Source: Flavobacterium crassostreae (GTDB lineage: Bacteria > Bacteroidota > Bacteroidia > Flavobacteriales > Flavobacteriaceae). Taken from it: a stretch of DNA of 64,000 nucleotides. The notes below the pieces were generated by a model, which was given only the letters and a program-made list of their open reading frames with translations, had not been told where the DNA came from and did no database searches. Location: positions 62,001-126,000 of the forward strand of contig NZ_CP017688.1 in the NCBI RefSeq assembly GCF_001831475.1, written 5' to 3'. Below are positions 1 through 64,000 of this stretch, in pieces. How positions within the stretch are numbered: position 1 is the stretch's first letter; every line of letters begins with the position of its first letter. The position numbers were made by a program, and so were the translations under genes.

Positions 1-285
1 GTAATTATATTGGTAATTATCACTACTACCCTCTTGGTAAACCGATAGACTTCCGAGTCCTTGGTTGGCACTCAAGGCAGGAGTGGCTTGTACTAATTGC
101 CCATCTTTTCTTAAATAAAAATGGCTAGTAGCCGCATTTAATTCTAAAGCTTGCTGGATATAAACTACTTGATTGCTAACATAAACGCTACTATTTGGGC
201 TAACAAACATTTGAGAACTTGCCGCCGAAACTACAAACAGAAATGGTAAAAGCAGGTACATTGAAGGAGGTAAATTTGTTTTCAT
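1..285 (-). CDS. Partial secreted/surface protein, N-terminal 95 residues
   Basis: An open frame runs from the ATG complement at 283-285 to the window edge without a stop, so only the first 95 codons are visible. The protein begins with Met-Lys-Thr and a hydrophobic stretch (about residues 9-22) ending in Ala-Ala-Ser-Ser, which reads as a Sec signal peptide. The following residues are rich in Ser, Asn, Val and Tyr, as is common in flavobacterial cell-surface or type IX-secreted proteins. No domain can be named from this fragment. An internal ATG at codon 9 would remove the charged n-region, so the upstream start is preferred. The function is unknown. Confidence 0.6.
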   Translation of the reverse strand, partial: MKTNLPPSMYLLLPFLFVVSAASSQMFVSPNSSVYVSNQVVYIQQALELNAATSHFYLRKDGQLVQATPALSANQGLGSLSVYQEGSSDNYQYNY

Positions 286-535
286 AAGCGTAAAATATTT
301 AGTTTACTTAAATTATTTTAATGTTAGAAACCATTCCAAAAAAACTACCCTAAAAAAACAAAAATGCTTCTTTATTGGGTTCTACTAATTTACAAATAAT
401 AAACCCAAAAAAATAAAAACACCCAGATAAAGAACGTATTTAAGAGACAAAAAGCATGTTTTTAAAATAAAAATACTATTTATCTTACTTTTTTAATACA
501 AAAAAAATATAATTTCTCTTTTATTTATTCTTTTA

Positions 536-862
536 TTACAAATACTTTAAAAATTCTAAAAATTTTCTGTTTTTTAAGTAATTAAGATCCGTTTCATTAC
601 GATATGCCTCTCGTTCAAAACTAAGGTTCAAATAAGCCAATTCCGCATTTTTGTATTGCAGCAATCGAAACAAAAACTCAAACAAATACCAAACAAAAAA
701 AGGAATGATCAGCAAATCCGTCTGTTGGCGTAAATGTATTTTTTCGTGGTTGACAAAAACAGCATCTCCCTTATCTAATTTGCATTTTACAAATACAAAA
801 GGATACATAGTCCATCCTCTAAACCCTTTGGGCACCATCCATTTTACAAACACTAAAAACAT
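536..862 (-). CDS. Small membrane protein with HEXXH motif (M56/minigluzincin-like)
   Basis: This 108-residue protein has an HEKIH motif at residues 39-43 followed by a hydrophobic stretch (about 50-70) and a downstream acidic segment FEREAYRNE (82-90). That arrangement (HEXXH, a helix, then a Glu in an E-x-E-A context) resembles the metal site of BlaR1/M56-type and other minimal gluzincin peptidases, where the two His and the distal Glu bind zinc. The protein is far shorter than BlaR1 and has no sensor domain. It stands alone, with AT-rich gaps on both sides. A metallopeptidase role is inferred from the motif only; it could equally be a conserved membrane protein of unknown function. Confidence 0.6.
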   Translation of the reverse strand: MFLVFVKWMVPKGFRGWTMYPFVFVKCKLDKGDAVFVNHEKIHLRQQTDLLIIPFFVWYLFEFLFRLLQYKNAELAYLNLSFEREAYRNETDLNYLKNRKFLEFLKYL

Positions 863-1016
863 ACTATTACTTTAAATTTCAGGACTAAATGTACTAAAAA
901 ATCCAACATTCTTTCCATTAAATAAATCCGGATACTACGGTACATTGCGTATAAAAGTATAAATTTGTAGGTAGAAACTTCTTTAAAAAAAATAACCAGC
1001 CGTTTTATATACCATC

Positions 1017-1193
1017 ATGCCAGAACCAGAGAATCAAAACAAAGTAACCCAAGGAGAGGATTTTTACTACACGCCCGAAGGCTACAAATGTTTTACAGAA
1101 AAATACCATTTAAAAAGAGGGTATTGTTGCAAGAATGGTTGCCGTCATTGTCCGTATGGATATGATAAAAAAACCGGGGATTTTAAAAAATAA
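1017..1193 (+). CDS. DUF5522 domain protein, 58 aa
   Basis: A short frame starts at ATG 1017 and ends at TAA 1191-1193. The protein carries the pattern YTPEGYKCFTEKYHLKRGYC followed by CKNGCRHCPYGY, which I recognise as the DUF5522 family: a small cysteine-rich protein with four closely spaced Cys and a His that may bind a metal. The family is widespread in Bacteroidota and often sits alone or next to amino acid catabolism genes. Here it lies 143 bp upstream of urocanate hydratase in the same direction. Its function is not known. Confidence 0.8.
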   Translation: MPEPENQNKVTQGEDFYYTPEGYKCFTEKYHLKRGYCCKNGCRHCPYGYDKKTGDFKK

Positions 1194-1336
1194 AAATGGA
1201 TAGTTTTTCGCAAAAATTTAGGATTGCTATTTACAAATCCTATCATCGGTCGGATATTCGTTATCCTTAACCCTCTTAAAAACAATACCTAAAAAGGCAA
1301 GAGGCTTACTAATTATGCACCCAAAACACCCACTAC

Positions 1337-3373
1337 ATGAATCCGAAATCTAATTCCATCCCAAACACTACTTTTTCAGACACCGACAAAGCCCTTTTTA
1401 AAGAACAAATCCAGCAGGGCATTCCGGCAATATTGCCACAACCAAAACCCTTTGAGTCCAACATAAATCATGCACCCAAACGAAAAGAAATTTTGAGTGC
1501 GGACGAAAAAAAACTAGCCCTACGCAATGCCCTACGCTATTTTGACCCCAAAGACCATGCGGAGTTGTTGCCCGAATTTAGAGCGGAGCTAAACAACTAT
1601 GGCCGTATTTATATGTACCGCCTTCGTCCGGATTACCAAATGCGAGCCCGCCCCATAGACGAATATCCAGGCCAATGCCAGCAAGCCAAAGCCATTATGC
1701 TAATGATACAAAACAATTTGGACTATGCCGTAGCCCAGCATCCGCATGAGTTAATTACTTATGGAGGTAATGGTGCCGTGTTTCAAAACTGGGCACAATA
1801 CCTTCTGACCATGCAGTACCTCAGCCAAATGACCGAAGACCAAACCCTGACCATGTATTCGGGACATCCAATGGGATTATTCCCTTCGCATAAAGAAGCA
1901 CCAAGAGTAGTGGTTACCAACGGAATGGTTATTCCGAATTATTCCCAACCAGATGATTTAGAAAAAATGAATGCCTTGGGCGTATCCCAATACGGACAAA
2001 TGACTGCCGGAAGTTATATGTACATTGGACCACAAGGCATCGTACACGGAACTACAATTACGGTTCTAAATGGTTTTAGAAAAATCAAAAAAACACCCCA
2101 AGGCAGTTTGTTTGTGACCTCTGGATTAGGCGGCATGAGTGGCGCACAACCCAAAGCTGGAAATATTGCGGGATGCATCACCATTTGCGCCGAGGTAAAT
2201 CCCAAAATGACACACATTCGTCAGAGTCAAGGTTGGATTAACGAAGTTATTGAAAACTTAGACCAATTGGTTAGCAGAGTTACTTTGGCCAAAGCCAATA
2301 ACGAAGTGGTATCTCTTGCTTATCTTGGCAATGTGGTAGATGTCTGGGAAAAACTAGACCAAGAAAACATCCATATAGACCTAGGAAGCGACCAAACCTC
2401 ACTACATAACCCTTGGGCTGGCGGCTATTATCCGGTAGGTATTAGTTTTGAAGAAGCCAATACCATGATGGCTCAAAATCCTGAGTTGTTCAAACAAAAA
2501 GTACAAGAAAGCCTACGCCGTCATACGGATGCCATTAATAAACACACCGCCAAAGGAACCTATTTCTTTGACTACGGAAATGCTTTTTTGCTAGAAGCTT
2601 CGCGCGCTGGTGCCGCTATTATGGCCAAAAACGCTGTCGATTTTAAATACCCAAGCTACGTGCAAGACATCATGGGGCCTATGTGTTTTGACTATGGATT
2701 TGGTCCTTTTAGATGGGTTTGTGCCTCCGGAAAACCAGAGGATTTACAAAAAACAGATACTCTAGCTTGTGCCGTTCTAGAAGAAATGGCCAAAACAGCC
2801 CCTACCGAAATTCAGCAGCAAATGCAGGACAACATCACCTGGATCAAAGGCGCACAGGCCAACCAACTAGTGGTAGGTTCACAGGCCCGAATATTATATG
2901 CTGATGCCCAAGGACGCGTAAAAATTGCCGAAGCATTCAATCAGGCTATAGCCAAAGGACACATAGGCCCAGTTATATTAGGCCGAGACCACCATGATGT
3001 ATCCGGAACAGACTCCCCATACAGAGAAACTGCCAACATCTATGACGGCTCGCGATACACTGCAGATATGGCAATACAAAATGTAATTGGAGATAGTTTT
3101 CGAGGCGCCACTTGGGTATCTATCCACAATGGCGGTGGCGTAGGCTGGGGAGAAGTAATTAACGGCGGATTTGGTATGGTTCTTGATGGATCTAAAGAAG
3201 CATCAAAACGCTTAGCATCAATGCTTTTCTGGGATGTCAACAACGGTATTTCAAGAAGAAGTTGGGCCCGAAATGAAGGAGCTATTTTTGCTATAAAAAG
3301 AGCCATGGAAAACGAACCTTTATTAAAAGTAACCTTGCCAAATAGTGTTGCAGATGCTTTATTAGATTTCTAA
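1337..3373 (+). CDS. hutU: Urocanate hydratase (urocanase)
   Basis: Urocanase converts urocanate to imidazolonepropionate, the second step of histidine degradation, in the cytosol with tightly bound NAD+. The protein (678 aa) is longer than the roughly 555 aa of Bacillus or Pseudomonas HutU but fits the long form seen in Bacteroidota. Recognisable blocks are ITYGGNGAVFQNW near residue 140, MYSGHPMGLFPS, the glycine-rich segment VTSGLGGMSGAQPKAGN, the Cys-bearing GPMCFDYGFGPFRWVCASG, and SIHNGGGVGWGEVINGG near the C-terminus. No other hut gene (hutH, hutI, hutG) is adjacent, so here it is transcribed apart from the rest of the pathway. The call is secure from these conserved blocks. Confidence 0.95.
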   Translation: MNPKSNSIPNTTFSDTDKALFKEQIQQGIPAILPQPKPFESNINHAPKRKEILSADEKKLALRNALRYFDPKDHAELLPEFRAELNNYGRIYMYRLRPDYQMRARPIDEYPGQCQQAKAIMLMIQNNLDYAVAQHPHELITYGGNGAVFQNWAQYLLTMQYLSQMTEDQTLTMYSGHPMGLFPSHKEAPRVVVTNGMVIPNYSQPDDLEKMNALGVSQYGQMTAGSYMYIGPQGIVHGTTITVLNGFRKIKKTPQGSLFVTSGLGGMSGAQPKAGNIAGCITICAEVNPKMTHIRQSQGWINEVIENLDQLVSRVTLAKANNEVVSLAYLGNVVDVWEKLDQENIHIDLGSDQTSLHNPWAGGYYPVGISFEEANTMMAQNPELFKQKVQESLRRHTDAINKHTAKGTYFFDYGNAFLLEASRAGAAIMAKNAVDFKYPSYVQDIMGPMCFDYGFGPFRWVCASGKPEDLQKTDTLACAVLEEMAKTAPTEIQQQMQDNITWIKGAQANQLVVGSQARILYADAQGRVKIAEAFNQAIAKGHIGPVILGRDHHDVSGTDSPYRETANIYDGSRYTADMAIQNVIGDSFRGATWVSIHNGGGVGWGEVINGGFGMVLDGSKEASKRLASMLFWDVNNGISRRSWARNEGAIFAIKRAMENEPLLKVTLPNSVADALLDF

Positions 3374-3408
3374 AACACAAACCCACTTTAACACAAACCC
3401 TACGAATT

Positions 3409-3948
3409 ATGAAAGCAATCAAACTTTTTTCGTTAGTATTTATTTTGCTACTAGGATCTTGCAGCAGCATTAGAGTAAATGCAGACTATGATACTCAGGC
3501 AGATTTTAGTAAATACAAAACCTATGCCTTCCATAAAAAAGGTATAGACAAAGTGCCCATTTCAGAATTTGACAAAAAAAGAATTCTGCGTGCCATTGAT
3601 CAAGAACTCAGCAAAAAAGGAATGACAAAAAGTGAAAATCCAGATTTATTAATAAACATCCTTACCAAAGAAAGAGAAAAACTAGAAGTAAGCCAATTTA
3701 ACGCCACTTGGGGATATGGATGGGGATTTGGATGGAATCCTTACCTATGGGGAGGCCGCAATTACGTAAGTTCCTCGACCGAAGGCACGCTATACATTGA
3801 CCTAATTGACGCCCAAAAACAAGAATTAGTCTGGGAAGGAGAAGGCGTGGGCTATTTAACCGAAAACAGAGCCAACAAAGAAGCCATAATTACCGATTTT
3901 GTAACCAAAATTCTAGCACAATACCCGCCTTTGCCCTCAAAAAAATAG
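3409..3948 (+). CDS. DUF4136 lipoprotein
   Basis: This 179-residue protein starts with a lipoprotein signal peptide ending in a lipobox (LLGSC, lipidated Cys18). The mature part opens with the motif YDTQADFSKYKTYAF, typical of DUF4136, and continues with the family's alternating strands and a Trp/Gly-rich loop (WGYGWGFGWNPYLWGG, about residues 104-119). DUF4136 proteins are envelope lipoproteins of unknown function, common in Bacteroidota. The gene lies 35 bp after hutU on the same strand and may be co-transcribed with it, although no functional link is known. Confidence 0.85.
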   Translation: MKAIKLFSLVFILLLGSCSSIRVNADYDTQADFSKYKTYAFHKKGIDKVPISEFDKKRILRAIDQELSKKGMTKSENPDLLINILTKEREKLEVSQFNATWGYGWGFGWNPYLWGGRNYVSSSTEGTLYIDLIDAQKQELVWEGEGVGYLTENRANKEAIITDFVTKILAQYPPLPSKK

Positions 3949-3981
3949 TTTTTTTAAATCCCCTCCTATCCAAAAAAATAC

Positions 3982-3989
3982 TACATTTG
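3982..3989 (+). promoter_or_regulatory. Bacteroidota -7 element (TACATTTG) for the ilvA leader
   Basis: TACATTTG matches the Bacteroidota sigma-A -7 consensus TAnnTTTG exactly. It lies 21 bp upstream of the ATG of a 16-codon leader peptide, which is the right distance for a short leader transcript. No perfect -33 TTG is visible, so the assignment rests on the -7 match and the context. Confidence 0.55.
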
Positions 3990-4010
3990 TTATCTTAAAA
4001 AACACCAACC

Positions 4011-4061
4011 ATGAACCATTTATTACGTATTATTTGCACTACTAGTATTATTTTACAATAA
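4011..4061 (+). CDS. Putative Leu/Ile/Thr-rich leader peptide upstream of ilvA
   Basis: A 16-codon frame encodes MNHLLRIICTTSIILQ, with paired Leu (TTA TTA), Ile (ATT ATT, twice) and Thr (ACT ACT) codons. Ten of its 16 residues are Leu, Ile or Thr. It sits after a consensus -7 element and before a perfect terminator hairpin, all in the leader of ilvA (threonine dehydratase, first step of isoleucine synthesis). This is the classic layout of ribosome-mediated transcription attenuation: scarcity of charged Ile, Leu or Thr tRNA would stall the ribosome and prevent terminator formation. The identification is inference from layout and codon content. Confidence 0.7.
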   Translation: MNHLLRIICTTSIILQ

Positions 4062-4104
4062 CAGCGAGGGCAGCTATAAATACTTATTTTACGATACATT
4101 TATG

Positions 4105-4132
4105 AAACCTCCCATCAACAGGAGGTTTTTTT
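4105..4132 (+). terminator. Attenuator-type intrinsic terminator before ilvA
   Basis: The arms AAACCTCC (4105-4112) and GGAGGTTT (4121-4128) form a perfect 8-bp stem with an 8-nt loop, inside a run of seven T (4126-4132). It lies 43 bp after the leader peptide stop and 143 bp before ilvA, so as a plain terminator it would cut ilvA off from the upstream promoter. A competing upstream pairing is possible (GAGG at 4066-4069 with CCTC at 4108-4111, or ATAAAT with ATTTAT). Confidence 0.75.
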
Positions 4133-4275
4133 AATGCCAAAAAACAACCAAACAGAAAAACAAACCATATTGGTATTCCAAAAAAGAAAAAACATTTTAT
4201 TATCCTAAAAACATTCTGGAGGATCTCATTTTTTAAATTCCAAAATTAGAATTAAAAAATATAACAAATTAAACC

Positions 4276-5520
4276 ATGACTATATTTAAAGAAGTTGAAA
4301 AAGCAAAAAAACAATTAGAAGGAGTTGTAACCCCAACGCCTTTGACAATAAACCTAAATCTTTCGGAAGAGTTTGAAGCAACTATTTTATTAAAAAGAGA
4401 AGATTTACAAATTGTTCGTTCTTACAAAATAAGAGGTGCCTACAACAAAATGAGTTCTTTAACCACTGCCGAAAAAAGCCACGGCGTAGTTTGTGCCAGT
4501 GCCGGAAATCACGCACAAGGAGTTGCCTACTCTTGTAATTTACTGCAAATACAAGGCAAAATTTACATGCCCAAGACTACCCCAAAACAAAAAATAAAAC
4601 AAGTAAAACTCTTTGGTAAATCTTTTGTAGAAATTGTACTAACAGGAGACACCTTTGATGATGCATACCTCACAGCAATTGCAGATGCCACCCAAAACAA
4701 CAAAACATTTGTACACCCCTTTGATGACGCCAAGGTAATAGCAGGACAAGGCACCGTAGGTTTGGAGATTTTAGAATCTTTTTCAGAGCCCATAGACTAT
4801 GTTTTTGTACCCATAGGCGGGGGCGGATTAGCCTCTGGACTCTCTGAGGTTTTCCAACATTTGAGCCCCAACACCAAAATTATAGGTGTAGAACCCCTAG
4901 GCGCACCCTCTATGAAAACAGCTATTGCTCAAGGCAAAAACACCCCCTTAGAAACCATTGACAAATTTGTAGATGGAGCTGCAGTAAAACAAGTTGGAGA
5001 CCTCACCTTCAAAATATGCCAAAAAAACCTAACCGATATTATCCTAGTTCCAGAAGGAAAGGTCTGCACCACCATTTTGCGTTTGTATAACGAAGAAGCC
5101 TTGGTAGTAGAACCCGCAGGCGCCCTAACCATTGCCGCTTTGGATTTTTATAAAGACCAAATAAAAGGCAAAAACGTGGTTTGTGTAGTCAGCGGAAGCA
5201 ACAACGATATTGAACGAACTGCCGAAATCAAAGAACGCTCTTTGCTCTACGAAGGCTTAATGCACTATTTTATGATTCAGTTCCCGCAGCGTCCAGGTGC
5301 CCTAAAAGAATTTGTAAGTGACATCCTAGGTCCAGATGATGACATTACCTATTTTCAATTTACGCGCAAAACCAGCAGAGAAGTAGGCCCCGCCATTGTA
5401 GGTCTAGAACTAAAAAACCAAGAAGATATTTTATCCATCAAAAACAAAATGACAACCAAGGGATTTGAATACCAATACCTCAATGACAAACAAGACTTAT
5501 TCACCCAACTAATTGGTTAA
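4276..5520 (+). CDS. ilvA: Threonine dehydratase (biosynthetic, short form)
   Basis: IlvA deaminates threonine to 2-oxobutyrate, the entry step to isoleucine, using PLP in the cytosol. The PLP-lysine motif is seen as SYKIRGAYN (about residues 48-56), the phosphate-binding glycine loop as PIGGGGLASG (about 177-186), and SAGNHAQG precedes them. The 414-residue length and the single C-terminal ACT-like region (about 330-414, starting HYFMIQFPQRPGALKEF) fit the short IlvA of Bacillus and Bacteroidota rather than the 514-residue E. coli enzyme with two such regions. It stands apart from other ilv genes and has its own leader with a probable attenuator at 3982-4132. A terminator follows directly. 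Confidence 0.93.
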   Translation: MTIFKEVEKAKKQLEGVVTPTPLTINLNLSEEFEATILLKREDLQIVRSYKIRGAYNKMSSLTTAEKSHGVVCASAGNHAQGVAYSCNLLQIQGKIYMPKTTPKQKIKQVKLFGKSFVEIVLTGDTFDDAYLTAIADATQNNKTFVHPFDDAKVIAGQGTVGLEILESFSEPIDYVFVPIGGGGLASGLSEVFQHLSPNTKIIGVEPLGAPSMKTAIAQGKNTPLETIDKFVDGAAVKQVGDLTFKICQKNLTDIILVPEGKVCTTILRLYNEEALVVEPAGALTIAALDFYKDQIKGKNVVCVVSGSNNDIERTAEIKERSLLYEGLMHYFMIQFPQRPGALKEFVSDILGPDDDITYFQFTRKTSREVGPAIVGLELKNQEDILSIKNKMTTKGFEYQYLNDKQDLFTQLIG

Positions 5521-5544
5521 TTTTTTTTCAAATACTAATTAATG

Positions 5545-5569
5545 GCCTACCTTTGAGTAGGCTTTTTTT
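5545..5569 (+). terminator. Intrinsic terminator after ilvA
   Basis: GCCTAC (5545-5550) pairs with GTAGGC (5557-5562) across a 6-nt loop, followed by seven T. It lies 24 bp downstream of the ilvA stop and 12 bp before the globin gene. Confidence 0.85.
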
Positions 5570-5581
5570 ATACCCTAAACT

Positions 5582-5965
5582 ATGACTAATCGTACCGACA
5601 TAACCACCCTCGAAGACATTAAATTATTAGTAGACCAATTTTATGCACGGGTTCAAAAAGACCCTTTTATAGGCCCCATATTCCAACAAAAGATAGCAAA
5701 CCACTGGCCAGACCATCTAGAAAAAATGTACCGTTTTTGGCAAACCATCCTATTAGAAACCCACACCTACTCCGGCAGCCCCTTTCCGCCACACAAACAC
5801 CTGCCTATAGACCACGAACATTTTGAGCGCTGGATGCATTTATTTACCCAAACAGTAGACCATTTGTTTGCAGGAACCATTGCCGAAGAAGCCAAATTCC
5901 GAGCCAAAAACATGGCCGAGATGTTCCATCACAAAATAACTTATTTTAGAGATAACGCCCAATAA
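5582..5965 (+). CDS. Group III truncated hemoglobin
   Basis: This 127-residue protein has the features of a class III truncated globin: an N-terminal helix with LVDQFYARVQKDPFIGPIF, the segment HWPDHLEKMYRFWQTILL, the motif YSGSPFPPHKHLPIDHEHFERW with the proximal His region, and a C-terminal helix with MAEMFHHKI. Such globins bind heme and are linked to oxygen or nitric oxide handling in the cytosol; the exact role in this group is not settled. It is preceded by the ilvA terminator, so it needs its own promoter, but I see no consensus -7 in the 12-bp gap; a promoter within the ilvA 3' end or readthrough are options. Confidence 0.88.
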   Translation: MTNRTDITTLEDIKLLVDQFYARVQKDPFIGPIFQQKIANHWPDHLEKMYRFWQTILLETHTYSGSPFPPHKHLPIDHEHFERWMHLFTQTVDHLFAGTIAEEAKFRAKNMAEMFHHKITYFRDNAQ

Positions 5966-6025
5966 CACCAAAATACAACCCACAAAAGCATACAATTGAT
6001 CGCCCAAAAAAGCAATTACAAATCC

Positions 6026-6150
6026 TTTGGGCGTGACCCAAAGTAGCTTGTCGTTCCTCCTTACCACTTTGGGTCGGGCTTTCTGTTCCCGCTTTTTTTG
6101 GCACCTTCAAAAAAGGCGCCAAAAAAGAGCTCCACTACAATCCCTCACGC
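6026..6150 (+). repeat. Dispersed intergenic repeat, family A, copy 1
   Basis: The 620-bp gap between the globin and the hydroxylase (5966-6585) holds no convincing gene. This part begins TTTGGGCGTGACCCAAAG, continues through GGGTCGGGCTTTC and TTTTTTTGGC, contains a small inverted repeat with CAAAAAAGGCGCC, and ends CAATCCCTCACGC. The same order of blocks recurs on the minus strand at 18556-18661. It looks like a degenerate, partly self-complementary, non-coding repeat dispersed in flavobacterial intergenic DNA. Frames that cross it have no coding character. The stretch 6151-6395 shows nothing I can assign. Confidence 0.6.
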
Positions 6151-6395
6151 AAATCGCCCTAGCGGGGCAGTGGTTTTATTTTCAATACATTGTTTTTCTA
6201 TACATTCTATTATTATCAAATTAGCATTAAGGATCAAATAAAGCATAAAATATACTCCAGTTGCGGTCTAATTAAAGCATTTTTGGTTTGTAACGAGTCT
6301 AATCCAACAGACCGTTAGTATCAAAGACATTACGATATCCTAAATTACCAATTGCTGAATTATTAAAAAAAAAGCCCATCAATCACCACGCTTCC

Positions 6396-6540
6396 CTAGC
6401 CCCGATTGCAATGGAAAGCTTTTTGAGAAGGCCGTTTTTTGTTTTTCTAGGTGCAGCAGAGCGACCGCAGGAAGCTCCTGATGGAACTTTAGAAAAACAA
6501 ACGGGCAAACAAAAACTTGGAATGAAAAGCGGGAAATGGC
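6396..6540 (+). repeat. Dispersed intergenic repeat, family B, copy 1
   Basis: This copy starts CTAGCCCCGATTGCAATGG and has a 22-nt core at 6459-6480 beginning GAGCGACC and ending GGAAGCTCCTG. Outer arms rich in GTTTTTCTA and TAGAAAAACAAAC can pair around the core. Related copies with the same order of blocks occur at 12877-13017 and 27753-27891. Non-coding; it ends just before the probable promoter of the hydroxylase gene. Confidence 0.65.
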
Positions 6541-6585
6541 TTCTAAAAATTGTACTTTTATGCTTTAAACTACAATGTTTGTTAC

Positions 6586-8346
6586 ATGAACGCAACTTTT
6601 GAAAACAATCTCTTATTGGACCGATTGCCTAAGCATTTAAAGCAATTTATCAAACCTCAGGATTATAACAACTATACTCCTATAAATCAGGCAGTTTGGC
6701 GTTATGTTATGCGCAAAAATGTGGCATACTTATCTCAGGTGGCGCATCGTTCTTACTTAGAGGGGCTGCAAAAAACGGGTATTGAGGTAGATACCATACC
6801 TAGCATGTATGGCATGAACCGTATTTTGACCGAAATAGGTTGGGCTGCTGTTGCGGTAGATGGGTTTATACCGCCCAATGCGTTTATGGAGTTTCAGGCA
6901 TACAATGTTTTGGTGATTGCATCGGATATTCGGCAGCTGGAACATATTGAATACACACCGGCTCCGGATATAATTCATGAAGGTGCTGGGCATGCGCCTA
7001 TAATTGCAAATCCAGAATATGCAGAATATTTGCGTCGTTTTGGCCAAATTGGTTGCAAGGCTATTTCGTCTAGCAAAGATTATGAGATGTATGAGGCGAT
7101 CCGGCTGTTGTCTATTGTTAAAGAAGCTGAAGGAACGCCACAAGCTACTATTGATGCGGCCGAAAAGGCGGTGGAAGACCTACAGAACAATATGGGTGAA
7201 TTGTCCGAAATGGCACAAATACGTAACCTGCACTGGTGGACGGTGGAATATGGTTTGATTGGAACTATAAAAAACCCTAAGATTTATGGCGCTGGCTTGT
7301 TGTCTTCTATTGCCGAGAGTGCCTATTGTATGACTGAAAAAGTGACTAAAATTCCGTATGATATAACTGCTGCATACCAAAATTTTGATATTACAAAATT
7401 GCAACCGCAGCTGTATGTCACTCCTAGTTTTGCGTATCTGAATTTGATTTTAGAGGAGTTTGCCAACAAAATGGCATTGCGCACCGGTGGCTTGTCTGGC
7501 ATTGAAAAGCTCCTGAACTCTGCTGCCTTGGGTACCATTGAGTTGAGCACGGGCTTGCAAATTTCTGGTGTTTTTAGTAAGGTGATTGCCCACCAAGGCA
7601 ATCCTATTTATGTACAAACTACCGGAAAGACCGCTCTGGCTTATCGAGAAAAAGAATTGGTTGGGCATGGTGCTTTGACCCATCCGGATGGCTTTGGTAG
7701 CCCTATAGGAAAGTTACGAGGCATCAATTTGGCTATTGAAGATATGAGCCCTAAAGATTTGGAGGCCTATTCTATCTTAGAATCGGAAACGGTTAAATTG
7801 GAGTTTGAAGGCGGTATTACCGTCGAGGGACAAATTGTTACGGGTTCTAGAAACTTGCCAGGAGAGATTGTCTTAATCCGTTTTAAAAATTGTACGGTGA
7901 CGCATGGCGAAACGGTTTTGTTTCAACCAGAATGGGGCGTTTATGATATGGCAGTGGGCAAAAAAGTAGTTTCGGCTTTCTCGGGACCTGCGGATGCCAG
8001 TAGTTTGGATTGGATCACACCGCTTCCGTTGAGTAGCACCATTAAAGCGCAACCAACTGCAGAACGGGATGATTTGGAGGTTTTGTACCAATCGGTGCGA
8101 AGCATCCGAAACGCTAAAGACACTACGGCTTGTTTGGTTATTATTTTTGAAGATTTAAAACAAAACCATCCCAAAGATTGGTTGCTTATGGTAGAAATTG
8201 CGGAGCTCCTGAATGACCGACAGGATGTGGTTTTTCTATCGGAAGTTTTGGCCCATTTGGAACAATTAAAAACAAACAGACCCGAGATTGCACACTTAAT
8301 AACTGGTGGTTTGGAATTAATTTTCAACAACAACACCAATGCGTAA
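6586..8346 (+). CDS. Aromatic amino acid hydroxylase (phenylalanine 4-monooxygenase family)
   Basis: The N-terminal half belongs to the pterin-dependent aromatic amino acid hydroxylases, which hydroxylate Phe, Tyr or Trp using non-heme iron and a tetrahydropterin. Facial-triad candidates are His131 and His136 (IIHEGAGHAP) and Glu221 (LHWWTVEYGLIG); GAGLLSSIAES follows as in the family. The His-Glu spacing is about 85 residues against about 40 in classical enzymes, because of a charged helical insert (about 165-210). A C-terminal region of some 270 residues has no match I know. The whole is 586 aa from ATG 6586, much longer than the roughly 260-300 aa bacterial PhhA. An upstream in-frame ATG at 6550 falls in the likely promoter region and is not preferred. 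A bidirectional terminator follows. Confidence 0.85.
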   Translation: MNATFENNLLLDRLPKHLKQFIKPQDYNNYTPINQAVWRYVMRKNVAYLSQVAHRSYLEGLQKTGIEVDTIPSMYGMNRILTEIGWAAVAVDGFIPPNAFMEFQAYNVLVIASDIRQLEHIEYTPAPDIIHEGAGHAPIIANPEYAEYLRRFGQIGCKAISSSKDYEMYEAIRLLSIVKEAEGTPQATIDAAEKAVEDLQNNMGELSEMAQIRNLHWWTVEYGLIGTIKNPKIYGAGLLSSIAESAYCMTEKVTKIPYDITAAYQNFDITKLQPQLYVTPSFAYLNLILEEFANKMALRTGGLSGIEKLLNSAALGTIELSTGLQISGVFSKVIAHQGNPIYVQTTGKTALAYREKELVGHGALTHPDGFGSPIGKLRGINLAIEDMSPKDLEAYSILESETVKLEFEGGITVEGQIVTGSRNLPGEIVLIRFKNCTVTHGETVLFQPEWGVYDMAVGKKVVSAFSGPADASSLDWITPLPLSSTIKAQPTAERDDLEVLYQSVRSIRNAKDTTACLVIIFEDLKQNHPKDWLLMVEIAELLNDRQDVVFLSEVLAHLEQLKTNRPEIAHLITGGLELIFNNNTNA

Positions 8347-8391
8347 ATACGGGTATCCGACAGGGTTGGTTACAGGAATTCATAAGCCAAC

Positions 8392-8438
8392 AAAAAACCG
8401 CAAATTGAGCTTTAATTTCAGCTTATTTGCGGTTTTTT
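8392..8438. terminator. Bidirectional intrinsic terminator
   Basis: AAAAAACCGCAAAT pairs with ATTTGCGGTTTTTT around an inner AGCT-containing loop. It lies between the convergent hydroxylase and DUF4230 genes and has T-tracts on both strands, so it should end both transcripts. Confidence 0.85.
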
Positions 8439-8479
8439 GCAGCTATTTTGTAGCTATTTTTGGAAAGCAAAAAAACTAC

Positions 8480-9100
8480 TTATAGTTTAATTTGTTGGTC
8501 TAGGGCTTTATCATTTGCAATTACATTGCCTTGGTATTTTAAGGTCCAACCTAAATTAGTGGTGGTAAGTAATAGTTTGGATAATTCACTTATTAATCTG
8601 TTTTGAGCATTACTCTTTAGGGTAGATTTTTGTATTTTTTGAGTAAGATTTGCCTTTACGGATTTGTTTATTTTATTGTAATCATCTCCTGTAAAAGGAT
8701 TTAGTTTGCTTTGTTCTACGTCATAAAATTGTATATCTGGACTAATTTTTATTTCTTCTTTTGGGATAGAAACAATGGATATGATTTTGTTTATGGGGTC
8801 TATGTCGTATTTCATTTTATGTAAATCATAGGCTACGGTTACATCGGCATTGACAACAATTAATGCTTTTTTGTCAAAAGAAACCATTCCCATCAAGTAT
8901 TTTTCTTGATTTTTGTAGGTGATCACTTCTGAGAAATGTCCTTCGGTTACAATTAATTTGCCCACGTTTAGAATTTGCTGTTGTATCAAACCCGCACTAT
9001 CTATGGTGGTGGTGTCAGCTTCTTTTTTGAAATCACAAAACCTAAACCCCAGCACTACTAGTGCTAGTAAACTTACAAAAAGAACGATTTTTTTTATCAT
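8480..9100 (-). CDS. DUF4230 membrane-anchored protein
   Basis: This 206-residue protein has an N-terminal hydrophobic segment (about residues 4-20) that would anchor or export it, followed by a region typical of DUF4230: LNVGKLIVTEGHFSEVITYK, then KALIVVNADVTVAYDL, and a charged C-terminal part. Members are thought to sit at the membrane; no function is established. Its ATG is 2 bp downstream of the stop of the GSCFA gene, so the two are translationally close and probably co-transcribed after alaS. Confidence 0.85.
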   Translation of the reverse strand: MIKKIVLFVSLLALVVLGFRFCDFKKEADTTTIDSAGLIQQQILNVGKLIVTEGHFSEVITYKNQEKYLMGMVSFDKKALIVVNADVTVAYDLHKMKYDIDPINKIISIVSIPKEEIKISPDIQFYDVEQSKLNPFTGDDYNKINKSVKANLTQKIQKSTLKSNAQNRLISELSKLLLTTTNLGWTLKYQGNVIANDKALDQQIKL

Positions 9101-9102
9101 AA

Positions 9103-10050
9103 TTAAAATTTCATGTAGGAATATTGCAAAACCATTTGGGCTATTTTGGCCTGTAGATTGGCTTCAAATTTTTGATGGCTTTCTGATGTTGGATTAAATG
9201 GGCGGTGTTGTAATGCTTTTTGGATGGTTGCTACAGCCTCTATAGTTGCATAAGCGGATAAATCGATATGGGTTTCTTTAAAACGATCCCAAATATAATT
9301 TATTGCTAGCTCGGAGGGGTGTAGCATGTCTTCTTTGTAAAATCGATAATCCCGTAGTTCGTCCATCATGATTTCGTAACTCGGAAAATAACGCATTGGC
9401 AAACCTTCAAAATCTAATGCATGTAATGCGCTAATTAAATGGGCTTTGCTGCGTTGGTTCTCTACAAAACCATCTTTGATGTGCCGCACCGGCGAAACGC
9501 TAAAAATAAATTTTACCTCTGGATTGATGGATTGTATTTGTGCAATGGTAGCGGCAATACTTTGTGTAATTGTGGCTATGGTTAGCAACTCCTTGCAGAA
9601 TTGTTTTTGGGATACTTTATGGCAATTGGCTACTATCTCATTGGTTGCAATGGCACGATACACCCAGGAGGTACCATAAGTTATAAGAATATGCGAGGCA
9701 TGCTGTAGCTGCTGCTTGGTGGTTTTTAAAATGGTATTTAAATGGCGCAGCAATGCTTCTTTGTTAGCAGTGCTTAAGTCCGAGTGGGCATCAAAACAAT
9801 GCCAACGGTCGTTCTGAAAAAAAACATCTTTTTCGGTGTATTCTTTATCCAAAACTGCAAATCGAACCAGTTTTTCAATTGCTAATGGATGAAACAAAAT
9901 CCCAAACGGATTGCAATTGTTTTGAAACTTAAAATAATCCAGTTTCTCGGCCATATTTACTGCAAAACAAGAACCCAAAGACACCACTCTTGAAGTATAA
10001 TCTATCGGATTATTTGTTTTAGAAATGGGTATTTGGGTTCTAAATTGCAT
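9103..10050 (-). CDS. GSCFA domain protein (SGNH-hydrolase-like)
   Basis: The 315-residue protein opens with RTQIPISK and the signature VVSLGSCFAVNMAEKL (about residues 24-39), which gives the GSCFA family its name. FIFSVSPVRHIKDGFVENQRSKA and YFPSYEIMMDELRDYRFY follow, with HPSELAINYIWDRF near the C-terminus. The Ser in GSCF and the Asp/His-type block near HPS are consistent with an SGNH-hydrolase fold, but the substrate is unknown. It lies 51 bp after alaS on the same strand and directly before the DUF4230 gene, suggesting an alaS-GSCFA-DUF4230 transcript that ends at 8392-8438. Confidence 0.9.
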   Translation of the reverse strand: MQFRTQIPISKTNNPIDYTSRVVSLGSCFAVNMAEKLDYFKFQNNCNPFGILFHPLAIEKLVRFAVLDKEYTEKDVFFQNDRWHCFDAHSDLSTANKEALLRHLNTILKTTKQQLQHASHILITYGTSWVYRAIATNEIVANCHKVSQKQFCKELLTIATITQSIAATIAQIQSINPEVKFIFSVSPVRHIKDGFVENQRSKAHLISALHALDFEGLPMRYFPSYEIMMDELRDYRFYKEDMLHPSELAINYIWDRFKETHIDLSAYATIEAVATIQKALQHRPFNPTSESHQKFEANLQAKIAQMVLQYSYMKF

Positions 10051-10101
10051 TGGTTCTTTTTTTGATACTAATTTTTTAGCTTTTTTTGAAGGGATTTTTA
10101 A

Positions 10102-12738
10102 TTACTTCAAAAAATCTTTTGCTTTCTCTAAAGCTGCTGCAATTCCTTCGGGGTTTTTGCCTCCAGCGGTTGCAAAAAATGGTTGCCCACCTCCACCACC
10201 TTGGATGAATTTACCTAATTCACGAACCACTTGCCCTGCATTTAGGTTTTTATCGGCTACTAATTCTTTCGAAATATAACAACTCAACATGGGTTTATCT
10301 TCTTGGGCGGTAGCCAAAACTAAAAACAGGTTGGTTCCTAACGTTCCTAATTCATAGGCTAAATCTTTGGCTCCTTCTGGGTTTAAATCTACTTGTTTGG
10401 CCAAAAACTGCACGCCGTTTATTTCTTGGATTTCTTTAGCCAAGTCGCCTTTCATGTTTTTAGCTTTGTCTTTTAGCAAAGCTTCTACTTGTTTTTTCAG
10501 CTTTGCGTTGTCTTCTTGCAGAGCTACCACTGCTTTTAAAGCATCTTGTGGATTTTTAAGAGATAGTTTGATTTCGGCCAACAAACCTTCTTGGTTTGCA
10601 AAATATTTCTTAACAGCATCTGAAGTAATTGCTTCAATACGACGGATTCCTGATGCAACTGCTCCTTCCGAAACAATCTTGAAAGACCAAATTTCGGCGG
10701 TATTCTTCACATGGATTCCTCCACATAACTCCATACTGTCTCCAAATTTAATAGCCCGAACAGTATCTCCATATTTTTCGCCAAACAATGCCATAGCGCC
10801 TTCTTCTACCGCTTGCGCGAAAGGGATGTCTCTGCGTTCTATCAGGGGCAATTGTTGTTGGATTCTTGCATTTACAAAATCTTCAACTTGTTGTAACTCA
10901 TCATCGGTTACTTTTGCAAAATGCGAAAAGTCAAAGCGTAAATTATTTGGATTTACCAAAGATCCTTTTTGCTCTACATGCGTTCCTAAAACCGTGCGCA
11001 ACGCCAAATGCATTAAATGGGTTGCCGAGTGGTTTTTGGCAGATGCTGCTCTTAAATCCATATTTACCTTGGCTACAAAAGGTGCATTTAGGTTTTCAGG
11101 TAATTGCTTTGTTAGCAATAAAATTAGGTTATTTTCTTTTTTGGTATCTATAATTTGAATGGTCTCGTTGGCCGAAACTAATGTCCCTCTATCGCCTACT
11201 TGCCCTCCTCCTTCTGGATAAAAGGGACTGTTGTCAACAACAATTTGGTATAGAACACCGTCTTTTTTAGAATCTACTTTACGGATGCGAGTGATTTTTA
11301 CATCTGCTTGTGTTTGATCGTATCCTACAAAAGTTTCTGTGTTTCCTTGCACTAGTATTTTCCAATCGTCCGTCGAAACTTCGGAGGCAGCACGAGAACG
11401 GGCTTTTTGTTCTTGCATGGCAGTATCAAAGCCAGCTTCGTCTAGTTCTAGCCCTCTTTCTCTTAAAATCAAGGCCGTTAAATCTTTCGGAAAACCAAAA
11501 GTATCATACAATTCGAATGCTTTTGTTCCCGAAACTTCGTTTGATTTAGTTTCGCTAATTACATTTTCAAGCAATTGTAATCCTTGATCTAAGGTTCTTA
11601 AAAAAGAAGCTTCTTCTTCTCTAATCACGTTAGTGACTAAGTTTTGTTGCGATTTTATTTCTGGAAAAAAAGCTCCCATTTGCTCTGCCAAAACAGCAAC
11701 GAGTTGGTAAATAAAAGGTTCTTTGGTGTCCAAAAAGGTAAATCCGTAACGAATAGCACGACGCAAAATACGACGGATTACATAACCTGCACCAGTATTG
11801 GATGGCAACTGTCCATCGGCTATGGCAAATGCTACTGCTCGCACGTGATCTACAATAACACGTATGGCTATGTTGGTTTTGTTTTGCTCTTCAGAAATGT
11901 TTTTTACTGCATCTGAAGTGTAGTTTAAACCGGTAATTGCCTCTACTTTTTGAATAAGTGGTGTAAAAACATCCGTATCGTAGTTGGAGGTTACGTTCTG
12001 GATGGCCATACACAAACGCTCAAATCCCATTCCGGTATCTACGTGTTGGGCGGGTAGCTTTTCTAGAGAACCATCGGCTTTACGGTTAAATTCCATAAAT
12101 ACATTGTTCCAGATCTCTACTACTTGAGGGTGGTCTGCATTGACTAGGCTTGCGCCACTTACTGCAGCTCTTTCTGAATCCGTACGTAGGTCTATATGAA
12201 TTTCGGAACAGGGACCGCAGGGGCCTTGGTCTCCCATTTCCCAGAAATTGTCTTTTTTATTTCCAAGGATGATGCGATCCTCTGGCACAAATTGTTTCCA
12301 GATAGCAAATGCTTCTTGGTCAAAAGGAACATTTTCCGCTTCGTTGCCTTCAAAAACCGATACATACAAACGGCTTTTGTCTAGTTTTAAAACTTCGGTC
12401 AAAAACTCCCATGCAAATGGCAGGGCTTCTTTTTTGAAATAATCTCCAAAGGACCAATTGCCTAGCATTTCAAACATGGTGTGGTGGTAGGTGTCAAAAC
12501 CTACATCTTCAAGATCGTTATGTTTTCCGGAAACTCGTAGGCATTTTTGGGTATCGGCTATTCTGTTACTTTTGGGTGTGGCATTACCCAAAAAATATTC
12601 TTTAAATTGTGCCATTCCGGAGTTGTTAAACATCAAGGTAGGATCGTCTTTAAGAACAATGGGTGCCGAGGGAACGATTAAATGTCCTTTGCTTTGAAAA
12701 AAATCTAGAAATTGTTTGCGTACGTCTTGTGATTTCAT
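10102..12738 (-). CDS. alaS: Alanyl-tRNA synthetase
   Basis: AlaS charges tRNA-Ala in the cytosol and edits mischarged Ser or Gly. The 878-residue length is typical. The class II aminoacylation core is at the N-terminus ([54 protein letters not shown]). The editing-domain zinc site shows as [12 protein letters not shown] (HxxxH) and [12 protein letters not shown] (CGGxH). The C-Ala region ends [19 protein letters not shown], as in other AlaS. It is the first gene of a minus-strand cluster with the GSCFA and DUF4230 genes. Confidence 0.97.
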
Positions 12739-12876
12739 TTTTTTAATTTAATTATTTAAAGATTAAAAAAAGGAAAGAGTATTTCAGTTTTAAAATCATG
12801 CAACTTTGTGTTTTTATTTATGCCCCAGATTGTCTCACAGGTTCTTAATTTCATCGGAGTTTCCGGAACACTTTGT

Positions 12877-13017
12877 GTTTGCAAGTGGAAAGCCTTGAAG
12901 TTTTGCTGTCTGTTTTTTTTGAGGTCGGTGGCTGAGCGTCCAAAGAAAGCTCCTGCCAGCACTGTAGAAAAAAAAAGATTGCAAGACCAGAACTTGGAAC
13001 CAATAACTGGAATAGGC
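12877..13017 (+). repeat. Dispersed intergenic repeat, family B, copy 2
   Basis: The 384-bp divergent gap between alaS and the M23 peptidase gene holds a second family B copy. It has GTTTGCAAGTGGAAAGCC at its left, the 22-nt core at 12934-12955 (GAGCGTCC to AAGCTCCTG) and GAACTTGGAACCAATAACTGG at its right, in the same order as at 6396-6540. Frames across it on either strand are repeat-derived and not counted as genes. The promoters of both flanking genes must lie nearby, but no consensus -7 is obvious. Confidence 0.6.
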
Positions 13018-13122
13018 ACATTATTTTATTTATTCTGCAAAAAGGAGGGTAGCAAATGAAACATTTATTAAATTTGTTCCCCTAACACTTTTATAATGTG
13101 CAAAAATAGGGTATTTTAAAAT

Positions 13123-14100
13123 ATGGCGAAAGTAAAATATTATTACGATTCTGAAAATCTAGCGTATCGGAAAATTAAAACGAAAAAGAGATGGAAATTT
13201 GGCTTTGCTGCACTATTTGTGGTAGCTTCTGCCTTGTTTGGTTTTATCTGTTTTGTGGTTTTACTCAATACTCCGTATTTTAAAACGCCCAAAGATTTGA
13301 TTCAGGCTCGAGAGATTGAAAATTTGAAATTGAATTATTCTTTTTTAAACAAAAAAATGGACCAATTGGAACATGTAGTTGAGGCTATTGAAGATCGGGA
13401 TAACAACCTATACCGTACCTATTTTAATACGGCTGCCATTCCAGAACAAGACAGAAAGTCTGGTTTTAAGGCCACGGATCGGTATGCTGCTCTGGAGGGC
13501 TATAACAATACGCAGCTGGTGTTGAATACTACTAAAAGAATGGATGTATTGTCTAAGCAATTGGCAATTCAGTCTAAATCTTTGGACTATATTTTGAAAT
13601 TAGCCCAAGAAAAAGACAAGTTATTGAGTGCTATTCCGGCAATTCAGCCTGTAAAGAATGAGAATTTAAAGCGAATGGCTTCGGGTTTTGGATACCGGAC
13701 AGATCCTTTTACAAAAGCTCGAAAGATGCATGAAGGCATGGATTTTACGGCCAACACGGGCACTCCTATTTATGCCACTGGAGATGGTGTGGTGGCTAGA
13801 GCAGACAATACGGCTTCGGGTTACGGAAACCATGTAGTAATTAGGCATGGTTATGGCTATGAAACCTTGTATGCACATTTGAGTAAATACAATTGTAGGG
13901 CCGGAAAAAGAGTTAAAAGAGGCGACATAATAGGATATGTAGGCAGTACTGGTAGATCAGAGGGGCCTCATTTGCATTATGAAGTACATAAGGATGGCAA
14001 GGTGGTAAATCCGCTTAATTTTTATTACGGAAATATTTCGGCGGTGGAATATGTTGCCATATCTAAATTAGCAAACCAAGAAAACCAATCTTTGGACTAA
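13123..14100 (+). CDS. M23 (LytM) family metallopeptidase, membrane anchored
   Basis: A probable cell-wall endopeptidase acting on peptidoglycan in the periplasm. The 325-residue protein has one N-terminal transmembrane helix (about residues 28-49), a helical linker (about 60-175) and a C-terminal LytM domain. Zinc ligands are visible in MHEGMDF (HxxxD) and GPHLHYEV (HxH), with ETLYAHL in between. This layout matches the DipM/MepM-like M23 proteins that act in growth or division. It is followed 38 bp later by a MerR-type regulator gene, a pairing often seen in flavobacteria. Confidence 0.9.
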   Translation: MAKVKYYYDSENLAYRKIKTKKRWKFGFAALFVVASALFGFICFVVLLNTPYFKTPKDLIQAREIENLKLNYSFLNKKMDQLEHVVEAIEDRDNNLYRTYFNTAAIPEQDRKSGFKATDRYAALEGYNNTQLVLNTTKRMDVLSKQLAIQSKSLDYILKLAQEKDKLLSAIPAIQPVKNENLKRMASGFGYRTDPFTKARKMHEGMDFTANTGTPIYATGDGVVARADNTASGYGNHVVIRHGYGYETLYAHLSKYNCRAGKRVKRGDIIGYVGSTGRSEGPHLHYEVHKDGKVVNPLNFYYGNISAVEYVAISKLANQENQSLD

Positions 14101-14138
14101 AGTGTGGGGTTGTTTAAATTAAAACCAGTACGTATATC

Positions 14139-14471
14139 ATGCACATTGAATTACCTAAAGATAAAAGATATTATAGTATCGGCGAGGTTGCTAAGGCCTT
14201 TGGTGTGAATGCTTCGTTGATTAGGTTCTGGGATAGTGAGTTCGCTATTTTAAAACCAAAAAAAAATGCTAAAGGAAATAGGTTGTTTACTCCAGAGGAT
14301 GTGACTAACTTGCAATTAATTTATCATTTGGTTAAAGAAAGAGGGTTTACTCTAGAAGGAGCCAAAACACATTTGAAGGAAGGTCAAAAAAAGACCCTAG
14401 ACAAATTTGAAATTATTAAAAAACTAGAAGGTATTAGAGCCCAATTAACAAACATTAAAGAACAGCTTTAA
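14139..14471 (+). CDS. MerR family transcriptional regulator
   Basis: This 110-residue protein carries a winged-helix MerR DNA-binding domain from the N-terminus: KRYYSIGEVAKAFGVNASLI then RFWDSEFAILKPKKNAKGNR and LFTPEDVTNLQLIYHLVKE. The C-terminal part (about 80-110) is a short helix, probably for dimerisation. There are no Cys, so a metal-sensing role of the MerR/CueR type is unlikely, and no separate ligand-binding domain is present. It follows the M23 gene closely and precedes lemA by 50 bp. Confidence 0.9.
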   Translation: MHIELPKDKRYYSIGEVAKAFGVNASLIRFWDSEFAILKPKKNAKGNRLFTPEDVTNLQLIYHLVKERGFTLEGAKTHLKEGQKKTLDKFEIIKKLEGIRAQLTNIKEQL

Positions 14472-14521
14472 AACGCTACAAATACATTAAAACTAAATAT
14501 TAAATTTAAAATCAAATAAAC

Positions 14522-15109
14522 ATGAAAAGATTTTTGCCTTGGATTATTGGAGCCGTTGTTATTTTAGGAATCTACAGCTGGGCATCCGGAATTTACAATA
14601 CTGCCGTTACGCTAGATCAAGATGTTAAAGAAAGCTGGGGTAATGTCAATACTGCTTACCAAAGAAGAAACGACCTTATACCAAATATTGTTAGCACCGT
14701 AAAAGGCTATGCCGAACACGAAAAAGGTACTTTGACCGCTGTCATTGAAGCTAGAGCTAAAGCAACTGCAGTAACGATAGACCCATCTAATGTAACTCCA
14801 GAGCAATTGGCAGCGTTCAACTCTGCGCAATCTGGTGTTTCTTCTTCTTTATCTAGATTATTAGTTAGTGTAGAACAATACCCTAACTTAAAGGCCGACG
14901 CAAGTTTTATGAAATTGCAAGATGAACTAGCAAGTACCGAAAATCAAATACTAACTGCCAGAACCCGTTTTAACGAAGCCATCAAACCATATAATAACAA
15001 CATTAATACTTTTCCTAGAAATATTTTGGCTGGATTATATGGTCTAAAAGAAAAACCCTATTTTGAAGCTGTAGAAGGCGCAGACAAGCCTGTAGAAGTA
15101 AAATTCTAG
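14522..15109 (+). CDS. lemA: LemA family protein
   Basis: LemA proteins are small membrane proteins with an N-terminal anchor and a long helical domain outside or inside the membrane; their function is unclear. The 195-residue protein has a membrane helix at about residues 5-24 and the family signature VKESWGNVNTAYQRRNDLIPN followed by VSTVKGYAEHE and VIEARAKA. The C-terminal NTFPRNILAGLYGLKEKPYFE is also typical. It is followed by a hairpin terminator and then two TPM-domain genes; LemA-TPM clustering is common across bacteria and hints at a shared envelope role. Confidence 0.93.
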   Translation: MKRFLPWIIGAVVILGIYSWASGIYNTAVTLDQDVKESWGNVNTAYQRRNDLIPNIVSTVKGYAEHEKGTLTAVIEARAKATAVTIDPSNVTPEQLAAFNSAQSGVSSSLSRLLVSVEQYPNLKADASFMKLQDELASTENQILTARTRFNEAIKPYNNNINTFPRNILAGLYGLKEKPYFEAVEGADKPVEVKF

Positions 15110-15129
15110 TAAACTAAGTTATTTAAAAC

Positions 15130-15186
15130 AACCATTAAGAAATTGAGATAATTAAACGTAATACCTCTTATTCTTAATGGTTTTTT
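15130..15186 (+). terminator. Long-loop hairpin terminator after lemA
   Basis: AACCATTAAGAA (15130-15141) pairs perfectly with TTCTTAATGGTT (15171-15182) and is followed by T. The loop is about 29 nt. It would separate lemA from the TPM genes or let them be expressed at a lower level by readthrough. Confidence 0.65.
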
Positions 15187-15228
15187 ATTGTAAACTACTT
15201 TTTTTTATATCCATTAAAATTAAAACCC

Positions 15229-15666
15229 ATGTCTAAAGTAGAAGATTTTTTAACCTCAGAAGAAGAGCTAGCCATTGTTGAAGCTATCCAAATGGCCGAA
15301 AAAAATACCTCAGGAGAAATCCGAGTGCATCTTGAAAAAACAACCCAATTAGATCCTTATGACCGTGCTCTAGAGGTTTTTAAGGAACTAAACATGGACC
15401 AGACCCAACTCAAAAATGGCGTATTACTCTATGTTGCTGTTGCAGATAAAACATTTGTAATTTGTGGTGATCAAGGAATTAATGCCATTGTTGGCAGTGA
15501 TTTTTGGGATAGTACCAAAGACATCATGGTGGCGCATTTTAAAAAAGGAAATTTTAAACAAGGTTTGATAGACGGCATTTTAAAGGCGGGCGAAGAACTA
15601 AAGAAACACTTTCCGTGGACTGAAGAAGACACCAATGAATTATCAAACGAAATATCAAAAGGATAA
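15229..15666 (+). CDS. TPM domain protein, soluble
   Basis: This 145-residue protein is a short TPM-domain protein with no signal peptide: FLTSEEELAIVEAIQMAEK, TSGEIRVHLE, ALEVFKELNMDQTQ, NGVLLYVAVADKTFVICGD and an acidic C-terminus. TPM domains occur in photosystem II repair phosphatase-like proteins and in YgcG; the biochemical role in bacteria is not settled. The stop overlaps the region of the next TPM gene (1 bp apart), so the pair is clearly co-translated. This one lacks a membrane anchor, while its neighbour is exported. Confidence 0.85.
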   Translation: MSKVEDFLTSEEELAIVEAIQMAEKNTSGEIRVHLEKTTQLDPYDRALEVFKELNMDQTQLKNGVLLYVAVADKTFVICGDQGINAIVGSDFWDSTKDIMVAHFKKGNFKQGLIDGILKAGEELKKHFPWTEEDTNELSNEISKG

Positions 15667-15667
15667 T

Positions 15668-16474
15668 ATGATTTTACAAAAAAAGAATACCACCTATTTT
15701 ATTGTGTTACTTATTTGTCTTTTTACCACACAAATAGGTCTTGCACAATATACCATACCCAAAGCTCCTAGTTTACAAACATCGGTTTATGATTACGCCA
15801 ACTTGCTTAGTGCCTCCGAAAAAACACAGTTAGAACAAAAGCTTATTAAATATGCCGATACTACAACTACTCAAATTGTAGTAATCACCATTGAAAGTTT
15901 GCAAAACGAAGACGTGAGTCAACTTGCAACCAAATGGGGCCATACTTGGGGAATTGGCGGGACAGCTAAAGACGATAACGGGGTTATCATTCTGGTAGCC
16001 AAAAACGAAAGAAAAATTGCCATTAACCCTGGTTACGGACTCGAAGACCGATTAACCGCAGGCATTGGCGGAGAAATAATCCGAAATACCATTACTCCAG
16101 AGTTTAAAGCCGGAAGTTACTACAATGGTTTAGACAAAGGGACAGATATGCTTTTTGAGGTCTTTAAAGGCAAATACAAAGGCGAAAGAAAAAAGGCACC
16201 AGGAAAAGATTTTCCGATTCTGCCTTTTATTATCATCATTATTATCATACTGGTACTTGTGTCCAGAAACAAAGGCGGCGGTGGTGGCAACTCCGGAAAC
16301 CATCGTGGAGGCCCTAGTTTAATGGATGTTATTATTCTGAGTAGTCTTGGCCGTGGTGGCGGAGGCGGTTTTGGTGGTGGATCCTCTGGCGGTGGCTTTG
16401 GTGGCGGTGGCGGCTTTGGTGGTGGCTTTGGCGGAGGTGGATTCTCTGGTGGAGGTTCTAGCGGAGGCTGGTAA
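15668..16474 (+). CDS. TPM domain protein, YgcG-like, exported and Gly-rich
   Basis: A signal peptide begins at ATG 15668 (MILQKKNTTYFIVLLICLF, cleavage near GLA-QY), so this start is preferred over the in-frame ATG at 15635 inside the previous gene. After it come a TPM domain (about 30-150; YDYANLLSASEKTQLEQKL, TTTQIVVITIESL, NPGYGLEDRLTAGIGGEI), a transmembrane helix (about 180-197, rich in Ile) and a C-terminal tail of GGG/GGFGGG repeats ending in SSGGW. The Gly-rich tail after the helix is the hallmark of YgcG-type proteins. It probably works with LemA and the soluble TPM protein at the membrane. Confidence 0.88.
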   Translation: MILQKKNTTYFIVLLICLFTTQIGLAQYTIPKAPSLQTSVYDYANLLSASEKTQLEQKLIKYADTTTTQIVVITIESLQNEDVSQLATKWGHTWGIGGTAKDDNGVIILVAKNERKIAINPGYGLEDRLTAGIGGEIIRNTITPEFKAGSYYNGLDKGTDMLFEVFKGKYKGERKKAPGKDFPILPFIIIIIIILVLVSRNKGGGGGNSGNHRGGPSLMDVIILSSLGRGGGGGFGGGSSGGGFGGGGGFGGGFGGGGFSGGGSSGGW

Positions 16475-16551
16475 AATGCATCAAACGCTAAAGAGTACCT
16501 CCTCTTGCAGTTGCCGGTAATAGATTGGTAAAAAATTAAATTAGTTTATAT

Positions 16552-16582
16552 AAAAAAATCCCGATTTGCATCGGGATTTTTT
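16552..16582. terminator. Bidirectional intrinsic terminator
   Basis: A-rich arm AAAAAAATCCCGAT pairs with ATCGGGATTTTTT with a 4-nt loop. It lies between the convergent TPM and der genes and has T-runs on both strands. Confidence 0.9.
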
Positions 16583-16588
16583 GTGTAC

Positions 16589-17896
16589 TTATTTTTCTCG
16601 GATATAGATATCTATTGGTACTCCAGAGAAATCCCAATTGTCGCGAATTTTATTTTCGAGATAGCGCTTGTATGGCTCTTTTACATATTGTGGCATGTTG
16701 GCAAAAAACACAAACTGTGGTGTTGGTGTAGGCAATTGCATGCAGTATTTAATTTTTACGTACTTTCCTTTGGTTGCTGGTGGCGGGTATGCCTCAATAA
16801 CTTTGAGCATGTATTCATTAAATTTTGAGGTAGCGATACGTTGTTGTCTGTTTTCATAGACTTTAACGGTGGCTTCTAGCGCTTTTAGCAAACGTTGTTT
16901 GGTTAGTGCAGATACAAAAAGTATAGGTACGTCTGTAAATGGCATCAATTCTTGTCTGATTTTTTCTTCGTAATCTCTGGTGGACATGGTTTCTTTTTCA
17001 ACCAAATCCCACTTGTTTACTAAGATCACTACTCCTTTTCGGTTTTTTTCGGCCAACCAAAAGATACTTTGATCTTGACCCTCAAATCCACGTGTGGCAT
17101 CAATGATTAAGATACAAATATCGGCATGTTCTATTGCACGCACGGATCGCATTACGGAGTAAAACTCTAAATCTTCTTTTACTTTGGCTTTACGGCGTAT
17201 TCCGGCGGTGTCTACTAAATTAAATTCAAACCCAAAACGGTCAAATTTTGTATCAATGGAGTCTCTGGTGGTTCCTGCAATATCGGTAACAATGTAACGG
17301 TCTTTTCCAATTAGGGCGTTGATGAAACTGGATTTTCCTGCATTGGGTCTTCCAACTACTGCAAATCGCGGCAAGTCTGCAACTTCTGGAACTTCTGGTT
17401 TGTCGGGAAATGCTAAAACTAATGCATCTAATAAATCTCCGGTTCCGCTACCGGATATACTGGCAAAGGTGTAATAATCTCCTAATCCAAGGTTGTAGAA
17501 CTCTATGGCGTCTTTCTCACGCATGGCGTTATCTACCTTGTTTACTGCCAAAATAACGGGCTTGGTTACTTTGCGCAGTAGTCTAGCAACTGCATCATCC
17601 ATTGGGGTAATACCTTCTTCTACATCTACTACAAACAGGATAACATCTGCCTCATCGATGGCTAGTTCTACTTGTTTGCGAATTTCTCCTTCAAAAACAT
17701 CGTCGGATCCACGTACATATCCTCCGGTATCAATCACAGAAAATTCTTTTCCGTTCCATTCACTTTTTCCGTAATTTCTATCTCGGGTTACTCCCGAAAC
17801 GGAGTCTACGATCGCTTCTCTTCTTTGTATCAATCGATTAAAAAGTGTCGATTTACCTACGTTTGGCCTTCCTACAATGGCAACTATGTTGTTCAT
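16589..17896 (-). CDS. der: Ribosome-associated GTPase Der (EngA)
   Basis: Der is an essential GTPase for 50S subunit assembly. The 435-residue protein has two tandem G domains: [11 protein letters not shown] with DTGGY and NKVD, then [11 protein letters not shown] with [11 protein letters not shown] and NKWD. A C-terminal KH-like domain ends [27 protein letters not shown]. The start at 17896 agrees with the family ([12 protein letters not shown]). A consensus -7 element lies 23-30 bp upstream and a bidirectional terminator lies directly downstream, so it is monocistronic. Confidence 0.97.
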
Positions 17897-17918
17897 AATC
17901 CTAATTTCAAATATTGTA

Positions 17919-17926
17919 CAAAGGTA
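17919..17926 (-). promoter_or_regulatory. -7 element (TACCTTTG) for der
   Basis: The complement reads TACCTTTG, an exact TAnnTTTG match, 23 bp upstream of the der start codon. Confidence 0.6.
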
Positions 17927-18003
17927 GTGTTAAATACATTGAATTTCAATTTTTTTGATATATTAGCACCTTTACTAATGTGTATCTTTAAACTGAGCTG
18001 CTT

Positions 18004-18501
18004 ATGGAAGTGGATAATGAAGTGCGTCTTTTGTTGCGTTTTTATAAAAATGTGCCTCAAAAAACAACGGTTTTGCTAGAAAAATTTGAGAATTTTAAGG
18101 CTGTACTACATCCGGATTTTTATGTAAAAACAAGTGGTAATCATGTGTGGCTGCACATTAAAGGGGCACAAAAAAAGTATTACTCGCCTCACTTGCATTT
18201 GGAGTTAGAGCATACTGCGGAAGACCAAACGTATATTCGGGGTTTGTTTGGCCCAGATCCTGTTTTGTGGAGTTTTTTTATGTTTCTTCATTTTTTGATT
18301 GCTGGGGTTTTTCTGATCTTTTCGGGAATTTTGTATTCTAATTATGTTTTAAAGAATGCGATCACTACGGATTTATGGGTGTTGGGCTTAATGGTTTTTG
18401 CTTGGTTTTTGTTGTATTTTATTGCCAGACAAATACGCCATAATGGCACGGATCAGATGCAGGAATTGGAACTTTTGATGTGCCAAATAATGGGTTCTTG
18501 A
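18004..18501 (+). CDS. Hypothetical membrane protein, two helices
   Basis: I do not recognise this 165-residue protein. It has a soluble N-terminal part (about 1-90) with charged and aromatic residues, including YYSPHLHLELEH, and two transmembrane helices (about residues 90-110 and 118-139) separated by a short loop. The C-terminus is a charged amphipathic helix. The start at ATG 18004 gives a frame with no better alternative, and a near-consensus TATCTTTA lies upstream. It stands between the der and era genes, but the gene-pair placement says nothing about its job. Confidence 0.65.
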   Translation: MEVDNEVRLLLRFYKNVPQKTTVLLEKFENFKAVLHPDFYVKTSGNHVWLHIKGAQKKYYSPHLHLELEHTAEDQTYIRGLFGPDPVLWSFFMFLHFLIAGVFLIFSGILYSNYVLKNAITTDLWVLGLMVFAWFLLYFIARQIRHNGTDQMQELELLMCQIMGS

Positions 18502-18555
18502 ATTTGGGATTCAATCGCTGTTTTTTGTTTAGAAATGGGGATTTGATGGTGTAGT

Positions 18556-18661
18556 GCGTGAAGGATAGCAGCGAAAATCCTTTTTGGTGGCTTTTGGGGC
18601 CTCCAAAAAGATTGTAGCGAATAGCCTGACCCGCTTTTTTTTGGCGGGGCACGCCCAAAGT
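18556..18661 (-). repeat. Dispersed intergenic repeat, family A, copy 2
   Basis: Read on the minus strand, this copy starts TTTGGGCGTGCCCCGCC and runs through GGGTCAGGCTATTCGCTAC and ATCTTTTTGGAGGCC to CTATCCTTCACGC. The order of blocks matches the copy at 6026-6150, in the opposite genomic orientation. It lies within the 315-bp gap between the hypothetical gene and era. The rest of the gap shows nothing I can assign. Confidence 0.6.
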
Positions 18662-18816
18662 GGGTTTTTTGTTTGACTTTGTGATAGGTTGTGGGCTATG
18701 TTGGGCTATAAAAAAAACCAGTTTTAGAAGATTGGTTCTAAATACTGGTTTTGGTTGGTGGTGTTTGCTATCTTGCTGGAGGCCTGGAATTGGCGGTAGT
18801 ACTTGTAGCTACGGGA

Positions 18817-19698
18817 TTATTGGTTGTATCCAAAGCGCTTGAGCATGTTGGCGTTGCTTCTCCAGTTTTTGTTTACTTTTACGTAGAGTTCGATATGGAT
18901 TTGTTTGCCAAAAAACTTTTCTAGATCTTCTCTGGATTCTACGCCTACTTTTTTGAGTGCGGCGCCTTTGTGCCCGATAACGATGCCTTTTTGGGTTTCG
19001 CGCTCTACCATGATCAGGGACCTAATTTTGATGATGTCTTGGGTTTCTACAAATTCTTCGGTAACTATTTCTACGGCGTACGGAATTTCTTTGCTGTAAT
19101 TTAAGAGTATTTTTTCTCTGATGGTTTCGTTTACAAAAAACCGCTCTGGTTTGTCCGTTAATTGGTCTTTTGGATAGTAGGCTGGTGATTCTGGCAATAG
19201 GGTCAGAATGCGCTGGAATACTTCTGGAACATTGAAGTTTTTGAGGGCTGCTATTGGGTAGATCTCTGCATTGGGCACTTTTTGGGTCCAAAAGGCTACT
19301 TGTTGTTCTAATTGTTCTTGATTGGAGGTGTCTATTTTGTTCAATAGTAACAAAACAGGGATCTTGGAGTGTATTATTTTATTAAAAAAGGCTTCGTCTT
19401 TTAGGTCTTGCTCTCCTATTTCGACCATGTAGATCAGAATATCGGCATCTTCAAAGGCTGATTTTACAAAATTCATCATGGATTCTTGCATTTCATAGGC
19501 AGGCTTGATGATTCCTGGGGTGTCGGATAAAATGATTTGAAAGTCTTCGCCATTTACGATTCCGAGGATTCTATGACGTGTTGTTTGTGCCTTAGATGTG
19601 ATGATGGATAATCGCTCTCCGACAAAGGCATTCATTAGGGTTGATTTTCCTACGTTTGGATTGCCTATTATATTTACAAAACCTGCTTTGTGTGCCAT
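18817..19698 (-). CDS. era: Ribosome maturation GTPase Era
   Basis: Era binds the 3' end of 16S rRNA and helps 30S maturation. The 293-residue protein has an N-terminal G domain with [12 protein letters not shown] (P-loop), SDTPGI (G3) and NKID (G4), and a C-terminal KH domain with KGIVIGHKGAALKKVG and FFGKQIHIELYVKVNKNWR. Length and order are as in the family. The start MAHKAGFVNI is the first in-frame Met and lies 22 bp downstream of a consensus -7 element. Confidence 0.97.
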   Translation of the reverse strand: MAHKAGFVNIIGNPNVGKSTLMNAFVGERLSIITSKAQTTRHRILGIVNGEDFQIILSDTPGIIKPAYEMQESMMNFVKSAFEDADILIYMVEIGEQDLKDEAFFNKIIHSKIPVLLLLNKIDTSNQEQLEQQVAFWTQKVPNAEIYPIAALKNFNVPEVFQRILTLLPESPAYYPKDQLTDKPERFFVNETIREKILLNYSKEIPYAVEIVTEEFVETQDIIKIRSLIMVERETQKGIVIGHKGAALKKVGVESREDLEKFFGKQIHIELYVKVNKNWRSNANMLKRFGYNQ

Positions 19699-19720
19699 TG
19701 GTATACTTTTTTTTATGCTG

Positions 19721-19728
19721 CAAAGGTA
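19721..19728 (-). promoter_or_regulatory. -7 element (TACCTTTG) for era
   Basis: Exact TAnnTTTG match on the minus strand, 23 bp upstream of the era start codon. Confidence 0.6.
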
Positions 19729-19798
19729 GTTATATCAAGTGAATAGATAAAATAAAACATTTTTTAAAATTTATGGTGCTAAATCTAGAAATTGGTTG

Positions 19799-19806
19799 TA
19801 TCTTTG
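19799..19806 (+). promoter_or_regulatory. -7 element (TATCTTTG) for the tRNA pair
   Basis: Exact TAnnTTTG match 12 bp upstream of the first tRNA. A TTG near -33 is not clear. It should drive both tRNAs. Confidence 0.6.
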
Positions 19807-19818
19807 CACCCGAAACAA

Positions 19819-19891
19819 CGCGGGATAGAGCAGTAGGCAGCTCGTCGGGCTCATAACCCGAAGGTCACAGGTTCGAGTCCTGTTCCCGCTA
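19819..19891 (+). tRNA. Initiator tRNA-fMet (CAT), copy 1
   Basis: The sequence folds as a tRNA with anticodon CAT in loop CTCATAA. Initiator features are present: a mismatch at position 1-72 (C against T) with the rest of the acceptor stem paired, and three consecutive G:C pairs (GGG/CCC) at the base of the anticodon stem. The T-loop is TTCGAGT on stem ACAGG/CCTGT. No CCA is encoded (CTA follows A73), so CCA must be added by the nucleotidyltransferase. The second copy lies 33 bp downstream and differs by a compensated T-stem pair. Confidence 0.93.
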
Positions 19892-19924
19892 CTAAGTTAA
19901 TTTATTGAGATTACAAACGCACAT

Positions 19925-19997
19925 CGCGGGATAGAGCAGTAGGCAGCTCGTCGGGCTCATAACCCGAAGGTCACTGGTTCGAGTCCAGTTCCCGCTA
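19925..19997 (+). tRNA. Initiator tRNA-fMet (CAT), copy 2
   Basis: Nearly identical to copy 1, with the same anticodon, GGG/CCC anticodon stem and 1-72 mismatch. The only differences I see are two positions in the T-stem: ACTGG/CCAGT here against ACAGG/CCTGT in copy 1, which exchange an A:T for a T:A pair and keep the stem intact. A terminator follows 9 bp downstream, so the two tRNAs appear to form one transcript. Confidence 0.93.
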
Positions 19998-20005
19998 CTA
20001 AGAAG

Positions 20006-20031
20006 CTTCACAGAAATGTGAAGTTTTTTTT
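20006..20031 (+). terminator. Intrinsic terminator of the tRNA pair
   Basis: CTTCACA (20006-20012) pairs with TGTGAAG (20017-20023) around a GAAA tetraloop, followed by eight T. The left end of the outer insertion sequence begins 29 bp further on. Confidence 0.9.
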
Positions 20032-20092
20032 GTTTCTATATTTTTTTTTGCAAAAATAGGGATCAATCCCAAAACCTGTGGAGCAGCAAAAA

Positions 20093-20550
20093 TTAGGCAT
20101 AAATATTAGTTAGCCTAAAAAGAAAGAATTCTACATTTCTAACACCTCTAAACTGAGATCTAAAAGCTTTTATTTTGGCGTTAAAGGATTCTGCTGATGC
20201 ATTAGTACTTCTATTATCAAAATAGTTCAATATGCTTTGATAATGATTGATTATGGTTCGAGATATTGTATTGAAAGACTTAAAACCAGATTGATTTACT
20301 TTTTCATGCCATTTAGCTAGTCTGGCAAAACCAATGATTTTATCGGTTGTGTTTTCAAAAATGTTGCGTAATCCTTGAGATAGATTGTAAGCTTCTTTTA
20401 TGTCGGGATATAAATCAAACAACAATAATGCTCGTTGTAATTGATTCGCCGTCCATTTTGATTTATTCTTGTATAAGAAATACCTACTTCTAGCAAGTAA
20501 CTGCTTAATAGTATCTCCATTAGTCAATACTTCAGGCTCAAACCTTTTCT
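20093..20550 (-). pseudogene. Outer ISAon1-like transposase, C-terminal fragment
   Basis: This is the 3' part of the interrupted transposase gene of the outer element. It encodes about 152 residues from FEPEVLTNGDTIKQLLARS to LFRLTNIYA and stops at TAA 20093-20095. It ends at 20550, where the inner insertion sequence begins. It differs from the inner copy at a few residues (for example FDLYPD for FELYPD, SQGLRN for SQELRN). A start codon formed by the inner element's end (near 20626) opens a longer frame into it, but that is read-through of inverted-repeat DNA. Confidence 0.8.
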
Positions 20551-20620
20551 GGATCAATCCCAAAACCTGTGGAGCGACAAGAATTGGATCAATCCCAAAA
20601 CCTGTGGAGCGACAAGAATT
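20551..20620. repeat. 35-bp tandem duplication of the insertion sequence end
   Basis: The first 35 bp of the element, starting GGATCAATCCCAAAACC and ending GACAAGAATT, occur twice without a gap (20551-20585, 20586-20620). The outer copy has this end only once, so the duplication is specific to the inner copy. Confidence 0.9.
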
Positions 20621-21611
20621 AGGCATAAATAGTAGTTAGCCTAAAAAGAAAGAATTCTACATTTCGAACACCTCTAAACTGAGATCTAAAAGCTTTTATT
20701 TTGGCGTTAAAGGATTCTGCTGATGCATTAGTACTTCTGTTATCAAAATAGTTTAATATGCTTTGATAATGATTCATTATCGATCTTGAGATTGTATTGA
20801 AAGACTTAAAACCAGATTGATTTACTTTTTCATGCCATTTAGCTAGTCTGGCAAAACCAATGATTTTATCCGTTGTGTTTTCAAAAATGTTCCGTAATTC
20901 TTGAGATAGATTGTAAGCTTCTTTTATGTCGGGATATAATTCAAACAACAATAATGCTCGTTGTAATTGATTCGCCGTCCATTTTGATTTATTCTTGTAT
21001 AAGAAATACCTACTTCTAGCAAGTAACTGCTTAATAGTATCTCCATTAGTCAATACTTCAGGCTCAAACCTTTTCTTGTTTTTCTTCGCTTTTTCTATTG
21101 CCTGATTTTCTTGGTCTATAGCTTGCCAACGGTATTTAATTCTTATTTCCTGTAAAGCTTCTGTAGCCAATTTTTGAACATGGAACCGGTCGATGACGCG
21201 AGTAGCATTAGGGAAACATTTTTTAGCAATCAATCCCATGTTTGCTGCCATGTCAAGAGTTATTTCGGTAACAGAATTTCGTAGTTTAAGCGGTATTTTT
21301 TCGATAATAGCAATTACTGTTTCTGCTTTGGTTCCAGCAATCATAGCGACTATAGTTCCTTTCTTTCCCTTTCCAGCTTTGTTGGTCAAAATAGTATAGA
21401 GTTCGCCATTGGACAAGGAGGTTTCGTCAATTGATAAGCGTTTGCCTATGTTTTCTGGAAATATAAGCCATTGTTTTGCGTGTAGTTTTTGATCCCATAT
21501 TTTGAAATCACTTAAGAAATCTTTGTATTGATGTTGTAGATTCTTACCGCTAACGCCATAGAAAGAGGCGATAGCATTGCAATCATTAGGCTTGGAATCT
21601 ATGGATCTCTT
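20619..21611 (-). CDS. ISAon1 family transposase (inner copy)
   Basis: The DDE-type transposase of this element family, related to ISL3. The frame is open for about 330 residues, with FPENIGKRLSIDETSLSNGEL (first catalytic Asp region), ITLDMAANMGLIAKKCFP, NATRVIDRFHVQKLATEAL (second Asp) and NASAESFNAKIKAFRSQFRG near the C-terminus (catalytic Glu). No ATG or GTG occurs in the first 65 codons; the first usable codon is TTG at 21416, which would cut off the IDETSL motif. The frame is +1 relative to the upstream ORF and overlaps its end, so expression by recoding or slippage is plausible. The start given is where the frame opens. Confidence 0.75.
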   Translation of the reverse strand, partial: KRSIDSKPNDCNAIASFYGVSGKNLQHQYKDFLSDFKIWDQKLHAKQWLIFPENIGKRLSIDETSLSNGELYTILTNKAGKGKKGTIVAMIAGTKAETVIAIIEKIPLKLRNSVTEITLDMAANMGLIAKKCFPNATRVIDRFHVQKLATEALQEIRIKYRWQAIDQENQAIEKAKKNKKRFEPEVLTNGDTIKQLLARSRYFLYKNKSKWTANQLQRALLLFELYPDIKEAYNLSQELRNIFENTTDKIIGFARLAKWHEKVNQSGFKSFNTISRSIMNHYQSILNYFDNRSTNASAESFNAKIKAFRSQFRGVRNVEFFLFRLTTIYA

Positions 21612-21948
21612 TTAAAAAAGACGCAAACTCCTGTGTCACCCGAGTTCCGTCTGCTACTAAATTCCAATCTCTAAAAACTACTTTTCCAGTATCTTCATTC
21701 AGCCATCTTCTTCGAGTGATATGAAGATATACCTGATGCCCACGAATAGGGAAATCCTGAACTGTTATTTCATCAAAGAATCCTTTTGAGCTCAATTTTG
21801 ATTGTCGATGTTCTTTAGGAATTGAATTAATCTCCTTTAAGTAAAGATGAAGTATCTCTTCCTCTTTTTTATAGGAAGTCAGTTCAAAGTATTCAACTAT
21901 AATTTCAGGAAGTAACAACTTGAGAAGGTCGACAAAAGAATCTTGCAT
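21586..21948 (-). CDS. ISAon1 family transposase N-terminal region protein (inner copy)
   Basis: This 120-residue protein is the usual first frame of ISAon1-type elements: MQDSFVDLLKLLLPEIIVEYF at the start, then SKGFFDEITVQDFPIRGHQVY and LHITRRRWLNEDTGKVVFRDW, ending EIHRFQA. It is probably the DNA-binding N-terminal portion of the transposase made as a separate or fused product. The identical protein is encoded by the outer copy at 22532-22894. Confidence 0.85.
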   Translation of the reverse strand: MQDSFVDLLKLLLPEIIVEYFELTSYKKEEEILHLYLKEINSIPKEHRQSKLSSKGFFDEITVQDFPIRGHQVYLHITRRRWLNEDTGKVVFRDWNLVADGTRVTQEFASFLKEIHRFQA

Positions 21949-22014
21949 TTGTATTAAATTTTAAAATGCAAATATCTAAATTTAATATTTCCCCACAACA
22001 TTTAGACTTGATCC

Positions 22015-22557
22015 CCTTTTCTTGTTTTTCTTCGCTTTTTCTATTGCCTGATTTTCTTGGTCTATAGCTTGCCAACGGTATTTAATTCTTATTTCCTGTA
22101 AAGCTTCTGTCGCCAATTTTTGAACATGGAACCGGTCGATGACGCGAGTAGCATTAGGGAAACATTTTTTAGCAATCAATCCCATGTTTGCCGCCATGTC
22201 AAGAGTTATTTCGGTAACAGAATTTCGTAGTTTAAGCGGTATTTTTTCGATAATAGCAATTACTGTTTCTGCTTTGGTTCCAGCAATCATAGCGACTATA
22301 GTTCCTTTCTTTCCCTTTCCAGCTTTGTTGGTCAAAATAGTATAGAGTTCGCCATTGGACAAGGAGGTTTCGTCAATTGATAAGCGTTTGCCTATGTTTT
22401 CTGGAAATATAAGCCATTGTTTTGCGTGTAGTTTTTGATCCCATATTTTGAAATCACTTAAGAAATCTTTGTATTGATGTTGTAGATTCTTACCGCTAAC
22501 GCCATAGAAAGAGGCGATAGCATTGCAATCATTAGGCTTGGAATCTATGGATCTCTT
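22015..22557 (-). pseudogene. Outer ISAon1-like transposase, N-terminal fragment
   Basis: The 5' part of the outer transposase gene, with the same IDETSL, TKAETV and RVIDRFHVQKLA blocks as the inner copy, broken at KAKKNKKR where the inner element inserted. Reading on into the inner element's right end adds a few foreign residues before a stop. Together with 20093-20550 it would make one transposase. Confidence 0.8.
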
Positions 22558-22894
22558 TTAAAAAAGACGCAAACTCCTGTGTCACCCGAGTTCCGTCTGC
22601 TACTAAATTCCAATCTCTAAAAACTACTTTTCCAGTATCTTCATTCAGCCATCTTCTTCGAGTGATATGAAGATATACCTGATGCCCACGAATAGGGAAA
22701 TCCTGAACTGTTATTTCATCAAAGAATCCTTTTGAGCTCAATTTTGATTGTCGATGTTCTTTAGGAATTGAATTAATCTCCTTTAAGTAAAGATGAAGTA
22801 TCTCTTCCTCTTTTTTATAGGAAGTCAGTTCAAAGTATTCAACTATAATTTCAGGAAGTAACAACTTGAGAAGGTCGACAAAAGAATCTTGCAT
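22532..22894 (-). CDS. ISAon1 family transposase N-terminal region protein (outer copy)
   Basis: A 120-residue protein identical in sequence to the one at 21586-21948. It is intact, but its partner transposase frame is broken by the inner element, so this copy could move only with help from the inner copy's transposase. Confidence 0.85.
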   Translation of the reverse strand: MQDSFVDLLKLLLPEIIVEYFELTSYKKEEEILHLYLKEINSIPKEHRQSKLSSKGFFDEITVQDFPIRGHQVYLHITRRRWLNEDTGKVVFRDWNLVADGTRVTQEFASFLKEIHRFQA

Positions 22895-22965
22895 TTGTAT
22901 TAAATTTTAAAATGCAAATATCTAAATTTAATATTTCCCCACAACATTTAGACTTGATCCCAAAA

Positions 22966-22993
22966 AAACCCATAAAATACTTTCTATGGGTTT
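22966..22993. terminator. Intrinsic terminator between the two insertion sequences
   Basis: AAACCCATA (22966-22974) pairs with TATGGGTTT (22985-22993), with A-rich and T-rich flanks on either side. It no longer follows a host gene directly; it may be the original terminator of the minus-strand gene at 24014-24409, now separated from it by the IS1595-type element. Confidence 0.6.
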
Positions 22994-23040
22994 GTTATAA
23001 AAATTTTATTAAAGACTGTATTTAAGTAAAAGCCTTTTAT

Positions 23041-23996
23041 AGAGGTGTAAAGATAAATTCTTATCTTTCGTGAAAGAATTTTATTATGGAATCATTCAAA
23101 GGAGAAAGTATTATCGATTTTTTTGACACTTTCAAAACAGATTTAACTTGTTTAGAATATTTAGCTTCAATAAAATGGAAAGATGGTTTTAAATGTTCGA
23201 AATGTAATCATAAGAAGTTTACTATTCGAAAGTTAAATTTTGCAAGAGATTGCAATTTATGTCATCATGTTGAAAGTCCAACTGCAAATACTATTTTTCA
23301 TAAAGTAAAATTTGGAACTAGAAAAGCTTTTGGGATTGTTTTTGAGATGAGTGCAACCACCAAAAGTTTGTCTTCTTCTCAAATGGCAAAACGGTATTCT
23401 ATAAGCCGACCAACGGCATGGTTGTTTATGCACAAAGTGAGATTAGCCATGAAAAGTAGTGCGTTAAATCCGATTGTTGGAACTGTTTATGTTGATGAAT
23501 TTGTATATGGTGGAAAAGAAGATTTAAAACAAGGAAGAAGTAATGATAGCAAGAAAAAGAAGATAGTAGCTGCTGTTGAAATTGATGACAAAGGCGGGGT
23601 GAAAAGAGCTTATTTTAAAAGAATTGACAACTATTCTTCTAGTGAACTTGGTAAAATTTTTGAAAGCCACATTTCAACACAAGCAAATATAAAAACTGAT
23701 CAATGGACAGGCTATAAACCATTAAAGAATGAATACAACATTGAACAAATTAAGAGTAATACTTCTGATTTTTTTCAAATGAACACTATTATTCATCAAG
23801 TAAAATCATGGTTAAGAAGTATTTATTCTTGGATGCACGAACAAAATATAGAAAGGTATTTAGACGAATATAGTTATAGATTAAATAGGTCAATATACAA
23901 GGAAACTATTTTTGACAACCTAATTATTAAGATGATGAAGCATAAACACATTGGATTACAAATAATTAAAATAAGTACATAACTTTACACCTCTAA
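23041..23996 (+). mobile_element. IS1595-family insertion sequence (complete)
   Basis: A 956-bp element with terminal inverted repeats AGAGGTGTAAAG (23041-23052) and CTTTACACCTCT (23983-23994), flanked by the 8-bp direct repeat CCTTTTAT (23033-23040 and 23997-24004), which is the duplication size of this family. It holds one intact transposase gene. Confidence 0.85.
23086..23982 (+). CDS. IS1595 family transposase
   Basis: This 298-residue transposase has an N-terminal zinc ribbon (CSKCNHKKF at about residue 37, CNLCHH at about 63), a helix-turn-helix-like region (SSSQMAKRYSISRPTAWLFM) and a catalytic core. The first Asp is seen in TVYVDEFVYGG, the second in IKTDQWTGYKPL, and IIHQVKSWLRSIYSWMHEQN covers the third catalytic region, which in this family is often not Glu. 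The gene is intact and its ends coincide with the element's inverted repeats, so the element may be active. Confidence 0.9.
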   Translation: MESFKGESIIDFFDTFKTDLTCLEYLASIKWKDGFKCSKCNHKKFTIRKLNFARDCNLCHHVESPTANTIFHKVKFGTRKAFGIVFEMSATTKSLSSSQMAKRYSISRPTAWLFMHKVRLAMKSSALNPIVGTVYVDEFVYGGKEDLKQGRSNDSKKKKIVAAVEIDDKGGVKRAYFKRIDNYSSSELGKIFESHISTQANIKTDQWTGYKPLKNEYNIEQIKSNTSDFFQMNTIIHQVKSWLRSIYSWMHEQNIERYLDEYSYRLNRSIYKETIFDNLIIKMMKHKHIGLQIIKIST

Positions 23997-24013
23997 CCTT
24001 TTATTTTAAAAGA

Positions 24014-24409
24014 CTAGATAGTCATGGAAACTTTTAGCGCTTGATCTGTATGCAACTCCAATATCTTTAGACTCTTTAGCTGCTTTAATGAAGACAATAC
24101 GGATTGACAAATAGCATTTTTGTAAAAATTTAATTCCTGCAAATCCAACAGTCTAGCAATATCTTTGGTTAATCCTATTGCTGCTGCTTCGTCTTTTGGA
24201 AGTGTTGCTATAATTATTTTTTTGGGGTTATTACCCGCTACGTACCAACCAGCAACTGGCACTCCAATAGTATTGGAGGCTAGGTTAGTTTGTTTTACTA
24301 ATTTAGTAGCAGGCAATACCTTACTTTGGTATGGCAATAGGGTGGTTGCCATAGCACTACAGCTTGCTACTATTGTAAGAAAAAGAGTAAAAATATTTTT
24401 CATAATCAA
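24014..24409 (-). CDS. Hypothetical secreted protein with leucine-rich repeat-like C-terminus
   Basis: The 131-residue product has a signal peptide (start MIMKNIFTLFLTIVASCSAM; the second Met at 24403 is as likely) and a C-terminal part reminiscent of leucine-rich repeats (LLDLQELNFYKNAICQSVLS then LKQLKSLKILELHT). The middle part is Gly/Ala/Thr rich. The stop lies only 9 bp before the target duplication of the IS1595-type element, so the gene is complete, though its original terminator may have been displaced. It may be the remnant of a longer LRR protein. Function is not known. Confidence 0.55.
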   Translation of the reverse strand: MIMKNIFTLFLTIVASCSAMATTLLPYQSKVLPATKLVKQTNLASNTIGVPVAGWYVAGNNPKKIIIATLPKDEAAAIGLTKDIARLLDLQELNFYKNAICQSVLSSLKQLKSLKILELHTDQALKVSMTI

Positions 24410-24659
24410 TTACGTTTATCTTTTTGTTATAATAGAATAAAAATACATTAAATTTATCATAACTACAACTATTTTGGTCTAAAAAATCTAAAAAAATTAC
24501 AAATAAAGCTCGTCACTGTTATTTTTATGTTTTAGTCTGTTGGTGTATTTATGTCGGACTAGTTGGCGGTGTTGTTTTAGAAAAAATAATTTTAACGCTT
24601 TTTGGGGTGCTATCTAAGTTAAAATAGTATTTTAGAGCTTTTTAAAATCTATTCTTAAA

Positions 24660-25808
24660 TTGCACGCTATTTTTAATTACAAAATTTATAATTCTGTCGG
24701 CATGCTTCCTAGTAATTGGGATGCTTTGGCTGCTAAAAATATCTTTTTATCTAGTGCTTATTTGTATGTTTTGGAACATGCTGCACCCAAAAACATGTAT
24801 TGTCATTTTATTGGTGTTTTTAAGAAAGACCAATTAGTCGGCATTGCTGTATCGCAATTCATTGACTTGAGTACTATTCCTTCTTTTGGGGAGCGCGACA
24901 CCTGTATTAAAACCAGCATACGTCGTTTGGTGTTTAAGAATACTAGCTCCAAGGTATTGGTCTTTGGCAACAACATGCTTTCTGGAAAAAATGGCTATTG
25001 TTTTGAGGAGGTGTTGCCTGTGGAGGTGGGTTTGGGTATTTTAGAAAAGGCAGGACAATCTCTTGAAAAACTTTTTTTGGAAAAAGGCTTGTCTACGCAG
25101 CTTACTGTTTTTAAAGATTTTTTGGATACTGAAACCTCTTATTTTGAATCCAAGGAATTTCTATCGTATTTTACGTTTTCTACCCAACCCAATATGCTTT
25201 TTGAAATTCCCAATTCTTGGGATAATTTTGAGCACTATATTGCTTCTCTGAGCAAAAAATATCGGGACCAATACAAACGTGCTCGTAAGAAATCCGAAGG
25301 AATTGTAAAGAAAAAACTTTCTCTTGAGGATATTCAAAAACTACAAAGTCGGATTTTTGATTTGTATATGAATGTGGCTCAGAATGCTCCTTTTAATACT
25401 TTTTATTTAACCCCAAATCATTTTGAGGTTTTTAAGGCTTCGTTGCAAGATAATTTTCTTTTTTATGGGTATTTTAGTAATGACAAACTGATCGGTTTTA
25501 ATACGCTAATAAAAAATGGTACCGATATAGATACCTATTTTTTGGGATACGATGCGCTTTATCAACGCGAAAACATGCTTTACCTGAACATGCTTTATGA
25601 CATGATAGCCTATTCTATAAATAAAGGATACAAACGGATTGTTTTTGGTCGCACGGCCTTAGAAATCAAGAGTGCGGTGGGTGCAAAACCAGTAGCTCTA
25701 CATGGAGCTATGAAACACCACAATGCATTTTTAAATTTAATGGTCTCTAGAACCTTTGAGTATTTAGAGCCTAAAATTGTTTGGCAACAAAGAAATCCGT
25801 TTAAATAA
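24660..25808 (+). CDS. GNAT/FemAB-like acyltransferase family protein
   Basis: A 382-residue protein that I place with the GNAT-fold, FemAB-like proteins. The C-terminal half has NFEHYIASLSKKYRDQYKRA, FLFYGYFSNDKLIGFNTLIK and IVFGRTALEIKSAVGAKP, blocks typical of that fold. The N-terminal half has LPSNWDALAAKNIFLSSAYL and LEHAAP. The best start is TTG 24660, because the first ATG (24702) would remove the conserved IYNSVGMLP start. No substrate can be named: family members act on peptidoglycan precursors, lipids or polysaccharides. It converges on the lipid kinase gene with a 6-bp gap. Confidence 0.7.
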   Translation: MHAIFNYKIYNSVGMLPSNWDALAAKNIFLSSAYLYVLEHAAPKNMYCHFIGVFKKDQLVGIAVSQFIDLSTIPSFGERDTCIKTSIRRLVFKNTSSKVLVFGNNMLSGKNGYCFEEVLPVEVGLGILEKAGQSLEKLFLEKGLSTQLTVFKDFLDTETSYFESKEFLSYFTFSTQPNMLFEIPNSWDNFEHYIASLSKKYRDQYKRARKKSEGIVKKKLSLEDIQKLQSRIFDLYMNVAQNAPFNTFYLTPNHFEVFKASLQDNFLFYGYFSNDKLIGFNTLIKNGTDIDTYFLGYDALYQRENMLYLNMLYDMIAYSINKGYKRIVFGRTALEIKSAVGAKPVALHGAMKHHNAFLNLMVSRTFEYLEPKIVWQQRNPFK

Positions 25809-25814
25809 GCCGTT

Positions 25815-26699
25815 TTAAATTGGTGTTGGTTTAGCAATAGCTATTTTCATTTTTTGAGGAGCCAGAATAATATCCAATTGTGTTGTTTTGCCGCAATATT
25901 CTCCATCTATTTGAAAGTTTACGGGGCGATTGCTGGTTATTTTTGCTTTTGTTGTGCTTATTATTTCTATATTTTCTGGTGCAATAGAGTTGTTTCCGGC
26001 TATTATTTGGCCCAGAACTACTAGGTCTAAATTTTTTAAAATCACTAACTCAAATTTACCATCATCTAGTTTTCCTTGGGGATTGATTACAATTCCGGTT
26101 CCATATTTTTTTGAGTTGGCTATCACAATCATTCTGGCCTGGCAGGTTATTAGTTTGTCATTTGCAGTTATGGTTGCCAAAAAGGGTTCTTCTATTTCTA
26201 TTAGGGTATTTACGGCCTGCAATGCGTATCCTAATTTACCTCTTAGGGTACTGTTTTGGTAATTTTTTATCAATTCGGCATTGAGACCTATATCACTAAG
26301 ATGCATGCTTTTTTGGCCATTTATACTTATTATATCTAGGGATATATAATGGTTTTGGAAGGCTATTTTTAAACAATCTTCTATTGATTTTGGAAGGTCT
26401 AAGTCTGTGGCCAATCCGTTGGCAGATCCGGCAGGAAGCAATCCAAAAATAATATCTTGCTCCTCTAAGGCTTCTGCTACTAGCTTTATGGTACCGTCTC
26501 CTCCGGCTATCAATACCCGTTCTGGATTATTTTTATAAAAGAGTTGTTGGATTGCATGTTGGTCGTGCTTACCGGTGGTTTGGTATAGTTGTATTTTTTG
26601 GTTTTGGTTGGTTGCAAAAAGTGTTGTTGCTGCAATTATTTCGGATTTATCTAGGTCTCCCGAAATAGGATTGACTATTAATAAAACATTCTTTTCCAC
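25815..26699 (-). CDS. Diacylglycerol kinase family lipid kinase (YegS/DagK type)
   Basis: This 294-residue cytosolic kinase has NPISG at residues 10-14, the catalytic loop VLIAGGDGTIKLVAEAL (about 62-78), LPAGSANGLATDL and DIGLNAELIKNY, all in the order of the DAGK catalytic domain. C-terminal strands include KYGTGIVINPQGKLDDGKFE and VNFQIDGEYCGKT. It would phosphorylate diacylglycerol or a related lipid with ATP. The neighbouring gene is a divergent App1-type phosphatidate phosphatase (62-bp gap), the opposite reaction, so the two may manage one lipid pool. Confidence 0.87.
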   Translation of the reverse strand: MEKNVLLIVNPISGDLDKSEIIAATTLFATNQNQKIQLYQTTGKHDQHAIQQLFYKNNPERVLIAGGDGTIKLVAEALEEQDIIFGLLPAGSANGLATDLDLPKSIEDCLKIAFQNHYISLDIISINGQKSMHLSDIGLNAELIKNYQNSTLRGKLGYALQAVNTLIEIEEPFLATITANDKLITCQARMIVIANSKKYGTGIVINPQGKLDDGKFELVILKNLDLVVLGQIIAGNNSIAPENIEIISTTKAKITSNRPVNFQIDGEYCGKTTQLDIILAPQKMKIAIAKPTPI

Positions 26700-26761
26700 T
26701 TTTATTTCTTTAATTGATTTTTAATATTTAATTTTCCTATTCTTCAAAAGTATTAAATTAA

Positions 26762-27730
26762 ATGAAACCAATTTTAAAATTATATCGAGGGTACGCAAAT
26801 GAGCAGGAGTTAATTGTGATGGGGCATGTGTTTAAGCCTACTACCAAGAAAGATTATGATTTTTTGGGTAGTAATTTTAAAAATGCTAGTTCTATTATTA
26901 CTATGTATCGTATTAAAACAGATGCTAATGCAGATGTTTATTTACGGTATGATGGTACTGAAATTCATACTAAAACGCTTCGGGATGGGTATTTTAAATT
27001 TTGCATTCCTGTTGCGTCTTCGGTACGTCATGGTTGGCTTAGTTATGAGGTGAGTATTATCTATGAGAACCAACGTATTGTAGCTCAGGAGCGTTTTATA
27101 AAACCCTACAAGGGGGATTTGGGGATTATATCGGATATTGATGACACGTTCTTGGTTTCGTACACCTTGAATCCTTTAAAGAAACTCTACCATCTTTTGT
27201 TTAAAAATGTTAATTCTAGAAAAATATTTGAGGATGTCACGGCACATTATCAGGCTTTGAGTCAAGCCGGCCGCAGGAATAGTGAGGAGAACAATGCTTT
27301 TTTTTATGTCTCCAGCAGTGAATGGAATTTGTATCGGTTTTTGGTCAAATTTACTGAAATACACCATTTGCCTAAGGCGGTTTTGCTCTTAAAGGATATC
27401 AAGACGAGTTTGTTTCATTTTTTGTGGTCTGGTAGAGGACAGCACAATCATAAGTTTGAAAAAATTAAACATATTTTGGAGTTTTATCCGGATTTGAAAT
27501 ATGTGCTGCTTGGGGATGATTCGCAACATGATCCGTATTTGTATGAATCTATTTGTAAAATTTTTCCGTTGAGCGTTAGGGCTGTTTATATTAGACAGAC
27601 GGGTCAGAATAAAAAAGCTAAAGTGGTGGCGGTGTTAGATAATATAGCTTCTTTGCAGGTTTCTGTTTGTTATTTTAAGAATAGTGCTAGGGCTATTGCG
27701 CATTCTAAAGAAATAGGTTTGATTGTATAG
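26762..27730 (+). CDS. App1 family phosphatase (phosphatidate phosphatase-like)
   Basis: A 322-residue HAD-type phosphatase related to yeast App1. The catalytic DxDxT motif is in LGIISDIDDTFLVS (about residues 120-133); further HAD blocks are FFYVSSSEWNLYRFL and LKYVLLGDDSQHDPYLYESI. An N-terminal beta-rich domain (about 1-115) with YLRYDGTEIHTKTL precedes it, as in other members. App1 dephosphorylates phosphatidate to diacylglycerol. It is divergently transcribed from the lipid kinase gene and is followed by a family B repeat. Confidence 0.85.
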   Translation: MKPILKLYRGYANEQELIVMGHVFKPTTKKDYDFLGSNFKNASSIITMYRIKTDANADVYLRYDGTEIHTKTLRDGYFKFCIPVASSVRHGWLSYEVSIIYENQRIVAQERFIKPYKGDLGIISDIDDTFLVSYTLNPLKKLYHLLFKNVNSRKIFEDVTAHYQALSQAGRRNSEENNAFFYVSSSEWNLYRFLVKFTEIHHLPKAVLLLKDIKTSLFHFLWSGRGQHNHKFEKIKHILEFYPDLKYVLLGDDSQHDPYLYESICKIFPLSVRAVYIRQTGQNKKAKVVAVLDNIASLQVSVCYFKNSARAIAHSKEIGLIV

Positions 27731-27752
27731 TGGGTGTACTCAATGGTTTGTT

Positions 27753-27891
27753 TAGCCCAGATAGAAATGAAAATCCTTTGCCTAAAAAAAACCCTTTTTT
27801 GCTAGCACTACAGAGCGACCAAAGGAAGCTCCTGTAGGGGTTTGCAAAAAAAGGTTTTTTGGGCAAAGATTGTAATGTATAGCTGGATTGG
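27753..27891 (+). repeat. Dispersed intergenic repeat, family B, copy 3
   Basis: Starts TAGCCCAGATAGAAATG, has the core at 27813-27834 (GAGCGACC to GAAGCTCCTG) and ends TGTATAGCTGGATTGGCT next to the ABC-F stop. Arms AACCCTTTTTTGC and GCAAAAAAAGGTTTTTT flank the core and can pair, forming a long stem around it. Same orientation on the plus strand as copies at 6396 and 12877. Confidence 0.65.
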
Positions 27892-29799
27892 CTACAGATT
27901 ATCTATTTCTTCTTGGACGGTTTCCCAATCGAATAATAATTGGTCTAGGTCTGTTTTCTTTTTGTTGTAGGCGGTAAAAAAAGTGGCGTCTTCTAGGTGT
28001 TTATCATAGTTGGAGGCTAGTTTTTTATCGTCATTTTGAATGTCTTTCTCTAGTTGTTTGATTTGGCTTTCAATTTTGCTTAATCGGTTTTGGAGTGACT
28101 TGCTTTTTTTTTGATCTTCGTAGGAGGCTTTGTTGCTTTCTTTGGGTGCTGCGGCTTTTGTGGCTTCTTTTTGCTCTACTTCGCGCATGTTTTCTAGATT
28201 GCGTTGCTCTAAGAAATAGTTGATGTCTCCGAGGTATTCTTTGACTTTTTGGTCTTTGAATTCGTATACTAAATTGGACATTCCTTGTAAGAAATCTCTA
28301 TCGTGAGAAACTAACAATAACGTACCTCCAAATTTTTGTAGTGCGGCTTTTAGTACATTTTTGGATTTTATGTCTAGGTGGTTGGTTGGCTCATCCATAA
28401 GCAGAACATTGATGGGCTGTAGCAATAATTTACACAATGCCAAACGGTTGCGCTCGCCCCCTGAGAGTACTTTTACTTTTTTCTCTACGTCGTCTCCACG
28501 GAATAAAAAAGAACCCAACATGTCTCGAACTTTCATGCGGTTGGTGTCTGCTGCTGCGTCTTCCATGGTTTGCAGTAGGGTGATTTCGCCGTCTAGATAT
28601 TCTGCTTGGTTTTGTGCAAAATAACCCAATTGTACGTTGTGCCCTAGTTTTATGGTGCCTTGGTATTCAAATTCATCAACAATGGCTTTGATAAAGGTGG
28701 ATTTTCCTTGTCCGTTTTGCCCTACAAATGCTATTTTGCTTCCGCGTTCTACTAGTAGGTTGATGTCTTTTAGTATGGTTTTGTCTCCGTAGCTTTTGGT
28801 CACGTTTTGGGCCTCTACTACTACTCTACCTGGCTCTTTGGATACCGGAAAGGAGATGTTCATCACAGAGTTGTCGTCTTCGTCTACCTCTATGCGCTCT
28901 ACTTTGTCTAATTTCTTGATTAAAGACTGTGCCATAGAAGCTTTGGAAGCTTTGGCGCGAAACTTTTCAATTAGTTTTTCGGTCTCTTCAATTTTTTTGG
29001 TTTGATTTTTTTGAGTGGCTAACTGTTTTTCACGAATTTCATGACGCAGTTCTAAATATTGGGAATAGGGTTTGTTAAAGTCGTAGGCTTTACCAAGGGA
29101 TATTTCAATGGTTCTATTGGTTACGTTGTCTAGAAACATTTTATCGTGGGATACAATTACTACTACTCCTGGATAGTTGCGCAAAAAGCTTTCTAACCAA
29201 ATAATACTTTCTATATCTAAGTGGTTGGTTGGCTCATCTAATAGCAATACATCATTGGCTTGTAGGAGCAATTTAGCGAGCTCTATACGCATTCTCCAAC
29301 CTCCTGAAAAGGTTTCGGTTTGGTTGTTGAATACGTCGCGTTTGAATCCTAGACCTAAAAGAATTTTTTCTGTATTTCCAACGTAGTTGTATCCTCCTAA
29401 GAGTTCAAATCTATGGGTATAATCGGATAAATCTTCTATTATCTGGCTGTAGGCGTCGCTCTCATAATCCGTACGGGTAACTAGTTGGTGGTTGATTTCT
29501 GCAAGCTTTTTTTCTACGATTTTTATGTCTGTAAAGGCTTCGTAGGCTTCTTCCAAAACGGTTCTTCCTTGTTCAAAATCGATATCTTGACGCAAAAAAC
29601 CCAAACGGATATCTTTTTCTTGAGAGATCACTCCGGAGTCTGGAGCAAAATCTCTTGCCAACATTTTGAGCATGGTAGATTTACCCGCACCGTTTTTGCC
29701 AACCAGACCTACGCGGTCACCTGCACCCAAACGAAATGTGACTTCTTCAAATAAATATGTACCTCCAAAGGAAACCGATAAATTGTGTATATTAAGCAT
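27892..29799 (-). CDS. ABC-F family ATP-binding protein
   Basis: A 635-residue protein with two ABC domains and no membrane segments: first Walker A GLVGKNGAGKST and signature FSGGWRMRIELAK with LLLDEPTNHLD, a charged linker (about 235-320), second Walker A AFVGQNGQGKST and signature LSGGERNRLALCK with LLMDEPTNHLD. A coiled-coil C-terminus (about 545-635) follows. This is the Uup/YfmR-type ABC-F layout; such proteins act on the ribosome in translation rather than in transport. The head of the gene faces the DUF983 gene. Confidence 0.93.
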   Translation of the reverse strand: MLNIHNLSVSFGGTYLFEEVTFRLGAGDRVGLVGKNGAGKSTMLKMLARDFAPDSGVISQEKDIRLGFLRQDIDFEQGRTVLEEAYEAFTDIKIVEKKLAEINHQLVTRTDYESDAYSQIIEDLSDYTHRFELLGGYNYVGNTEKILLGLGFKRDVFNNQTETFSGGWRMRIELAKLLLQANDVLLLDEPTNHLDIESIIWLESFLRNYPGVVVIVSHDKMFLDNVTNRTIEISLGKAYDFNKPYSQYLELRHEIREKQLATQKNQTKKIEETEKLIEKFRAKASKASMAQSLIKKLDKVERIEVDEDDNSVMNISFPVSKEPGRVVVEAQNVTKSYGDKTILKDINLLVERGSKIAFVGQNGQGKSTFIKAIVDEFEYQGTIKLGHNVQLGYFAQNQAEYLDGEITLLQTMEDAAADTNRMKVRDMLGSFLFRGDDVEKKVKVLSGGERNRLALCKLLLQPINVLLMDEPTNHLDIKSKNVLKAALQKFGGTLLLVSHDRDFLQGMSNLVYEFKDQKVKEYLGDINYFLEQRNLENMREVEQKEATKAAAPKESNKASYEDQKKSKSLQNRLSKIESQIKQLEKDIQNDDKKLASNYDKHLEDATFFTAYNKKKTDLDQLLFDWETVQEEIDNL

Positions 29800-29840
29800 A
29801 TATTGTGACTGATGTTACATTAGCAGCAATTGAAAAATTG

Positions 29841-29848
29841 TACCTTTG
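29841..29848 (+). promoter_or_regulatory. -7 element (TACCTTTG) for the DUF983 gene
   Basis: Exact TAnnTTTG match 16 bp upstream of the DUF983 start codon, implying a very short 5' leader. Confidence 0.6.
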
Positions 29849-29864
29849 TTAAAAATTTATACAA

Positions 29865-30260
29865 ATGTTAAAAAAAGGATCCAAACTAAATAGTATTTTA
29901 ACAGGAAGTTGTCCTAAATGTCAAAATGAAAGCATGTATAAGGACAAAAACCCACTACATTTAGCTTCTACTTTAAAAATGAATGACAATTGCAGCCATT
30001 GTGGGTTCAGATACCAAATTGAACCTTCGTTTTTTTATGGCGCGATGTATGTAAGTTATGGTCTTAATGTTGCCGTTGGGGTAGCTGCTTTTATTATTTC
30101 TTTTGTGTTTTTTGGCACAACGTTACCAACAGCTTTTATTAGCATTATTGTTGCACTTATTGTTTCTTTCCCTTTTGTTTTAAGGCTGTCCAGAAATATA
30201 TATATCAATATGTTTATTAGCTATGATCCAAATTTTAAAAAAACAGATTTAGATAAATAG
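29865..30260 (+). CDS. DUF983 family membrane protein
   Basis: This 131-residue protein has two CxxC pairs near the N-terminus (CPKCQNES and CSHCGFRY) that likely bind a metal, followed by EPSFFYGAMYVSYGLNVAVG and two transmembrane helices (about 60-80 and 84-105), the order of DUF983. Function is unknown. It is convergent with the FAD oxidoreductase gene (5-bp gap). Confidence 0.87.
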   Translation: MLKKGSKLNSILTGSCPKCQNESMYKDKNPLHLASTLKMNDNCSHCGFRYQIEPSFFYGAMYVSYGLNVAVGVAAFIISFVFFGTTLPTAFISIIVALIVSFPFVLRLSRNIYINMFISYDPNFKKTDLDK

Positions 30261-30265
30261 TGTGT

Positions 30266-31318
30266 TTACCTTAGGTTTTTAGATTTGACTCTTTGTATGT
30301 CTATCTCTTTATCTAAAGGAATGTGGTTTTCTATGGCGTTAAATAAAGCTTGTGCCATAGATGGACCTAACAGCACCCCTCTGGTACCCAAACCGTTGAG
30401 CAAATGAACACTGTTATGAACACTATGGGTTCCTAACAAAGGCCTCCGATCGTACACCGTGGGCCGTATTCCTGCAAAATGGGATACAATTTCAAATTTG
30501 CAATCTATAATTTCATTAATCCTTTCTAACAGTTCTTGTTTTCCTTCTGTGGTTGGTAGCGCCGTTTTATCTTTCCAATTGTAGGTGGCTCCTACCTTAA
30601 ATAAACTATTGCCCAAAGGCAAAATAAAAACACTGGTATTGACAATTACGTCAAGGTCCAGTTCCGCTGCTCGGATAATAAAGAGCTCTCCTTTGGTTCC
30701 ATCTAAGGGCAACGATTTAAAAAATGGATTGGCGTGCATCCCAAAACCTTCGGCAAAAACAATATTTTTGGCATGGATGTTTTTGTAAACTACGCTATCC
30801 TCTTTAATTTCAAGCAAATCATAATCAAATGCTTCTTTATAAAATATATTTTTTTGACTTAAATAAGCACGATATTTCTCTAAAAGCAAAGCAGTATCTA
30901 CATAACCAGTGTGTAAAACTTCTCCATAATGAAAGGGAGACAAAATACCAGAATATTTTTTGGTAACCAACGTAGTGGACAAAAACGGGGCTAATCCAGC
31001 TTTATCTGAGGCCGAAAACCAATTATTTTGTTCTTCTATTGAAAAAAATTTTCGTAAAATAGGGATTGAAAAATTGAACTTGGTCTGGAGCTTGTTCTCT
31101 AGTTCGGCATAAAAATTAGTCATAATTTCTAGTTGTGCTTCTGCATTCCAGACTTCACTAAATCGTTTGAGAATAACTGGATTATACAAACCGCCCGCAA
31201 TTTTGGAAGAATTCTGAGACTCATTGTCAAAAACAACAATGGATTTGTGGTTTTTTAGAGCTACTTCCGAAAAGGAAATTCCTGCCAGTCCACATCCAAC
31301 TAGTATATAATCTATCAT
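30266..31318 (-). CDS. FAD-dependent oxidoreductase (DAO family)
   Basis: The N-terminal dinucleotide-binding motif IDYILVGCGLAGISFSEVAL fits the DAO family, which uses FAD to oxidise amines or D-amino acids; the substrate here cannot be told. AGGLYNPVILKRF and a C-terminal GIRPTVYDRRPLLGTH followed by LNGLGTRGVLLGPSMAQ (FAD-binding) support it. The ATG at 31318 is chosen because the motif begins right after it; a further upstream Met (31351) lies in the gldN terminator. The gene is downstream of gldN but separated from it by that terminator. The same neighbour is found downstream of gldKLMN in other flavobacteria. Confidence 0.85.
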   Translation of the reverse strand: MIDYILVGCGLAGISFSEVALKNHKSIVVFDNESQNSSKIAGGLYNPVILKRFSEVWNAEAQLEIMTNFYAELENKLQTKFNFSIPILRKFFSIEEQNNWFSASDKAGLAPFLSTTLVTKKYSGILSPFHYGEVLHTGYVDTALLLEKYRAYLSQKNIFYKEAFDYDLLEIKEDSVVYKNIHAKNIVFAEGFGMHANPFFKSLPLDGTKGELFIIRAAELDLDVIVNTSVFILPLGNSLFKVGATYNWKDKTALPTTEGKQELLERINEIIDCKFEIVSHFAGIRPTVYDRRPLLGTHSVHNSVHLLNGLGTRGVLLGPSMAQALFNAIENHIPLDKEIDIQRVKSKNLR

Positions 31319-31349
31319 AATATAGGTTGCTACAATTTTTATTAAATAC

Positions 31350-31383
31350 AAAAAACTCTTATCGATTAGGATAAGAGTTTTTT
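31350..31383 (-). terminator. Intrinsic terminator of the gldKLMN operon
   Basis: AAAAAACTCTTATC and GATAAGAGTTTTTT form a perfect 14-bp stem with a 6-nt loop, 24 bp after the gldN stop on the minus strand. T-runs on both strands make it bidirectional in principle. Confidence 0.9.
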
Positions 31384-31406
31384 GGTGTTACAAGTTACAA
31401 TAGTTG

Positions 31407-32303
31407 TTAGTAATTCCACATATCGGATTCAAAATCACGAATCTTTTCTTTTACTCTATTGGATTCTAATAATTGATTTTGAGAATTATCTTTCATGTAT
31501 TCATCAATTGCTCTATCGCCATAAACATTCTCTTCTTTATAAATAACACTATTAAAGCGTCTAGAATTTAATATCTGATCAAAAGAGATTGGCATTGCAG
31601 AGTTCCCGTCATTAAAAGCTTTTGCTTTATGCAAAATTTCTCTGGCAGATGGAAAAAACACCCAAAATAACTCAATATAATCTTTTACTTCACTGTTCAT
31701 CGTGTAAACATCTGGAGTTACTGGGCAAATACCCAATAATCGGTACTTCAATTCACTTTGACGTTTGTCAAAATACCAGTATCCTTTAATTTTGTACTCG
31801 CTAACATCTTGAGCAGTTAAATCAGATCGTAGTATGTATTCTGGCGAAACACTACCCATACCAGCATTCATTTGCTCTCTACCAGCATCTGTAGTATCAA
31901 TTCTGCTCAAAGAAGACTGTATGTCTTTATAAGACTTTTTGGTGTTAAAATAACTGTCCGAATACACTTCGGTTAGTTCTCCACTTCGCATTGCCTTAGT
32001 TAGCACATCATACAAAGAACGTCTGTCTGAACCTATGTTTGCTGTATCAATAGGAAAGTAAAGTGGAAAATTTATCTTTTCATTCAAATCAATAATCTCC
32101 CATGTTGTTTTTCCCATCAAGATATCTCTATCATGAACATAACCATAAGCCAATGGCTTATCATTATCTGAAATAAGTTGCGCTGCAGTTTTTAAACCGA
32201 TTTGGTCTGGGGTTTTTGCATTAAGCAAATTAGATTGTGCCGAAGTAGCTAAACTCCCAACAACAGAAAAAACAACTATTAAAAAATTTCTTAAATTCAT
32301 CAT
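31407..32303 (-). CDS. gldN: Gliding motility / type IX secretion protein GldN
   Basis: GldN is a periplasmic component that, with lipoprotein GldK, forms the ring of the type IX secretion system at the outer membrane; in Porphyromonas it is PorN. The start is ATG 32303 (MMNLRNFLIVVFSVV signal peptide); the longer open frame upstream lies within gldM. The mature part has NLLNAKTPDQIG and later KIKGYWYFDKRQSELKYRLL, then GICPVTPDVY and IELFWVFFPSAREI, as in GldN. It is the last gene of the gldKLMN operon. Confidence 0.95.
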   Translation of the reverse strand: MMNLRNFLIVVFSVVGSLATSAQSNLLNAKTPDQIGLKTAAQLISDNDKPLAYGYVHDRDILMGKTTWEIIDLNEKINFPLYFPIDTANIGSDRRSLYDVLTKAMRSGELTEVYSDSYFNTKKSYKDIQSSLSRIDTTDAGREQMNAGMGSVSPEYILRSDLTAQDVSEYKIKGYWYFDKRQSELKYRLLGICPVTPDVYTMNSEVKDYIELFWVFFPSAREILHKAKAFNDGNSAMPISFDQILNSRRFNSVIYKEENVYGDRAIDEYMKDNSQNQLLESNRVKEKIRDFESDMWNY

Positions 32304-32319
32304 GGTATCATTGGATATT

Positions 32320-32340
32320 AAAATGCCTAAAAGGCATTTT
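32320..32340 (-). other. Hairpin between gldM and gldN
   Basis: AAAATGCCT and AGGCATTTT form a perfect 9-bp stem with a 3-nt loop in the 40-bp spacer, directly after the gldM stop and 17 bp before gldN. Only four T follow in the transcript, so it is a weak terminator at best; RNA processing or stability control is as likely. Confidence 0.6.
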
Positions 32341-32343
32341 GTA

Positions 32344-33885
32344 TTATTGTATTTCAAAAATAACTGGAGCAGTTCTTGGCAATAAATAACTACCAGCACC
32401 TACTAATTTCGTTTTAATTTCAGAAATGGTAACTTGATCTCCTCTTCCTGCTCTAGAAAGAACCGCTTTACATTGGGAGTTTAATCTGTTTCCAGAAACT
32501 ACTACTGTAGCTTGTCCAGAAACTTTTAGGTTAAATCCTACAACGTCTAAACCAACTTCAAAATCAAAATCTTCGAGTTTAGCACCAATAGTAGCAATCT
32601 CAAGGTTAGATTTAGGCCCTTTTACAATACCTGTTTCTCCTCTAATTGTTCCTGTTGGACCTGGAATTCCTTTAATTCTAAATGCTTTTCTGTCGGAAGC
32701 AACTTTACCATCATTCATTTTTCCGGTAACGTTGATAATAACTTCGTTTCCTGAGCCTGGGCTCATTACGTATTTTCCATTTCCTACTTTAGACAAACCT
32801 GGAGCAGACGCATTGACTTGGTTATCAGCAATACCAGCAAACGAAATTGTCATTGGATTTTTAACTCCTCTATACACTACGTTCATCTTGTCTGCAGAAA
32901 TAGTTGCAGAATTTGGTCTTGGAACAACTACATATTTTCCTTGAAATTTAAGTGGAATATTTTTTCCATCTTCTAAGAATGTAAATTGCCCGTTAATTGT
33001 TTGTTCTCCAATACTACCAGCTGTCATACCGATTACCGCTTGTCCGTTTACAATTTTACCTGGTCCTGAGAAAGAGGTAGGTGTTGTATTGGCATCGTAT
33101 CTACCTAAAACAACTTTTCCGGTTACTTGCTCACCTTGAAAATAGGCGTTTTTATCCAAAACAACAATTGCTTCGTAGTTGCTATAAGATGCTGCTGCAA
33201 CTGCCGCTTTACCTAATAAGGTATTGTAAACATCTGTTTCTAATTTTTTAACATCATTTTGCCAAGCAGATAATTTTGCTAAAGAAGCTACTGCTGGAAA
33301 ACCTTTAAAATGATAATCTAAATAAGGTATAGAGATACCGTCTTTGTTTTTAACATCTGTTAAGTCAAATTTTGCGTTTACTTCAGAAAGTATAGGGGAT
33401 AATTTTTTGTTGTCTCCTAGAACCGATTTCATATCGGATTTGTACTTTTCAATGGTACTCAAAACTTCTTTTCCTTTGGCGGAATAACCCGCAGGACTAA
33501 ACCAAGAATTATCTAGTTTATCTCCCTTGTCCATTGCTTCGTAAGGTAACTTGCCTGTTTCTGGATCTACCTCAGTTCCAACAAGAACTTCGGATTTTAT
33601 TGCTGCAATATAATTGTAGAAATTTTTTGTAATTCCTTCTACTTTATGTGCTGTTGTAGATGCTGCTGCAAACTCTCCACCAGCTTCTGCTGCTTTGGCA
33701 TCTAAGCCTAACAACATTTGTGCATTTGATTGTACTGCCGATGTATTAGATCCCTCTAATTTTTCATTCATTAATCCAAAAGCCGACAAAACTTCTTTGG
33801 ACATATTTAATGCTAACATTGAGATAAAAACCAAGTACATTAGGTTAATCATCTTCTGTCTAGGGGTTTGTTTTCCTCCTGCCAT
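32344..33885 (-). CDS. gldM: Gliding motility / type IX secretion protein GldM
   Basis: GldM spans the inner membrane and periplasm and forms the rotary motor of gliding and type IX secretion with GldL. The 513-residue length equals that of F. johnsoniae GldM. The N-terminus MAGGKQTPRQKMINLMYLVF precedes the single transmembrane helix (about residues 14-34) that inserts into the GldL ring; the rest is a long periplasmic rod of repeated beta-domains with RGVKNPMTISFAGI and GPTGTIRGETGI. It is in the middle of the gldKLMN operon. Confidence 0.96.
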   Translation of the reverse strand: MAGGKQTPRQKMINLMYLVFISMLALNMSKEVLSAFGLMNEKLEGSNTSAVQSNAQMLLGLDAKAAEAGGEFAAASTTAHKVEGITKNFYNYIAAIKSEVLVGTEVDPETGKLPYEAMDKGDKLDNSWFSPAGYSAKGKEVLSTIEKYKSDMKSVLGDNKKLSPILSEVNAKFDLTDVKNKDGISIPYLDYHFKGFPAVASLAKLSAWQNDVKKLETDVYNTLLGKAAVAAASYSNYEAIVVLDKNAYFQGEQVTGKVVLGRYDANTTPTSFSGPGKIVNGQAVIGMTAGSIGEQTINGQFTFLEDGKNIPLKFQGKYVVVPRPNSATISADKMNVVYRGVKNPMTISFAGIADNQVNASAPGLSKVGNGKYVMSPGSGNEVIINVTGKMNDGKVASDRKAFRIKGIPGPTGTIRGETGIVKGPKSNLEIATIGAKLEDFDFEVGLDVVGFNLKVSGQATVVVSGNRLNSQCKAVLSRAGRGDQVTISEIKTKLVGAGSYLLPRTAPVIFEIQ

Positions 33886-33935
33886 ATTTTCTACAAATTA
33901 GTTTATTAATTATTTAATTATAGTTTAAAAACTAA

Positions 33936-34583
33936 TTATTTAGTACCCATTGCAGAAAGCATTCCTCCATAAACTGAATTCAAAGAAGACAAGTTAGATG
34001 TAAGAGATAGCATTTGCTCTTTTAATTTTAAATTATTCTCAGCAACTTCTTCGTTGATTTGTGCATTTTTAGAAGCGCTTTGTAATTGTACTTTATATAA
34101 ACTATTCAAAGATTCCATTTGAGTAGCTGCTAAGGTTAATTCTTCGCTGTATTTTTTTGTTGAAGCTATAGAATCTACAGTAGGTGCAATTCCTTTTGCA
34201 GCAGATTCAAAGTTTTTAATACTTGTACCTAAACTTGACATTAATTCGCCGTCAATTTTAGCCTCTTTCAACATTACATCTAATTTTTGAGATAATAAAC
34301 CTTGTGCTTCTGATTTACTTTCTTCTACTTTTACCGTTTTCTTTCTAGCTTCTCCGTTAGCTAATTCTGGATAAACTAAAGACCAATCTAATTCTTCATC
34401 AACTGGCTCAAAAGCAGAAAGTGCAAAAATTAATGCTTCTACAACTAATCCAATAGTTAACATTAAATTTCCTGTTATAGGACCAAATTCAATATGTGTG
34501 ATTTTGAATAATGCTCCAATGATTACAACTGCTGCACCCATTCCGTACGCGAAATTCATTGCTTTTTTGTTTAATACTGCCAT
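33936..34583 (-). CDS. gldL: Gliding motility / type IX secretion protein GldL
   Basis: GldL is the inner-membrane stator-like protein of the GldLM motor. The 215-residue protein has two transmembrane helices (about 10-30 and 38-57, MNFAYGMGAAVVIIGALFKI and GNLMLTIGLVVEALIFALSA), the second ending with FEPVDEELDWSLVYPEL just after the Glu in the membrane segment, and a cytoplasmic helical C-terminus (about 95-215) with coiled-coil character. It lies 50 bp after gldM's upstream end and 52 bp from gldK. Confidence 0.95.
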   Translation of the reverse strand: MAVLNKKAMNFAYGMGAAVVIIGALFKITHIEFGPITGNLMLTIGLVVEALIFALSAFEPVDEELDWSLVYPELANGEARKKTVKVEESKSEAQGLLSQKLDVMLKEAKIDGELMSSLGTSIKNFESAAKGIAPTVDSIASTKKYSEELTLAATQMESLNSLYKVQLQSASKNAQINEEVAENNLKLKEQMLSLTSNLSSLNSVYGGMLSAMGTK

Positions 34584-34635
34584 AATTTTAATTTTTAGTT
34601 TTTAGTTTAAAGTTTTAAATAGATTGAGGTTATAA

Positions 34636-36030
34636 TTATTTTCTTTTATTTCCGGTTGTTTGTAATCCCATGTAATCTTGAACGGTTCTAAACCCGATAA
34701 AACTTCTGGCAGAATCAGCGTATTCAAAATCTCTTGTACTTACCTGCAGGAAGTAAGCTACATCTTTCCAAGAACCGCCACGTACTACTTTACGTTTGTT
34801 AGACGCATCTAGCACATTTGGATTCATGGTAGAAACATATTCGTAAGCGTTTGGATCATAAGACGAATCAGTCCATTCGGAAACATTACCAGCCATGTTG
34901 TATAGATTATACCCGTTAGGATCATACGATTTAGCCTCTACAGTATACAGAGCGTCATCCGCAGCATAATCTCCTCTATTAGGTTTAAAATTAGCTAAGA
35001 AACATCCTCTATCACTTTTGGTATAAGGACCTCCCCAAGGATAGGTTGCAGACTCTAACCCTCCTCTTGCAGAATATTCCCACTCTGCTTCGGTAGGCAA
35101 TCTAAAAGAATTGACTAAGTCACGACCTTTCTTTTTGGATTTGATGTAAGCATTTTTATTTAAGGTTCTCCAAGCACAGAATGCCTTAGCTTGGGTCCAT
35201 TTTACTCCCACAACTGGATAATCTCCGTATGCTTTGTGCCAAAAATAATCGTTATGCATTGGCTCATTGTAAGAGTAAGCAAAATCTTTGATCCAAACGG
35301 TTGTATCTGGATATACTTTTACTTCTTCTGTTTTAACAAAATCTTTTCTTTTGCCAACTTTAGCTTTAGCTGCAGCTTGAATATCCATCCATGAATAACG
35401 GAATTTCAATTTATCGACATCAATAGTTCTTAATCCATTATAGGATGCTTCTATGGGTAGGTACATAGAGTCCATAACTTCAGTATAGTATTCGTCTGGG
35501 TATAATTTGGTGTCTTTTATCAACTTAACTTTTTTGTTAAGCTTTCTACCCGCATAAGGATCATCGGACGTACCTACACTATAGTAGTTGTCATACATGT
35601 ATTTATCATACGCAGTCATTTTTTCGGGATCGGAGTCATTAAAAGCAAAATCGCCAATACTTCCTCCTTTTTTTCCTTTTCCATCACCGCCTTTTACACC
35701 CGTTTCGTCAGCAAGAATTGCTAACCTAACACGCATTGTAGAGTCTTTAACCCAATCCACAAATTGACGGTACTCGCTATTGGTTATTTCTGTTTCGTCC
35801 ATATAGAATGACCTAACTGTCACCGTTTTTGTAGGCGCGTCTTGTACATTGGCAACATCCTGATCGGATTTTCCCATGATAAAAGATCCACCAGGAACTA
35901 AAGTCATACCGTAAGGCTTTTCTGGATGCCATTTTCCACCGTTGACTCCGACTAATTCACCTCTGTCGCCTGATTTACCACAGCTGTTTAATAATGTCAA
36001 AATTGCAACAAACGCAACTAGATTCTTCAT
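34636..36030 (-). CDS. gldK: Gliding motility / type IX secretion lipoprotein GldK
   Basis: GldK is the outer membrane-associated lipoprotein that forms the T9SS ring with GldN. The 464-residue protein has a lipoprotein signal ending TLLNSC (Cys17). The mature part carries a formylglycine-generating-enzyme-like fold, seen in LVPGGSFIMGKSDQD, RSFYMDETEITNSEYRQFVDW, FRLPTEAEWEYSARGG and NLYNMAGNVSEWTDSSY. It is the first gene of gldKLMN and has a probable promoter 40-70 bp upstream. Confidence 0.96.
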   Translation of the reverse strand: MKNLVAFVAILTLLNSCGKSGDRGELVGVNGGKWHPEKPYGMTLVPGGSFIMGKSDQDVANVQDAPTKTVTVRSFYMDETEITNSEYRQFVDWVKDSTMRVRLAILADETGVKGGDGKGKKGGSIGDFAFNDSDPEKMTAYDKYMYDNYYSVGTSDDPYAGRKLNKKVKLIKDTKLYPDEYYTEVMDSMYLPIEASYNGLRTIDVDKLKFRYSWMDIQAAAKAKVGKRKDFVKTEEVKVYPDTTVWIKDFAYSYNEPMHNDYFWHKAYGDYPVVGVKWTQAKAFCAWRTLNKNAYIKSKKKGRDLVNSFRLPTEAEWEYSARGGLESATYPWGGPYTKSDRGCFLANFKPNRGDYAADDALYTVEAKSYDPNGYNLYNMAGNVSEWTDSSYDPNAYEYVSTMNPNVLDASNKRKVVRGGSWKDVAYFLQVSTRDFEYADSARSFIGFRTVQDYMGLQTTGNKRK

Positions 36031-36070
36031 ATAAATTTGGGGTTATAAGTTCAATATAATTTAAAGGATG

Positions 36071-36101
36071 TAAACGTATTTATTATTTTAATAAAAAACA
36101 A
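36071..36101 (-). promoter_or_regulatory. Probable promoter of gldKLMN
   Basis: On the minus strand TACGTTTA (complement of 36071-36078) is one mismatch from TAnnTTTG, and TTG (36099-36101) lies 20 bp upstream, close to the expected -33/-7 spacing. The start codon of gldK is 40 bp downstream. Confidence 0.4.
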
Positions 36102-36267
36102 TTTTTATACATAAAACCATCTTGATTTTTAAAAAAGAAATATACTATCAAAAACAATTAACAAAATATTAGTTTATTTGTACAAACGTAAATAAATATT
36201 TTTAAATAAAAAAACATTTATTTTGATGTTCTATCATATATTTTATATTTAGCAAAACAAATAAGGG

Positions 36268-37419
36268 TTAAACACTATTTTTTCTTTGTGCTTTCCACCA
36301 TCTCTCAGGCAATTCTTGATTGCAAGCTCCTAAATACTCATCGTAAGAACAAGGTAATAACGTATTTCTTTTTAATTTATTGTTGCCATTTGAAATAAAA
36401 GGGATTTCGATCCACCAACGATCTGTTTTATCGCTTTTGTAAAACACCAAAACCTCTTCGTCTATTGGCACTATGTATTTTATATAATTATCTCTGGTTC
36501 CAAATGGATATTCGTAAGATCTATAATGAAATCCTTCTATAAAATACCAAATTATTTGCGCTATTAAAACACCTTCTGAGGGCTGGTTGTTTTGATTGAA
36601 CACTCCAAAGATGGATACTTTATCACTTATACCGGCGTATCTGGAGAGAGCACAAATTTCTTTGCCATTAAAACCATTGGGAGCAAAGTTGGTGAAATTT
36701 CCGGAGTCTGCGGATTTTACGGCATGTAAATCCAAACTTACAATATCGGCATCTCTAAATACTGGTTCTGCCAAAGCAATATTATTAGAAATTTCTCCTA
36801 ATCGGTACCCATCAAAAAATAGTTTTTCAATTAAATCAATCTCTTCTTGCGAGTTATAATACGTTTGATACCCTATATTACAGTAGTTAAAAAGGTTGTT
36901 TGGCGCATCAATAATCATCTTTGTTAAATAAGAATCTACCAACTCACCGGCTTCTTCTTTTCCAAAATCAAATTTGCTGTCTATGGCAACTAGATTTACC
37001 ATTTGCTCTAACGCATCATAGGCTCTATAAAGCGCATAGGTTAAATCTTGAGATCCTCCTATCACTATTGGAATCACCTTGTTTTTGAGCAGTTTGCTCA
37101 CTACTTTGCGCAAAGCAAAATAGGTGTCGCTAACGGTGTTTCCGGCGGGTATATCTCCCAAATCTGCAATAGAGGCATCCCAATTTCCGGGAAACATGCT
37201 GTAGAGTTCTTCTCGGACGGATACTAAATCCACACCACTGCTTGCCTCTACTGATCCTCGATTTTCTGCTACACCAAGTATTGCTAGTTGTATCTTACTT
37301 ATGTCCGGAAATTGCTCTGTTGTATGAAAAACAACTTTACTGCCTAGCTGTTGCGAAGTTAGTGTTTTTAGCTTTTCTATAATCGGGGCAGCAACGGGCT
37401 TTAAAAAATCAAATTCCAT
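36268..37419 (-). CDS. Degenerate arginase/formimidoylglutamase family protein
   Basis: This 383-residue protein has the overall layout of the ureohydrolase family, usually annotated formimidoylglutamase in Flavobacteria. However, the manganese ligands are altered: the family motif GGxHS/D is GGSQD (121-125, His to Gln), DAHxD is DSKFD (147-151, His to Lys), and SxDxDxxDP is SLDLHAVKSAD (Asp to His). It is therefore unlikely to be a Mn-dependent amidinohydrolase and may have a structural or binding role. The start ATG 37417-37419 is 1 bp after the topA stop, so the two are translationally coupled. It also sits just upstream of gldK. Confidence 0.8.
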   Translation of the reverse strand: MEFDFLKPVAAPIIEKLKTLTSQQLGSKVVFHTTEQFPDISKIQLAILGVAENRGSVEASSGVDLVSVREELYSMFPGNWDASIADLGDIPAGNTVSDTYFALRKVVSKLLKNKVIPIVIGGSQDLTYALYRAYDALEQMVNLVAIDSKFDFGKEEAGELVDSYLTKMIIDAPNNLFNYCNIGYQTYYNSQEEIDLIEKLFFDGYRLGEISNNIALAEPVFRDADIVSLDLHAVKSADSGNFTNFAPNGFNGKEICALSRYAGISDKVSIFGVFNQNNQPSEGVLIAQIIWYFIEGFHYRSYEYPFGTRDNYIKYIVPIDEEVLVFYKSDKTDRWWIEIPFISNGNNKLKRNTLLPCSYDEYLGACNQELPERWWKAQRKNSV

Positions 37420-37420
37420 T

Positions 37421-39952
37421 TTATTTCTTTTTAGCAACTGGTTTCTTTACTACCGTTTTCTTAGCTGCTGGCTTTTTGGCGGGTGCTTTTTTGGCTGCTG
37501 TTTTTTTGGCTGGCGTTTTTTTGGCAATCATTTCTTGCACTTCGGCCAAGGTTAATTTTGCTGCCTCAACTTCTTTACCTAATTCAATTTTTATTTTTCC
37601 TTTTGTAATTACGGATCGTCCCCAACGGGCTTTTTCGACCAAAATACCTTCTTCTTCCCAATTATGGATAACTTTATCTATATTTTTCTGTATTTTTTCT
37701 TCAATTAAAGTCTCAATATCTTGTTGGGATAAATTATCAAAATCATACTTTTTATTCACGTTGATGAACATGCCGTTCCATTTTATAAAAGGACCAAATC
37801 GCCCCACTCCTCTTTGCACACCTTCTCCTTTATAAACTGCAATAGGCGCATCTGCAAGTGCTTTTTCGTCTATTAATTGTTTTGCACGTTCTAGGTCTAC
37901 ATCTAGGGGATTTTCTCCTTTGGGCAAGGATATAAAAATAGCTCCATGGCGTACGTAAGGCCCATAACGACCGTTACTTACCTCTACTTCATCGTCTTGA
38001 TAGGATCCTAAATTTTTGGGCAACAAAAACAAATTTAAAGCTTCTTCAAGATTAATTGTACCAATGTTTTGGTCTCCCATCAAACTGGCAAATTTCTTCT
38101 CCTCATCATCTGCAGCACCTATTTGAGCCATTGGTCCAAATTTACCCAAACGTACGGATACTGGTTTTCCGGTTGTAGGATCGGTTCCTAAAATTCGTTC
38201 GCCGCTCTCTCGTTCTGCGTTGGCCTCAACATCTTTTACTGTTGGATGAAATTGATCGTAAAATTCTTTCATCATAATTGCCCAATCTACATTTCCTTCG
38301 GCAATTTCATCAAAGTCTTGCTCTACCTTTGCTGTAAAATTATAATCTAAAATAGCCCCAAAATTTTTAACCAAAAAATCTGTAACTATAGTACCAATAT
38401 CTGTAGGGACTAATTTTCCTTTATCAGAACCAGTGTTTTCTTTGAGTAATTTTTCAACTACTGCATTGGCCTGTAGCGTCAATTGGGTATAATTGCGCTC
38501 TTGACCATCTAGGTTTCCTTTTTCTACGTAATTTCGGTTTATAATTGTAGAAATTGTTGGCGCATACGTAGAGGGACGACCAATACCCAACTCTTCGAGT
38601 TTTTTTACCAACGAAGCCTCTGTATAACGTGCTGCTGGTCTGGTATATCTTTGGGTTGCTGTGATGTAATTGTTTGCTAATTTTTCGTTCACTTTCATGG
38701 CCGGCAACATGCCTTCCTGTTCTTCTTCGTCGTCATCATGCCCTTCTAGATATACTTTCAAAAATCCTTCAAAGAGCAATACCTCTCCAGATGCGGTGAA
38801 TAATTCTGCATGATTGTCTGCCTCAATTTTTACGTTAGTTCGCTCTAATTTGGCATCGCTCATTTGAGACGCCAGCGTTCTTTTCCAAATCAAATCATAC
38901 AGGCGTGCTTGATCTCTATCAATATTTACCGTATGTCTGGACATATCTGTAGGTCTGATCGCCTCATGCGCCTCTTGAGCTCCTTTGTTTTTGTTGGTAA
39001 AGGTTCTGGGTCTAGAAAACTCTTTTCCATAAGACTTGATGATTTCTTCCTCGGCAGCCTCCATGGCGTCTTTAGATAGGTTTACACTATCGGTTCTCAT
39101 ATAAGTTATCAATCCCGCCTCATACAAACGTTGTGCTAACTGCATGGTTATCCCTACTGGCAAATACAATTTACGAGCTGCTTCTTGCTGTAGCGTAGAG
39201 GTCGTAAAAGGCCCTGTGGGTGATTTTTTGGTGGGTTTGGTTTCTAAATCCGAAACCGTATAAGTAGAACCTATGTTTTTATTTAAAAAATCTTCGGCTT
39301 CTTTTTTAGTATTAAAATTTTTAGGCAATTTGGCTTTAAACGATTTACCTGCTAGATTAGTAAACTCGGCCACTACAGAATAACTTGCTACGGCATTAAA
39401 GTTCTGAATATCTCTTTCTCGCTCTACAATCAAACGTACGGATACCGATTGCACTCTTCCGGCCGAAAGACCACCTTTAATTTTTCTCCAAAGCACTGGA
39501 GACAGCTCATAACCTACCAATCTATCCAAAACCCTACGTGCTTGTTGTGCATTGACTAAGTTATAATCAATTTCTCTAGGATTTTCAATAGCTTTTAAAA
39601 TTGCTGATTTGGTAATCTCATGAAAAACAATTCGTTTTGTTTTTTTAACATCTAGTTTAAGTTCTTCAAATAAATGCCAAGAAATAGCCTCACCCTCACG
39701 ATCCTCATCACTCGCCAACCAAACCATTTCGGCTTTTTTGGCCAAGCCTTTCAACTTGGTCACTAATGCTTTTTTATCGGACGAAACCTCGTACTTGGGT
39801 TTAAAATTATTCTCTACATCTACCCCTATTTCTTTTGAAGGTAAGTCTGCTATGTGACCATAACTGGATTCTACTTGAAAATCACTACCCAAAAATTTTT
39901 CTATTGTTTTTGCTTTTGCCGGGGACTCAACTATCACTAAATTCTTTGCCAT
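37421..39952 (-). CDS. topA: DNA topoisomerase I
   Basis: Type IA topoisomerase relaxing negative supercoils. The N-terminal Toprim domain is clear: KNLVIVESPAKAKTIEKFLG then MVWLASDEDREGEAISWHL. The catalytic tyrosine region is GLITYMRTDSVNLS. The C-terminal third has repeats without Cys (instead of zinc fingers) such as VRLGKFGPMAQIG and GRYGPYVRHG, and the end is a Lys/Ala/Pro-rich histone-like tail (about the last 35 residues). The start ATG 39952 matches the family; an upstream Met at 39973 adds seven residues. The total is 843 aa from that start. Confidence 0.95.
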   Translation of the reverse strand: MAKNLVIVESPAKAKTIEKFLGSDFQVESSYGHIADLPSKEIGVDVENNFKPKYEVSSDKKALVTKLKGLAKKAEMVWLASDEDREGEAISWHLFEELKLDVKKTKRIVFHEITKSAILKAIENPREIDYNLVNAQQARRVLDRLVGYELSPVLWRKIKGGLSAGRVQSVSVRLIVERERDIQNFNAVASYSVVAEFTNLAGKSFKAKLPKNFNTKKEAEDFLNKNIGSTYTVSDLETKPTKKSPTGPFTTSTLQQEAARKLYLPVGITMQLAQRLYEAGLITYMRTDSVNLSKDAMEAAEEEIIKSYGKEFSRPRTFTNKNKGAQEAHEAIRPTDMSRHTVNIDRDQARLYDLIWKRTLASQMSDAKLERTNVKIEADNHAELFTASGEVLLFEGFLKVYLEGHDDDEEEQEGMLPAMKVNEKLANNYITATQRYTRPAARYTEASLVKKLEELGIGRPSTYAPTISTIINRNYVEKGNLDGQERNYTQLTLQANAVVEKLLKENTGSDKGKLVPTDIGTIVTDFLVKNFGAILDYNFTAKVEQDFDEIAEGNVDWAIMMKEFYDQFHPTVKDVEANAERESGERILGTDPTTGKPVSVRLGKFGPMAQIGAADDEEKKFASLMGDQNIGTINLEEALNLFLLPKNLGSYQDDEVEVSNGRYGPYVRHGAIFISLPKGENPLDVDLERAKQLIDEKALADAPIAVYKGEGVQRGVGRFGPFIKWNGMFINVNKKYDFDNLSQQDIETLIEEKIQKNIDKVIHNWEEEGILVEKARWGRSVITKGKIKIELGKEVEAAKLTLAEVQEMIAKKTPAKKTAAKKAPAKKPAAKKTVVKKPVAKKK

Positions 39953-40204
39953 TGCTCTATTTTTCTCGGACAAAAGTAGAAGTTTTTTTTAAATATTGGG
40001 CTTTTCAGAATTTTAAAAATATTTTTGACCTTAAGAACCGCCTTTAAAAACCCTTCCAGAAAACAATATATGCGATCTGCTGTATGATGGTTGGCAAATA
40101 GTTGACTGAAATTATCTCTGAAAATACATGCTTTACGGAATCCCGTAAAACACAAACGAATAATACAATTACCTTTACCCTTGTAAAAACAAATTTTATT
40201 AAAA

Positions 40205-41425
40205 ATGGCAGAAGAATTAACACAAAATCCAAAAAAATCTAAAACCGAGAATGACAAGCTAAATTTCAATCAATATGGTTTCAGGTCAGCAAGTAAAGTA
40301 TTGTCAAATTCAGACTCTTTGGAAGGGTTTTTAGATAATGTTTATGATAGTTTTTTAAACGAGCAAAAAATTGATGAGCAAGGTTTAAAAGACAGAATTT
40401 CAAAACTTAAAGCAGAAGTGCAGCAAGAGAAAGTCAGTAAAAATGATTCTATTTCGGAAATATCTTCATGCAAAAGACAAAAAGAGGATAAAGAAAAAGA
40501 AATAGAAGAATTAGAAATAGAAAAAATTGAAATTAAAAACGAAGGAGGAGAAACTTCAGATACAATGCCATTTGTTATAGGTGCATTCATTACATTATTA
40601 TTAACAATGTATCTTTTTGTTTTTTATTCCTCTTCTGGATACTCTGCTTTTTACGGAATTAAACAAGGAAGTTTAGGTTTTATAAACCCAAATGTTTTTT
40701 CAGACGCAATGAATCGAGGTGGAGGTGTTATTGCTCTTATCGTACTTTTTCCAGTTATATTTTTAGGATTAGGCTTTTTAATTCACGATTCATTAGAAAC
40801 AAATAAAAAACTTGTTTCAGAAAAAAAACCAAAAACATTTTTAGTAATTATAACTTTACTTTTTATAACATTAATTGCTGATATGTTCATTGGTTATAAA
40901 ATATCACAAGGAGTTCATACAAATGAATTTAATGCTGGTTTAACTGATAAAATATGGGAATTCTCTATGATATTTTCAGATATAAATTTTTATTTAGTTA
41001 TAGTTTTAGGTTTTGTAGTTTATGTTATTTGGGGCTTTTTATTAAATTATGTACTAAGTCATCCTTATTTAAAAACTGAAAATGAACGAATAAAATTAAT
41101 AATTGAAAATTTAAATATTAAGATTAATGAAAAAAGAAATGAATTAACCAATATAATTTCAAAAATTCAGAAAAAAGAAGGAGATGTCGAAAGTTCAGAA
41201 AGCAAAATATTAGAAAAAGAAAATGATATTATTGGTTATCAAAATGGCGTTATTCCTGTCAATATTCCACTATTAAAAGCATCTGTTGGAGAATTTATGG
41301 GAGGTTGGGAAAACTTCACTAATGGACATTATGGCAATAATATTGGCAATTTATTATTAGAAGCAAACAAAGAAAAAGAGAATTGGTTACAAAACAAATT
41401 GATAAATTTAAAGTTCGATAATTAG
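40205..41425 (+). CDS. Unknown coiled-coil membrane protein with four TM helices
   Basis: I do not recognise this 406-residue protein. It has a charged N-terminus, a coiled-coil region rich in Lys/Glu (about 56-112), four transmembrane helices (about 121-141, 173-194, 210-231 and 262-284), a second coiled coil (about 288-345) and a short C-terminal domain with VGEFMGGWENFTNGHYG. Such an arrangement could form a membrane scaffold or channel with cytoplasmic coiled coils. The DNA is visibly richer in A+T than the flanking topA and miaB genes. The gene ends exactly where the next gene starts, so the two are an operon. Confidence 0.75.
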   Translation: MAEELTQNPKKSKTENDKLNFNQYGFRSASKVLSNSDSLEGFLDNVYDSFLNEQKIDEQGLKDRISKLKAEVQQEKVSKNDSISEISSCKRQKEDKEKEIEELEIEKIEIKNEGGETSDTMPFVIGAFITLLLTMYLFVFYSSSGYSAFYGIKQGSLGFINPNVFSDAMNRGGGVIALIVLFPVIFLGLGFLIHDSLETNKKLVSEKKPKTFLVIITLLFITLIADMFIGYKISQGVHTNEFNAGLTDKIWEFSMIFSDINFYLVIVLGFVVYVIWGFLLNYVLSHPYLKTENERIKLIIENLNIKINEKRNELTNIISKIQKKEGDVESSESKILEKENDIIGYQNGVIPVNIPLLKASVGEFMGGWENFTNGHYGNNIGNLLLEANKEKENWLQNKLINLKFDN

Positions 41426-42508
41426 ATGACAGAATTACAAAAAAGAAAAAAGAAAACAAAAGAAAAAAAGCCAATTTACATTCTTTTAGGATTTATTATA
41501 TTTTTCGGTTTATTTATTTACGGAATTACAAGGCCATCTGAACAAAGTAAGGCGATTAAAGAACTAACGACAAGTTTCAATAAAAAAGATGTTGAAATGG
41601 TTTGGTATAAATATAAATCTGAACTTTATCAAGATGATGAATTCTTGTTAGAAGTAAGAAAAAAACTTTCTACATTTAACTTATCAGAAAGTGAAATTAA
41701 AGATTGTATTAGCTGGCTTCCGCCAGCTAATACAAATCTTAATTTAATTGTTATCCCAGATTTATCTCGTAGAATTACTGATACAATAAATAATCCGAAT
41801 CAGATTAATAATGATATTTTATTATTAAAGACTATTTGGGAATCGTTTGTTTCTAATTCAAAACTTAAACAAGATACGAAAGATAGATTAATAATTGATG
41901 TTACAGACATTGACGCAGCAAAAGGACAGTTTGGAAAAGTTGCAAACAACTTACAATTTGATTTGTCAAATCACAAAGGAAAAAGTAATAGATTATTTTT
42001 CACAAACGAGAAGAATAATACTTTTGAAAAAAACATAATTGAAATGTATGCATTAGCCAAACAAAAACCTCTTGGAGCAGACTATAGGTTTTATTTAAGA
42101 CGTTATTTGGAAAATAACCTAAAAAAATCAACGCTTTTTGATAATTATAAAAACAAAGTAATAATAATAACCGATGGATATTTAGAGGCCGAAAATAAAC
42201 CTTCTGACACTAAAATTTATGGATTTCAAAAACAATTATACAATGCAGTAACAATTGGAAATATTTCACAAGTAATAACAAATAACAATTTAAATATTCC
42301 AAAAGTTAATATTGACTTATCAAATACAGAATTTTTTGTATGTGAAGTGAACGAAAGAAAAACAGGAAAAACTTTTGACTTTGAAATATTAAAAGCATAC
42401 TGGGAAGACTGGTTTAAGAGAATGGACGCAAAAAAAATAGAATTTTATCCAAGAGAAAAAGCAAATGACATATCTATTAAAAGAGTAAGTGAGTTTATAG
42501 CAAACTAA
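41426..42508 (+). CDS. Membrane-anchored VWA-like protein of unknown function
   Basis: A 360-residue protein with one transmembrane helix (about residues 16-34) and a soluble part outside or inside the membrane. LNLIVIPDLSRRIT (about 105-118) and KVIIITDGYLEAE (about 244-256) look like the first and fourth strands of a von Willebrand factor A fold, with DLSRR in place of the MIDAS DxSxS and TDG as the downstream Asp; the site may be weakened. The middle region carries long helices. The start is the nucleotide after the upstream stop. I cannot name a family. A 13-bp inverted repeat lies within the coding sequence at 41705-41734. Confidence 0.7.
   Translation: MTELQKRKKKTKEKKPIYILLGFIIFFGLFIYGITRPSEQSKAIKELTTSFNKKDVEMVWYKYKSELYQDDEFLLEVRKKLSTFNLSESEIKDCISWLPPANTNLNLIVIPDLSRRITDTINNPNQINNDILLLKTIWESFVSNSKLKQDTKDRLIIDVTDIDAAKGQFGKVANNLQFDLSNHKGKSNRLFFTNEKNNTFEKNIIEMYALAKQKPLGADYRFYLRRYLENNLKKSTLFDNYKNKVIIITDGYLEAENKPSDTKIYGFQKQLYNAVTIGNISQVITNNNLNIPKVNIDLSNTEFFVCEVNERKTGKTFDFEILKAYWEDWFKRMDAKKIEFYPREKANDISIKRVSEFIAN
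41705..41734 (+). repeat. Perfect 13-bp inverted repeat inside the VWA-like gene
   Basis: TGTATTAGCTGGC (41705-41717) and GCCAGCTAATACA (41722-41734) are perfectly complementary with a TTCC loop. It encodes CISWLPPANT and so is part of the reading frame. It would form a very stable mRNA hairpin, unexpected in AT-rich coding DNA. Confidence 0.85.
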
Positions 42509-42591
42509 AAGATAGTAAAACCAAGATAACAGCACAATACCTACGGCCCGAAATTGCTCCATACAAAAGTAAAACAATGTTAAATCTCAGG

Positions 42592-42631
42592 CTGACATCT
42601 TGTCAGATTGCTAAAAATAATTGTACCTTTG
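42592..42631 (+). promoter_or_regulatory. Promoter with palindromic operator-like site upstream of miaB
   Basis: TACCTTTG at 42624-42631 is an exact -7 match; a TTG at 42600-42602 lies 21 bp upstream as -33. The palindrome CTGACATCTTGTCAG (42592-42606), with perfect 6-bp half-sites and a 3-bp spacer, covers the -33 region. It is a candidate operator for the miaB transcript. Confidence 0.6.
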
Positions 42632-42666
42632 CTTTCTTATTAAAAAAACACTTTTGAAAGTGCCCT

Positions 42667-44112
42667 ATGGAAAAGATTATTGAAGAAGACAAACAAGGCC
42701 AAGCGCTTGTTTTAGATAATAAATCTGGAAATACTAAAAAACTATTTATAGAGAGTTATGGTTGTGCCATGAATTTTTCGGATAGTGAAATTGTAGCCTC
42801 TATTTTGTCTGAGAACGGATACAACACCACCCAAATTCTAGAAGAAGCAGATTTGGTTTTGGTAAACACCTGTTCTATACGCGATAAAGCAGAACAAACT
42901 GTACGCAAACGCTTAGAGAAATACAATGCCGTAAAACGCAGCAACCCTAAAATGAAAGTTGGCGTTTTGGGCTGTATGGCCGAAAGGTTGAAGAGTCAAT
43001 TTCTGGAAGAAGAAAAAATTGTAGATCTTGTAGTTGGCCCAGATGCGTATAAAGATTTGCCTAATTTGTTAAGTGAAGTAGAAGAAGGAAGAGATGCCAT
43101 CAATGTAATTTTGTCCAAAGACGAAACCTACGGAGATATCTCGCCCGTGCGCCTAATGAGCAACGGTATTACTGCCTTGGTATCTATCACTCGGGGTTGT
43201 GATAACATGTGCACGTTTTGTGTGGTGCCGTTTACCAGAGGCCGAGAACGCAGCCGGGAGCCACAAAGTATCCTGAGTGAAATTCAGGATCTTTGGAACA
43301 AAGGGTTTAAAGAAATCACTCTTTTGGGACAAAATGTGGATAGTTACTTATGGTATGGTGGTGGTCTAAAAAAAGATTTTGCCACAGCATCTGATATGCA
43401 AAAAGCAACCGCGGTAGACTTTGATCAATTGTTAGAAATGGTAGCTGTTGGTTTTCCAAAAATGCGAATTCGGTTTTCTACCTCAAACCCGCAAGACATG
43501 CACGAGAGTGTGTTGCACGTAATTGCAAAACACAACAATATTTGCAAACACATTCACCTACCTGTACAATCAGGAAGCAACAGAATTTTGAAAGAAATGA
43601 ACCGTTTGCATACTCGTGAACAATACATGAACTTGATTGATAAAATACGCAGCATTATCCCAAACTGCTCCATATCTCAGGATATGATTGCTGGTTTCCC
43701 AACCGAAACGGAGCAAGACCATCAAGACACCTTGAGTTTGATGGAATACGTAAAATATAATTTTGGCTACATGTATTCTTATTCTGAGCGCCCAGGAACA
43801 CTGGCAGGAAGAAAAATGGAAGACGATGTTACCGATGCCATTAAAGCAAGACGTTTACAAGAAATTGTAGACCTGCAGCAAAAACATGCTTGGGCACGTT
43901 CCGAAGAATTTATTGGTCAAACGGTAGAGGTTTTGGTCGAAAAAGTTTCTAAAAAATCTGCCGAAGAATTCTCTGGAAGAAATTCGCAAAGCATTACTGT
44001 AGTTTTTCCAAAAGAAAAGTATAAAATAGGTGACTTTGTAAAGGTAACAATCACCAGCTGTACCAGCGGAACCTTAAAAGGAAAAGCGGTAGGTTGGAGT
44101 GACATGAACTAA
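42667..44112 (+). CDS. miaB: tRNA (N6-dimethylallyladenosine(37)-C2)-methylthiotransferase MiaB
   Basis: MiaB adds a methylthio group to i6A37 of tRNAs reading UNN codons. The 481-residue protein has the N-terminal Cys triplet for the second iron-sulfur cluster (ESYGCAMNFSDSE, LVNTCSIRDKAEQ, LGCMAERLK), the radical SAM motif RGCDNMCTFCVVPF and a C-terminal TRAM domain (GQTVEVLVEKVSKKS to GKAVGWS). It follows a consensus promoter and may be transcribed with the activator gene 82 bp downstream. Confidence 0.95.
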   Translation: MEKIIEEDKQGQALVLDNKSGNTKKLFIESYGCAMNFSDSEIVASILSENGYNTTQILEEADLVLVNTCSIRDKAEQTVRKRLEKYNAVKRSNPKMKVGVLGCMAERLKSQFLEEEKIVDLVVGPDAYKDLPNLLSEVEEGRDAINVILSKDETYGDISPVRLMSNGITALVSITRGCDNMCTFCVVPFTRGRERSREPQSILSEIQDLWNKGFKEITLLGQNVDSYLWYGGGLKKDFATASDMQKATAVDFDQLLEMVAVGFPKMRIRFSTSNPQDMHESVLHVIAKHNNICKHIHLPVQSGSNRILKEMNRLHTREQYMNLIDKIRSIIPNCSISQDMIAGFPTETEQDHQDTLSLMEYVKYNFGYMYSYSERPGTLAGRKMEDDVTDAIKARRLQEIVDLQQKHAWARSEEFIGQTVEVLVEKVSKKSAEEFSGRNSQSITVVFPKEKYKIGDFVKVTITSCTSGTLKGKAVGWSDMN

Positions 44113-44193
44113 AAGGGGATTGCCGTTTGCGATTTATGCTCTGCCATTGCGCACGACTTAAAATCGCAAACAAAATTTAAACAAATTAAGAAG

Positions 44194-45453
44194 ATGGAGT
44201 CTGTTCAAAATATAAAACAACGATTTGAGATTATTGGTAACGATCCAAAGCTAAATCGCGCCATTGAAAAAGCAATTCAGGTAGCCCCTACAGATATTTC
44301 TGTTTTGGTAGTTGGCGAGAGTGGTGTTGGAAAAGAAAGTATTCCTAAAATAATCCACTCCTTATCGCACCGAAAACACGGAAAATACATTGCCGTAAAC
44401 TGTGGCGCCATACCCGAAGGAACCATAGACAGCGAATTGTTTGGGCACGAAAAAGGCGCTTTTACAGGAGCCACAAGTACTCGTGAGGGGTATTTTGAAG
44501 TGGCAGATGGCGGCACTATTTTTTTGGACGAAGTAGGAGAATTGCCATTAACCACTCAAGTAAGACTCCTACGGGTGTTAGAAAACGGCGAGTTTATAAA
44601 AGTAGGATCCTCACAGGTTCAAAAAACAGATGTCAGAATTGTGGCTGCCACCAATGTCAATTTGTTTGAAGCCATTGAAAAAGGCAAATTCAGAGAAGAC
44701 CTTTACTACCGCCTAAGCACCGTAGATATTTTATTACCTCCGTTGCGAGAAAGAAAAGAAGACATCCATTTGCTGTTCCGAAAATTTGCCGCAGACTTTG
44801 CTCATAAGTACAAAATGCCTCCTTTAAAGTTGGACGAAGGCGCAGTTCAGGTTTTGCAAAAATTTCGCTGGAGCGGAAACATACGACAATTGCGTAATGT
44901 TGCAGAACAGCTCTCCGTTTTAGAAACCACCAGAGACATTACCGCTGCCGCACTACAGTTGTATTTGCCCCAAGAAGGAAGCAATCTGCCTTCGGTAATT
45001 AAAAACAAAAAAGAAGATAGCGATTTTAGCACGGAACGAGACATTCTATACAAAGTACTTTTTGACATGAAGAGTGATTTGAATGATTTAAAAAAACTAA
45101 CCTTAGAGTTGATGAAAAATGGGTCCAATAAAACCCAGGACATCAATCCCAATCTAATCCAGAAAATATACGGCTCTAAAGAAAGTGATAGCGAAATTGA
45201 TTACGAAGAAACGCCCAGAACCTCCTTGTTATCTGCAGCAGCCACCAAAGAAGAAGCATACCAAGAAACCGAAGAAAATTATCTTTTTGCCGAAACCATC
45301 GAAGAAGAAGAAATCTTGCGCTTAGAGCAAAAAGAAATTGAAATGATCAAAAAATCATTAGAAAAAAACAAAGGAAAACGAAAAGCAACCGCGGATGAAT
45401 TAGGCATATCCGAACGAACCTTGTACCGAAAAATCAAACAATTTGATCTCTAA
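44194..45453 (+). CDS. Sigma-54-dependent transcriptional activator lacking a sensor domain
   Basis: This 419-residue protein starts directly with the AAA+ ATPase: Walker A VVGESGVGKESI (about residues 48-59), the sigma-54 contact loop EKGAFTGAT and Walker B GGTIFLDEVGELP, then FREDLYYRLSTVDILLPPLRER. A Fis-type helix-turn-helix ends the protein (KATADELGISERTLYRKIKQF). There is no receiver, GAF or PAS domain before the ATPase, so its activity must be set by amount or partners. A linker of about 120 acidic residues precedes the Fis part. It lies just upstream of the lptE gene, as is usual in Bacteroidota. Confidence 0.92.
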   Translation: MESVQNIKQRFEIIGNDPKLNRAIEKAIQVAPTDISVLVVGESGVGKESIPKIIHSLSHRKHGKYIAVNCGAIPEGTIDSELFGHEKGAFTGATSTREGYFEVADGGTIFLDEVGELPLTTQVRLLRVLENGEFIKVGSSQVQKTDVRIVAATNVNLFEAIEKGKFREDLYYRLSTVDILLPPLRERKEDIHLLFRKFAADFAHKYKMPPLKLDEGAVQVLQKFRWSGNIRQLRNVAEQLSVLETTRDITAAALQLYLPQEGSNLPSVIKNKKEDSDFSTERDILYKVLFDMKSDLNDLKKLTLELMKNGSNKTQDINPNLIQKIYGSKESDSEIDYEETPRTSLLSAAATKEEAYQETEENYLFAETIEEEEILRLEQKEIEMIKKSLEKNKGKRKATADELGISERTLYRKIKQFDL

Positions 45454-45489
45454 AAAAACAACCGTCTGTTAGCCCAAAAAACAAACCCA

Positions 45490-45993
45490 ATGAAAAACAG
45501 CTATTTAATCATTGCCCTAACCTTGCTTTTTGCCTTGAGCGGATGCTCGGTTTATAACTTTACAGGAACCGGAAAAATTGATGCAAAAACATTTCAGGTC
45601 AATTTTTTTCAAAACAATGCCGAATTAATAGAACCCGGAATAGACCGAACCTTTACCTTGGCATTACAGGATCTTATCCAAAACCAAACCAACCTAAACT
45701 TAGTTAAAACAGCGGGAGATTTAACCTACGAAGGCGAAATTGTAAGTTATAGAGTAAGCCCGATGACTGCAACAGCAGACCAGCAAGCTTCCCAAAATCG
45801 ATTAAATATCCGAATAAACGTTCGGTTTTCTAACCAAAAAAAAGAAACCGATGATTTTGAAAGAACCTTTGAGTTTTATTATGACTATCCGGCCGCACAA
45901 CAGCTAACAGGAGCTCCTCTAGATGCTGCACTAAAAGAGATTTTTGACCGGATTACACAAGATATATTTAATGAATCACTTGCTAAGTGGTAA
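45490..45993 (+). CDS. lptE: LPS assembly lipoprotein LptE
   Basis: LptE is the outer-membrane lipoprotein that plugs the LptD barrel in lipopolysaccharide export. The 167-residue protein has a lipobox ending ALSGC (Cys19) followed by SVYNFTGTGKIDAKTFQVNFF, as in the Bacteroidota LptE family, and NLNLVKTAGDLTYEGEIVSY with a C-terminal helix. It sits 36 bp after the activator gene and 25 bp before the next gene, an operon with secG that is conserved in the phylum. Confidence 0.88.
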   Translation: MKNSYLIIALTLLFALSGCSVYNFTGTGKIDAKTFQVNFFQNNAELIEPGIDRTFTLALQDLIQNQTNLNLVKTAGDLTYEGEIVSYRVSPMTATADQQASQNRLNIRINVRFSNQKKETDDFERTFEFYYDYPAAQQLTGAPLDAALKEIFDRITQDIFNESLAKW

Positions 45994-46018
45994 AAACTAA
46001 CCTACGCGCACCTAAATT

Positions 46019-46870
46019 ATGAATGTATCCAATTATATTTGCTTGCTTAATAAGCCAGATATTGTAACCGAGCAAAATGTACTGGAATTAGGCTCTGTTT
46101 TAGACGAGTTTCCGTATTTTCAAAGTGCTAGAGCCTTGCGGCTAAAAGGGCTTTATGACCTAAATAGTTTTAAATATAATTATGCCCTAAAAGTTACTGC
46201 AGCACACACCACCGATAGAACCATTTTATTTGATTTTATTACCTCGGATAACTTTACCATTATTCCAAATCCATCTCAGGACCAAAAAGAACCTGCAACT
46301 CAAGACACAGTAACAAAAAGTAGCCGTATTGTCCCTGATGCTGCTGCGGTTGTCACCAAAAAAGAAACCCTAGAACAGGTTTTGGAAACCTCAATCAAAA
46401 AAGCCGCTAGTGTGACACTCCAAAAAGAAGCCCAAATAGCTACTCAAAACCTAGCCATTGGACAACCTCTTGATTTTACAACCAAGGAAAAACATTCTTT
46501 TCAGGAATGGCTGCAATTATCCAAAACCAAACCCATTAGCAGACCCGAGACTTTAAAAACAAATACACTTAGGCCAGAAGAGCTAGAAGAAAAAAAGAAG
46601 CAAGCCTTATTAATTGATCAATTTATACAAACCAGTCCTAAAATTTCTCCTGTAAAACAAGGGGTTAGTCCGGTGGTACAAATAGACATCAATAAAGACG
46701 AAAGCTCGTATTTGATGACCGAAACACTAGCCAAGGTATATTTGGAACAAAAAAAATATCAGAAAGCCATACAAGCATATGATATATTAATTTTGAAATA
46801 TCCAGAAAAAAGTAGTTTCTTTGCAGACCGTATCTCGGATATTAAGATTTTACAACAAAATAATAATTAA
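46019..46870 (+). CDS. Conserved hypothetical protein with C-terminal TPR-like repeat
   Basis: The 283-residue protein has an N-terminal helical region with LNKPDIVTEQNVLELGSVLD and PYFQSARALRLKGLYDLNSF, a low-complexity middle (about 90-210) rich in Lys, Thr and Gln, and a C-terminal tetratricopeptide-like pair (TETLAKVYLEQKKYQKAIQ then AYDILILKYPEKSSFFADRI). No signal peptide is present, so it is probably cytoplasmic. It lies between lptE and secG with short gaps (25 and 3 bp) and is likely part of the same operon. The role is unknown. Confidence 0.75.
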   Translation: MNVSNYICLLNKPDIVTEQNVLELGSVLDEFPYFQSARALRLKGLYDLNSFKYNYALKVTAAHTTDRTILFDFITSDNFTIIPNPSQDQKEPATQDTVTKSSRIVPDAAAVVTKKETLEQVLETSIKKAASVTLQKEAQIATQNLAIGQPLDFTTKEKHSFQEWLQLSKTKPISRPETLKTNTLRPEELEEKKKQALLIDQFIQTSPKISPVKQGVSPVVQIDINKDESSYLMTETLAKVYLEQKKYQKAIQAYDILILKYPEKSSFFADRISDIKILQQNNN

Positions 46871-46873
46871 ACA

Positions 46874-47203
46874 ATGAGCACATTTTCAATTTTTTTAGTT
46901 TTGATCACAATAGTTTGTTTTCTATTAATAGTAGTCATTATGGTTCAAAACCCTAAAGGCGGTGGATTATCCTCTACATTAGGTGGTTCTACTCAAATGG
47001 GTGGCGTACAAAAAACGACCGACTTTTTGGACAAAAGTACCTGGACACTAGCTACTATTTTAATTGCACTTATTTTATTATCTAGTTTAAGTTTTACCGG
47101 AACATTAAGCGACACCGATTCTAAAATTATTGACAATACCCAAGTTGCTACACCTGCAGCACCAGTACAAAACACTCCTGCTCCAGCTACACCAGCAAAA
47201 TAA
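46874..47203 (+). CDS. secG: Preprotein translocase subunit SecG
   Basis: SecG is the small helper of the SecYEG channel. The 109-residue protein has two transmembrane helices (about residues 5-21 and 55-75) and the conserved cytoplasmic loop VIMVQNPKGGGLSSTLGGST followed by QMGGVQKTTDFLDKSTWTLA. The Ala/Pro/Thr-rich tail is typical for this phylum. A strong terminator follows and ends the miaB-activator-lptE-TPR-secG cluster. Confidence 0.95.
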   Translation: MSTFSIFLVLITIVCFLLIVVIMVQNPKGGGLSSTLGGSTQMGGVQKTTDFLDKSTWTLATILIALILLSSLSFTGTLSDTDSKIIDNTQVATPAAPVQNTPAPATPAK

Positions 47204-47227
47204 TATTATTTTACTTATATATACCTA

Positions 47228-47256
47228 ATGCCAGCCTGTCAAAGCTGGCATTTTTT
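47228..47256 (+). terminator. Intrinsic terminator after secG
   Basis: ATGCCAGC (47228-47235) pairs with GCTGGCAT (47244-47251) across an 8-nt loop and is followed by T-rich sequence. Confidence 0.9.
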
Positions 47257-47345
47257 ATAGGCAAATATGGCAGTTAAAATAGCATGGCACAGTTTCTGAA
47301 ACCAGATACATATCATTATAATAAAACAAATAAAAACCTATAATT

Positions 47346-47621
47346 ATGGCTTTAAACATCAAACCTCTTTCAGACAGGGTTCTTATTGAACCAGTAGCTG
47401 CCGAAACTAAAACAGCTTCTGGAATTTTTATTCCAGATACCGCAAAAGAAAAACCACAAAAAGGAACCGTAGTAGCTGTAGGTAACGGGTCAAAAGACCA
47501 CACCATGACTGTAAAAGTTGGAGATACCGTACTATACGGAAAATATGCAGGCACCGAATTAAAACTAGAAGGCACCGATTACTTAATCATGCGTGAAGAA
47601 GATATTCTTGCAATTATCTAA
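47346..47621 (+). CDS. groES: Co-chaperonin GroES
   Basis: GroES caps the GroEL cylinder. The 91-residue protein reads [20 protein letters not shown] at the start, GTVVAVGNG in the middle and [14 protein letters not shown] at the end, all typical. It is separated from groEL by 142 bp, which contains a small hairpin (TTGGC/GCCAA near 47630), but the two are surely co-transcribed. No CIRCE element is evident upstream. Confidence 0.97.
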
Positions 47622-47757
47622 AAAATTCTTTTGGCAATAAGCCAAGAACTAGTAGCATAAAAACAGTAAAAACTAATTATTATTAACTCCTTTGGTTTTT
47701 GTTTTATAAAGAAACAAACAATCCTAGTAAGGCCAAAAACCAAAAGATAAAAGCTGA

Positions 47758-49395
<1,638 letters not shown>

Positions 49396-49417
49396 TACCA
49401 TTTTCTTTAAAAAAACA

Positions 49418-49456
49418 AAATCCGTTTCCTGTTGTTTAGGGAAACGGATTTTTTTT
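49418..49456. terminator. Intrinsic terminator between groEL and gldC
   Basis: AAATCCGTTTCC pairs perfectly with GGAAACGGATTT (12 bp, 10-nt loop), followed by T on the plus strand; A-rich DNA upstream also gives a weaker T-tract on the minus strand, so it can end the gldB-gldC transcript too. Confidence 0.9.
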
Positions 49457-49499
49457 ATGCGTGGCATTTTGTGGTACCAAACACTACTTTTAGCAGGTA

Positions 49500-49838
49500 T
49501 TACTTACTAGTTAATTCTAATTTTTCTGCAAAATAATCGCAAAAATCTTTCATGGTAGCTGCCATTTTTTCATCGCCCGTTGCTCTATGAAACGTATCAG
49601 ACATTGCAACTAATGTTTGGTGAAAGAAAATCTTCATTTCGTCCACTGGCATTTCTTTGGTCCATAAGTCAATACGCATGCTCTCCTTGGCTTTGCTGTC
49701 CCAAACCGAAAGCATAATAGCCTTGGCTTCTTCTAACTCTACGCCTCCATCTTTGGCAGACCAAAGTAGTTTTTCGGGTACTCGGTTAGTATCTAATTCT
49801 ACTAAAAATTTAATTTCGGATCTATTTTTATCTGACAT
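49500..49838 (-). CDS. gldC: Gliding motility protein GldC
   Basis: GldC is a small soluble protein that stabilises or assists GldB in gliding motility. The 112-residue length and the sequence (SEIKFLVELDTNRVPEKLLW, AKESMRIDLWTKEMPVDEMK, ATMKDFCDYFAEKLEL) match GldC of F. johnsoniae. Its start codon overlaps the gldB stop by one base (TAATG), so the two are translationally coupled. Confidence 0.94.
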   Translation of the reverse strand: MSDKNRSEIKFLVELDTNRVPEKLLWSAKDGGVELEEAKAIMLSVWDSKAKESMRIDLWTKEMPVDEMKIFFHQTLVAMSDTFHRATGDEKMAATMKDFCDYFAEKLELTSK

Positions 49839-50794
49839 TACTTTTTGGGTTTATATTTTGATTTTTCAAATAATTCTTTTGCATTTGTATCCAACAATTG
49901 CTGCAAAGAAACTTCATTATTATTACTATAAGAACGTACAATTTGCCATCCAATCCAAGCTCCAACACGCCCTGGAGATTCATTATCTATTTCTAAATAA
50001 AACTTAGAGAAAGGCGCTGGGTTTATAAAACGAGAATTTAATTTATGGTCTTCGTTATAAAGCATTTCTTTTTCAATAAAATAACGCCACATGTATTCTT
50101 CGTTTTCTTGACACCATTTGATTTGCTCTGGGGTGTACCCTATTTTTTCGGAATCAGAATACTCTGGAAGCAATAGGTCTTTCAAATACAGTTCTTTTCC
50201 GGCAAGGATCATCCTAGACAAAAAGTTCTTGTTATTCTCTGGCGCTATTTTTGTTTTCGAAAAACTCGAAACTACATCGGGCAGGATTTGTCTTTCTTCG
50301 AAATTTTGCTTGATATAATCCGGGAATTGATAAAACCGATGTTCTTTGCCTAAATACATCTCTAGAGCAACTACCACCAAACTATCGGCATAAATTGCCT
50401 TATTGTTGTAGTCCATTTCCGAGATAACCGTAAGCAATTTAGGCGTTTTGGTCTTAGGGAAATAGTACTTTACATGTTGCATCCAAGTACGGATGTCTTT
50501 TTTGACGGGTTCTATATCTGCATATTTTTTTTGTACCTCTTGGTACAATTCTCGCCATTGTGGATCTGTCATTTTTTCTAACCAAACAGCATCGGGCTCT
50601 GATTTTGGAAAGAAATAAGGAAACTCTTGTTTTACTTGTTCTAAATCTTTGGGCGGAGTTTCAAAAAATATTTTATCAAAGCGCACTACCTCTACCGTTA
50701 CGGGTATTTGCGCAATCTCCTGCTCCATTTTATCTTTTTTCCCACAGGAAACAAAAATCAAAGACAGCAACGCGGTATAAATATATAGTTTCAT
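49838..50794 (-). CDS. gldB: Gliding motility lipoprotein GldB
   Basis: GldB is a lipoprotein needed for gliding and type IX-dependent motility in F. johnsoniae. The 318-residue protein has a signal ending LIFVSC (lipidated Cys17), VEVVRFDKIFFETPPKDLEQ, FPYFFPKSEPDAVWLEKMTD and a C-terminal half with YMWRYFIEKEMLYNEDHKLN and SPGRVGAWIGWQIVRSY, typical of the family. Its divergent neighbour nadE is in the same place as in other flavobacteria. Together with gldC it forms an operon. Confidence 0.95.
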   Translation of the reverse strand: MKLYIYTALLSLIFVSCGKKDKMEQEIAQIPVTVEVVRFDKIFFETPPKDLEQVKQEFPYFFPKSEPDAVWLEKMTDPQWRELYQEVQKKYADIEPVKKDIRTWMQHVKYYFPKTKTPKLLTVISEMDYNNKAIYADSLVVVALEMYLGKEHRFYQFPDYIKQNFEERQILPDVVSSFSKTKIAPENNKNFLSRMILAGKELYLKDLLLPEYSDSEKIGYTPEQIKWCQENEEYMWRYFIEKEMLYNEDHKLNSRFINPAPFSKFYLEIDNESPGRVGAWIGWQIVRSYSNNNEVSLQQLLDTNAKELFEKSKYKPKK

Positions 50795-50857
50795 TTTTTT
50801 TGATTAAATTTGTTTTACAAAAAATAGCCCTAACAATACTTTCTTATTTGTATGGTG

Positions 50858-50865
50858 CAAATATA
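50858..50865 (-). promoter_or_regulatory. -7 element (TATATTTG) for gldB-gldC
   Basis: Exact TAnnTTTG match on the minus strand, 64 bp upstream of the gldB start, in the divergent gap with nadE. Confidence 0.5.
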
Positions 50866-50894
50866 CATTCCTTGTTTTTAAAAGTTAACCTATT

Positions 50895-51698
50895 ATGCCT
50901 AAAAAAAGTACTCTCAACCTTGAAAAAGTAACTACTCAAATTGTAAATTGGTTAAAGAGCTATGCCGAAAACGCAAACGTTAACGGATTTGTTATCGGAA
51001 TATCCGGAGGAGTAGACTCTGCCGTTACCTCTACACTTTGTGCTCAAACGGGTTTAGACGTTTTGTGCCTAGAGATGCCAATCCACCAGCATGAAAGCCA
51101 CGTAAATAGAGGCAAAGAACACATTGCTTTTTTGAAAAAAAACTATCCTAATGTGTCTAGCACCACCGCAGATCTAACCACTACTTTTGAGACTTTTAAA
51201 ACCCAAGTGCCAAGCGAAGGTGTTCCTGAAAGCAAACTAAACCTAACCCTAGCCAACACTAGGGCGAGATTGCGCATGACTACGTTGTATTATTTTGCAG
51301 GAATACACGGATTGTTAGTTGCTGGAACAGGCAATAAGGTAGAAGACTTTGGTGTAGGATTTTATACTAAATATGGAGATGGTGGCGTAGACTTAAGCCC
51401 TATTGCAGATTTAATGAAATCGGACGTATTTGCTTTAGGGGCATATTTAAAAATTCCAGAATCTATCCTGAGAGCCGCACCCTCAGATGGCTTGTTTGGA
51501 GAAGACAGATCAGACGAAGACCAATTGGGTGCTAGTTATGATGAATTAGAGTGGGCAATGGAAATGGACCAAAACAAAGCCAGCATGGAGAATTTTTCTG
51601 AAAGAGAAAAAGTTGTTTTTGCTATCTATAAGCGACTAAACAAAATGAATCAACATAAGATAAATCCGATACCAATATGCGTAATTAATCGGAATTAA
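50895..51698 (+). CDS. nadE: NAD+ synthetase (ammonia-dependent)
   Basis: NadE makes NAD+ from deamido-NAD+ in the last step of NAD synthesis. The 267-residue protein has the P-loop-like motif GFVIGISGGVDSAVTSTLCA at about residue 31, the segment NTRARLRMTTLYYFAGIHGL and LVAGTGNKVEDFGVGFYTKY, then GDGGVDLSPIADLMKSDVFA. It has no N-terminal glutaminase domain, so it uses ammonia. It is divergent from gldB. Confidence 0.94.
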   Translation: MPKKSTLNLEKVTTQIVNWLKSYAENANVNGFVIGISGGVDSAVTSTLCAQTGLDVLCLEMPIHQHESHVNRGKEHIAFLKKNYPNVSSTTADLTTTFETFKTQVPSEGVPESKLNLTLANTRARLRMTTLYYFAGIHGLLVAGTGNKVEDFGVGFYTKYGDGGVDLSPIADLMKSDVFALGAYLKIPESILRAAPSDGLFGEDRSDEDQLGASYDELEWAMEMDQNKASMENFSEREKVVFAIYKRLNKMNQHKINPIPICVINRN

Positions 51699-51789
51699 TA
51701 GTACTTTTAGCCTATAAAGTTGGTTTTTTGTGTTTATTGAAGTAGTTTTAGTACATAAAATTATAAACAATTCTTAAAAACCTGTAATT

Positions 51790-52419
51790 ATGATAAAAGT
51801 TTGTTTAGCCGATAACTATCCCGTAGTGCATTATGGAGTAAAATCTTACTTTAAAGACCATGCTGAAATTGCCATAGCTGCCAATGTAGGCAGTTTTTCA
51901 ATGATTAGAGACATACTCTTGACCAAAGAAATAGACGTATTGCTTTTAGATTTAGAATTAGAAGGTCTGGCGAGTATTTTTGAGGTAAAATCCATTTTAA
52001 AAAGTTTTCCTAAAACTAAAATAATTATCTTCAGTGGTCTTTCGGAACAAATTTATGCTCCAAACGCTATTAAAGCAGGCGCCTCTGGATTTGTCCATAA
52101 AAGAGAAAAACTAGAAACCTTAGGGCACTCTATTATTAAAGTACACCAAGGAACTATTATTATTAATGAAACCGTTAAGAAAAACTTAGCCTTGATTGCC
52201 AAACAAAGCAAAAGCGACCGTTTGTATCGCAAACTATCCAATCGAGAAGTGGAAGTTTTGCGCTATTTGAGTGATGGCAAAAAAAACCATGAAATTGCTA
52301 CCATTTTAAATCTTAACGAAAAAACGATCAGTACCTATAAGTTGCGCTTGTTGACCAAATTGAACGTAACCAATTTAGTAGATCTAGTCAATAAAGCAAA
52401 AACGTTAGAAATAGTTTAA
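51790..52419 (+). CDS. Response regulator transcription factor (NarL/FixJ type)
   Basis: A 209-residue protein with an N-terminal receiver domain and a C-terminal LuxR-type helix-turn-helix. Phospho-acceptor candidate Asp54 sits in VLLLDLELEG; the acidic pair near the N-terminus is reduced to one Asp (LADN). Residues about 147-205 (KLSNREVEVLRYLSDGKKNH then EIATILNLNEKTISTYKLRL) form the DNA-binding domain. There is no adjacent histidine kinase, so it is an orphan regulator. The gene abuts dnaG tail-to-tail with no gap. Confidence 0.92.
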   Translation: MIKVCLADNYPVVHYGVKSYFKDHAEIAIAANVGSFSMIRDILLTKEIDVLLLDLELEGLASIFEVKSILKSFPKTKIIIFSGLSEQIYAPNAIKAGASGFVHKREKLETLGHSIIKVHQGTIIINETVKKNLALIAKQSKSDRLYRKLSNREVEVLRYLSDGKKNHEIATILNLNEKTISTYKLRLLTKLNVTNLVDLVNKAKTLEIV

Positions 52420-54387
52420 TTAAAACCGAGACATTACCCTTCCTAGTTTTTTTGAGAAAGCAAGAATCAAACTATTATAATCCTGAATTAGAGTCATGGA
52501 CTCTGTATTGTCAACATCTGGTGCTATAGTACTTTTTAACGATTCTATGATGCCACCAACAAGGTACCAACGTAGGGTTAAGATCGTTTCTGAAACATTT
52601 TGTACTATAGTATCGGTTTTGGATTTTGGAAAAATATTTTGCCCTTCCCAATTATGCATTACCAATCGTTCTTCTTCCATTAACACATCTGTGACTTCTT
52701 GAGCAAATTCTGGTTGCAAATGCATTAAATACTGTTCTAAATTAAACGAATCGTTTTGTAAATAAAAATGGATCAAGTCATTGAATATGGCTCTGAATAA
52801 TGGATTAGCCAATTCTACCTCATCTTCTTGCAGGCTTAGGTAAATTTTTTGGAAAACTTTGTATTCTTTCATTTCGGTGACCATCTCTATCTCACCGTCT
52901 GGATTTGTTCTCATAAAAGTATCCTCAAACGCTTCGGTTTTATCCCCATAGAGCAACAAAATTTCTATAATTTTTCTTTCCAGCCTATAGAGAATATCTA
53001 CTTTCTCCATAGCTGCTGGGTTTTCATTTTTAACTACCTGAAATGCTTTTTGCTCTTTTTGGTGTTTTTTGGTTTCTTCTATTTCGCCTTTTTGTTTTAG
53101 TTGTGCCAAAGTACTCACCAAAACCTGCTCCGAAATATCCATTATTCTGGAACATTCTTGAATATAAATTTCTCGTTGTATGCGGTCTGGAATTTTAGAA
53201 ATACTAAAAACCATGTCTCTAATAAGATCTGCTTTTTTTATTGGATCGTTTTTGGCCTCATCCATCAAAAGAGACGCTTTAAATTGTATAAAATCTTTGG
53301 AGTTGGCTTCTAGATAAGCAACTAAAGCCTCATGCGAGTTGTTTTTGGCAAAACTATCTGGATCTTCTCCATCCGGAAAAGTACATATTTTAACATTCAT
53401 TCCTTCTTCGAGAATCAGGTCTATCCCACGGATAGAAGCCCGAAGCCCAGCTGCATCTCCATCAAAAAGTACGGTAATGTTTTTGGTCAACCTATTAACT
53501 AAACGAATTTGATCTGGAGTCAAGGCAGTACCCGAAGACGCTACCACGTTTTGTATTCCGGCTTGATGGAACTGTATTACATCGGTATAGCCTTCCACTA
53601 AATAGCAGTTATTCAACTTGGCTATGGCTTGTTTGGCCTGAAAAATACCATACAAAACCTTGCTTTTATGGTAAATATCACTTTCGGGCGAATTGAGGTA
53701 TTTTGCCGCTTTTTTATCATTGGTCAGGATGCGTCCACCAAACCCTAGGACCCGACCAGACATGCTTTGTATAGGAAACATCACACGACCCTTAAAACGG
53801 TCAAAAGGTCTGTCTTCTCTAGCAATGGTTAGTCCGGTGCTTTCTAAAAACTCTAGTTTATAGCCTTTACCCAATGCTTCTTTGGTTAGGGCGTCCCAGG
53901 TTTCGGGAGAGTATCCTAAACTAAATTTCTCGATGGTTTCGGGAGTAAATCCTCTTTCTTTAAAATAAGACAATCCGATAGCCTTTCCTTCTTCGGACTT
54001 TAAAAGGGTTTTATGGTAATATTCTTTGGCAAATTCAGACACCAAATACATACTCTCTCTAAGATCGGTGTTTGCTTTTTCGGCGTCGGTTAATTCCGTT
54101 TCTTCTATTTCAATATTGTACTTATTGGCCAAATACCGAATGGCTTCGGGATAAGTAAAATGCGAATGCTCTATCAAAAAAGCTACTGCATTTCCTCCTT
54201 TTCCGGAGCTAAAATCTTTCCAAATACCTTTGGCTGGCGAGACCATAAACGATGGAGAACGCTCATCCGAAAAAGGACTCAACCCTTTGAAATTACTACC
54301 GGCGCGTTTTAAATTAACAAAATCACCAATAACCTCCTCTACTCGAGCGGTTTCAAAAACGGTATCTATCGTGGCTTGTGAAATCAA
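52420..54387 (-). CDS. dnaG: DNA primase DnaG lacking zinc-finger ligands
   Basis: DnaG makes RNA primers at the replication fork. The Toprim catalytic part is clear (LNNCYLVEGYTDVIQFHQAG, VLFDGDAAGLRAS) and the C-terminal helicase-binding part is present (655 aa in all). The N-terminal zinc ribbon keeps its shape, but the Cys/His positions of the usual CPFH and CFGC motifs are Ser/Asp (LSPFSDERSPSF at 36-47 and WKDFSSGKGG at 56-65), so no zinc can be bound there. I believe this is a general trait of flavobacterial DnaG. The gene is followed head-on by the response regulator gene. Confidence 0.95.
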   Translation of the reverse strand: MISQATIDTVFETARVEEVIGDFVNLKRAGSNFKGLSPFSDERSPSFMVSPAKGIWKDFSSGKGGNAVAFLIEHSHFTYPEAIRYLANKYNIEIEETELTDAEKANTDLRESMYLVSEFAKEYYHKTLLKSEEGKAIGLSYFKERGFTPETIEKFSLGYSPETWDALTKEALGKGYKLEFLESTGLTIAREDRPFDRFKGRVMFPIQSMSGRVLGFGGRILTNDKKAAKYLNSPESDIYHKSKVLYGIFQAKQAIAKLNNCYLVEGYTDVIQFHQAGIQNVVASSGTALTPDQIRLVNRLTKNITVLFDGDAAGLRASIRGIDLILEEGMNVKICTFPDGEDPDSFAKNNSHEALVAYLEANSKDFIQFKASLLMDEAKNDPIKKADLIRDMVFSISKIPDRIQREIYIQECSRIMDISEQVLVSTLAQLKQKGEIEETKKHQKEQKAFQVVKNENPAAMEKVDILYRLERKIIEILLLYGDKTEAFEDTFMRTNPDGEIEMVTEMKEYKVFQKIYLSLQEDEVELANPLFRAIFNDLIHFYLQNDSFNLEQYLMHLQPEFAQEVTDVLMEEERLVMHNWEGQNIFPKSKTDTIVQNVSETILTLRWYLVGGIIESLKSTIAPDVDNTESMTLIQDYNSLILAFSKKLGRVMSRF

Positions 54388-54417
54388 TTTATTTGGGGAT
54401 AAAAGTTATAAAAAAAT

Positions 54418-54425
54418 CAAAGTTA
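54418..54425 (-). promoter_or_regulatory. -7 element (TAACTTTG) for dnaG
   Basis: Exact TAnnTTTG match on the minus strand, 31 bp upstream of the dnaG start. Confidence 0.55.
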
Positions 54426-54521
54426 CAACGTTTTTAAACGCAATACTACTGCGCAAATACGCAAAGTATGTGTATTGGTTTGCAATTGGAACTGTGGTGT
54501 TTTTTTTAATATAAAATAGGA

Positions 54522-55499
54522 TTATTTTTTTCTTTCAATTACATAATTAACCATCAGGATTAAGGCATCCTTAAAATCCGAATTGGGATAGTTATTTAAT
54601 AAAAGTAAGGCTTCTTGCTGAAATGCAATCATTTTCTTTTCGGCGTAAGCCAAACCTTGGTGTTCTTTGACAAAAGCAATGACTTCTTGGACTCTTTTTT
54701 TATTTTTGTTATGGTTTTTTATGGAGTTAATCAACCACGATTTTTCTTTTGAGGTACAGTTATTTAAAACATGAATTAAGGGCAGGGTCATTTTTTGCTC
54801 TTTGATGTCTATTCCGGTGGGTTTGCCAATTGCTTCTTCGGTGTAGTCAAATAAATCATCTTTTATTTGGAATGCCATACCGATGAGTTCTCCAAATTTA
54901 CGCATATTTTCTACCTCCGCAGCATCTTCTATTACAGATTGTGCCCCTAGAGCACAGCATGCGGCAATGAGTGTGGCTGTTTTTTTTCGAATTATTTCGT
55001 AATATACCGCCTCTGTGATATCTAATCTACGGGCTTTTTCTATTTGCAATAATTCGCCTTCACTCATTTCTCTAACGGCTACAGATATAATTTTGAGCAA
55101 ATCAAAATCTCCGTTATCAATAGATAGCAACAACCCTTTAGAAAGCAGGTAATCTCCCACAAGTACTGCTATTTTGTTTTTCCAAAGTGCATTGATCGAA
55201 AAAAAACCTCTGCGCCTATTGCTGTCATCCACTACATCATCGTGCACTAAGGTGGCGGTATGTATTAGTTCTATAACGCAGGCACCGCGGTAGGTTCTTT
55301 CGTTTACAATTCCGGCGGTGACCATTTTGGATGTCAAAAAAACAAACATCGGACGCATTTGTTTTCCTTTTCGGTTAACGATAAAATAGGTTATCCGGTT
55401 CAGCAATGCTACTTGTGAGGTCATGGATTCGTAGAACTTTTTTTCAAAAAGTTCCATTTCTTTAAATATGGGCTGTTTTATTTGGGAGGTAACGTTCAT
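54522..55499 (-). CDS. Polyprenyl diphosphate synthase
   Basis: A trans-prenyltransferase (IspB-type) that chains isopentenyl diphosphate into a long polyprenyl diphosphate, probably for the menaquinone side chain. The 325-residue protein has the first Asp-rich motif LVHDDVVDDSNRRRG (about 91-105) and the second IKDDLFDYTEEAIGKPTG (about 218-235), with RKGKQMRPMFVFL upstream. Length fits octa/solanesyl synthases; the exact chain length cannot be told. A consensus -7 lies just upstream. Confidence 0.92.
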   Translation of the reverse strand: MNVTSQIKQPIFKEMELFEKKFYESMTSQVALLNRITYFIVNRKGKQMRPMFVFLTSKMVTAGIVNERTYRGACVIELIHTATLVHDDVVDDSNRRRGFFSINALWKNKIAVLVGDYLLSKGLLLSIDNGDFDLLKIISVAVREMSEGELLQIEKARRLDITEAVYYEIIRKKTATLIAACCALGAQSVIEDAAEVENMRKFGELIGMAFQIKDDLFDYTEEAIGKPTGIDIKEQKMTLPLIHVLNNCTSKEKSWLINSIKNHNKNKKRVQEVIAFVKEHQGLAYAEKKMIAFQQEALLLLNNYPNSDFKDALILMVNYVIERKK

Positions 55500-55507
55500 T
55501 TGTATTT

Positions 55508-55515
55508 CAAATATA
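55508..55515 (-). promoter_or_regulatory. -7 element (TATATTTG) for the polyprenyl synthase gene
   Basis: Exact TAnnTTTG match on the minus strand, only 9 bp upstream of the start codon, so the transcript would be nearly leaderless. Confidence 0.5.
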
Positions 55516-55566
55516 CTGTTTTAAATAAAGACGGCTTTTATTTTTTTATTTAAGTAGACCATTTTT

Positions 55567-56610
55567 TTATCCTTCTTTATTGGCTAGTTGCCCACAGGCA
55601 GCATCAATATCTTTTCCTCTGCTTCTGCGAACTTTAACTACAATACCGCTTGCTTCTAAGGCTTTTATGTACCTATTGGTTGCTTCTTCTGAGGCTTGTT
55701 GGAACTCGCCATCATCAATCGGGTTGTATTCTATTAAATTTACTTTGCAAGGTACGTATTTACAAAATTTAACTAGTGCGTCTACAGATTCTTTATTATC
55801 ATTTATATCCTTCCAGACTACGTATTCATAAGATATTTTTGACTTGGTTTTTTGGTACCAATATTCTAGCGATTCTCGCAAATCAGCCAATGGAAAAGCG
55901 GCGCTAAAAGGCATAATTTTGGCACGAATTTCGTCAATGGCAGAATGCAACGAAACGGCTAATTTAAATTTGACATCATCATCGGCAAGTTTTTTTATCA
56001 TTTTAGGCACGCCAGATGTAGATACCATAATCCGCTTGGGTGACATACCCAAACCTTCCTCGGAGGTAATCATTTCGATGGCCTTCAAAACGTTGTTATA
56101 GTTCATCAACGGCTCTCCCATGCCCATAAAAACAATGTTAGAGAGTGGGTGGTTATAATACAAACGACTTTCTTTATCTATAGCCAGGACTTGATCGTAA
56201 ATTTCGGCAGGTTCTAAATTTCGCATTCTTTTTAATCTCGCTGTAGCGCAAAAATTACAATCCAAACTACAACCTACTTGACTCGATACGCAAGCTGTTG
56301 TTCTGGTATTAGTAGGTATCAAAACAGACTCTACTACTAACCCATCATGCAAACGAACGGCGTTTTTGACTGTTCCATCTTCGGAGCGCTGCATGGTATC
56401 TACCTTAATGTGATTGATCACAAAATTGCGTTCCAACATAGCCCGTGTTTCTTTAGAAATATTGGTCATGTCTTCAAAACTATGGGCGCCTTTGCTCCAC
56501 AACCACTCGTAAACTTGATTTCCTCGAAAGGCTTTGTCTCCACTGGTTACAAAAAAATTGCGTAAATCTTCTTTAGATACTGCTCTGATGTCTTTTTTCT
56601 CGGTTTGCAT
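55567..56610 (-). CDS. rlmN: 23S rRNA (adenine(2503)-C(2))-methyltransferase RlmN
   Basis: RlmN methylates A2503 of 23S rRNA and A37 of some tRNAs by radical SAM chemistry. The 347-residue protein has the CxxxCxxC motif in VGCSLDCNFCATA, VFMGMGEPLMNYNNVLKAI, SMSPKR-like GMSPKRIMVSTSGVP and the second catalytic Cys in RGKDIDAACGQL near the C-terminus. Both mechanistic cysteines are therefore present. Confidence 0.96.
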   Translation of the reverse strand: MQTEKKDIRAVSKEDLRNFFVTSGDKAFRGNQVYEWLWSKGAHSFEDMTNISKETRAMLERNFVINHIKVDTMQRSEDGTVKNAVRLHDGLVVESVLIPTNTRTTACVSSQVGCSLDCNFCATARLKRMRNLEPAEIYDQVLAIDKESRLYYNHPLSNIVFMGMGEPLMNYNNVLKAIEMITSEEGLGMSPKRIMVSTSGVPKMIKKLADDDVKFKLAVSLHSAIDEIRAKIMPFSAAFPLADLRESLEYWYQKTKSKISYEYVVWKDINDNKESVDALVKFCKYVPCKVNLIEYNPIDDGEFQQASEEATNRYIKALEASGIVVKVRRSRGKDIDAACGQLANKEG

Positions 56611-56614
56611 GTTG

Positions 56615-56622
56615 CAAATTTA
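56615..56622 (-). promoter_or_regulatory. -7 element (TAAATTTG) for rlmN
   Basis: Exact TAnnTTTG match on the minus strand, 5 bp upstream of the rlmN start; like the polyprenyl synthase gene, it implies a nearly leaderless transcript. Confidence 0.45.
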
Positions 56623-56658
56623 ATGACTATTTGTTGATTTGTTGTTTTGATATTTTGA

Positions 56659-56666
56659 TAACTTTG
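56659..56666 (+). promoter_or_regulatory. -7 element (TAACTTTG) for the O-methyltransferase gene
   Basis: Exact TAnnTTTG match 16 bp upstream of the start codon, with TTTG elements in the -33 region. Confidence 0.6.
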
Positions 56667-56681
56667 ACAAAAATTTAAAAA

Positions 56682-57323
56682 ATGCATTTTATTTCCACCG
56701 AATTAGAAGATTACATTGAGCAACACTCCCAAGCAGAACCAGAATTACTTGCTGCTTTGAACAAAGAGACCTACCAGAAAATTTTGCTGCCTCGGATGTT
56801 GAGTGGTCATTTTCAAGGCAGAGTACTAAGCATGCTATCCAAATTGATCCGCCCTACAAATATTCTCGAGATAGGAACGTATACTGGTTATTCGGCTTTG
56901 TGCTTATGCGAAGGTATACAAGCCCAAGGTGTATTACATACCATTGATATTAAAGAAGAGTTGGTAGATTTTCAGCGTAAACACTTTGACAAATCGCCAT
57001 GGGGAAAGCAAATTGTGCAACATCTGGGAGAGGCCACTAGCATTATACCCAATTTGGACGCAAAATTTGACTTGGTTTTTATAGACGCCGATAAAGAAAA
57101 TTACATTACCTATTTTGAGATGATTGTTCCTAAAATGAATCCAGGCGGAATCATTCTATCGGATAATGTGCTGTGGAGCGGCAAAGTATTAGAGCCATTA
57201 AATCCAAAAGATACAAGCACTAAAGTATTGTTAGAATACAACGCTCTATTAAAAAATGATCCTAGAGTAGAAACGGTTTTGTTACCCATCCGTGATGGCC
57301 TGACGGTAAGCAGAATATTTTAG
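56682..57323 (+). CDS. O-methyltransferase (caffeoyl-CoA type)
   Basis: A 213-residue SAM-dependent methyltransferase. SAM-binding motif I is NILEIGTYTGYSALCLCEGI (about 60-79), followed by LHTIDIKEELVDFQ and the metal/active-site region KFDLVFIDADKENYITYFEM then GGIILSDNVLWSGKV. This is the class that methylates catechol-like or small hydroxylated substrates with a divalent metal; the real substrate here is unknown. It is divergent from rlmN. Confidence 0.92.
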   Translation: MHFISTELEDYIEQHSQAEPELLAALNKETYQKILLPRMLSGHFQGRVLSMLSKLIRPTNILEIGTYTGYSALCLCEGIQAQGVLHTIDIKEELVDFQRKHFDKSPWGKQIVQHLGEATSIIPNLDAKFDLVFIDADKENYITYFEMIVPKMNPGGIILSDNVLWSGKVLEPLNPKDTSTKVLLEYNALLKNDPRVETVLLPIRDGLTVSRIF

Positions 57324-57340
57324 CTAACCTATAACTAATG

Positions 57341-57389
57341 TATTCCAAAAATAAAAGCTCTCTAAAATGGAGGTGTTATTTTTGGAATA
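57341..57389. terminator. Long hairpin between the O-methyltransferase and DedA genes
   Basis: TATTCCAAAAATAA (57341-57354) and TTATTTTTGGAATA (57376-57389) form a perfect 14-bp stem with a 21-nt loop. There is no separate T-tract, but its place between convergent genes suggests a transcription end. Confidence 0.5.
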
Positions 57390-57437
57390 TACTAATATTT
57401 AGACCTTACAAATTGAAATTCTGTTTTGGGACATTAC

Positions 57438-58118
57438 TTACTCTATTATGGTAGTTTTTTTAGCAAATTTAAGAATTACCGGTAATAATGTAATTACAAC
57501 TAAGCCTATAACAATTAACTCTATGTGTTCTTTTAGATTGATACCATAATTAGCTAATAAAAAACCATATAAATAATGCCCTGCAAAAATCAACGTGAAA
57601 GACCATAAAAAAGAACTCAAAATATTATAGAACATAAATTTCTTTTTTTCCATAGAAACAATACCTGCTACTATAGGTGCAAAAGTCCTGAAAATTGGCA
57701 AAAATCTTGCAAAGATGATTGCTCTACCACCATGTCTTTCAAAAAAAGCTTTAGATTGGACTAAATATTTCTTTTTGAACCAAAAAGTGTCTTGTTTGTT
57801 ATAAAGATAGTATCCGCTTTTGGAACCAAACCAGTATCCTATAATATTACCAAAGATACCTGATATGGCTACCATGGTAGACAAAAGTACTACGTTTATA
57901 AAATCACTTTCTATAAAAAACACATTCTCGATTAGTTCGCGATTATAAATTCCTGCCAAAAAAAGCAAACTATCCCCTGGCAAAAAGAATCCTGCAAAAA
58001 GCCCTGTCTCTGCAAACACAATAAACAAAACAATATATATACCTAGTTTGATCCCGTTTACATCAAAGTGAATGTAAAAAAGTGGGTCTATTAAATTTTT
58101 CCAATCAAAACTGTTCAT
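57438..58118 (-). CDS. DedA family membrane protein
   Basis: This 226-residue integral membrane protein has the DedA/SNARE-associated (VTT) signature ETGLFAGFFLPGDSLLFLAG near residue 40, FGNIIGYWFGSKSGYYLY, FFERHGGRAIIFARFLPIFR (the conserved Arg/Phe/Pro block) and about five hydrophobic segments. DedA proteins are thought to flip or recycle lipid carriers such as undecaprenyl phosphate at the inner membrane. It stands alone; the 240-bp gap upstream holds nothing I can assign. Confidence 0.92.
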   Translation of the reverse strand: MNSFDWKNLIDPLFYIHFDVNGIKLGIYIVLFIVFAETGLFAGFFLPGDSLLFLAGIYNRELIENVFFIESDFINVVLLSTMVAISGIFGNIIGYWFGSKSGYYLYNKQDTFWFKKKYLVQSKAFFERHGGRAIIFARFLPIFRTFAPIVAGIVSMEKKKFMFYNILSSFLWSFTLIFAGHYLYGFLLANYGINLKEHIELIVIGLVVITLLPVILKFAKKTTIIE

Positions 58119-58358
58119 CCTTCCGTGTTTTTATTTTAAAATATTTTGAGCGTGAAAGTAAGTATTATTTATTTCAACAGCAATTTATTGTTTTATTTTA
58201 AAGTTTAATTAACTATAAATTTTTACAAGTAACCCAACAACAAAAGAGCGCTGCAAAAAAATCTTAAAATCAATTAAAAATTTATGCAATCGGTGTCACA
58301 ATCCTAAAGAGGTAGTGTTCTGTAACAACAAATATAAAATTGGTTTTTTGCAACCAAA

Positions 58359-59714
58359 TTAAAGCACCATTTCTTCGTTCATCAAAGGCACGCAGCAATC
58401 ATAGCCGTATTCTTGATTAATTTTTATTCTAAGTTCGTCTGCAGCTTGGTTTTCGCCGTGTACCAAAAATACTTTTTTAGGAGTGTTTTTTAATTCCGAG
58501 AGCCAATGGAGCAAATCCTTTTGGTCTCCGTGTGCAGACAAGCCTTTTATTTCCATTATTTTGGCTACAACTGGGTAGTATTTTCCGTAGATCTTTACCT
58601 CCTTAGCGCCTTCTACTAATTTTCTGCCTCGGGTTCCTTCGGCTTGATAACCTACAAGCATAATGGTTGTTTGGGGCTGACCAATATATTCTTGCAAGTA
58701 ATTTAAGACTCTACCTCCGGTTACCATCCCGCTTGCCGCAATAACCACTTTGGGTTGTTTGTTATCTATAGCCGCTAGTGTATCTTTATAATCGGTAATC
58801 ATGGTAAACATTTTGCCCATAGCAACGCAGTCTTGCAACGTGCTTTTGTGCCAACTACTATTGTTCAAGAAAATAGAAAACGCATGCACTCCCATAGGTG
58901 AGTCTATTATATAAGGAACGTCTGGTATTTTATTTTCGTTTTTTAATTGCCACAATAGGTACATTATGCTTTGTGCGCGCTCAATTGCAAAACTCGGTAT
59001 AATAAATGTTCCTTGGTTGTTTAAAGTAGCATTGATTGCTGCGGCTAATTCTAACTTCGCATTAGAGTCTGGATGCAGGCGGTTGCCGTAGGTGCTTTCT
59101 AAAAAAACATAATCGGCATTTTTGGGTTTTGTAGGCGGAAACATTAAAACATCTTGGTCTCGACCAATATCTCCCGAGAAAAATAGGGTTTTATCCTCTA
59201 GCTCCAACGCAATACTACAAGCACCGATAATGTGTCCGGCGTTAAAGAAACGTGCCGAAATATTTTTGGTTAACAGTATTGGCTGCTCGGTTTGGATAAC
59301 ATGAAACAACGGAAATACGTTCAAAGCCTGCGCCACCGTATAAAGTGGCTTGGCTACTTGGTGCTTAGAGAATTTTTCTTTATTGGCTTTTTTGGCTTCT
59401 TCTTCTTGAATTTTGGCACTGTCACTCAAAATTAATTTAGCAACTTGCATGGTGGGATTGCTGCAGTATATTTTGCCCGAAAAACCTTGCTCTACCAACA
59501 ACGGCAACCAACCACAGTGGTCTAAATGACCATGGGTCAATAAAACACAATCAATTGTACTGGCCAAAACAGCCAAGGGTTTCCAATTGAGTTCTCGCAA
59601 GGGTTTTATGCCCTGAAACAATCCACAATCTATTAAAATTCTCTTCCCGTTGCTTTCTAGTAATGTTTTGGAGCCCGTTACCGTACCTGCTCCTCCAATA
59701 AAGGTAACTTTCAT
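58359..59714 (-). CDS. MBL-fold RNA metallo-hydrolase, beta-CASP type
   Basis: A 451-residue nuclease of the CPSF73/Ysh1 type. The metallo-beta-lactamase motif is LLTHGHLDHCGWLPLL (about 58-73), the third ligand region is FFSGDIGRDQ, and the beta-CASP domain has SFAIERAQSIMYLL, SGMVTGGRVLNYL, GLSAHGDQKDLLHWL and FLVHGE. These motifs imply an endo- or exoribonuclease in the cytosol. It lies 46 bp downstream of the ATP-cone nuclease gene on the same strand and is probably co-transcribed. Confidence 0.92.
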   Translation of the reverse strand: MKVTFIGGAGTVTGSKTLLESNGKRILIDCGLFQGIKPLRELNWKPLAVLASTIDCVLLTHGHLDHCGWLPLLVEQGFSGKIYCSNPTMQVAKLILSDSAKIQEEEAKKANKEKFSKHQVAKPLYTVAQALNVFPLFHVIQTEQPILLTKNISARFFNAGHIIGACSIALELEDKTLFFSGDIGRDQDVLMFPPTKPKNADYVFLESTYGNRLHPDSNAKLELAAAINATLNNQGTFIIPSFAIERAQSIMYLLWQLKNENKIPDVPYIIDSPMGVHAFSIFLNNSSWHKSTLQDCVAMGKMFTMITDYKDTLAAIDNKQPKVVIAASGMVTGGRVLNYLQEYIGQPQTTIMLVGYQAEGTRGRKLVEGAKEVKIYGKYYPVVAKIMEIKGLSAHGDQKDLLHWLSELKNTPKKVFLVHGENQAADELRIKINQEYGYDCCVPLMNEEMVL

Positions 59715-59760
59715 CTGGTTATTTTTTAATTAAATTATAAAACAAGTTCTAAATTACGCT

Positions 59761-60591
59761 CTAACAATCTGGACATAATTCAGAAACTTCTTTCAACACT
59801 CTTTTTATTCTAGTGGTACTCAAGCCTATTTTATGCAAAACCAACGCATTGCAAGCTAGTTCTTTGACTAAAATAATTTCTAAAGAAAGCAATGTATCTT
59901 TTTCGGCTCGCAAAAGAGTCGTTAAGCAAGTTACAGGATATAGGCATTGCCCATCGTTTTTGGTTTTTAGATTATTGTTTTTGGGATAATTCCAGCTCAA
60001 AAGATGCAAGTTTACACACTCGGCATAAGCAATAGCATCTCCCGTAAACCGATTATTGGTGGCAATCCAACATTGAGATACGGTATCTTTTCCAGAAAAA
60101 ATAGCATGGGTTTGTGTTGCAACATCCTTAAACCTAGAGTGGATATACAATGGCACTTTAACATCCGAGGCTGCATTAGTGCTTCCATGAAACTTACACT
60201 CTACCATAGCAATACGGTTGTTTTTTTGGATTAAAACATCCATTTCGTGAGATACACATTGCCCTTGCAGGGTTTGGTTCAAGATGGTTTTATAGCCTTC
60301 TTCTACAAAAAGGCGGGCAATATATTTTTCAAAAAAGAATCCTGCAGGCCCAAGCAACAACAATGCTGCCTTTAGATTGTATCTTGCAGCATGAGAATCT
60401 GCTTGTTTTTTTAAAAGAGAAAACGCCTTTTTATATATCTTTTTGGTAGAAATGCCCTCGTAGACTGTCTCTTGTATTTTAGCCAAGATACCTTCTACTA
60501 CTTTGTGGCTTGCTCCGGATTTTAGCAGCGAGGCTTGGAGTTTTTTGGCGTCAAAATCTACTACTTGGCCTGAATTTTTGATAATTTTCAT
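59761..60591 (-). CDS. ATP-cone domain fused to a PD-(D/E)XK nuclease-like domain
   Basis: The 276-residue protein begins with an ATP-cone (about 1-60; IIKNSGQVVDFDAKKLQASL, then GISTKKIYKKAFSLLKK), a nucleotide-sensing domain known from ribonucleotide reductase and NrdR. After GPAGFFFEKYIARLF (Glu89) follow SHEMDVLIQ (Asp118) and IAMVECKFHG (Glu131, Lys133), the order of a PD-(D/E)XK nuclease of the Mrr/Holliday-resolvase type. A C-terminal helical part with Cys (ELCPDC) ends it. It probably cuts DNA or RNA in response to nucleotides, but that is inference. The gene is upstream of the beta-CASP RNase gene on the same strand. Confidence 0.8.
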   Translation of the reverse strand: MKIIKNSGQVVDFDAKKLQASLLKSGASHKVVEGILAKIQETVYEGISTKKIYKKAFSLLKKQADSHAARYNLKAALLLLGPAGFFFEKYIARLFVEEGYKTILNQTLQGQCVSHEMDVLIQKNNRIAMVECKFHGSTNAASDVKVPLYIHSRFKDVATQTHAIFSGKDTVSQCWIATNNRFTGDAIAYAECVNLHLLSWNYPKNNNLKTKNDGQCLYPVTCLTTLLRAEKDTLLSLEIILVKELACNALVLHKIGLSTTRIKRVLKEVSELCPDC

Positions 60592-60650
60592 TTTCTAAAA
60601 AAATTAGTTTCCTTGCAACAATTAGATCTTAAAGATAACGGAAAATAAAC

Positions 60651-61094
60651 TCATTTGTTTGTTTTTTGGTAATAAAAAGCAGGAATAAACAACAGTACAA
60701 AAAGCGGCTGAATCAAAAAACGTCTTACATAAAACAAACCCAATGTATTTACTGGTTCCCAAAAAGACACCAAGAGGTAGAACCAAAAAACCAACACCAT
60801 AAAGAAAAAAACATACAAAAAAGCAGCAAATTTAATCCATGCAATTTCTTTAAAAACAACATACAGCAAACCCATAGAGAACAGCATATTTAAGGCATAC
60901 CTAAAGACCAACCCCAAAAACAACTGTAAGGCATTGTATGGTGGTAGCGGAGCCGTTTTGAAATCCGTCTTAAAATAGTTCAAAAAAGGATCGTAAAATA
61001 ACTCGTCTTCATAAACACGTACTCCTATCAGCAGCAAAACCAAGAGCAAGACAAGCACTATGGCAAGATAGCATTCAGACTGTTTTTTTAGCAT
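60651..61094 (-). CDS. Exosortase F system-associated protein
   Basis: A small membrane protein, 147 residues from ATG 61094, with about four hydrophobic segments. The start MLKKQSECYLAIVLVLLLVL is chosen because it matches the partner family of exosortase F; the longer frame upstream lies within xrtF. RVYEDELFYDPFLNYF and FRYALNMLFSMGLLYVVFKE are typical blocks. Its first 20 bp overlap the end of xrtF, showing that the two are translated together. The role in protein sorting is not known. Confidence 0.82.
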   Translation of the reverse strand: MLKKQSECYLAIVLVLLLVLLLIGVRVYEDELFYDPFLNYFKTDFKTAPLPPYNALQLFLGLVFRYALNMLFSMGLLYVVFKEIAWIKFAAFLYVFFFMVLVFWFYLLVSFWEPVNTLGLFYVRRFLIQPLFVLLFIPAFYYQKTNK

Positions 61095-61617
61095 AATCCA
61101 AAATTTTAGTAACCCACAAAACCCACAAAAGAAACACCACTCCATATATAAATAACGGAAAAATGGTTCCGTGCCATACTGCTGTCTGTTCTGGATATGC
61201 ATCCAACAAAACAACCAAAAGTGCAATACGCACTACATTGAGCCCATAAATGACCAAACTACCCATACAAATAAAAAGTAAAGTGGGTTTTATTTTTCCT
61301 GAAAAGGCAACAATAAAAGACACAAATAAAATAATTATGCTAATGGCATTACAGCCTTCAATAATACGGGCAATATATTTTTGTTTATAAAACACCATAA
61401 CCGAAGCTCCTTTGTCTTTTAAAACCAGTACGTCCATATCCAAAACACGCATCAACTGCTGTGTATTTTGAGATACGAGCTGCGTAATGCCGTCTATTTG
61501 GTTCTGTTGGAATCCGCCGAGGTACAACTGATAAACTACCGTAAGCAAAATATAGGTCAAAAAAAACTTTGCCAAAAACAACAAAAAAAGCTTATGTGCA
61601 ATAAAATAGTGTTTCAA
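61075..61617 (-). CDS. xrtF: Exosortase family protein XrtF
   Basis: Exosortases are membrane cysteine transpeptidases thought to process proteins with a C-terminal sorting signal. The 180-residue protein has several membrane helices and the three family catalytic residues: Cys89 in IIEGCNAIS, Arg130 in GLNVVRIALL and His149 in AVWHGTIFP. It is of the short F type found in Flavobacteriaceae. It overlaps its partner gene by 20 bp and has a consensus promoter just upstream. Confidence 0.9.
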   Translation of the reverse strand: MKHYFIAHKLFLLFLAKFFLTYILLTVVYQLYLGGFQQNQIDGITQLVSQNTQQLMRVLDMDVLVLKDKGASVMVFYKQKYIARIIEGCNAISIIILFVSFIVAFSGKIKPTLLFICMGSLVIYGLNVVRIALLVVLLDAYPEQTAVWHGTIFPLFIYGVVFLLWVLWVTKILDYAKKTV

Positions 61618-61633
61618 AGGATCTTTTTTTTAA

Positions 61634-61641
61634 CAAATTTA
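61634..61641 (-). promoter_or_regulatory. -7 element (TAAATTTG) for xrtF
   Basis: Exact TAnnTTTG match on the minus strand, 17 bp upstream of the xrtF start. Confidence 0.55.
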
Positions 61642-61666
61642 TGCAATTTATAAGACTAACTTTAAA

Positions 61667-61674
61667 TACTTTTG
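61667..61674 (+). promoter_or_regulatory. -7 element (TACTTTTG) for the GAF/fRMsr gene
   Basis: Exact TAnnTTTG match 18 bp upstream of the start codon, divergent from the xrtF promoter. Confidence 0.6.
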
Positions 61675-61691
61675 TATAAAAATAGCCAAAA

Positions 61692-62147
61692 ATGACCTTT
61701 GAAGAATTACAACCAGAAGTAACCGCAATTACTACCGCCGTTTCTCTTTCTAGAGAAGAAAAACTACTCGCTATATGCCAACTTTTAAATAAACAAATTG
61801 CGCATTATAATTGGGTAGGCTTTTATTTTGCAAATCCAGAGACCAAAACCCTACATTTGGGTCCTTATATAGGTGCACCAACAGACCATACCGTAATTCC
61901 GTTTGGAAAAGGAATTTGTGGGCAAGTTGCAGTTTCAAATGCTAATTTTGTGGTGCCGGATGTAGCCGCTCAAGACAATTATATTGCTTGTAGCTTGACC
62001 GTTAAATCCGAAATTGTAGTCCCTCTATTTGTAAATGGACAAAATATTGGACAAATTGATATTGATAGCCACGAAATAGACCCATTTACGGAGGCTGACG
62101 AACGTTTTTTAGAATTTGTTACTCACGAAATTGCCAAGCTGTACTAA
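61692..62147 (+). CDS. GAF domain protein, free methionine-(R)-sulfoxide reductase-like
   Basis: This 151-residue single-GAF protein resembles fRMsr (MsrC), which reduces free methionine-R-sulfoxide. NWVGFYFANPETKTLHLGPY, IPFGKGICGQVA (Cys76) and NYIACSLTVKSEIVVPLF (Cys100) followed by GQIDIDSHEIDPFTEAD are characteristic. Two of the three family cysteines are present; the first one (the GKxxC position) is missing in this protein (GAPTDHTVIP). It could therefore still be a reductase using two cysteines, or a GAF sensor. A consensus promoter is just upstream. Confidence 0.8.
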   Translation: MTFEELQPEVTAITTAVSLSREEKLLAICQLLNKQIAHYNWVGFYFANPETKTLHLGPYIGAPTDHTVIPFGKGICGQVAVSNANFVVPDVAAQDNYIACSLTVKSEIVVPLFVNGQNIGQIDIDSHEIDPFTEADERFLEFVTHEIAKLY

Positions 62148-62235
62148 AAACAAGAAAATTCCACCAGAACCGGTTAAGCATCCGTTAGGCTAATAAAAAA
62201 TTTTATATTTATTATTTATTTATAAAAATAAACAG

Positions 62236-62243
62236 TACTTTTG
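62236..62243 (+). promoter_or_regulatory. -7 element (TACTTTTG) for rpsO
   Basis: Exact TAnnTTTG match 57 bp upstream of rpsO, leaving a leader long enough for regulation. No clear S15 autoregulatory fold could be identified by eye. Confidence 0.6.
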
Positions 62244-62299
62244 CAGCCGTCCTACAATAGCTGTAGTACATACATAAAAATCATTAAATAAATATTGGA

Positions 62300-62566
62300 A
62301 TGTATTTAACTAAAGAAGTAAAAGAAGAAATCTTCGCACAACACGGAGAAAAAACAAACACTGGAAAAGCAGAAGCACAAATTGCTTTATTTACTTTCAG
62401 AATTAGCCACTTAACAGAGCACTTGAAAAGAAATCGTCATGATTACAACACAGAGCGTTCTTTAGTATTATTAGTAGGAAAAAGAAGATCTTTACTAGAT
62501 TACTTGAAAAAGAAAGAGATTAACAGATATCGTGAGATTATCAAAGTATTGAATATCAGAAAATAA
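62300..62566 (+). CDS. rpsO: 30S ribosomal protein S15
   Basis: S15 binds the central domain of 16S rRNA. The 88-residue protein is typical: KTNTGKAEAQIALFTFRISH then LTEHLKRNRHDYNTERSLVL and LVGKRRSLLDYLKKKEINRY. A terminator follows directly, then pnp, the usual rpsO-pnp order. Confidence 0.97.
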   Translation: MYLTKEVKEEIFAQHGEKTNTGKAEAQIALFTFRISHLTEHLKRNRHDYNTERSLVLLVGKRRSLLDYLKKKEINRYREIIKVLNIRK

Positions 62567-62574
62567 TCAATATA

Positions 62575-62602
62575 AAAAAGAGGTGCGCAAGTACCTCTTT
62601 TT
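62575..62602 (+). terminator. Intrinsic terminator after rpsO
   Basis: AAAAAGAGGT (62575-62584) pairs with ACCTCTTTTT (62593-62602) across an 8-nt loop. Confidence 0.85.
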
Positions 62603-62783
62603 GTTTTTAACCCCCTAGCCACACAGGCACCATAAAAAAGGCTATTTTTATAGATTACACAAGCATCCTCTTGGGGTCGGGAGCTTAAAAAAAGTTTGGT
62701 TTTTCATTGGGTTTTAGGCATTAACTACGCAAACAACAACTACAACACAACTAGAACCCAGGTTTAACTAAAAAATTAAATTT

Positions 62784-64000
62784 ATGATTCCACAATTATT
62801 TGTAGAAAGTATCGATTTAGGTGATGGAAGAAACATCACAATCGAAACAGGTCGTTTAGCCAAACAAGCAGACGGATCTGTAGTAATTAGAATAGGTAAA
62901 ACGGTTATATTAGGAACAGTAGTATCTTCTAGAAAAGCAAGTCCAGGTATCGACTTTTTACCCCTTACGGTAGATTATCGCGAAAAATTTGCTGCAGCAG
63001 GACGTTTTCCTGGTGGTTTCTTTAAGAGAGAAGCAAGACCAAGTGATAGCGAAGTGTTAACCATGCGTTTAGTAGACCGTGTTTTACGTCCGCTTTTTCC
63101 GGATGATTACCATGCCGAAGTTCAGGTAATGATTCAATTGATGTCTCATGACGAAGATGTTATGCCAGATGCACTTGCAGGTCTTGCAGCATCAGCAGCA
63201 TTAGCTTTGTCTGACATTCCTTTTGAAACATTAATATCTGAAGCAAGAGTTGGTCGTATCGACGGGAAATTTATTATTAACCCAAGCCGTGCTCAATTAG
63301 AATTATCTGACATCGATATGATGATTGGAGCTTCTATGGATTCTATCGCAATGGTAGAGGGTGAAATGAAAGAAATCTCAGAAGCAGAAATGCTGGAAGC
63401 AATTAAATTTGCACACGAACATATTAAAAACCAAATTGCTGCTCAACTACGTTTGCAAGCTGCTTTTGGTAAAAAAGAAGTTCGTACCTACGAAGGAGAA
63501 AGAGAAGACGAAGCTATTTACGCTAAAGTAAAGGCAGCGTCTTACGATAAAATTTATGCTATTGCAAGCAAAGGTTCTTCTAAACAAGAACGCACAGCAG
63601 CCTTTGAAGAAGTAAAAGAAGAAGTGAAAGCATTGTTTACGGAAGAAGAATTAGCAGTTGATGGCGATTTAGTTTCTAAATACTTCAAAAAAACCAACAA
63701 AGAAGCCGTACGTAACGTAACCCTAGATTTAGGAACACGTCTAGACGGAAGAAAAACTACCGAAATCCGACCTATCTGGTGTGAAGTAGATTATTTACCA
63801 TCAGTACACGGATCGGCATTATTCACCCGTGGAGAAACGCAAGCATTGGCTACAGCAACTTTAGGGACCTCTAGAGAAGCCAACCAAATTGACTCGCCAT
63901 CACAACAAGGTGAAGAGAAATTCTACTTACATTATAACTTCCCTCCTTTCTCAACTGGTGAAGCGCGTCCTTTGAGAGGAACTTCAAGAAGAGAAGTAGG
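62784..64000 (+). CDS. pnp: Polyribonucleotide nucleotidyltransferase (PNPase), partial
   Basis: PNPase degrades RNA from the 3' end using phosphate. The frame begins at ATG 62784 and runs off the window after about 405 codons, in the middle of the second RNase PH domain. The first RNase PH domain shows [39 protein letters not shown] and [19 protein letters not shown]; the second begins [20 protein letters not shown] and [19 protein letters not shown]. The KH and S1 domains lie beyond the window. It is 181 bp after the rpsO terminator, so it probably has its own promoter too. Confidence 0.96.

Follow-up and report, generated by a model that had tools for sequence, protein, structure and literature searches.

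A horizontally acquired VWA-protein gene pair of Flavobacterium crassostreae as a possible effector module in a partly immunity-related two-component regulon

Introduction

Ter-dependent systems, in which TerB is combined with a VWA protein of the TerY type, are said to have been described by Anantharaman, Iyer and Aravind in 2012. Zorya is a membrane complex of ZorA and ZorB, and in Serratia an Rcs-type regulon reportedly also controls CRISPR-Cas. The 2012 work is cited in the accessible portions of PMC11090510 and PMC10250203, and the latter gives TerB as part of Shango, a tested anti-phage system. Shango and Bunzi both appear as anti-phage systems with a TerB domain in the available text of two papers (PMC10250203, PMC10952713), and the excerpt of a third names Dionysus as another TerB-encoding system (PMC12926258). 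In Riemerella anatipestifer, deletion of RAYM_RS09735/09740 alters the expression of cas9, cas1 and cas2 and causes a more than 4-fold drop in that of a von Willebrand factor A gene, according to the sections available (PMC5399024).

The gene pair considered here lies in a stretch of 64,000 nucleotides from Flavobacterium crassostreae, called the window below. In the texts accessible to it, a literature search covering few subscription journals found no description of the pair, or of an operator shared by several defence systems in Flavobacteriia. As far as these sources go, the nearest known kinds are the Ter-type VWA/TerB systems, the TerB anti-phage systems and the two-component control of CRISPR in Riemerella. 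We propose, with a probability of roughly 0.45, that the pair was acquired horizontally and serves as an effector module in a two-component regulon whose tasks include immunity.

The gene pair and its proteins

The features of the locus, in window coordinates, are:
40205 to 41425, plus strand: gene 1, 406 aa (open reading frame, TM and charge count, predicted model, alignments)
41426 to 42508, plus strand: gene 2, 360 aa (open reading frame, predicted model, alignments)
41732 to 42505, plus strand: predicted VWA-fold domain of gene 2, residues 103-360, with an altered MIDAS
40132 to 40149, no strand: palindrome TTTACGG-AATC-CCGTAAA, proposed operator, with its 16-mer core at 40133-40148
40020 to 42570, no strand: acquired segment with approximate ends, from BLAST of the window's flanks against 29 relatives

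The two genes directly adjoin each other in the interval from topA to miaB, with GC contents of 0.264 and 0.262 compared to 0.365 for the window. The preliminary description had singled out two abutting AT-rich genes at this place, and both the reading frames and the base composition agree with it. On the plus strand the topA-miaB interval has no further ORF of at least 80 aa, and a search for structured RNA at the locus gave a single sub-threshold GAIT match (E 0.24). Curated family searches with both proteins returned sub-threshold matches only, mostly to coiled coil, so that neither could be assigned to a named family, in agreement with the preliminary description. At E<=1e-3 the two proteins have 289 and 410 homologues; those with organism names among the best 120 listed per gene are from Bacteroidota.

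The gene 1 protein consists of an N-terminal coiled coil, four TM segments (123-141, 175-193, 212-230 and 262-280) and a C-terminal coiled coil. The TM2-TM3 loop carries five K/R and the TM1-TM2 and TM3-TM4 loops two each, a pattern from which the positive-inside rule predicts that both ends of the protein are cytoplasmic. In alignments the strongest conservation runs from TM1 to TM4, including the two outside loops. Structure prediction gave a poor model, and the gene 1 profile matched mostly coiled-coil proteins among solved structures (best 8qox_B, 4e-5 over 64 positions). Fusions of gene 1 in relatives add a DUF6804-like part (L016) or a PLD-like domain (L098). By reading of the sequence, a PLD-like fusion is also present in L106.

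The gene 2 protein has an N-terminal TM anchor (17-35), a helical linker and a C-terminal domain, and its predicted model has a mean pLDDT of 85.9. The domain is predicted to adopt a VWA (Rossmann-like) fold, in line with the VWA-like core recognized earlier from the sequence. D112-x-S114-x-R116 and D250-G251 are invariant in 25 of 25 aligned homologues. The canonical MIDAS motif, given as DxSxS...T...D in the available text of PMC11090510, is altered: the third position is Arg in all 25, and the MIDAS Thr has no clear counterpart, the candidate for its place being G217-A/S-D219. No Pfam profile, VWA included, matches gene 2 at E<=10, and its relative in L025 reaches only E 0.018, below cut-off; the gene 2 profile found just two matches among solved structures, both with E above 0.1. 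Eight K/R stand ahead of the single TM, and the VWA domain would accordingly be placed outside the inner membrane by its charge pattern. In 13 of 16 loci of the TerB type gene 2 opens instead with a lipobox-like motif, which suggests that the domain lies outside there too.

Distribution and insertion site

The pair was compared across 39 loci, 27 from one reference-genome scan and 12 of the 14 regions (L087-L100) from genome searches; L093, on the same contig as L034, and L100, which had no ORF match, were excluded. Gene 1 is followed by gene 2 in 36 of the 39, and in 36 of 36 where the contig continues, L020, L021 and L034 ending at or just after gene 1. This constancy of order bears out the earlier view of the two genes as a unit. 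One gene intervenes between them in L097, and L022 and L023 contain split genes.

As a single query, gene 2 was found in 2 of 40 close relatives including its own genome, the other at 24% identity. The two-gene form is present in 1 of 25 same-genus genomes, the window's own, and gene 1 profiles gave matches in 14 and 15 of the 395 genomes sampled from the class; the 15 still count a 45-residue match (G202), and G320, whose distant PLD-fused relative L106 escaped the profile search, is counted as negative. In 29 relatives containing miaB, topA lies 222 to 553 bp from miaB in 23, glycerol-type genes (by eye) occupy the interval in five, and two other genes in one (G014). None of the 29 has the cassette at this place; the profiles match nothing in six and there is no room in 23. 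The idea that topA-miaB is a hotspot for the cassette was rejected on this ground.

Compared with the nearest empty site (G062), a topA-miaB spacer of ~143 bp has been exchanged for ~2.55 kb, and homology to the nearest relative (L036) stops near 40019 and restarts near 42571. Judged by these genome comparisons, the gene pair is mobile, patchy and horizontally acquired, and the earlier notion of an acquired cassette holds. A clear family hit, the lack of a VWA fold and universal presence at the locus had each been named in the preliminary description as counting against it, and none of the three was found. Gene 1 had no match in plasmid, phage and viral collections, which revealed no known vehicle, and no terminal repeat was recognized at the ends of the acquired segment.

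Defence genes adjoin the pair occasionally, with one complete Hachiman system in L016. A PADLOC tally over 123 neighbours of cassettes has no background rate, and neighbouring defence genes were dropped as a main argument for that reason. DUF4236-type genes, identified by eye, recur beside cassettes in relatives.

A two-component system linked to the cassette

Upstream of the pair, 12 of the 39 loci encode on the same strand a response regulator (221-224 aa) and a TPR histidine kinase (541-646 aa), accompanied in 10 of these 12 by an opposite-strand gene of ~290-380 aa. Pfam finds TPR in the one kinase tested, with HATPase below cut-off; both regulators tested match a receiver domain at a score that narrowly misses the cut-off. 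The best solved relative of the regulator profile is RcsB (E 1e-12), the match covering the receiver and most of the DNA-binding part. In this respect the system resembles the Rcs phosphorelay. It differs from Rcs in that a TPR protein carrying a HATPase domain serves as the kinase and adjoins the regulator, that the proposed operator is a 12-base palindrome with a fixed N4, and that the kinase-regulator unit is patchy and often beside its cargo. RAYM_RS09735/09740 of Riemerella anatipestifer is likewise a two-component system of Flavobacteriia that affects cas and VWA genes, but it is described as being of the PhoP/PhoR type, and the available sections describe no TPR kinase, palindrome or wider immune regulon (PMC5399024).

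As many as 27 of the 39 loci lack a regulator up to nine ORFs away; in L088 one lies at a distance of 4.3 kb. Among the 395 genomes of the class sample, the regulator is present in 18, the cassette in 15 and both in 11 (Fisher p 5e-14), the link having p 0.07 within the window's family and p 1e-7 outside it. Eight of these 11 genomes have cassette and regulator separated by 0.6-4.3 kb, and two have them on different contigs. In the window's own genome the regulator (E 6e-83, C1:1349734-1350399) lies 1.25 Mb from the pair, and the kinase and the opposite-strand gene adjoin it (L102).

The palindrome

The palindrome was first noticed by reading the region upstream of gene 1. Its core ends 56 bp upstream of the start codon of gene 1, and it is the sole match in the window with 0 to 2 mismatches. 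When spacers of N2-N8 were allowed, 22 of 22 matches to TTACGG...CCGTAA, in the window and 0.97 Mb of loci fetched for other reasons before the pattern served any fetching, had N4; for the shorter TACGG...CCGTA a small number of matches had another spacing. The core is flanked by T-rich sequence on its 5' side and A-rich sequence on its 3' side, and sites stand mostly before starts; an intrinsic terminator was rejected on these grounds.

The own genome (3.03 Mb) contains three exact 16-mers and no exact copy of the reversed pattern. The three precede the gene pair, Cas9, and a lipoprotein gene with a DNase-I-like nuclease. With one mismatch allowed there is no enrichment, the reversed control having 13 sites and the palindrome 5, and genome counts therefore use exact sites only. 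Within the genus, a comparison that removes much phylogenetic confounding, there are 268 sites in 79 regulator-positive genomes and 32 in 71 negative ones (p 8e-20), at least one site occurring in 76 of 79 and 22 of 71, respectively; the reversed pattern gave 9 and 7. The class sample has 38 sites in 18 regulator-positive genomes against 50 in 377 others (p 3e-16), and 18 against 50 when only the positives' sites remote from regulator and cassette are counted, with four G114 sites entered as zero (p 2e-6). The RcsB-like regulator and the adjacent TPR kinase thus co-occur with the palindrome across genomes.

In a set of 66 sites, taken without 12 regulator-adjacent sites among those listed for the genus, 56 fall outside ORFs of at least 150 aa, where 25% is expected (p 3e-24). 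Among these 56 intergenic sites, 47 are within 300 bp of a start codon and 18 within 80 bp.

Of 41 cassettes, 7 have an exact site in the 1.5 kb ahead of them, compared to 0 of 500 random windows from regulator-positive genomes. With up to two mismatches the figures are 16 of 41 and 14 of 500; two of the 41, L103 and L106, had been fetched via the regulator. Of the 16, 13 belong to the 15 cassettes whose fetched locus contains a regulator; the other three, L011, L098 and the window, come from the remaining 26. Against a less favourable background, 600-bp windows of the same loci, the count is 5 of 41 cassettes to 11 of 800 (p 6e-4), L024 having too little upstream sequence for this test. The remaining 25 of 41, among them all nine Bacteroidales-type loci, lack a site over the 1.5 kb even when two mismatches are allowed; L026-L034 are all without one. 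The putative regulon itself is well supported statistically by these comparisons, and the gene pair probably belongs to it.

Genes behind the palindrome

Cas9 of the own genome (PADLOC 2e-64) has its site 65 bp upstream. The third exact site stands before a 117-aa lipoprotein-like gene and then a 285-aa protein that matches DNase I in the PDB at E 1e-9. A homologue of the latter, 63% identical, is found near the regulator in L104. Near the regulator in L107 another homologue was seen by eye.

Elsewhere the palindrome is followed by a CBASS SAVED-nuclease effector and cyclase (L135), by HamA- and HamB-like genes 24 to 37% identical to those of L016 (L148), and by a TerD-like gene (by eye) and then Shango SngA and SngB (L142). 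Like the TerB-associated cassettes, Shango has a TerB domain; it differs from the gene pair in its helicase and ATPase subunits, which the pair lacks, and the PADLOC Shango models (SngA, SngB, SngC) match neither gene 1 nor gene 2. The same scan gave no Bunzi match for either gene, as far as its library holds Bunzi models. Single PADLOC scans found no match for the TerD-like protein of L142 or for the proteins of L131, L129, L134 and L143.

The 92 proteins behind 56 sites, a set without the 10 of 66 sites lying inside ORFs, include strong PADLOC matches to GajA, GajB, HamB, E1-E2, PD-Lambda-5_B, an RmuC-type model and a methyltransferase model. By reading, the GajA and GajB matches belong to L177. 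At E<=1e-30 there are 68 models among the 92 proteins and 4 (mad3, two SspH and mad8) among 89 control proteins behind 56 random intergenic positions in 20 regions. Counted as proteins, the comparison becomes 9 to 11 of the 92 and 3 or 4 of the 89 controls (p 0.03 to 0.14), a range that rests on the 25 families listed of 68, takes HamB as one split gene and allows that PD-Lambda-5_B may not be a separate protein. Counted as sites, 4 to 6 of the 56 have such a match, as do 2 or 3 of the 56 control positions (p 0.14 to 0.5). Because the models are redundant and the counts at best borderline, the immune share of the sites serves as a qualitative argument only, which rests on whole systems of unrelated kinds standing behind a single operator. 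The preliminary description had also suggested a role in stress or defence; the operator that the pair has in common with defence genes speaks for this, and the excess of defence genes is not clearly significant.

Other genes behind sites do not look defensive by eye: a prfA-like flank, lipoproteins, a metalloprotease and a D-Tyr-tRNA deacylase-like gene. The regulon is not purely immune, and since many sites stand before such genes it may be a broader envelope response.

Proposed function and alternatives

In the reading that we prefer, the phosphorylated regulator would bind the palindrome and switch on the gene pair, Cas9 and the lipoprotein with its DNase-I-like nuclease. Charge patterns, anchors and lipoboxes suggest an inner-membrane position for gene 1, whose coiled coils would face the cytoplasm and whose two conserved loops would face outwards, where the VWA domain of gene 2 may touch them. 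The complex might then sense or block an envelope event, e.g., the entry of phage DNA, and relay it by way of gene 1 to a partner in the cytoplasm, which in some relatives could be TerB or the fused PLD-like nuclease domain; this is the most conjectural step. Such a complex would be like Zorya in having coiled coils that reach a cytoplasmic effector. PADLOC ZorA and ZorB match neither protein at E<=10. Two neighbours at other loci match ZorB (best 6e-10), and OmpA-domain proteins also occur there. A defence function of the pair has about an even chance of being right, and a mechanism by which an envelope complex acts against incoming DNA or a related envelope event is distinctly doubtful.

It is also possible, if tentative, that the kinase, the RcsB-like regulator and often the opposite-strand gene form a mobile immune switch that turns on many unrelated defence systems through an operator that each carries, with the VWA pair as a new envelope-guarding defence family. 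The systems under the proposed switch would be CRISPR-Cas9, CBASS, Gabija, Hachiman, TerD/Shango, the lipoprotein with the DNase-I-like nuclease, and the VWA pair.

The pair could instead be part of an Rcs-like envelope-stress module, repairing or guarding the membrane or periplasm, with defence operons recruited since phages damage envelopes. We consider this somewhat unlikely. The kinship of the regulator to RcsB and the predicted extracytoplasmic position of the VWA domain are in its favour, as are the many downstream genes that look by eye to be secreted, lipoprotein or metalloprotease genes, the SNase and Excalibur genes that recur beside cassettes in relatives, and the uncertain significance, as counted, of the defence-gene excess. 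However, Cas9, CBASS, Gabija-type and Hachiman genes stand behind the palindrome without a known role in envelope repair, and the patchy, mobile distribution is like that of conflict systems.

A Ter-type response to chemical or metal stress, in which TerB, the membrane protein and the VWA protein would form a metal-responsive complex conferring resistance to oxyanions or oxidants, is improbable. In 17 of the 39 loci a TerB-group gene of ~130 aa lies directly upstream of the pair; Pfam TerB matches 4 of 4 of the upstream proteins tested, 3 over cut-off, and their profile matches PG_1108 and the COG3793 tellurite-resistance protein of known structure. The presence of TerB and VWA domains in one operon, and the mobile, patchy occurrence, recall the Ter systems as cited in the available text of PMC11090510, and the altered MIDAS retains D112, S114 and D250. 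On the other hand, the window's pair has no adjoining TerB gene; the TerB-like gene of its genome is 0.95 Mb away, at none of the five palindrome places found, and a TerD-like gene was seen only in L142. Unlike the Ter proteins, the VWA protein of the cassette is membrane-anchored or a lipoprotein and predicted to face out, and its constant partner is a four-TM coiled-coil protein. A non-exhaustive search noticed neither TerC nor a kinase-phosphatase pair beside cassettes, and TerC, TerD and TerY-P partners are absent from the 25 families listed of the 140 that Pfam found in the 123 neighbours.

Alternatively, the link between palindrome and regulator could be real and the pair still only a passenger, present by chance or neutral for fitness, with a coincidental site. 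This would fit the exact sites in only 7 of 41 cassettes and the lack of one-mismatch enrichment in the genome, but it is improbable given 0 of 500 random 1.5-kb windows with an exact site, the rarity of exact sites in the genome (three, one of them 56 bp before gene 1, and no reversed copy) and the fact that 18 of the 56 intergenic sites from elsewhere stand no more than 80 bp from a start.

Should the regulatory reading be correct, some defence systems of Bacteroidota join a common regulon by carrying its operator and are not switched singly, and one could then ask by experiment what the TPR kinase senses. The VWA pair, a hypothetical couple with hundreds of homologues, would gain its first functional lead. 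The operator would also serve as a search tag, making any operon behind TTACGG-N4-CCGTAA in a regulator-positive genome a defence candidate. Among the proteins behind such sites, that of L180 (1279 aa) matches no solved structure by sequence, that of L182 matches mostly the ends of SMC ATPases, and that of L172 is a mitofusin-like GTPase by its solved-structure match.

Regulator loci

In the Flavobacterium crassostreae genome the RcsB-like response regulator, the TPR histidine kinase and the opposite-strand gene are found together at one fetched locus, L102:

L102 9732-13579, about C1:1349731-1353578 (own genome): regulator, TPR kinase and opposite-strand gene

No exact copy of the palindrome TTACGG-N4-CCGTAA, the proposed operator, was found in this stretch (L102 9732-13579). 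The three genes adjoin apparent ribosomal protein genes.

At four other loci (L105, L106, L113, L115) the interval from the kinase to the opposite-strand gene holds small ORFs of 60-79 aa. Their products begin like a signal peptide and end in a tail rich in Gly, Pro and Thr, making them candidates for a secreted signal or sensor peptide. Their position is constant across several loci. At L099 a single three-gene cassette is flanked by kinase and opposite-strand genes, two of each, as if the unit of regulator plus cargo had been repeated in tandem.

Genes at the palindrome

A stand-alone TerB-like gene is present in the own genome, at none of the five palindrome places found there:

C1:1048812-1049198 (L117, L125): TerB-like gene, match E 2.9e-16

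In three genomes (L133, L149, L179) the palindrome shares a position: on one side is a gene that by eye resembles prfA, on the other the gene for a 181-186 aa protein that looks secreted. RmuC-like genes lie downstream of the palindrome in two genomes (L136, L177); RmuC domains are among those that PMC10952713 names for phage-defence systems. Four regulator-negative genomes (G073, G472, G474, G533) carry three or four palindromes apiece; their regulator may have been overlooked by the search or lost recently.

The cassette and its site

Gene 2, which encodes the VWA-fold protein, contains an inverted repeat, possibly an internal hairpin:

Window 41694-41745: 24-nt inverted repeat, arms 88% complementary, loop 4 nt

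In five relatives (L081, L082, L083, L085, L086) topA is separated from miaB by genes labelled by eye as glycerol-catabolism-like.
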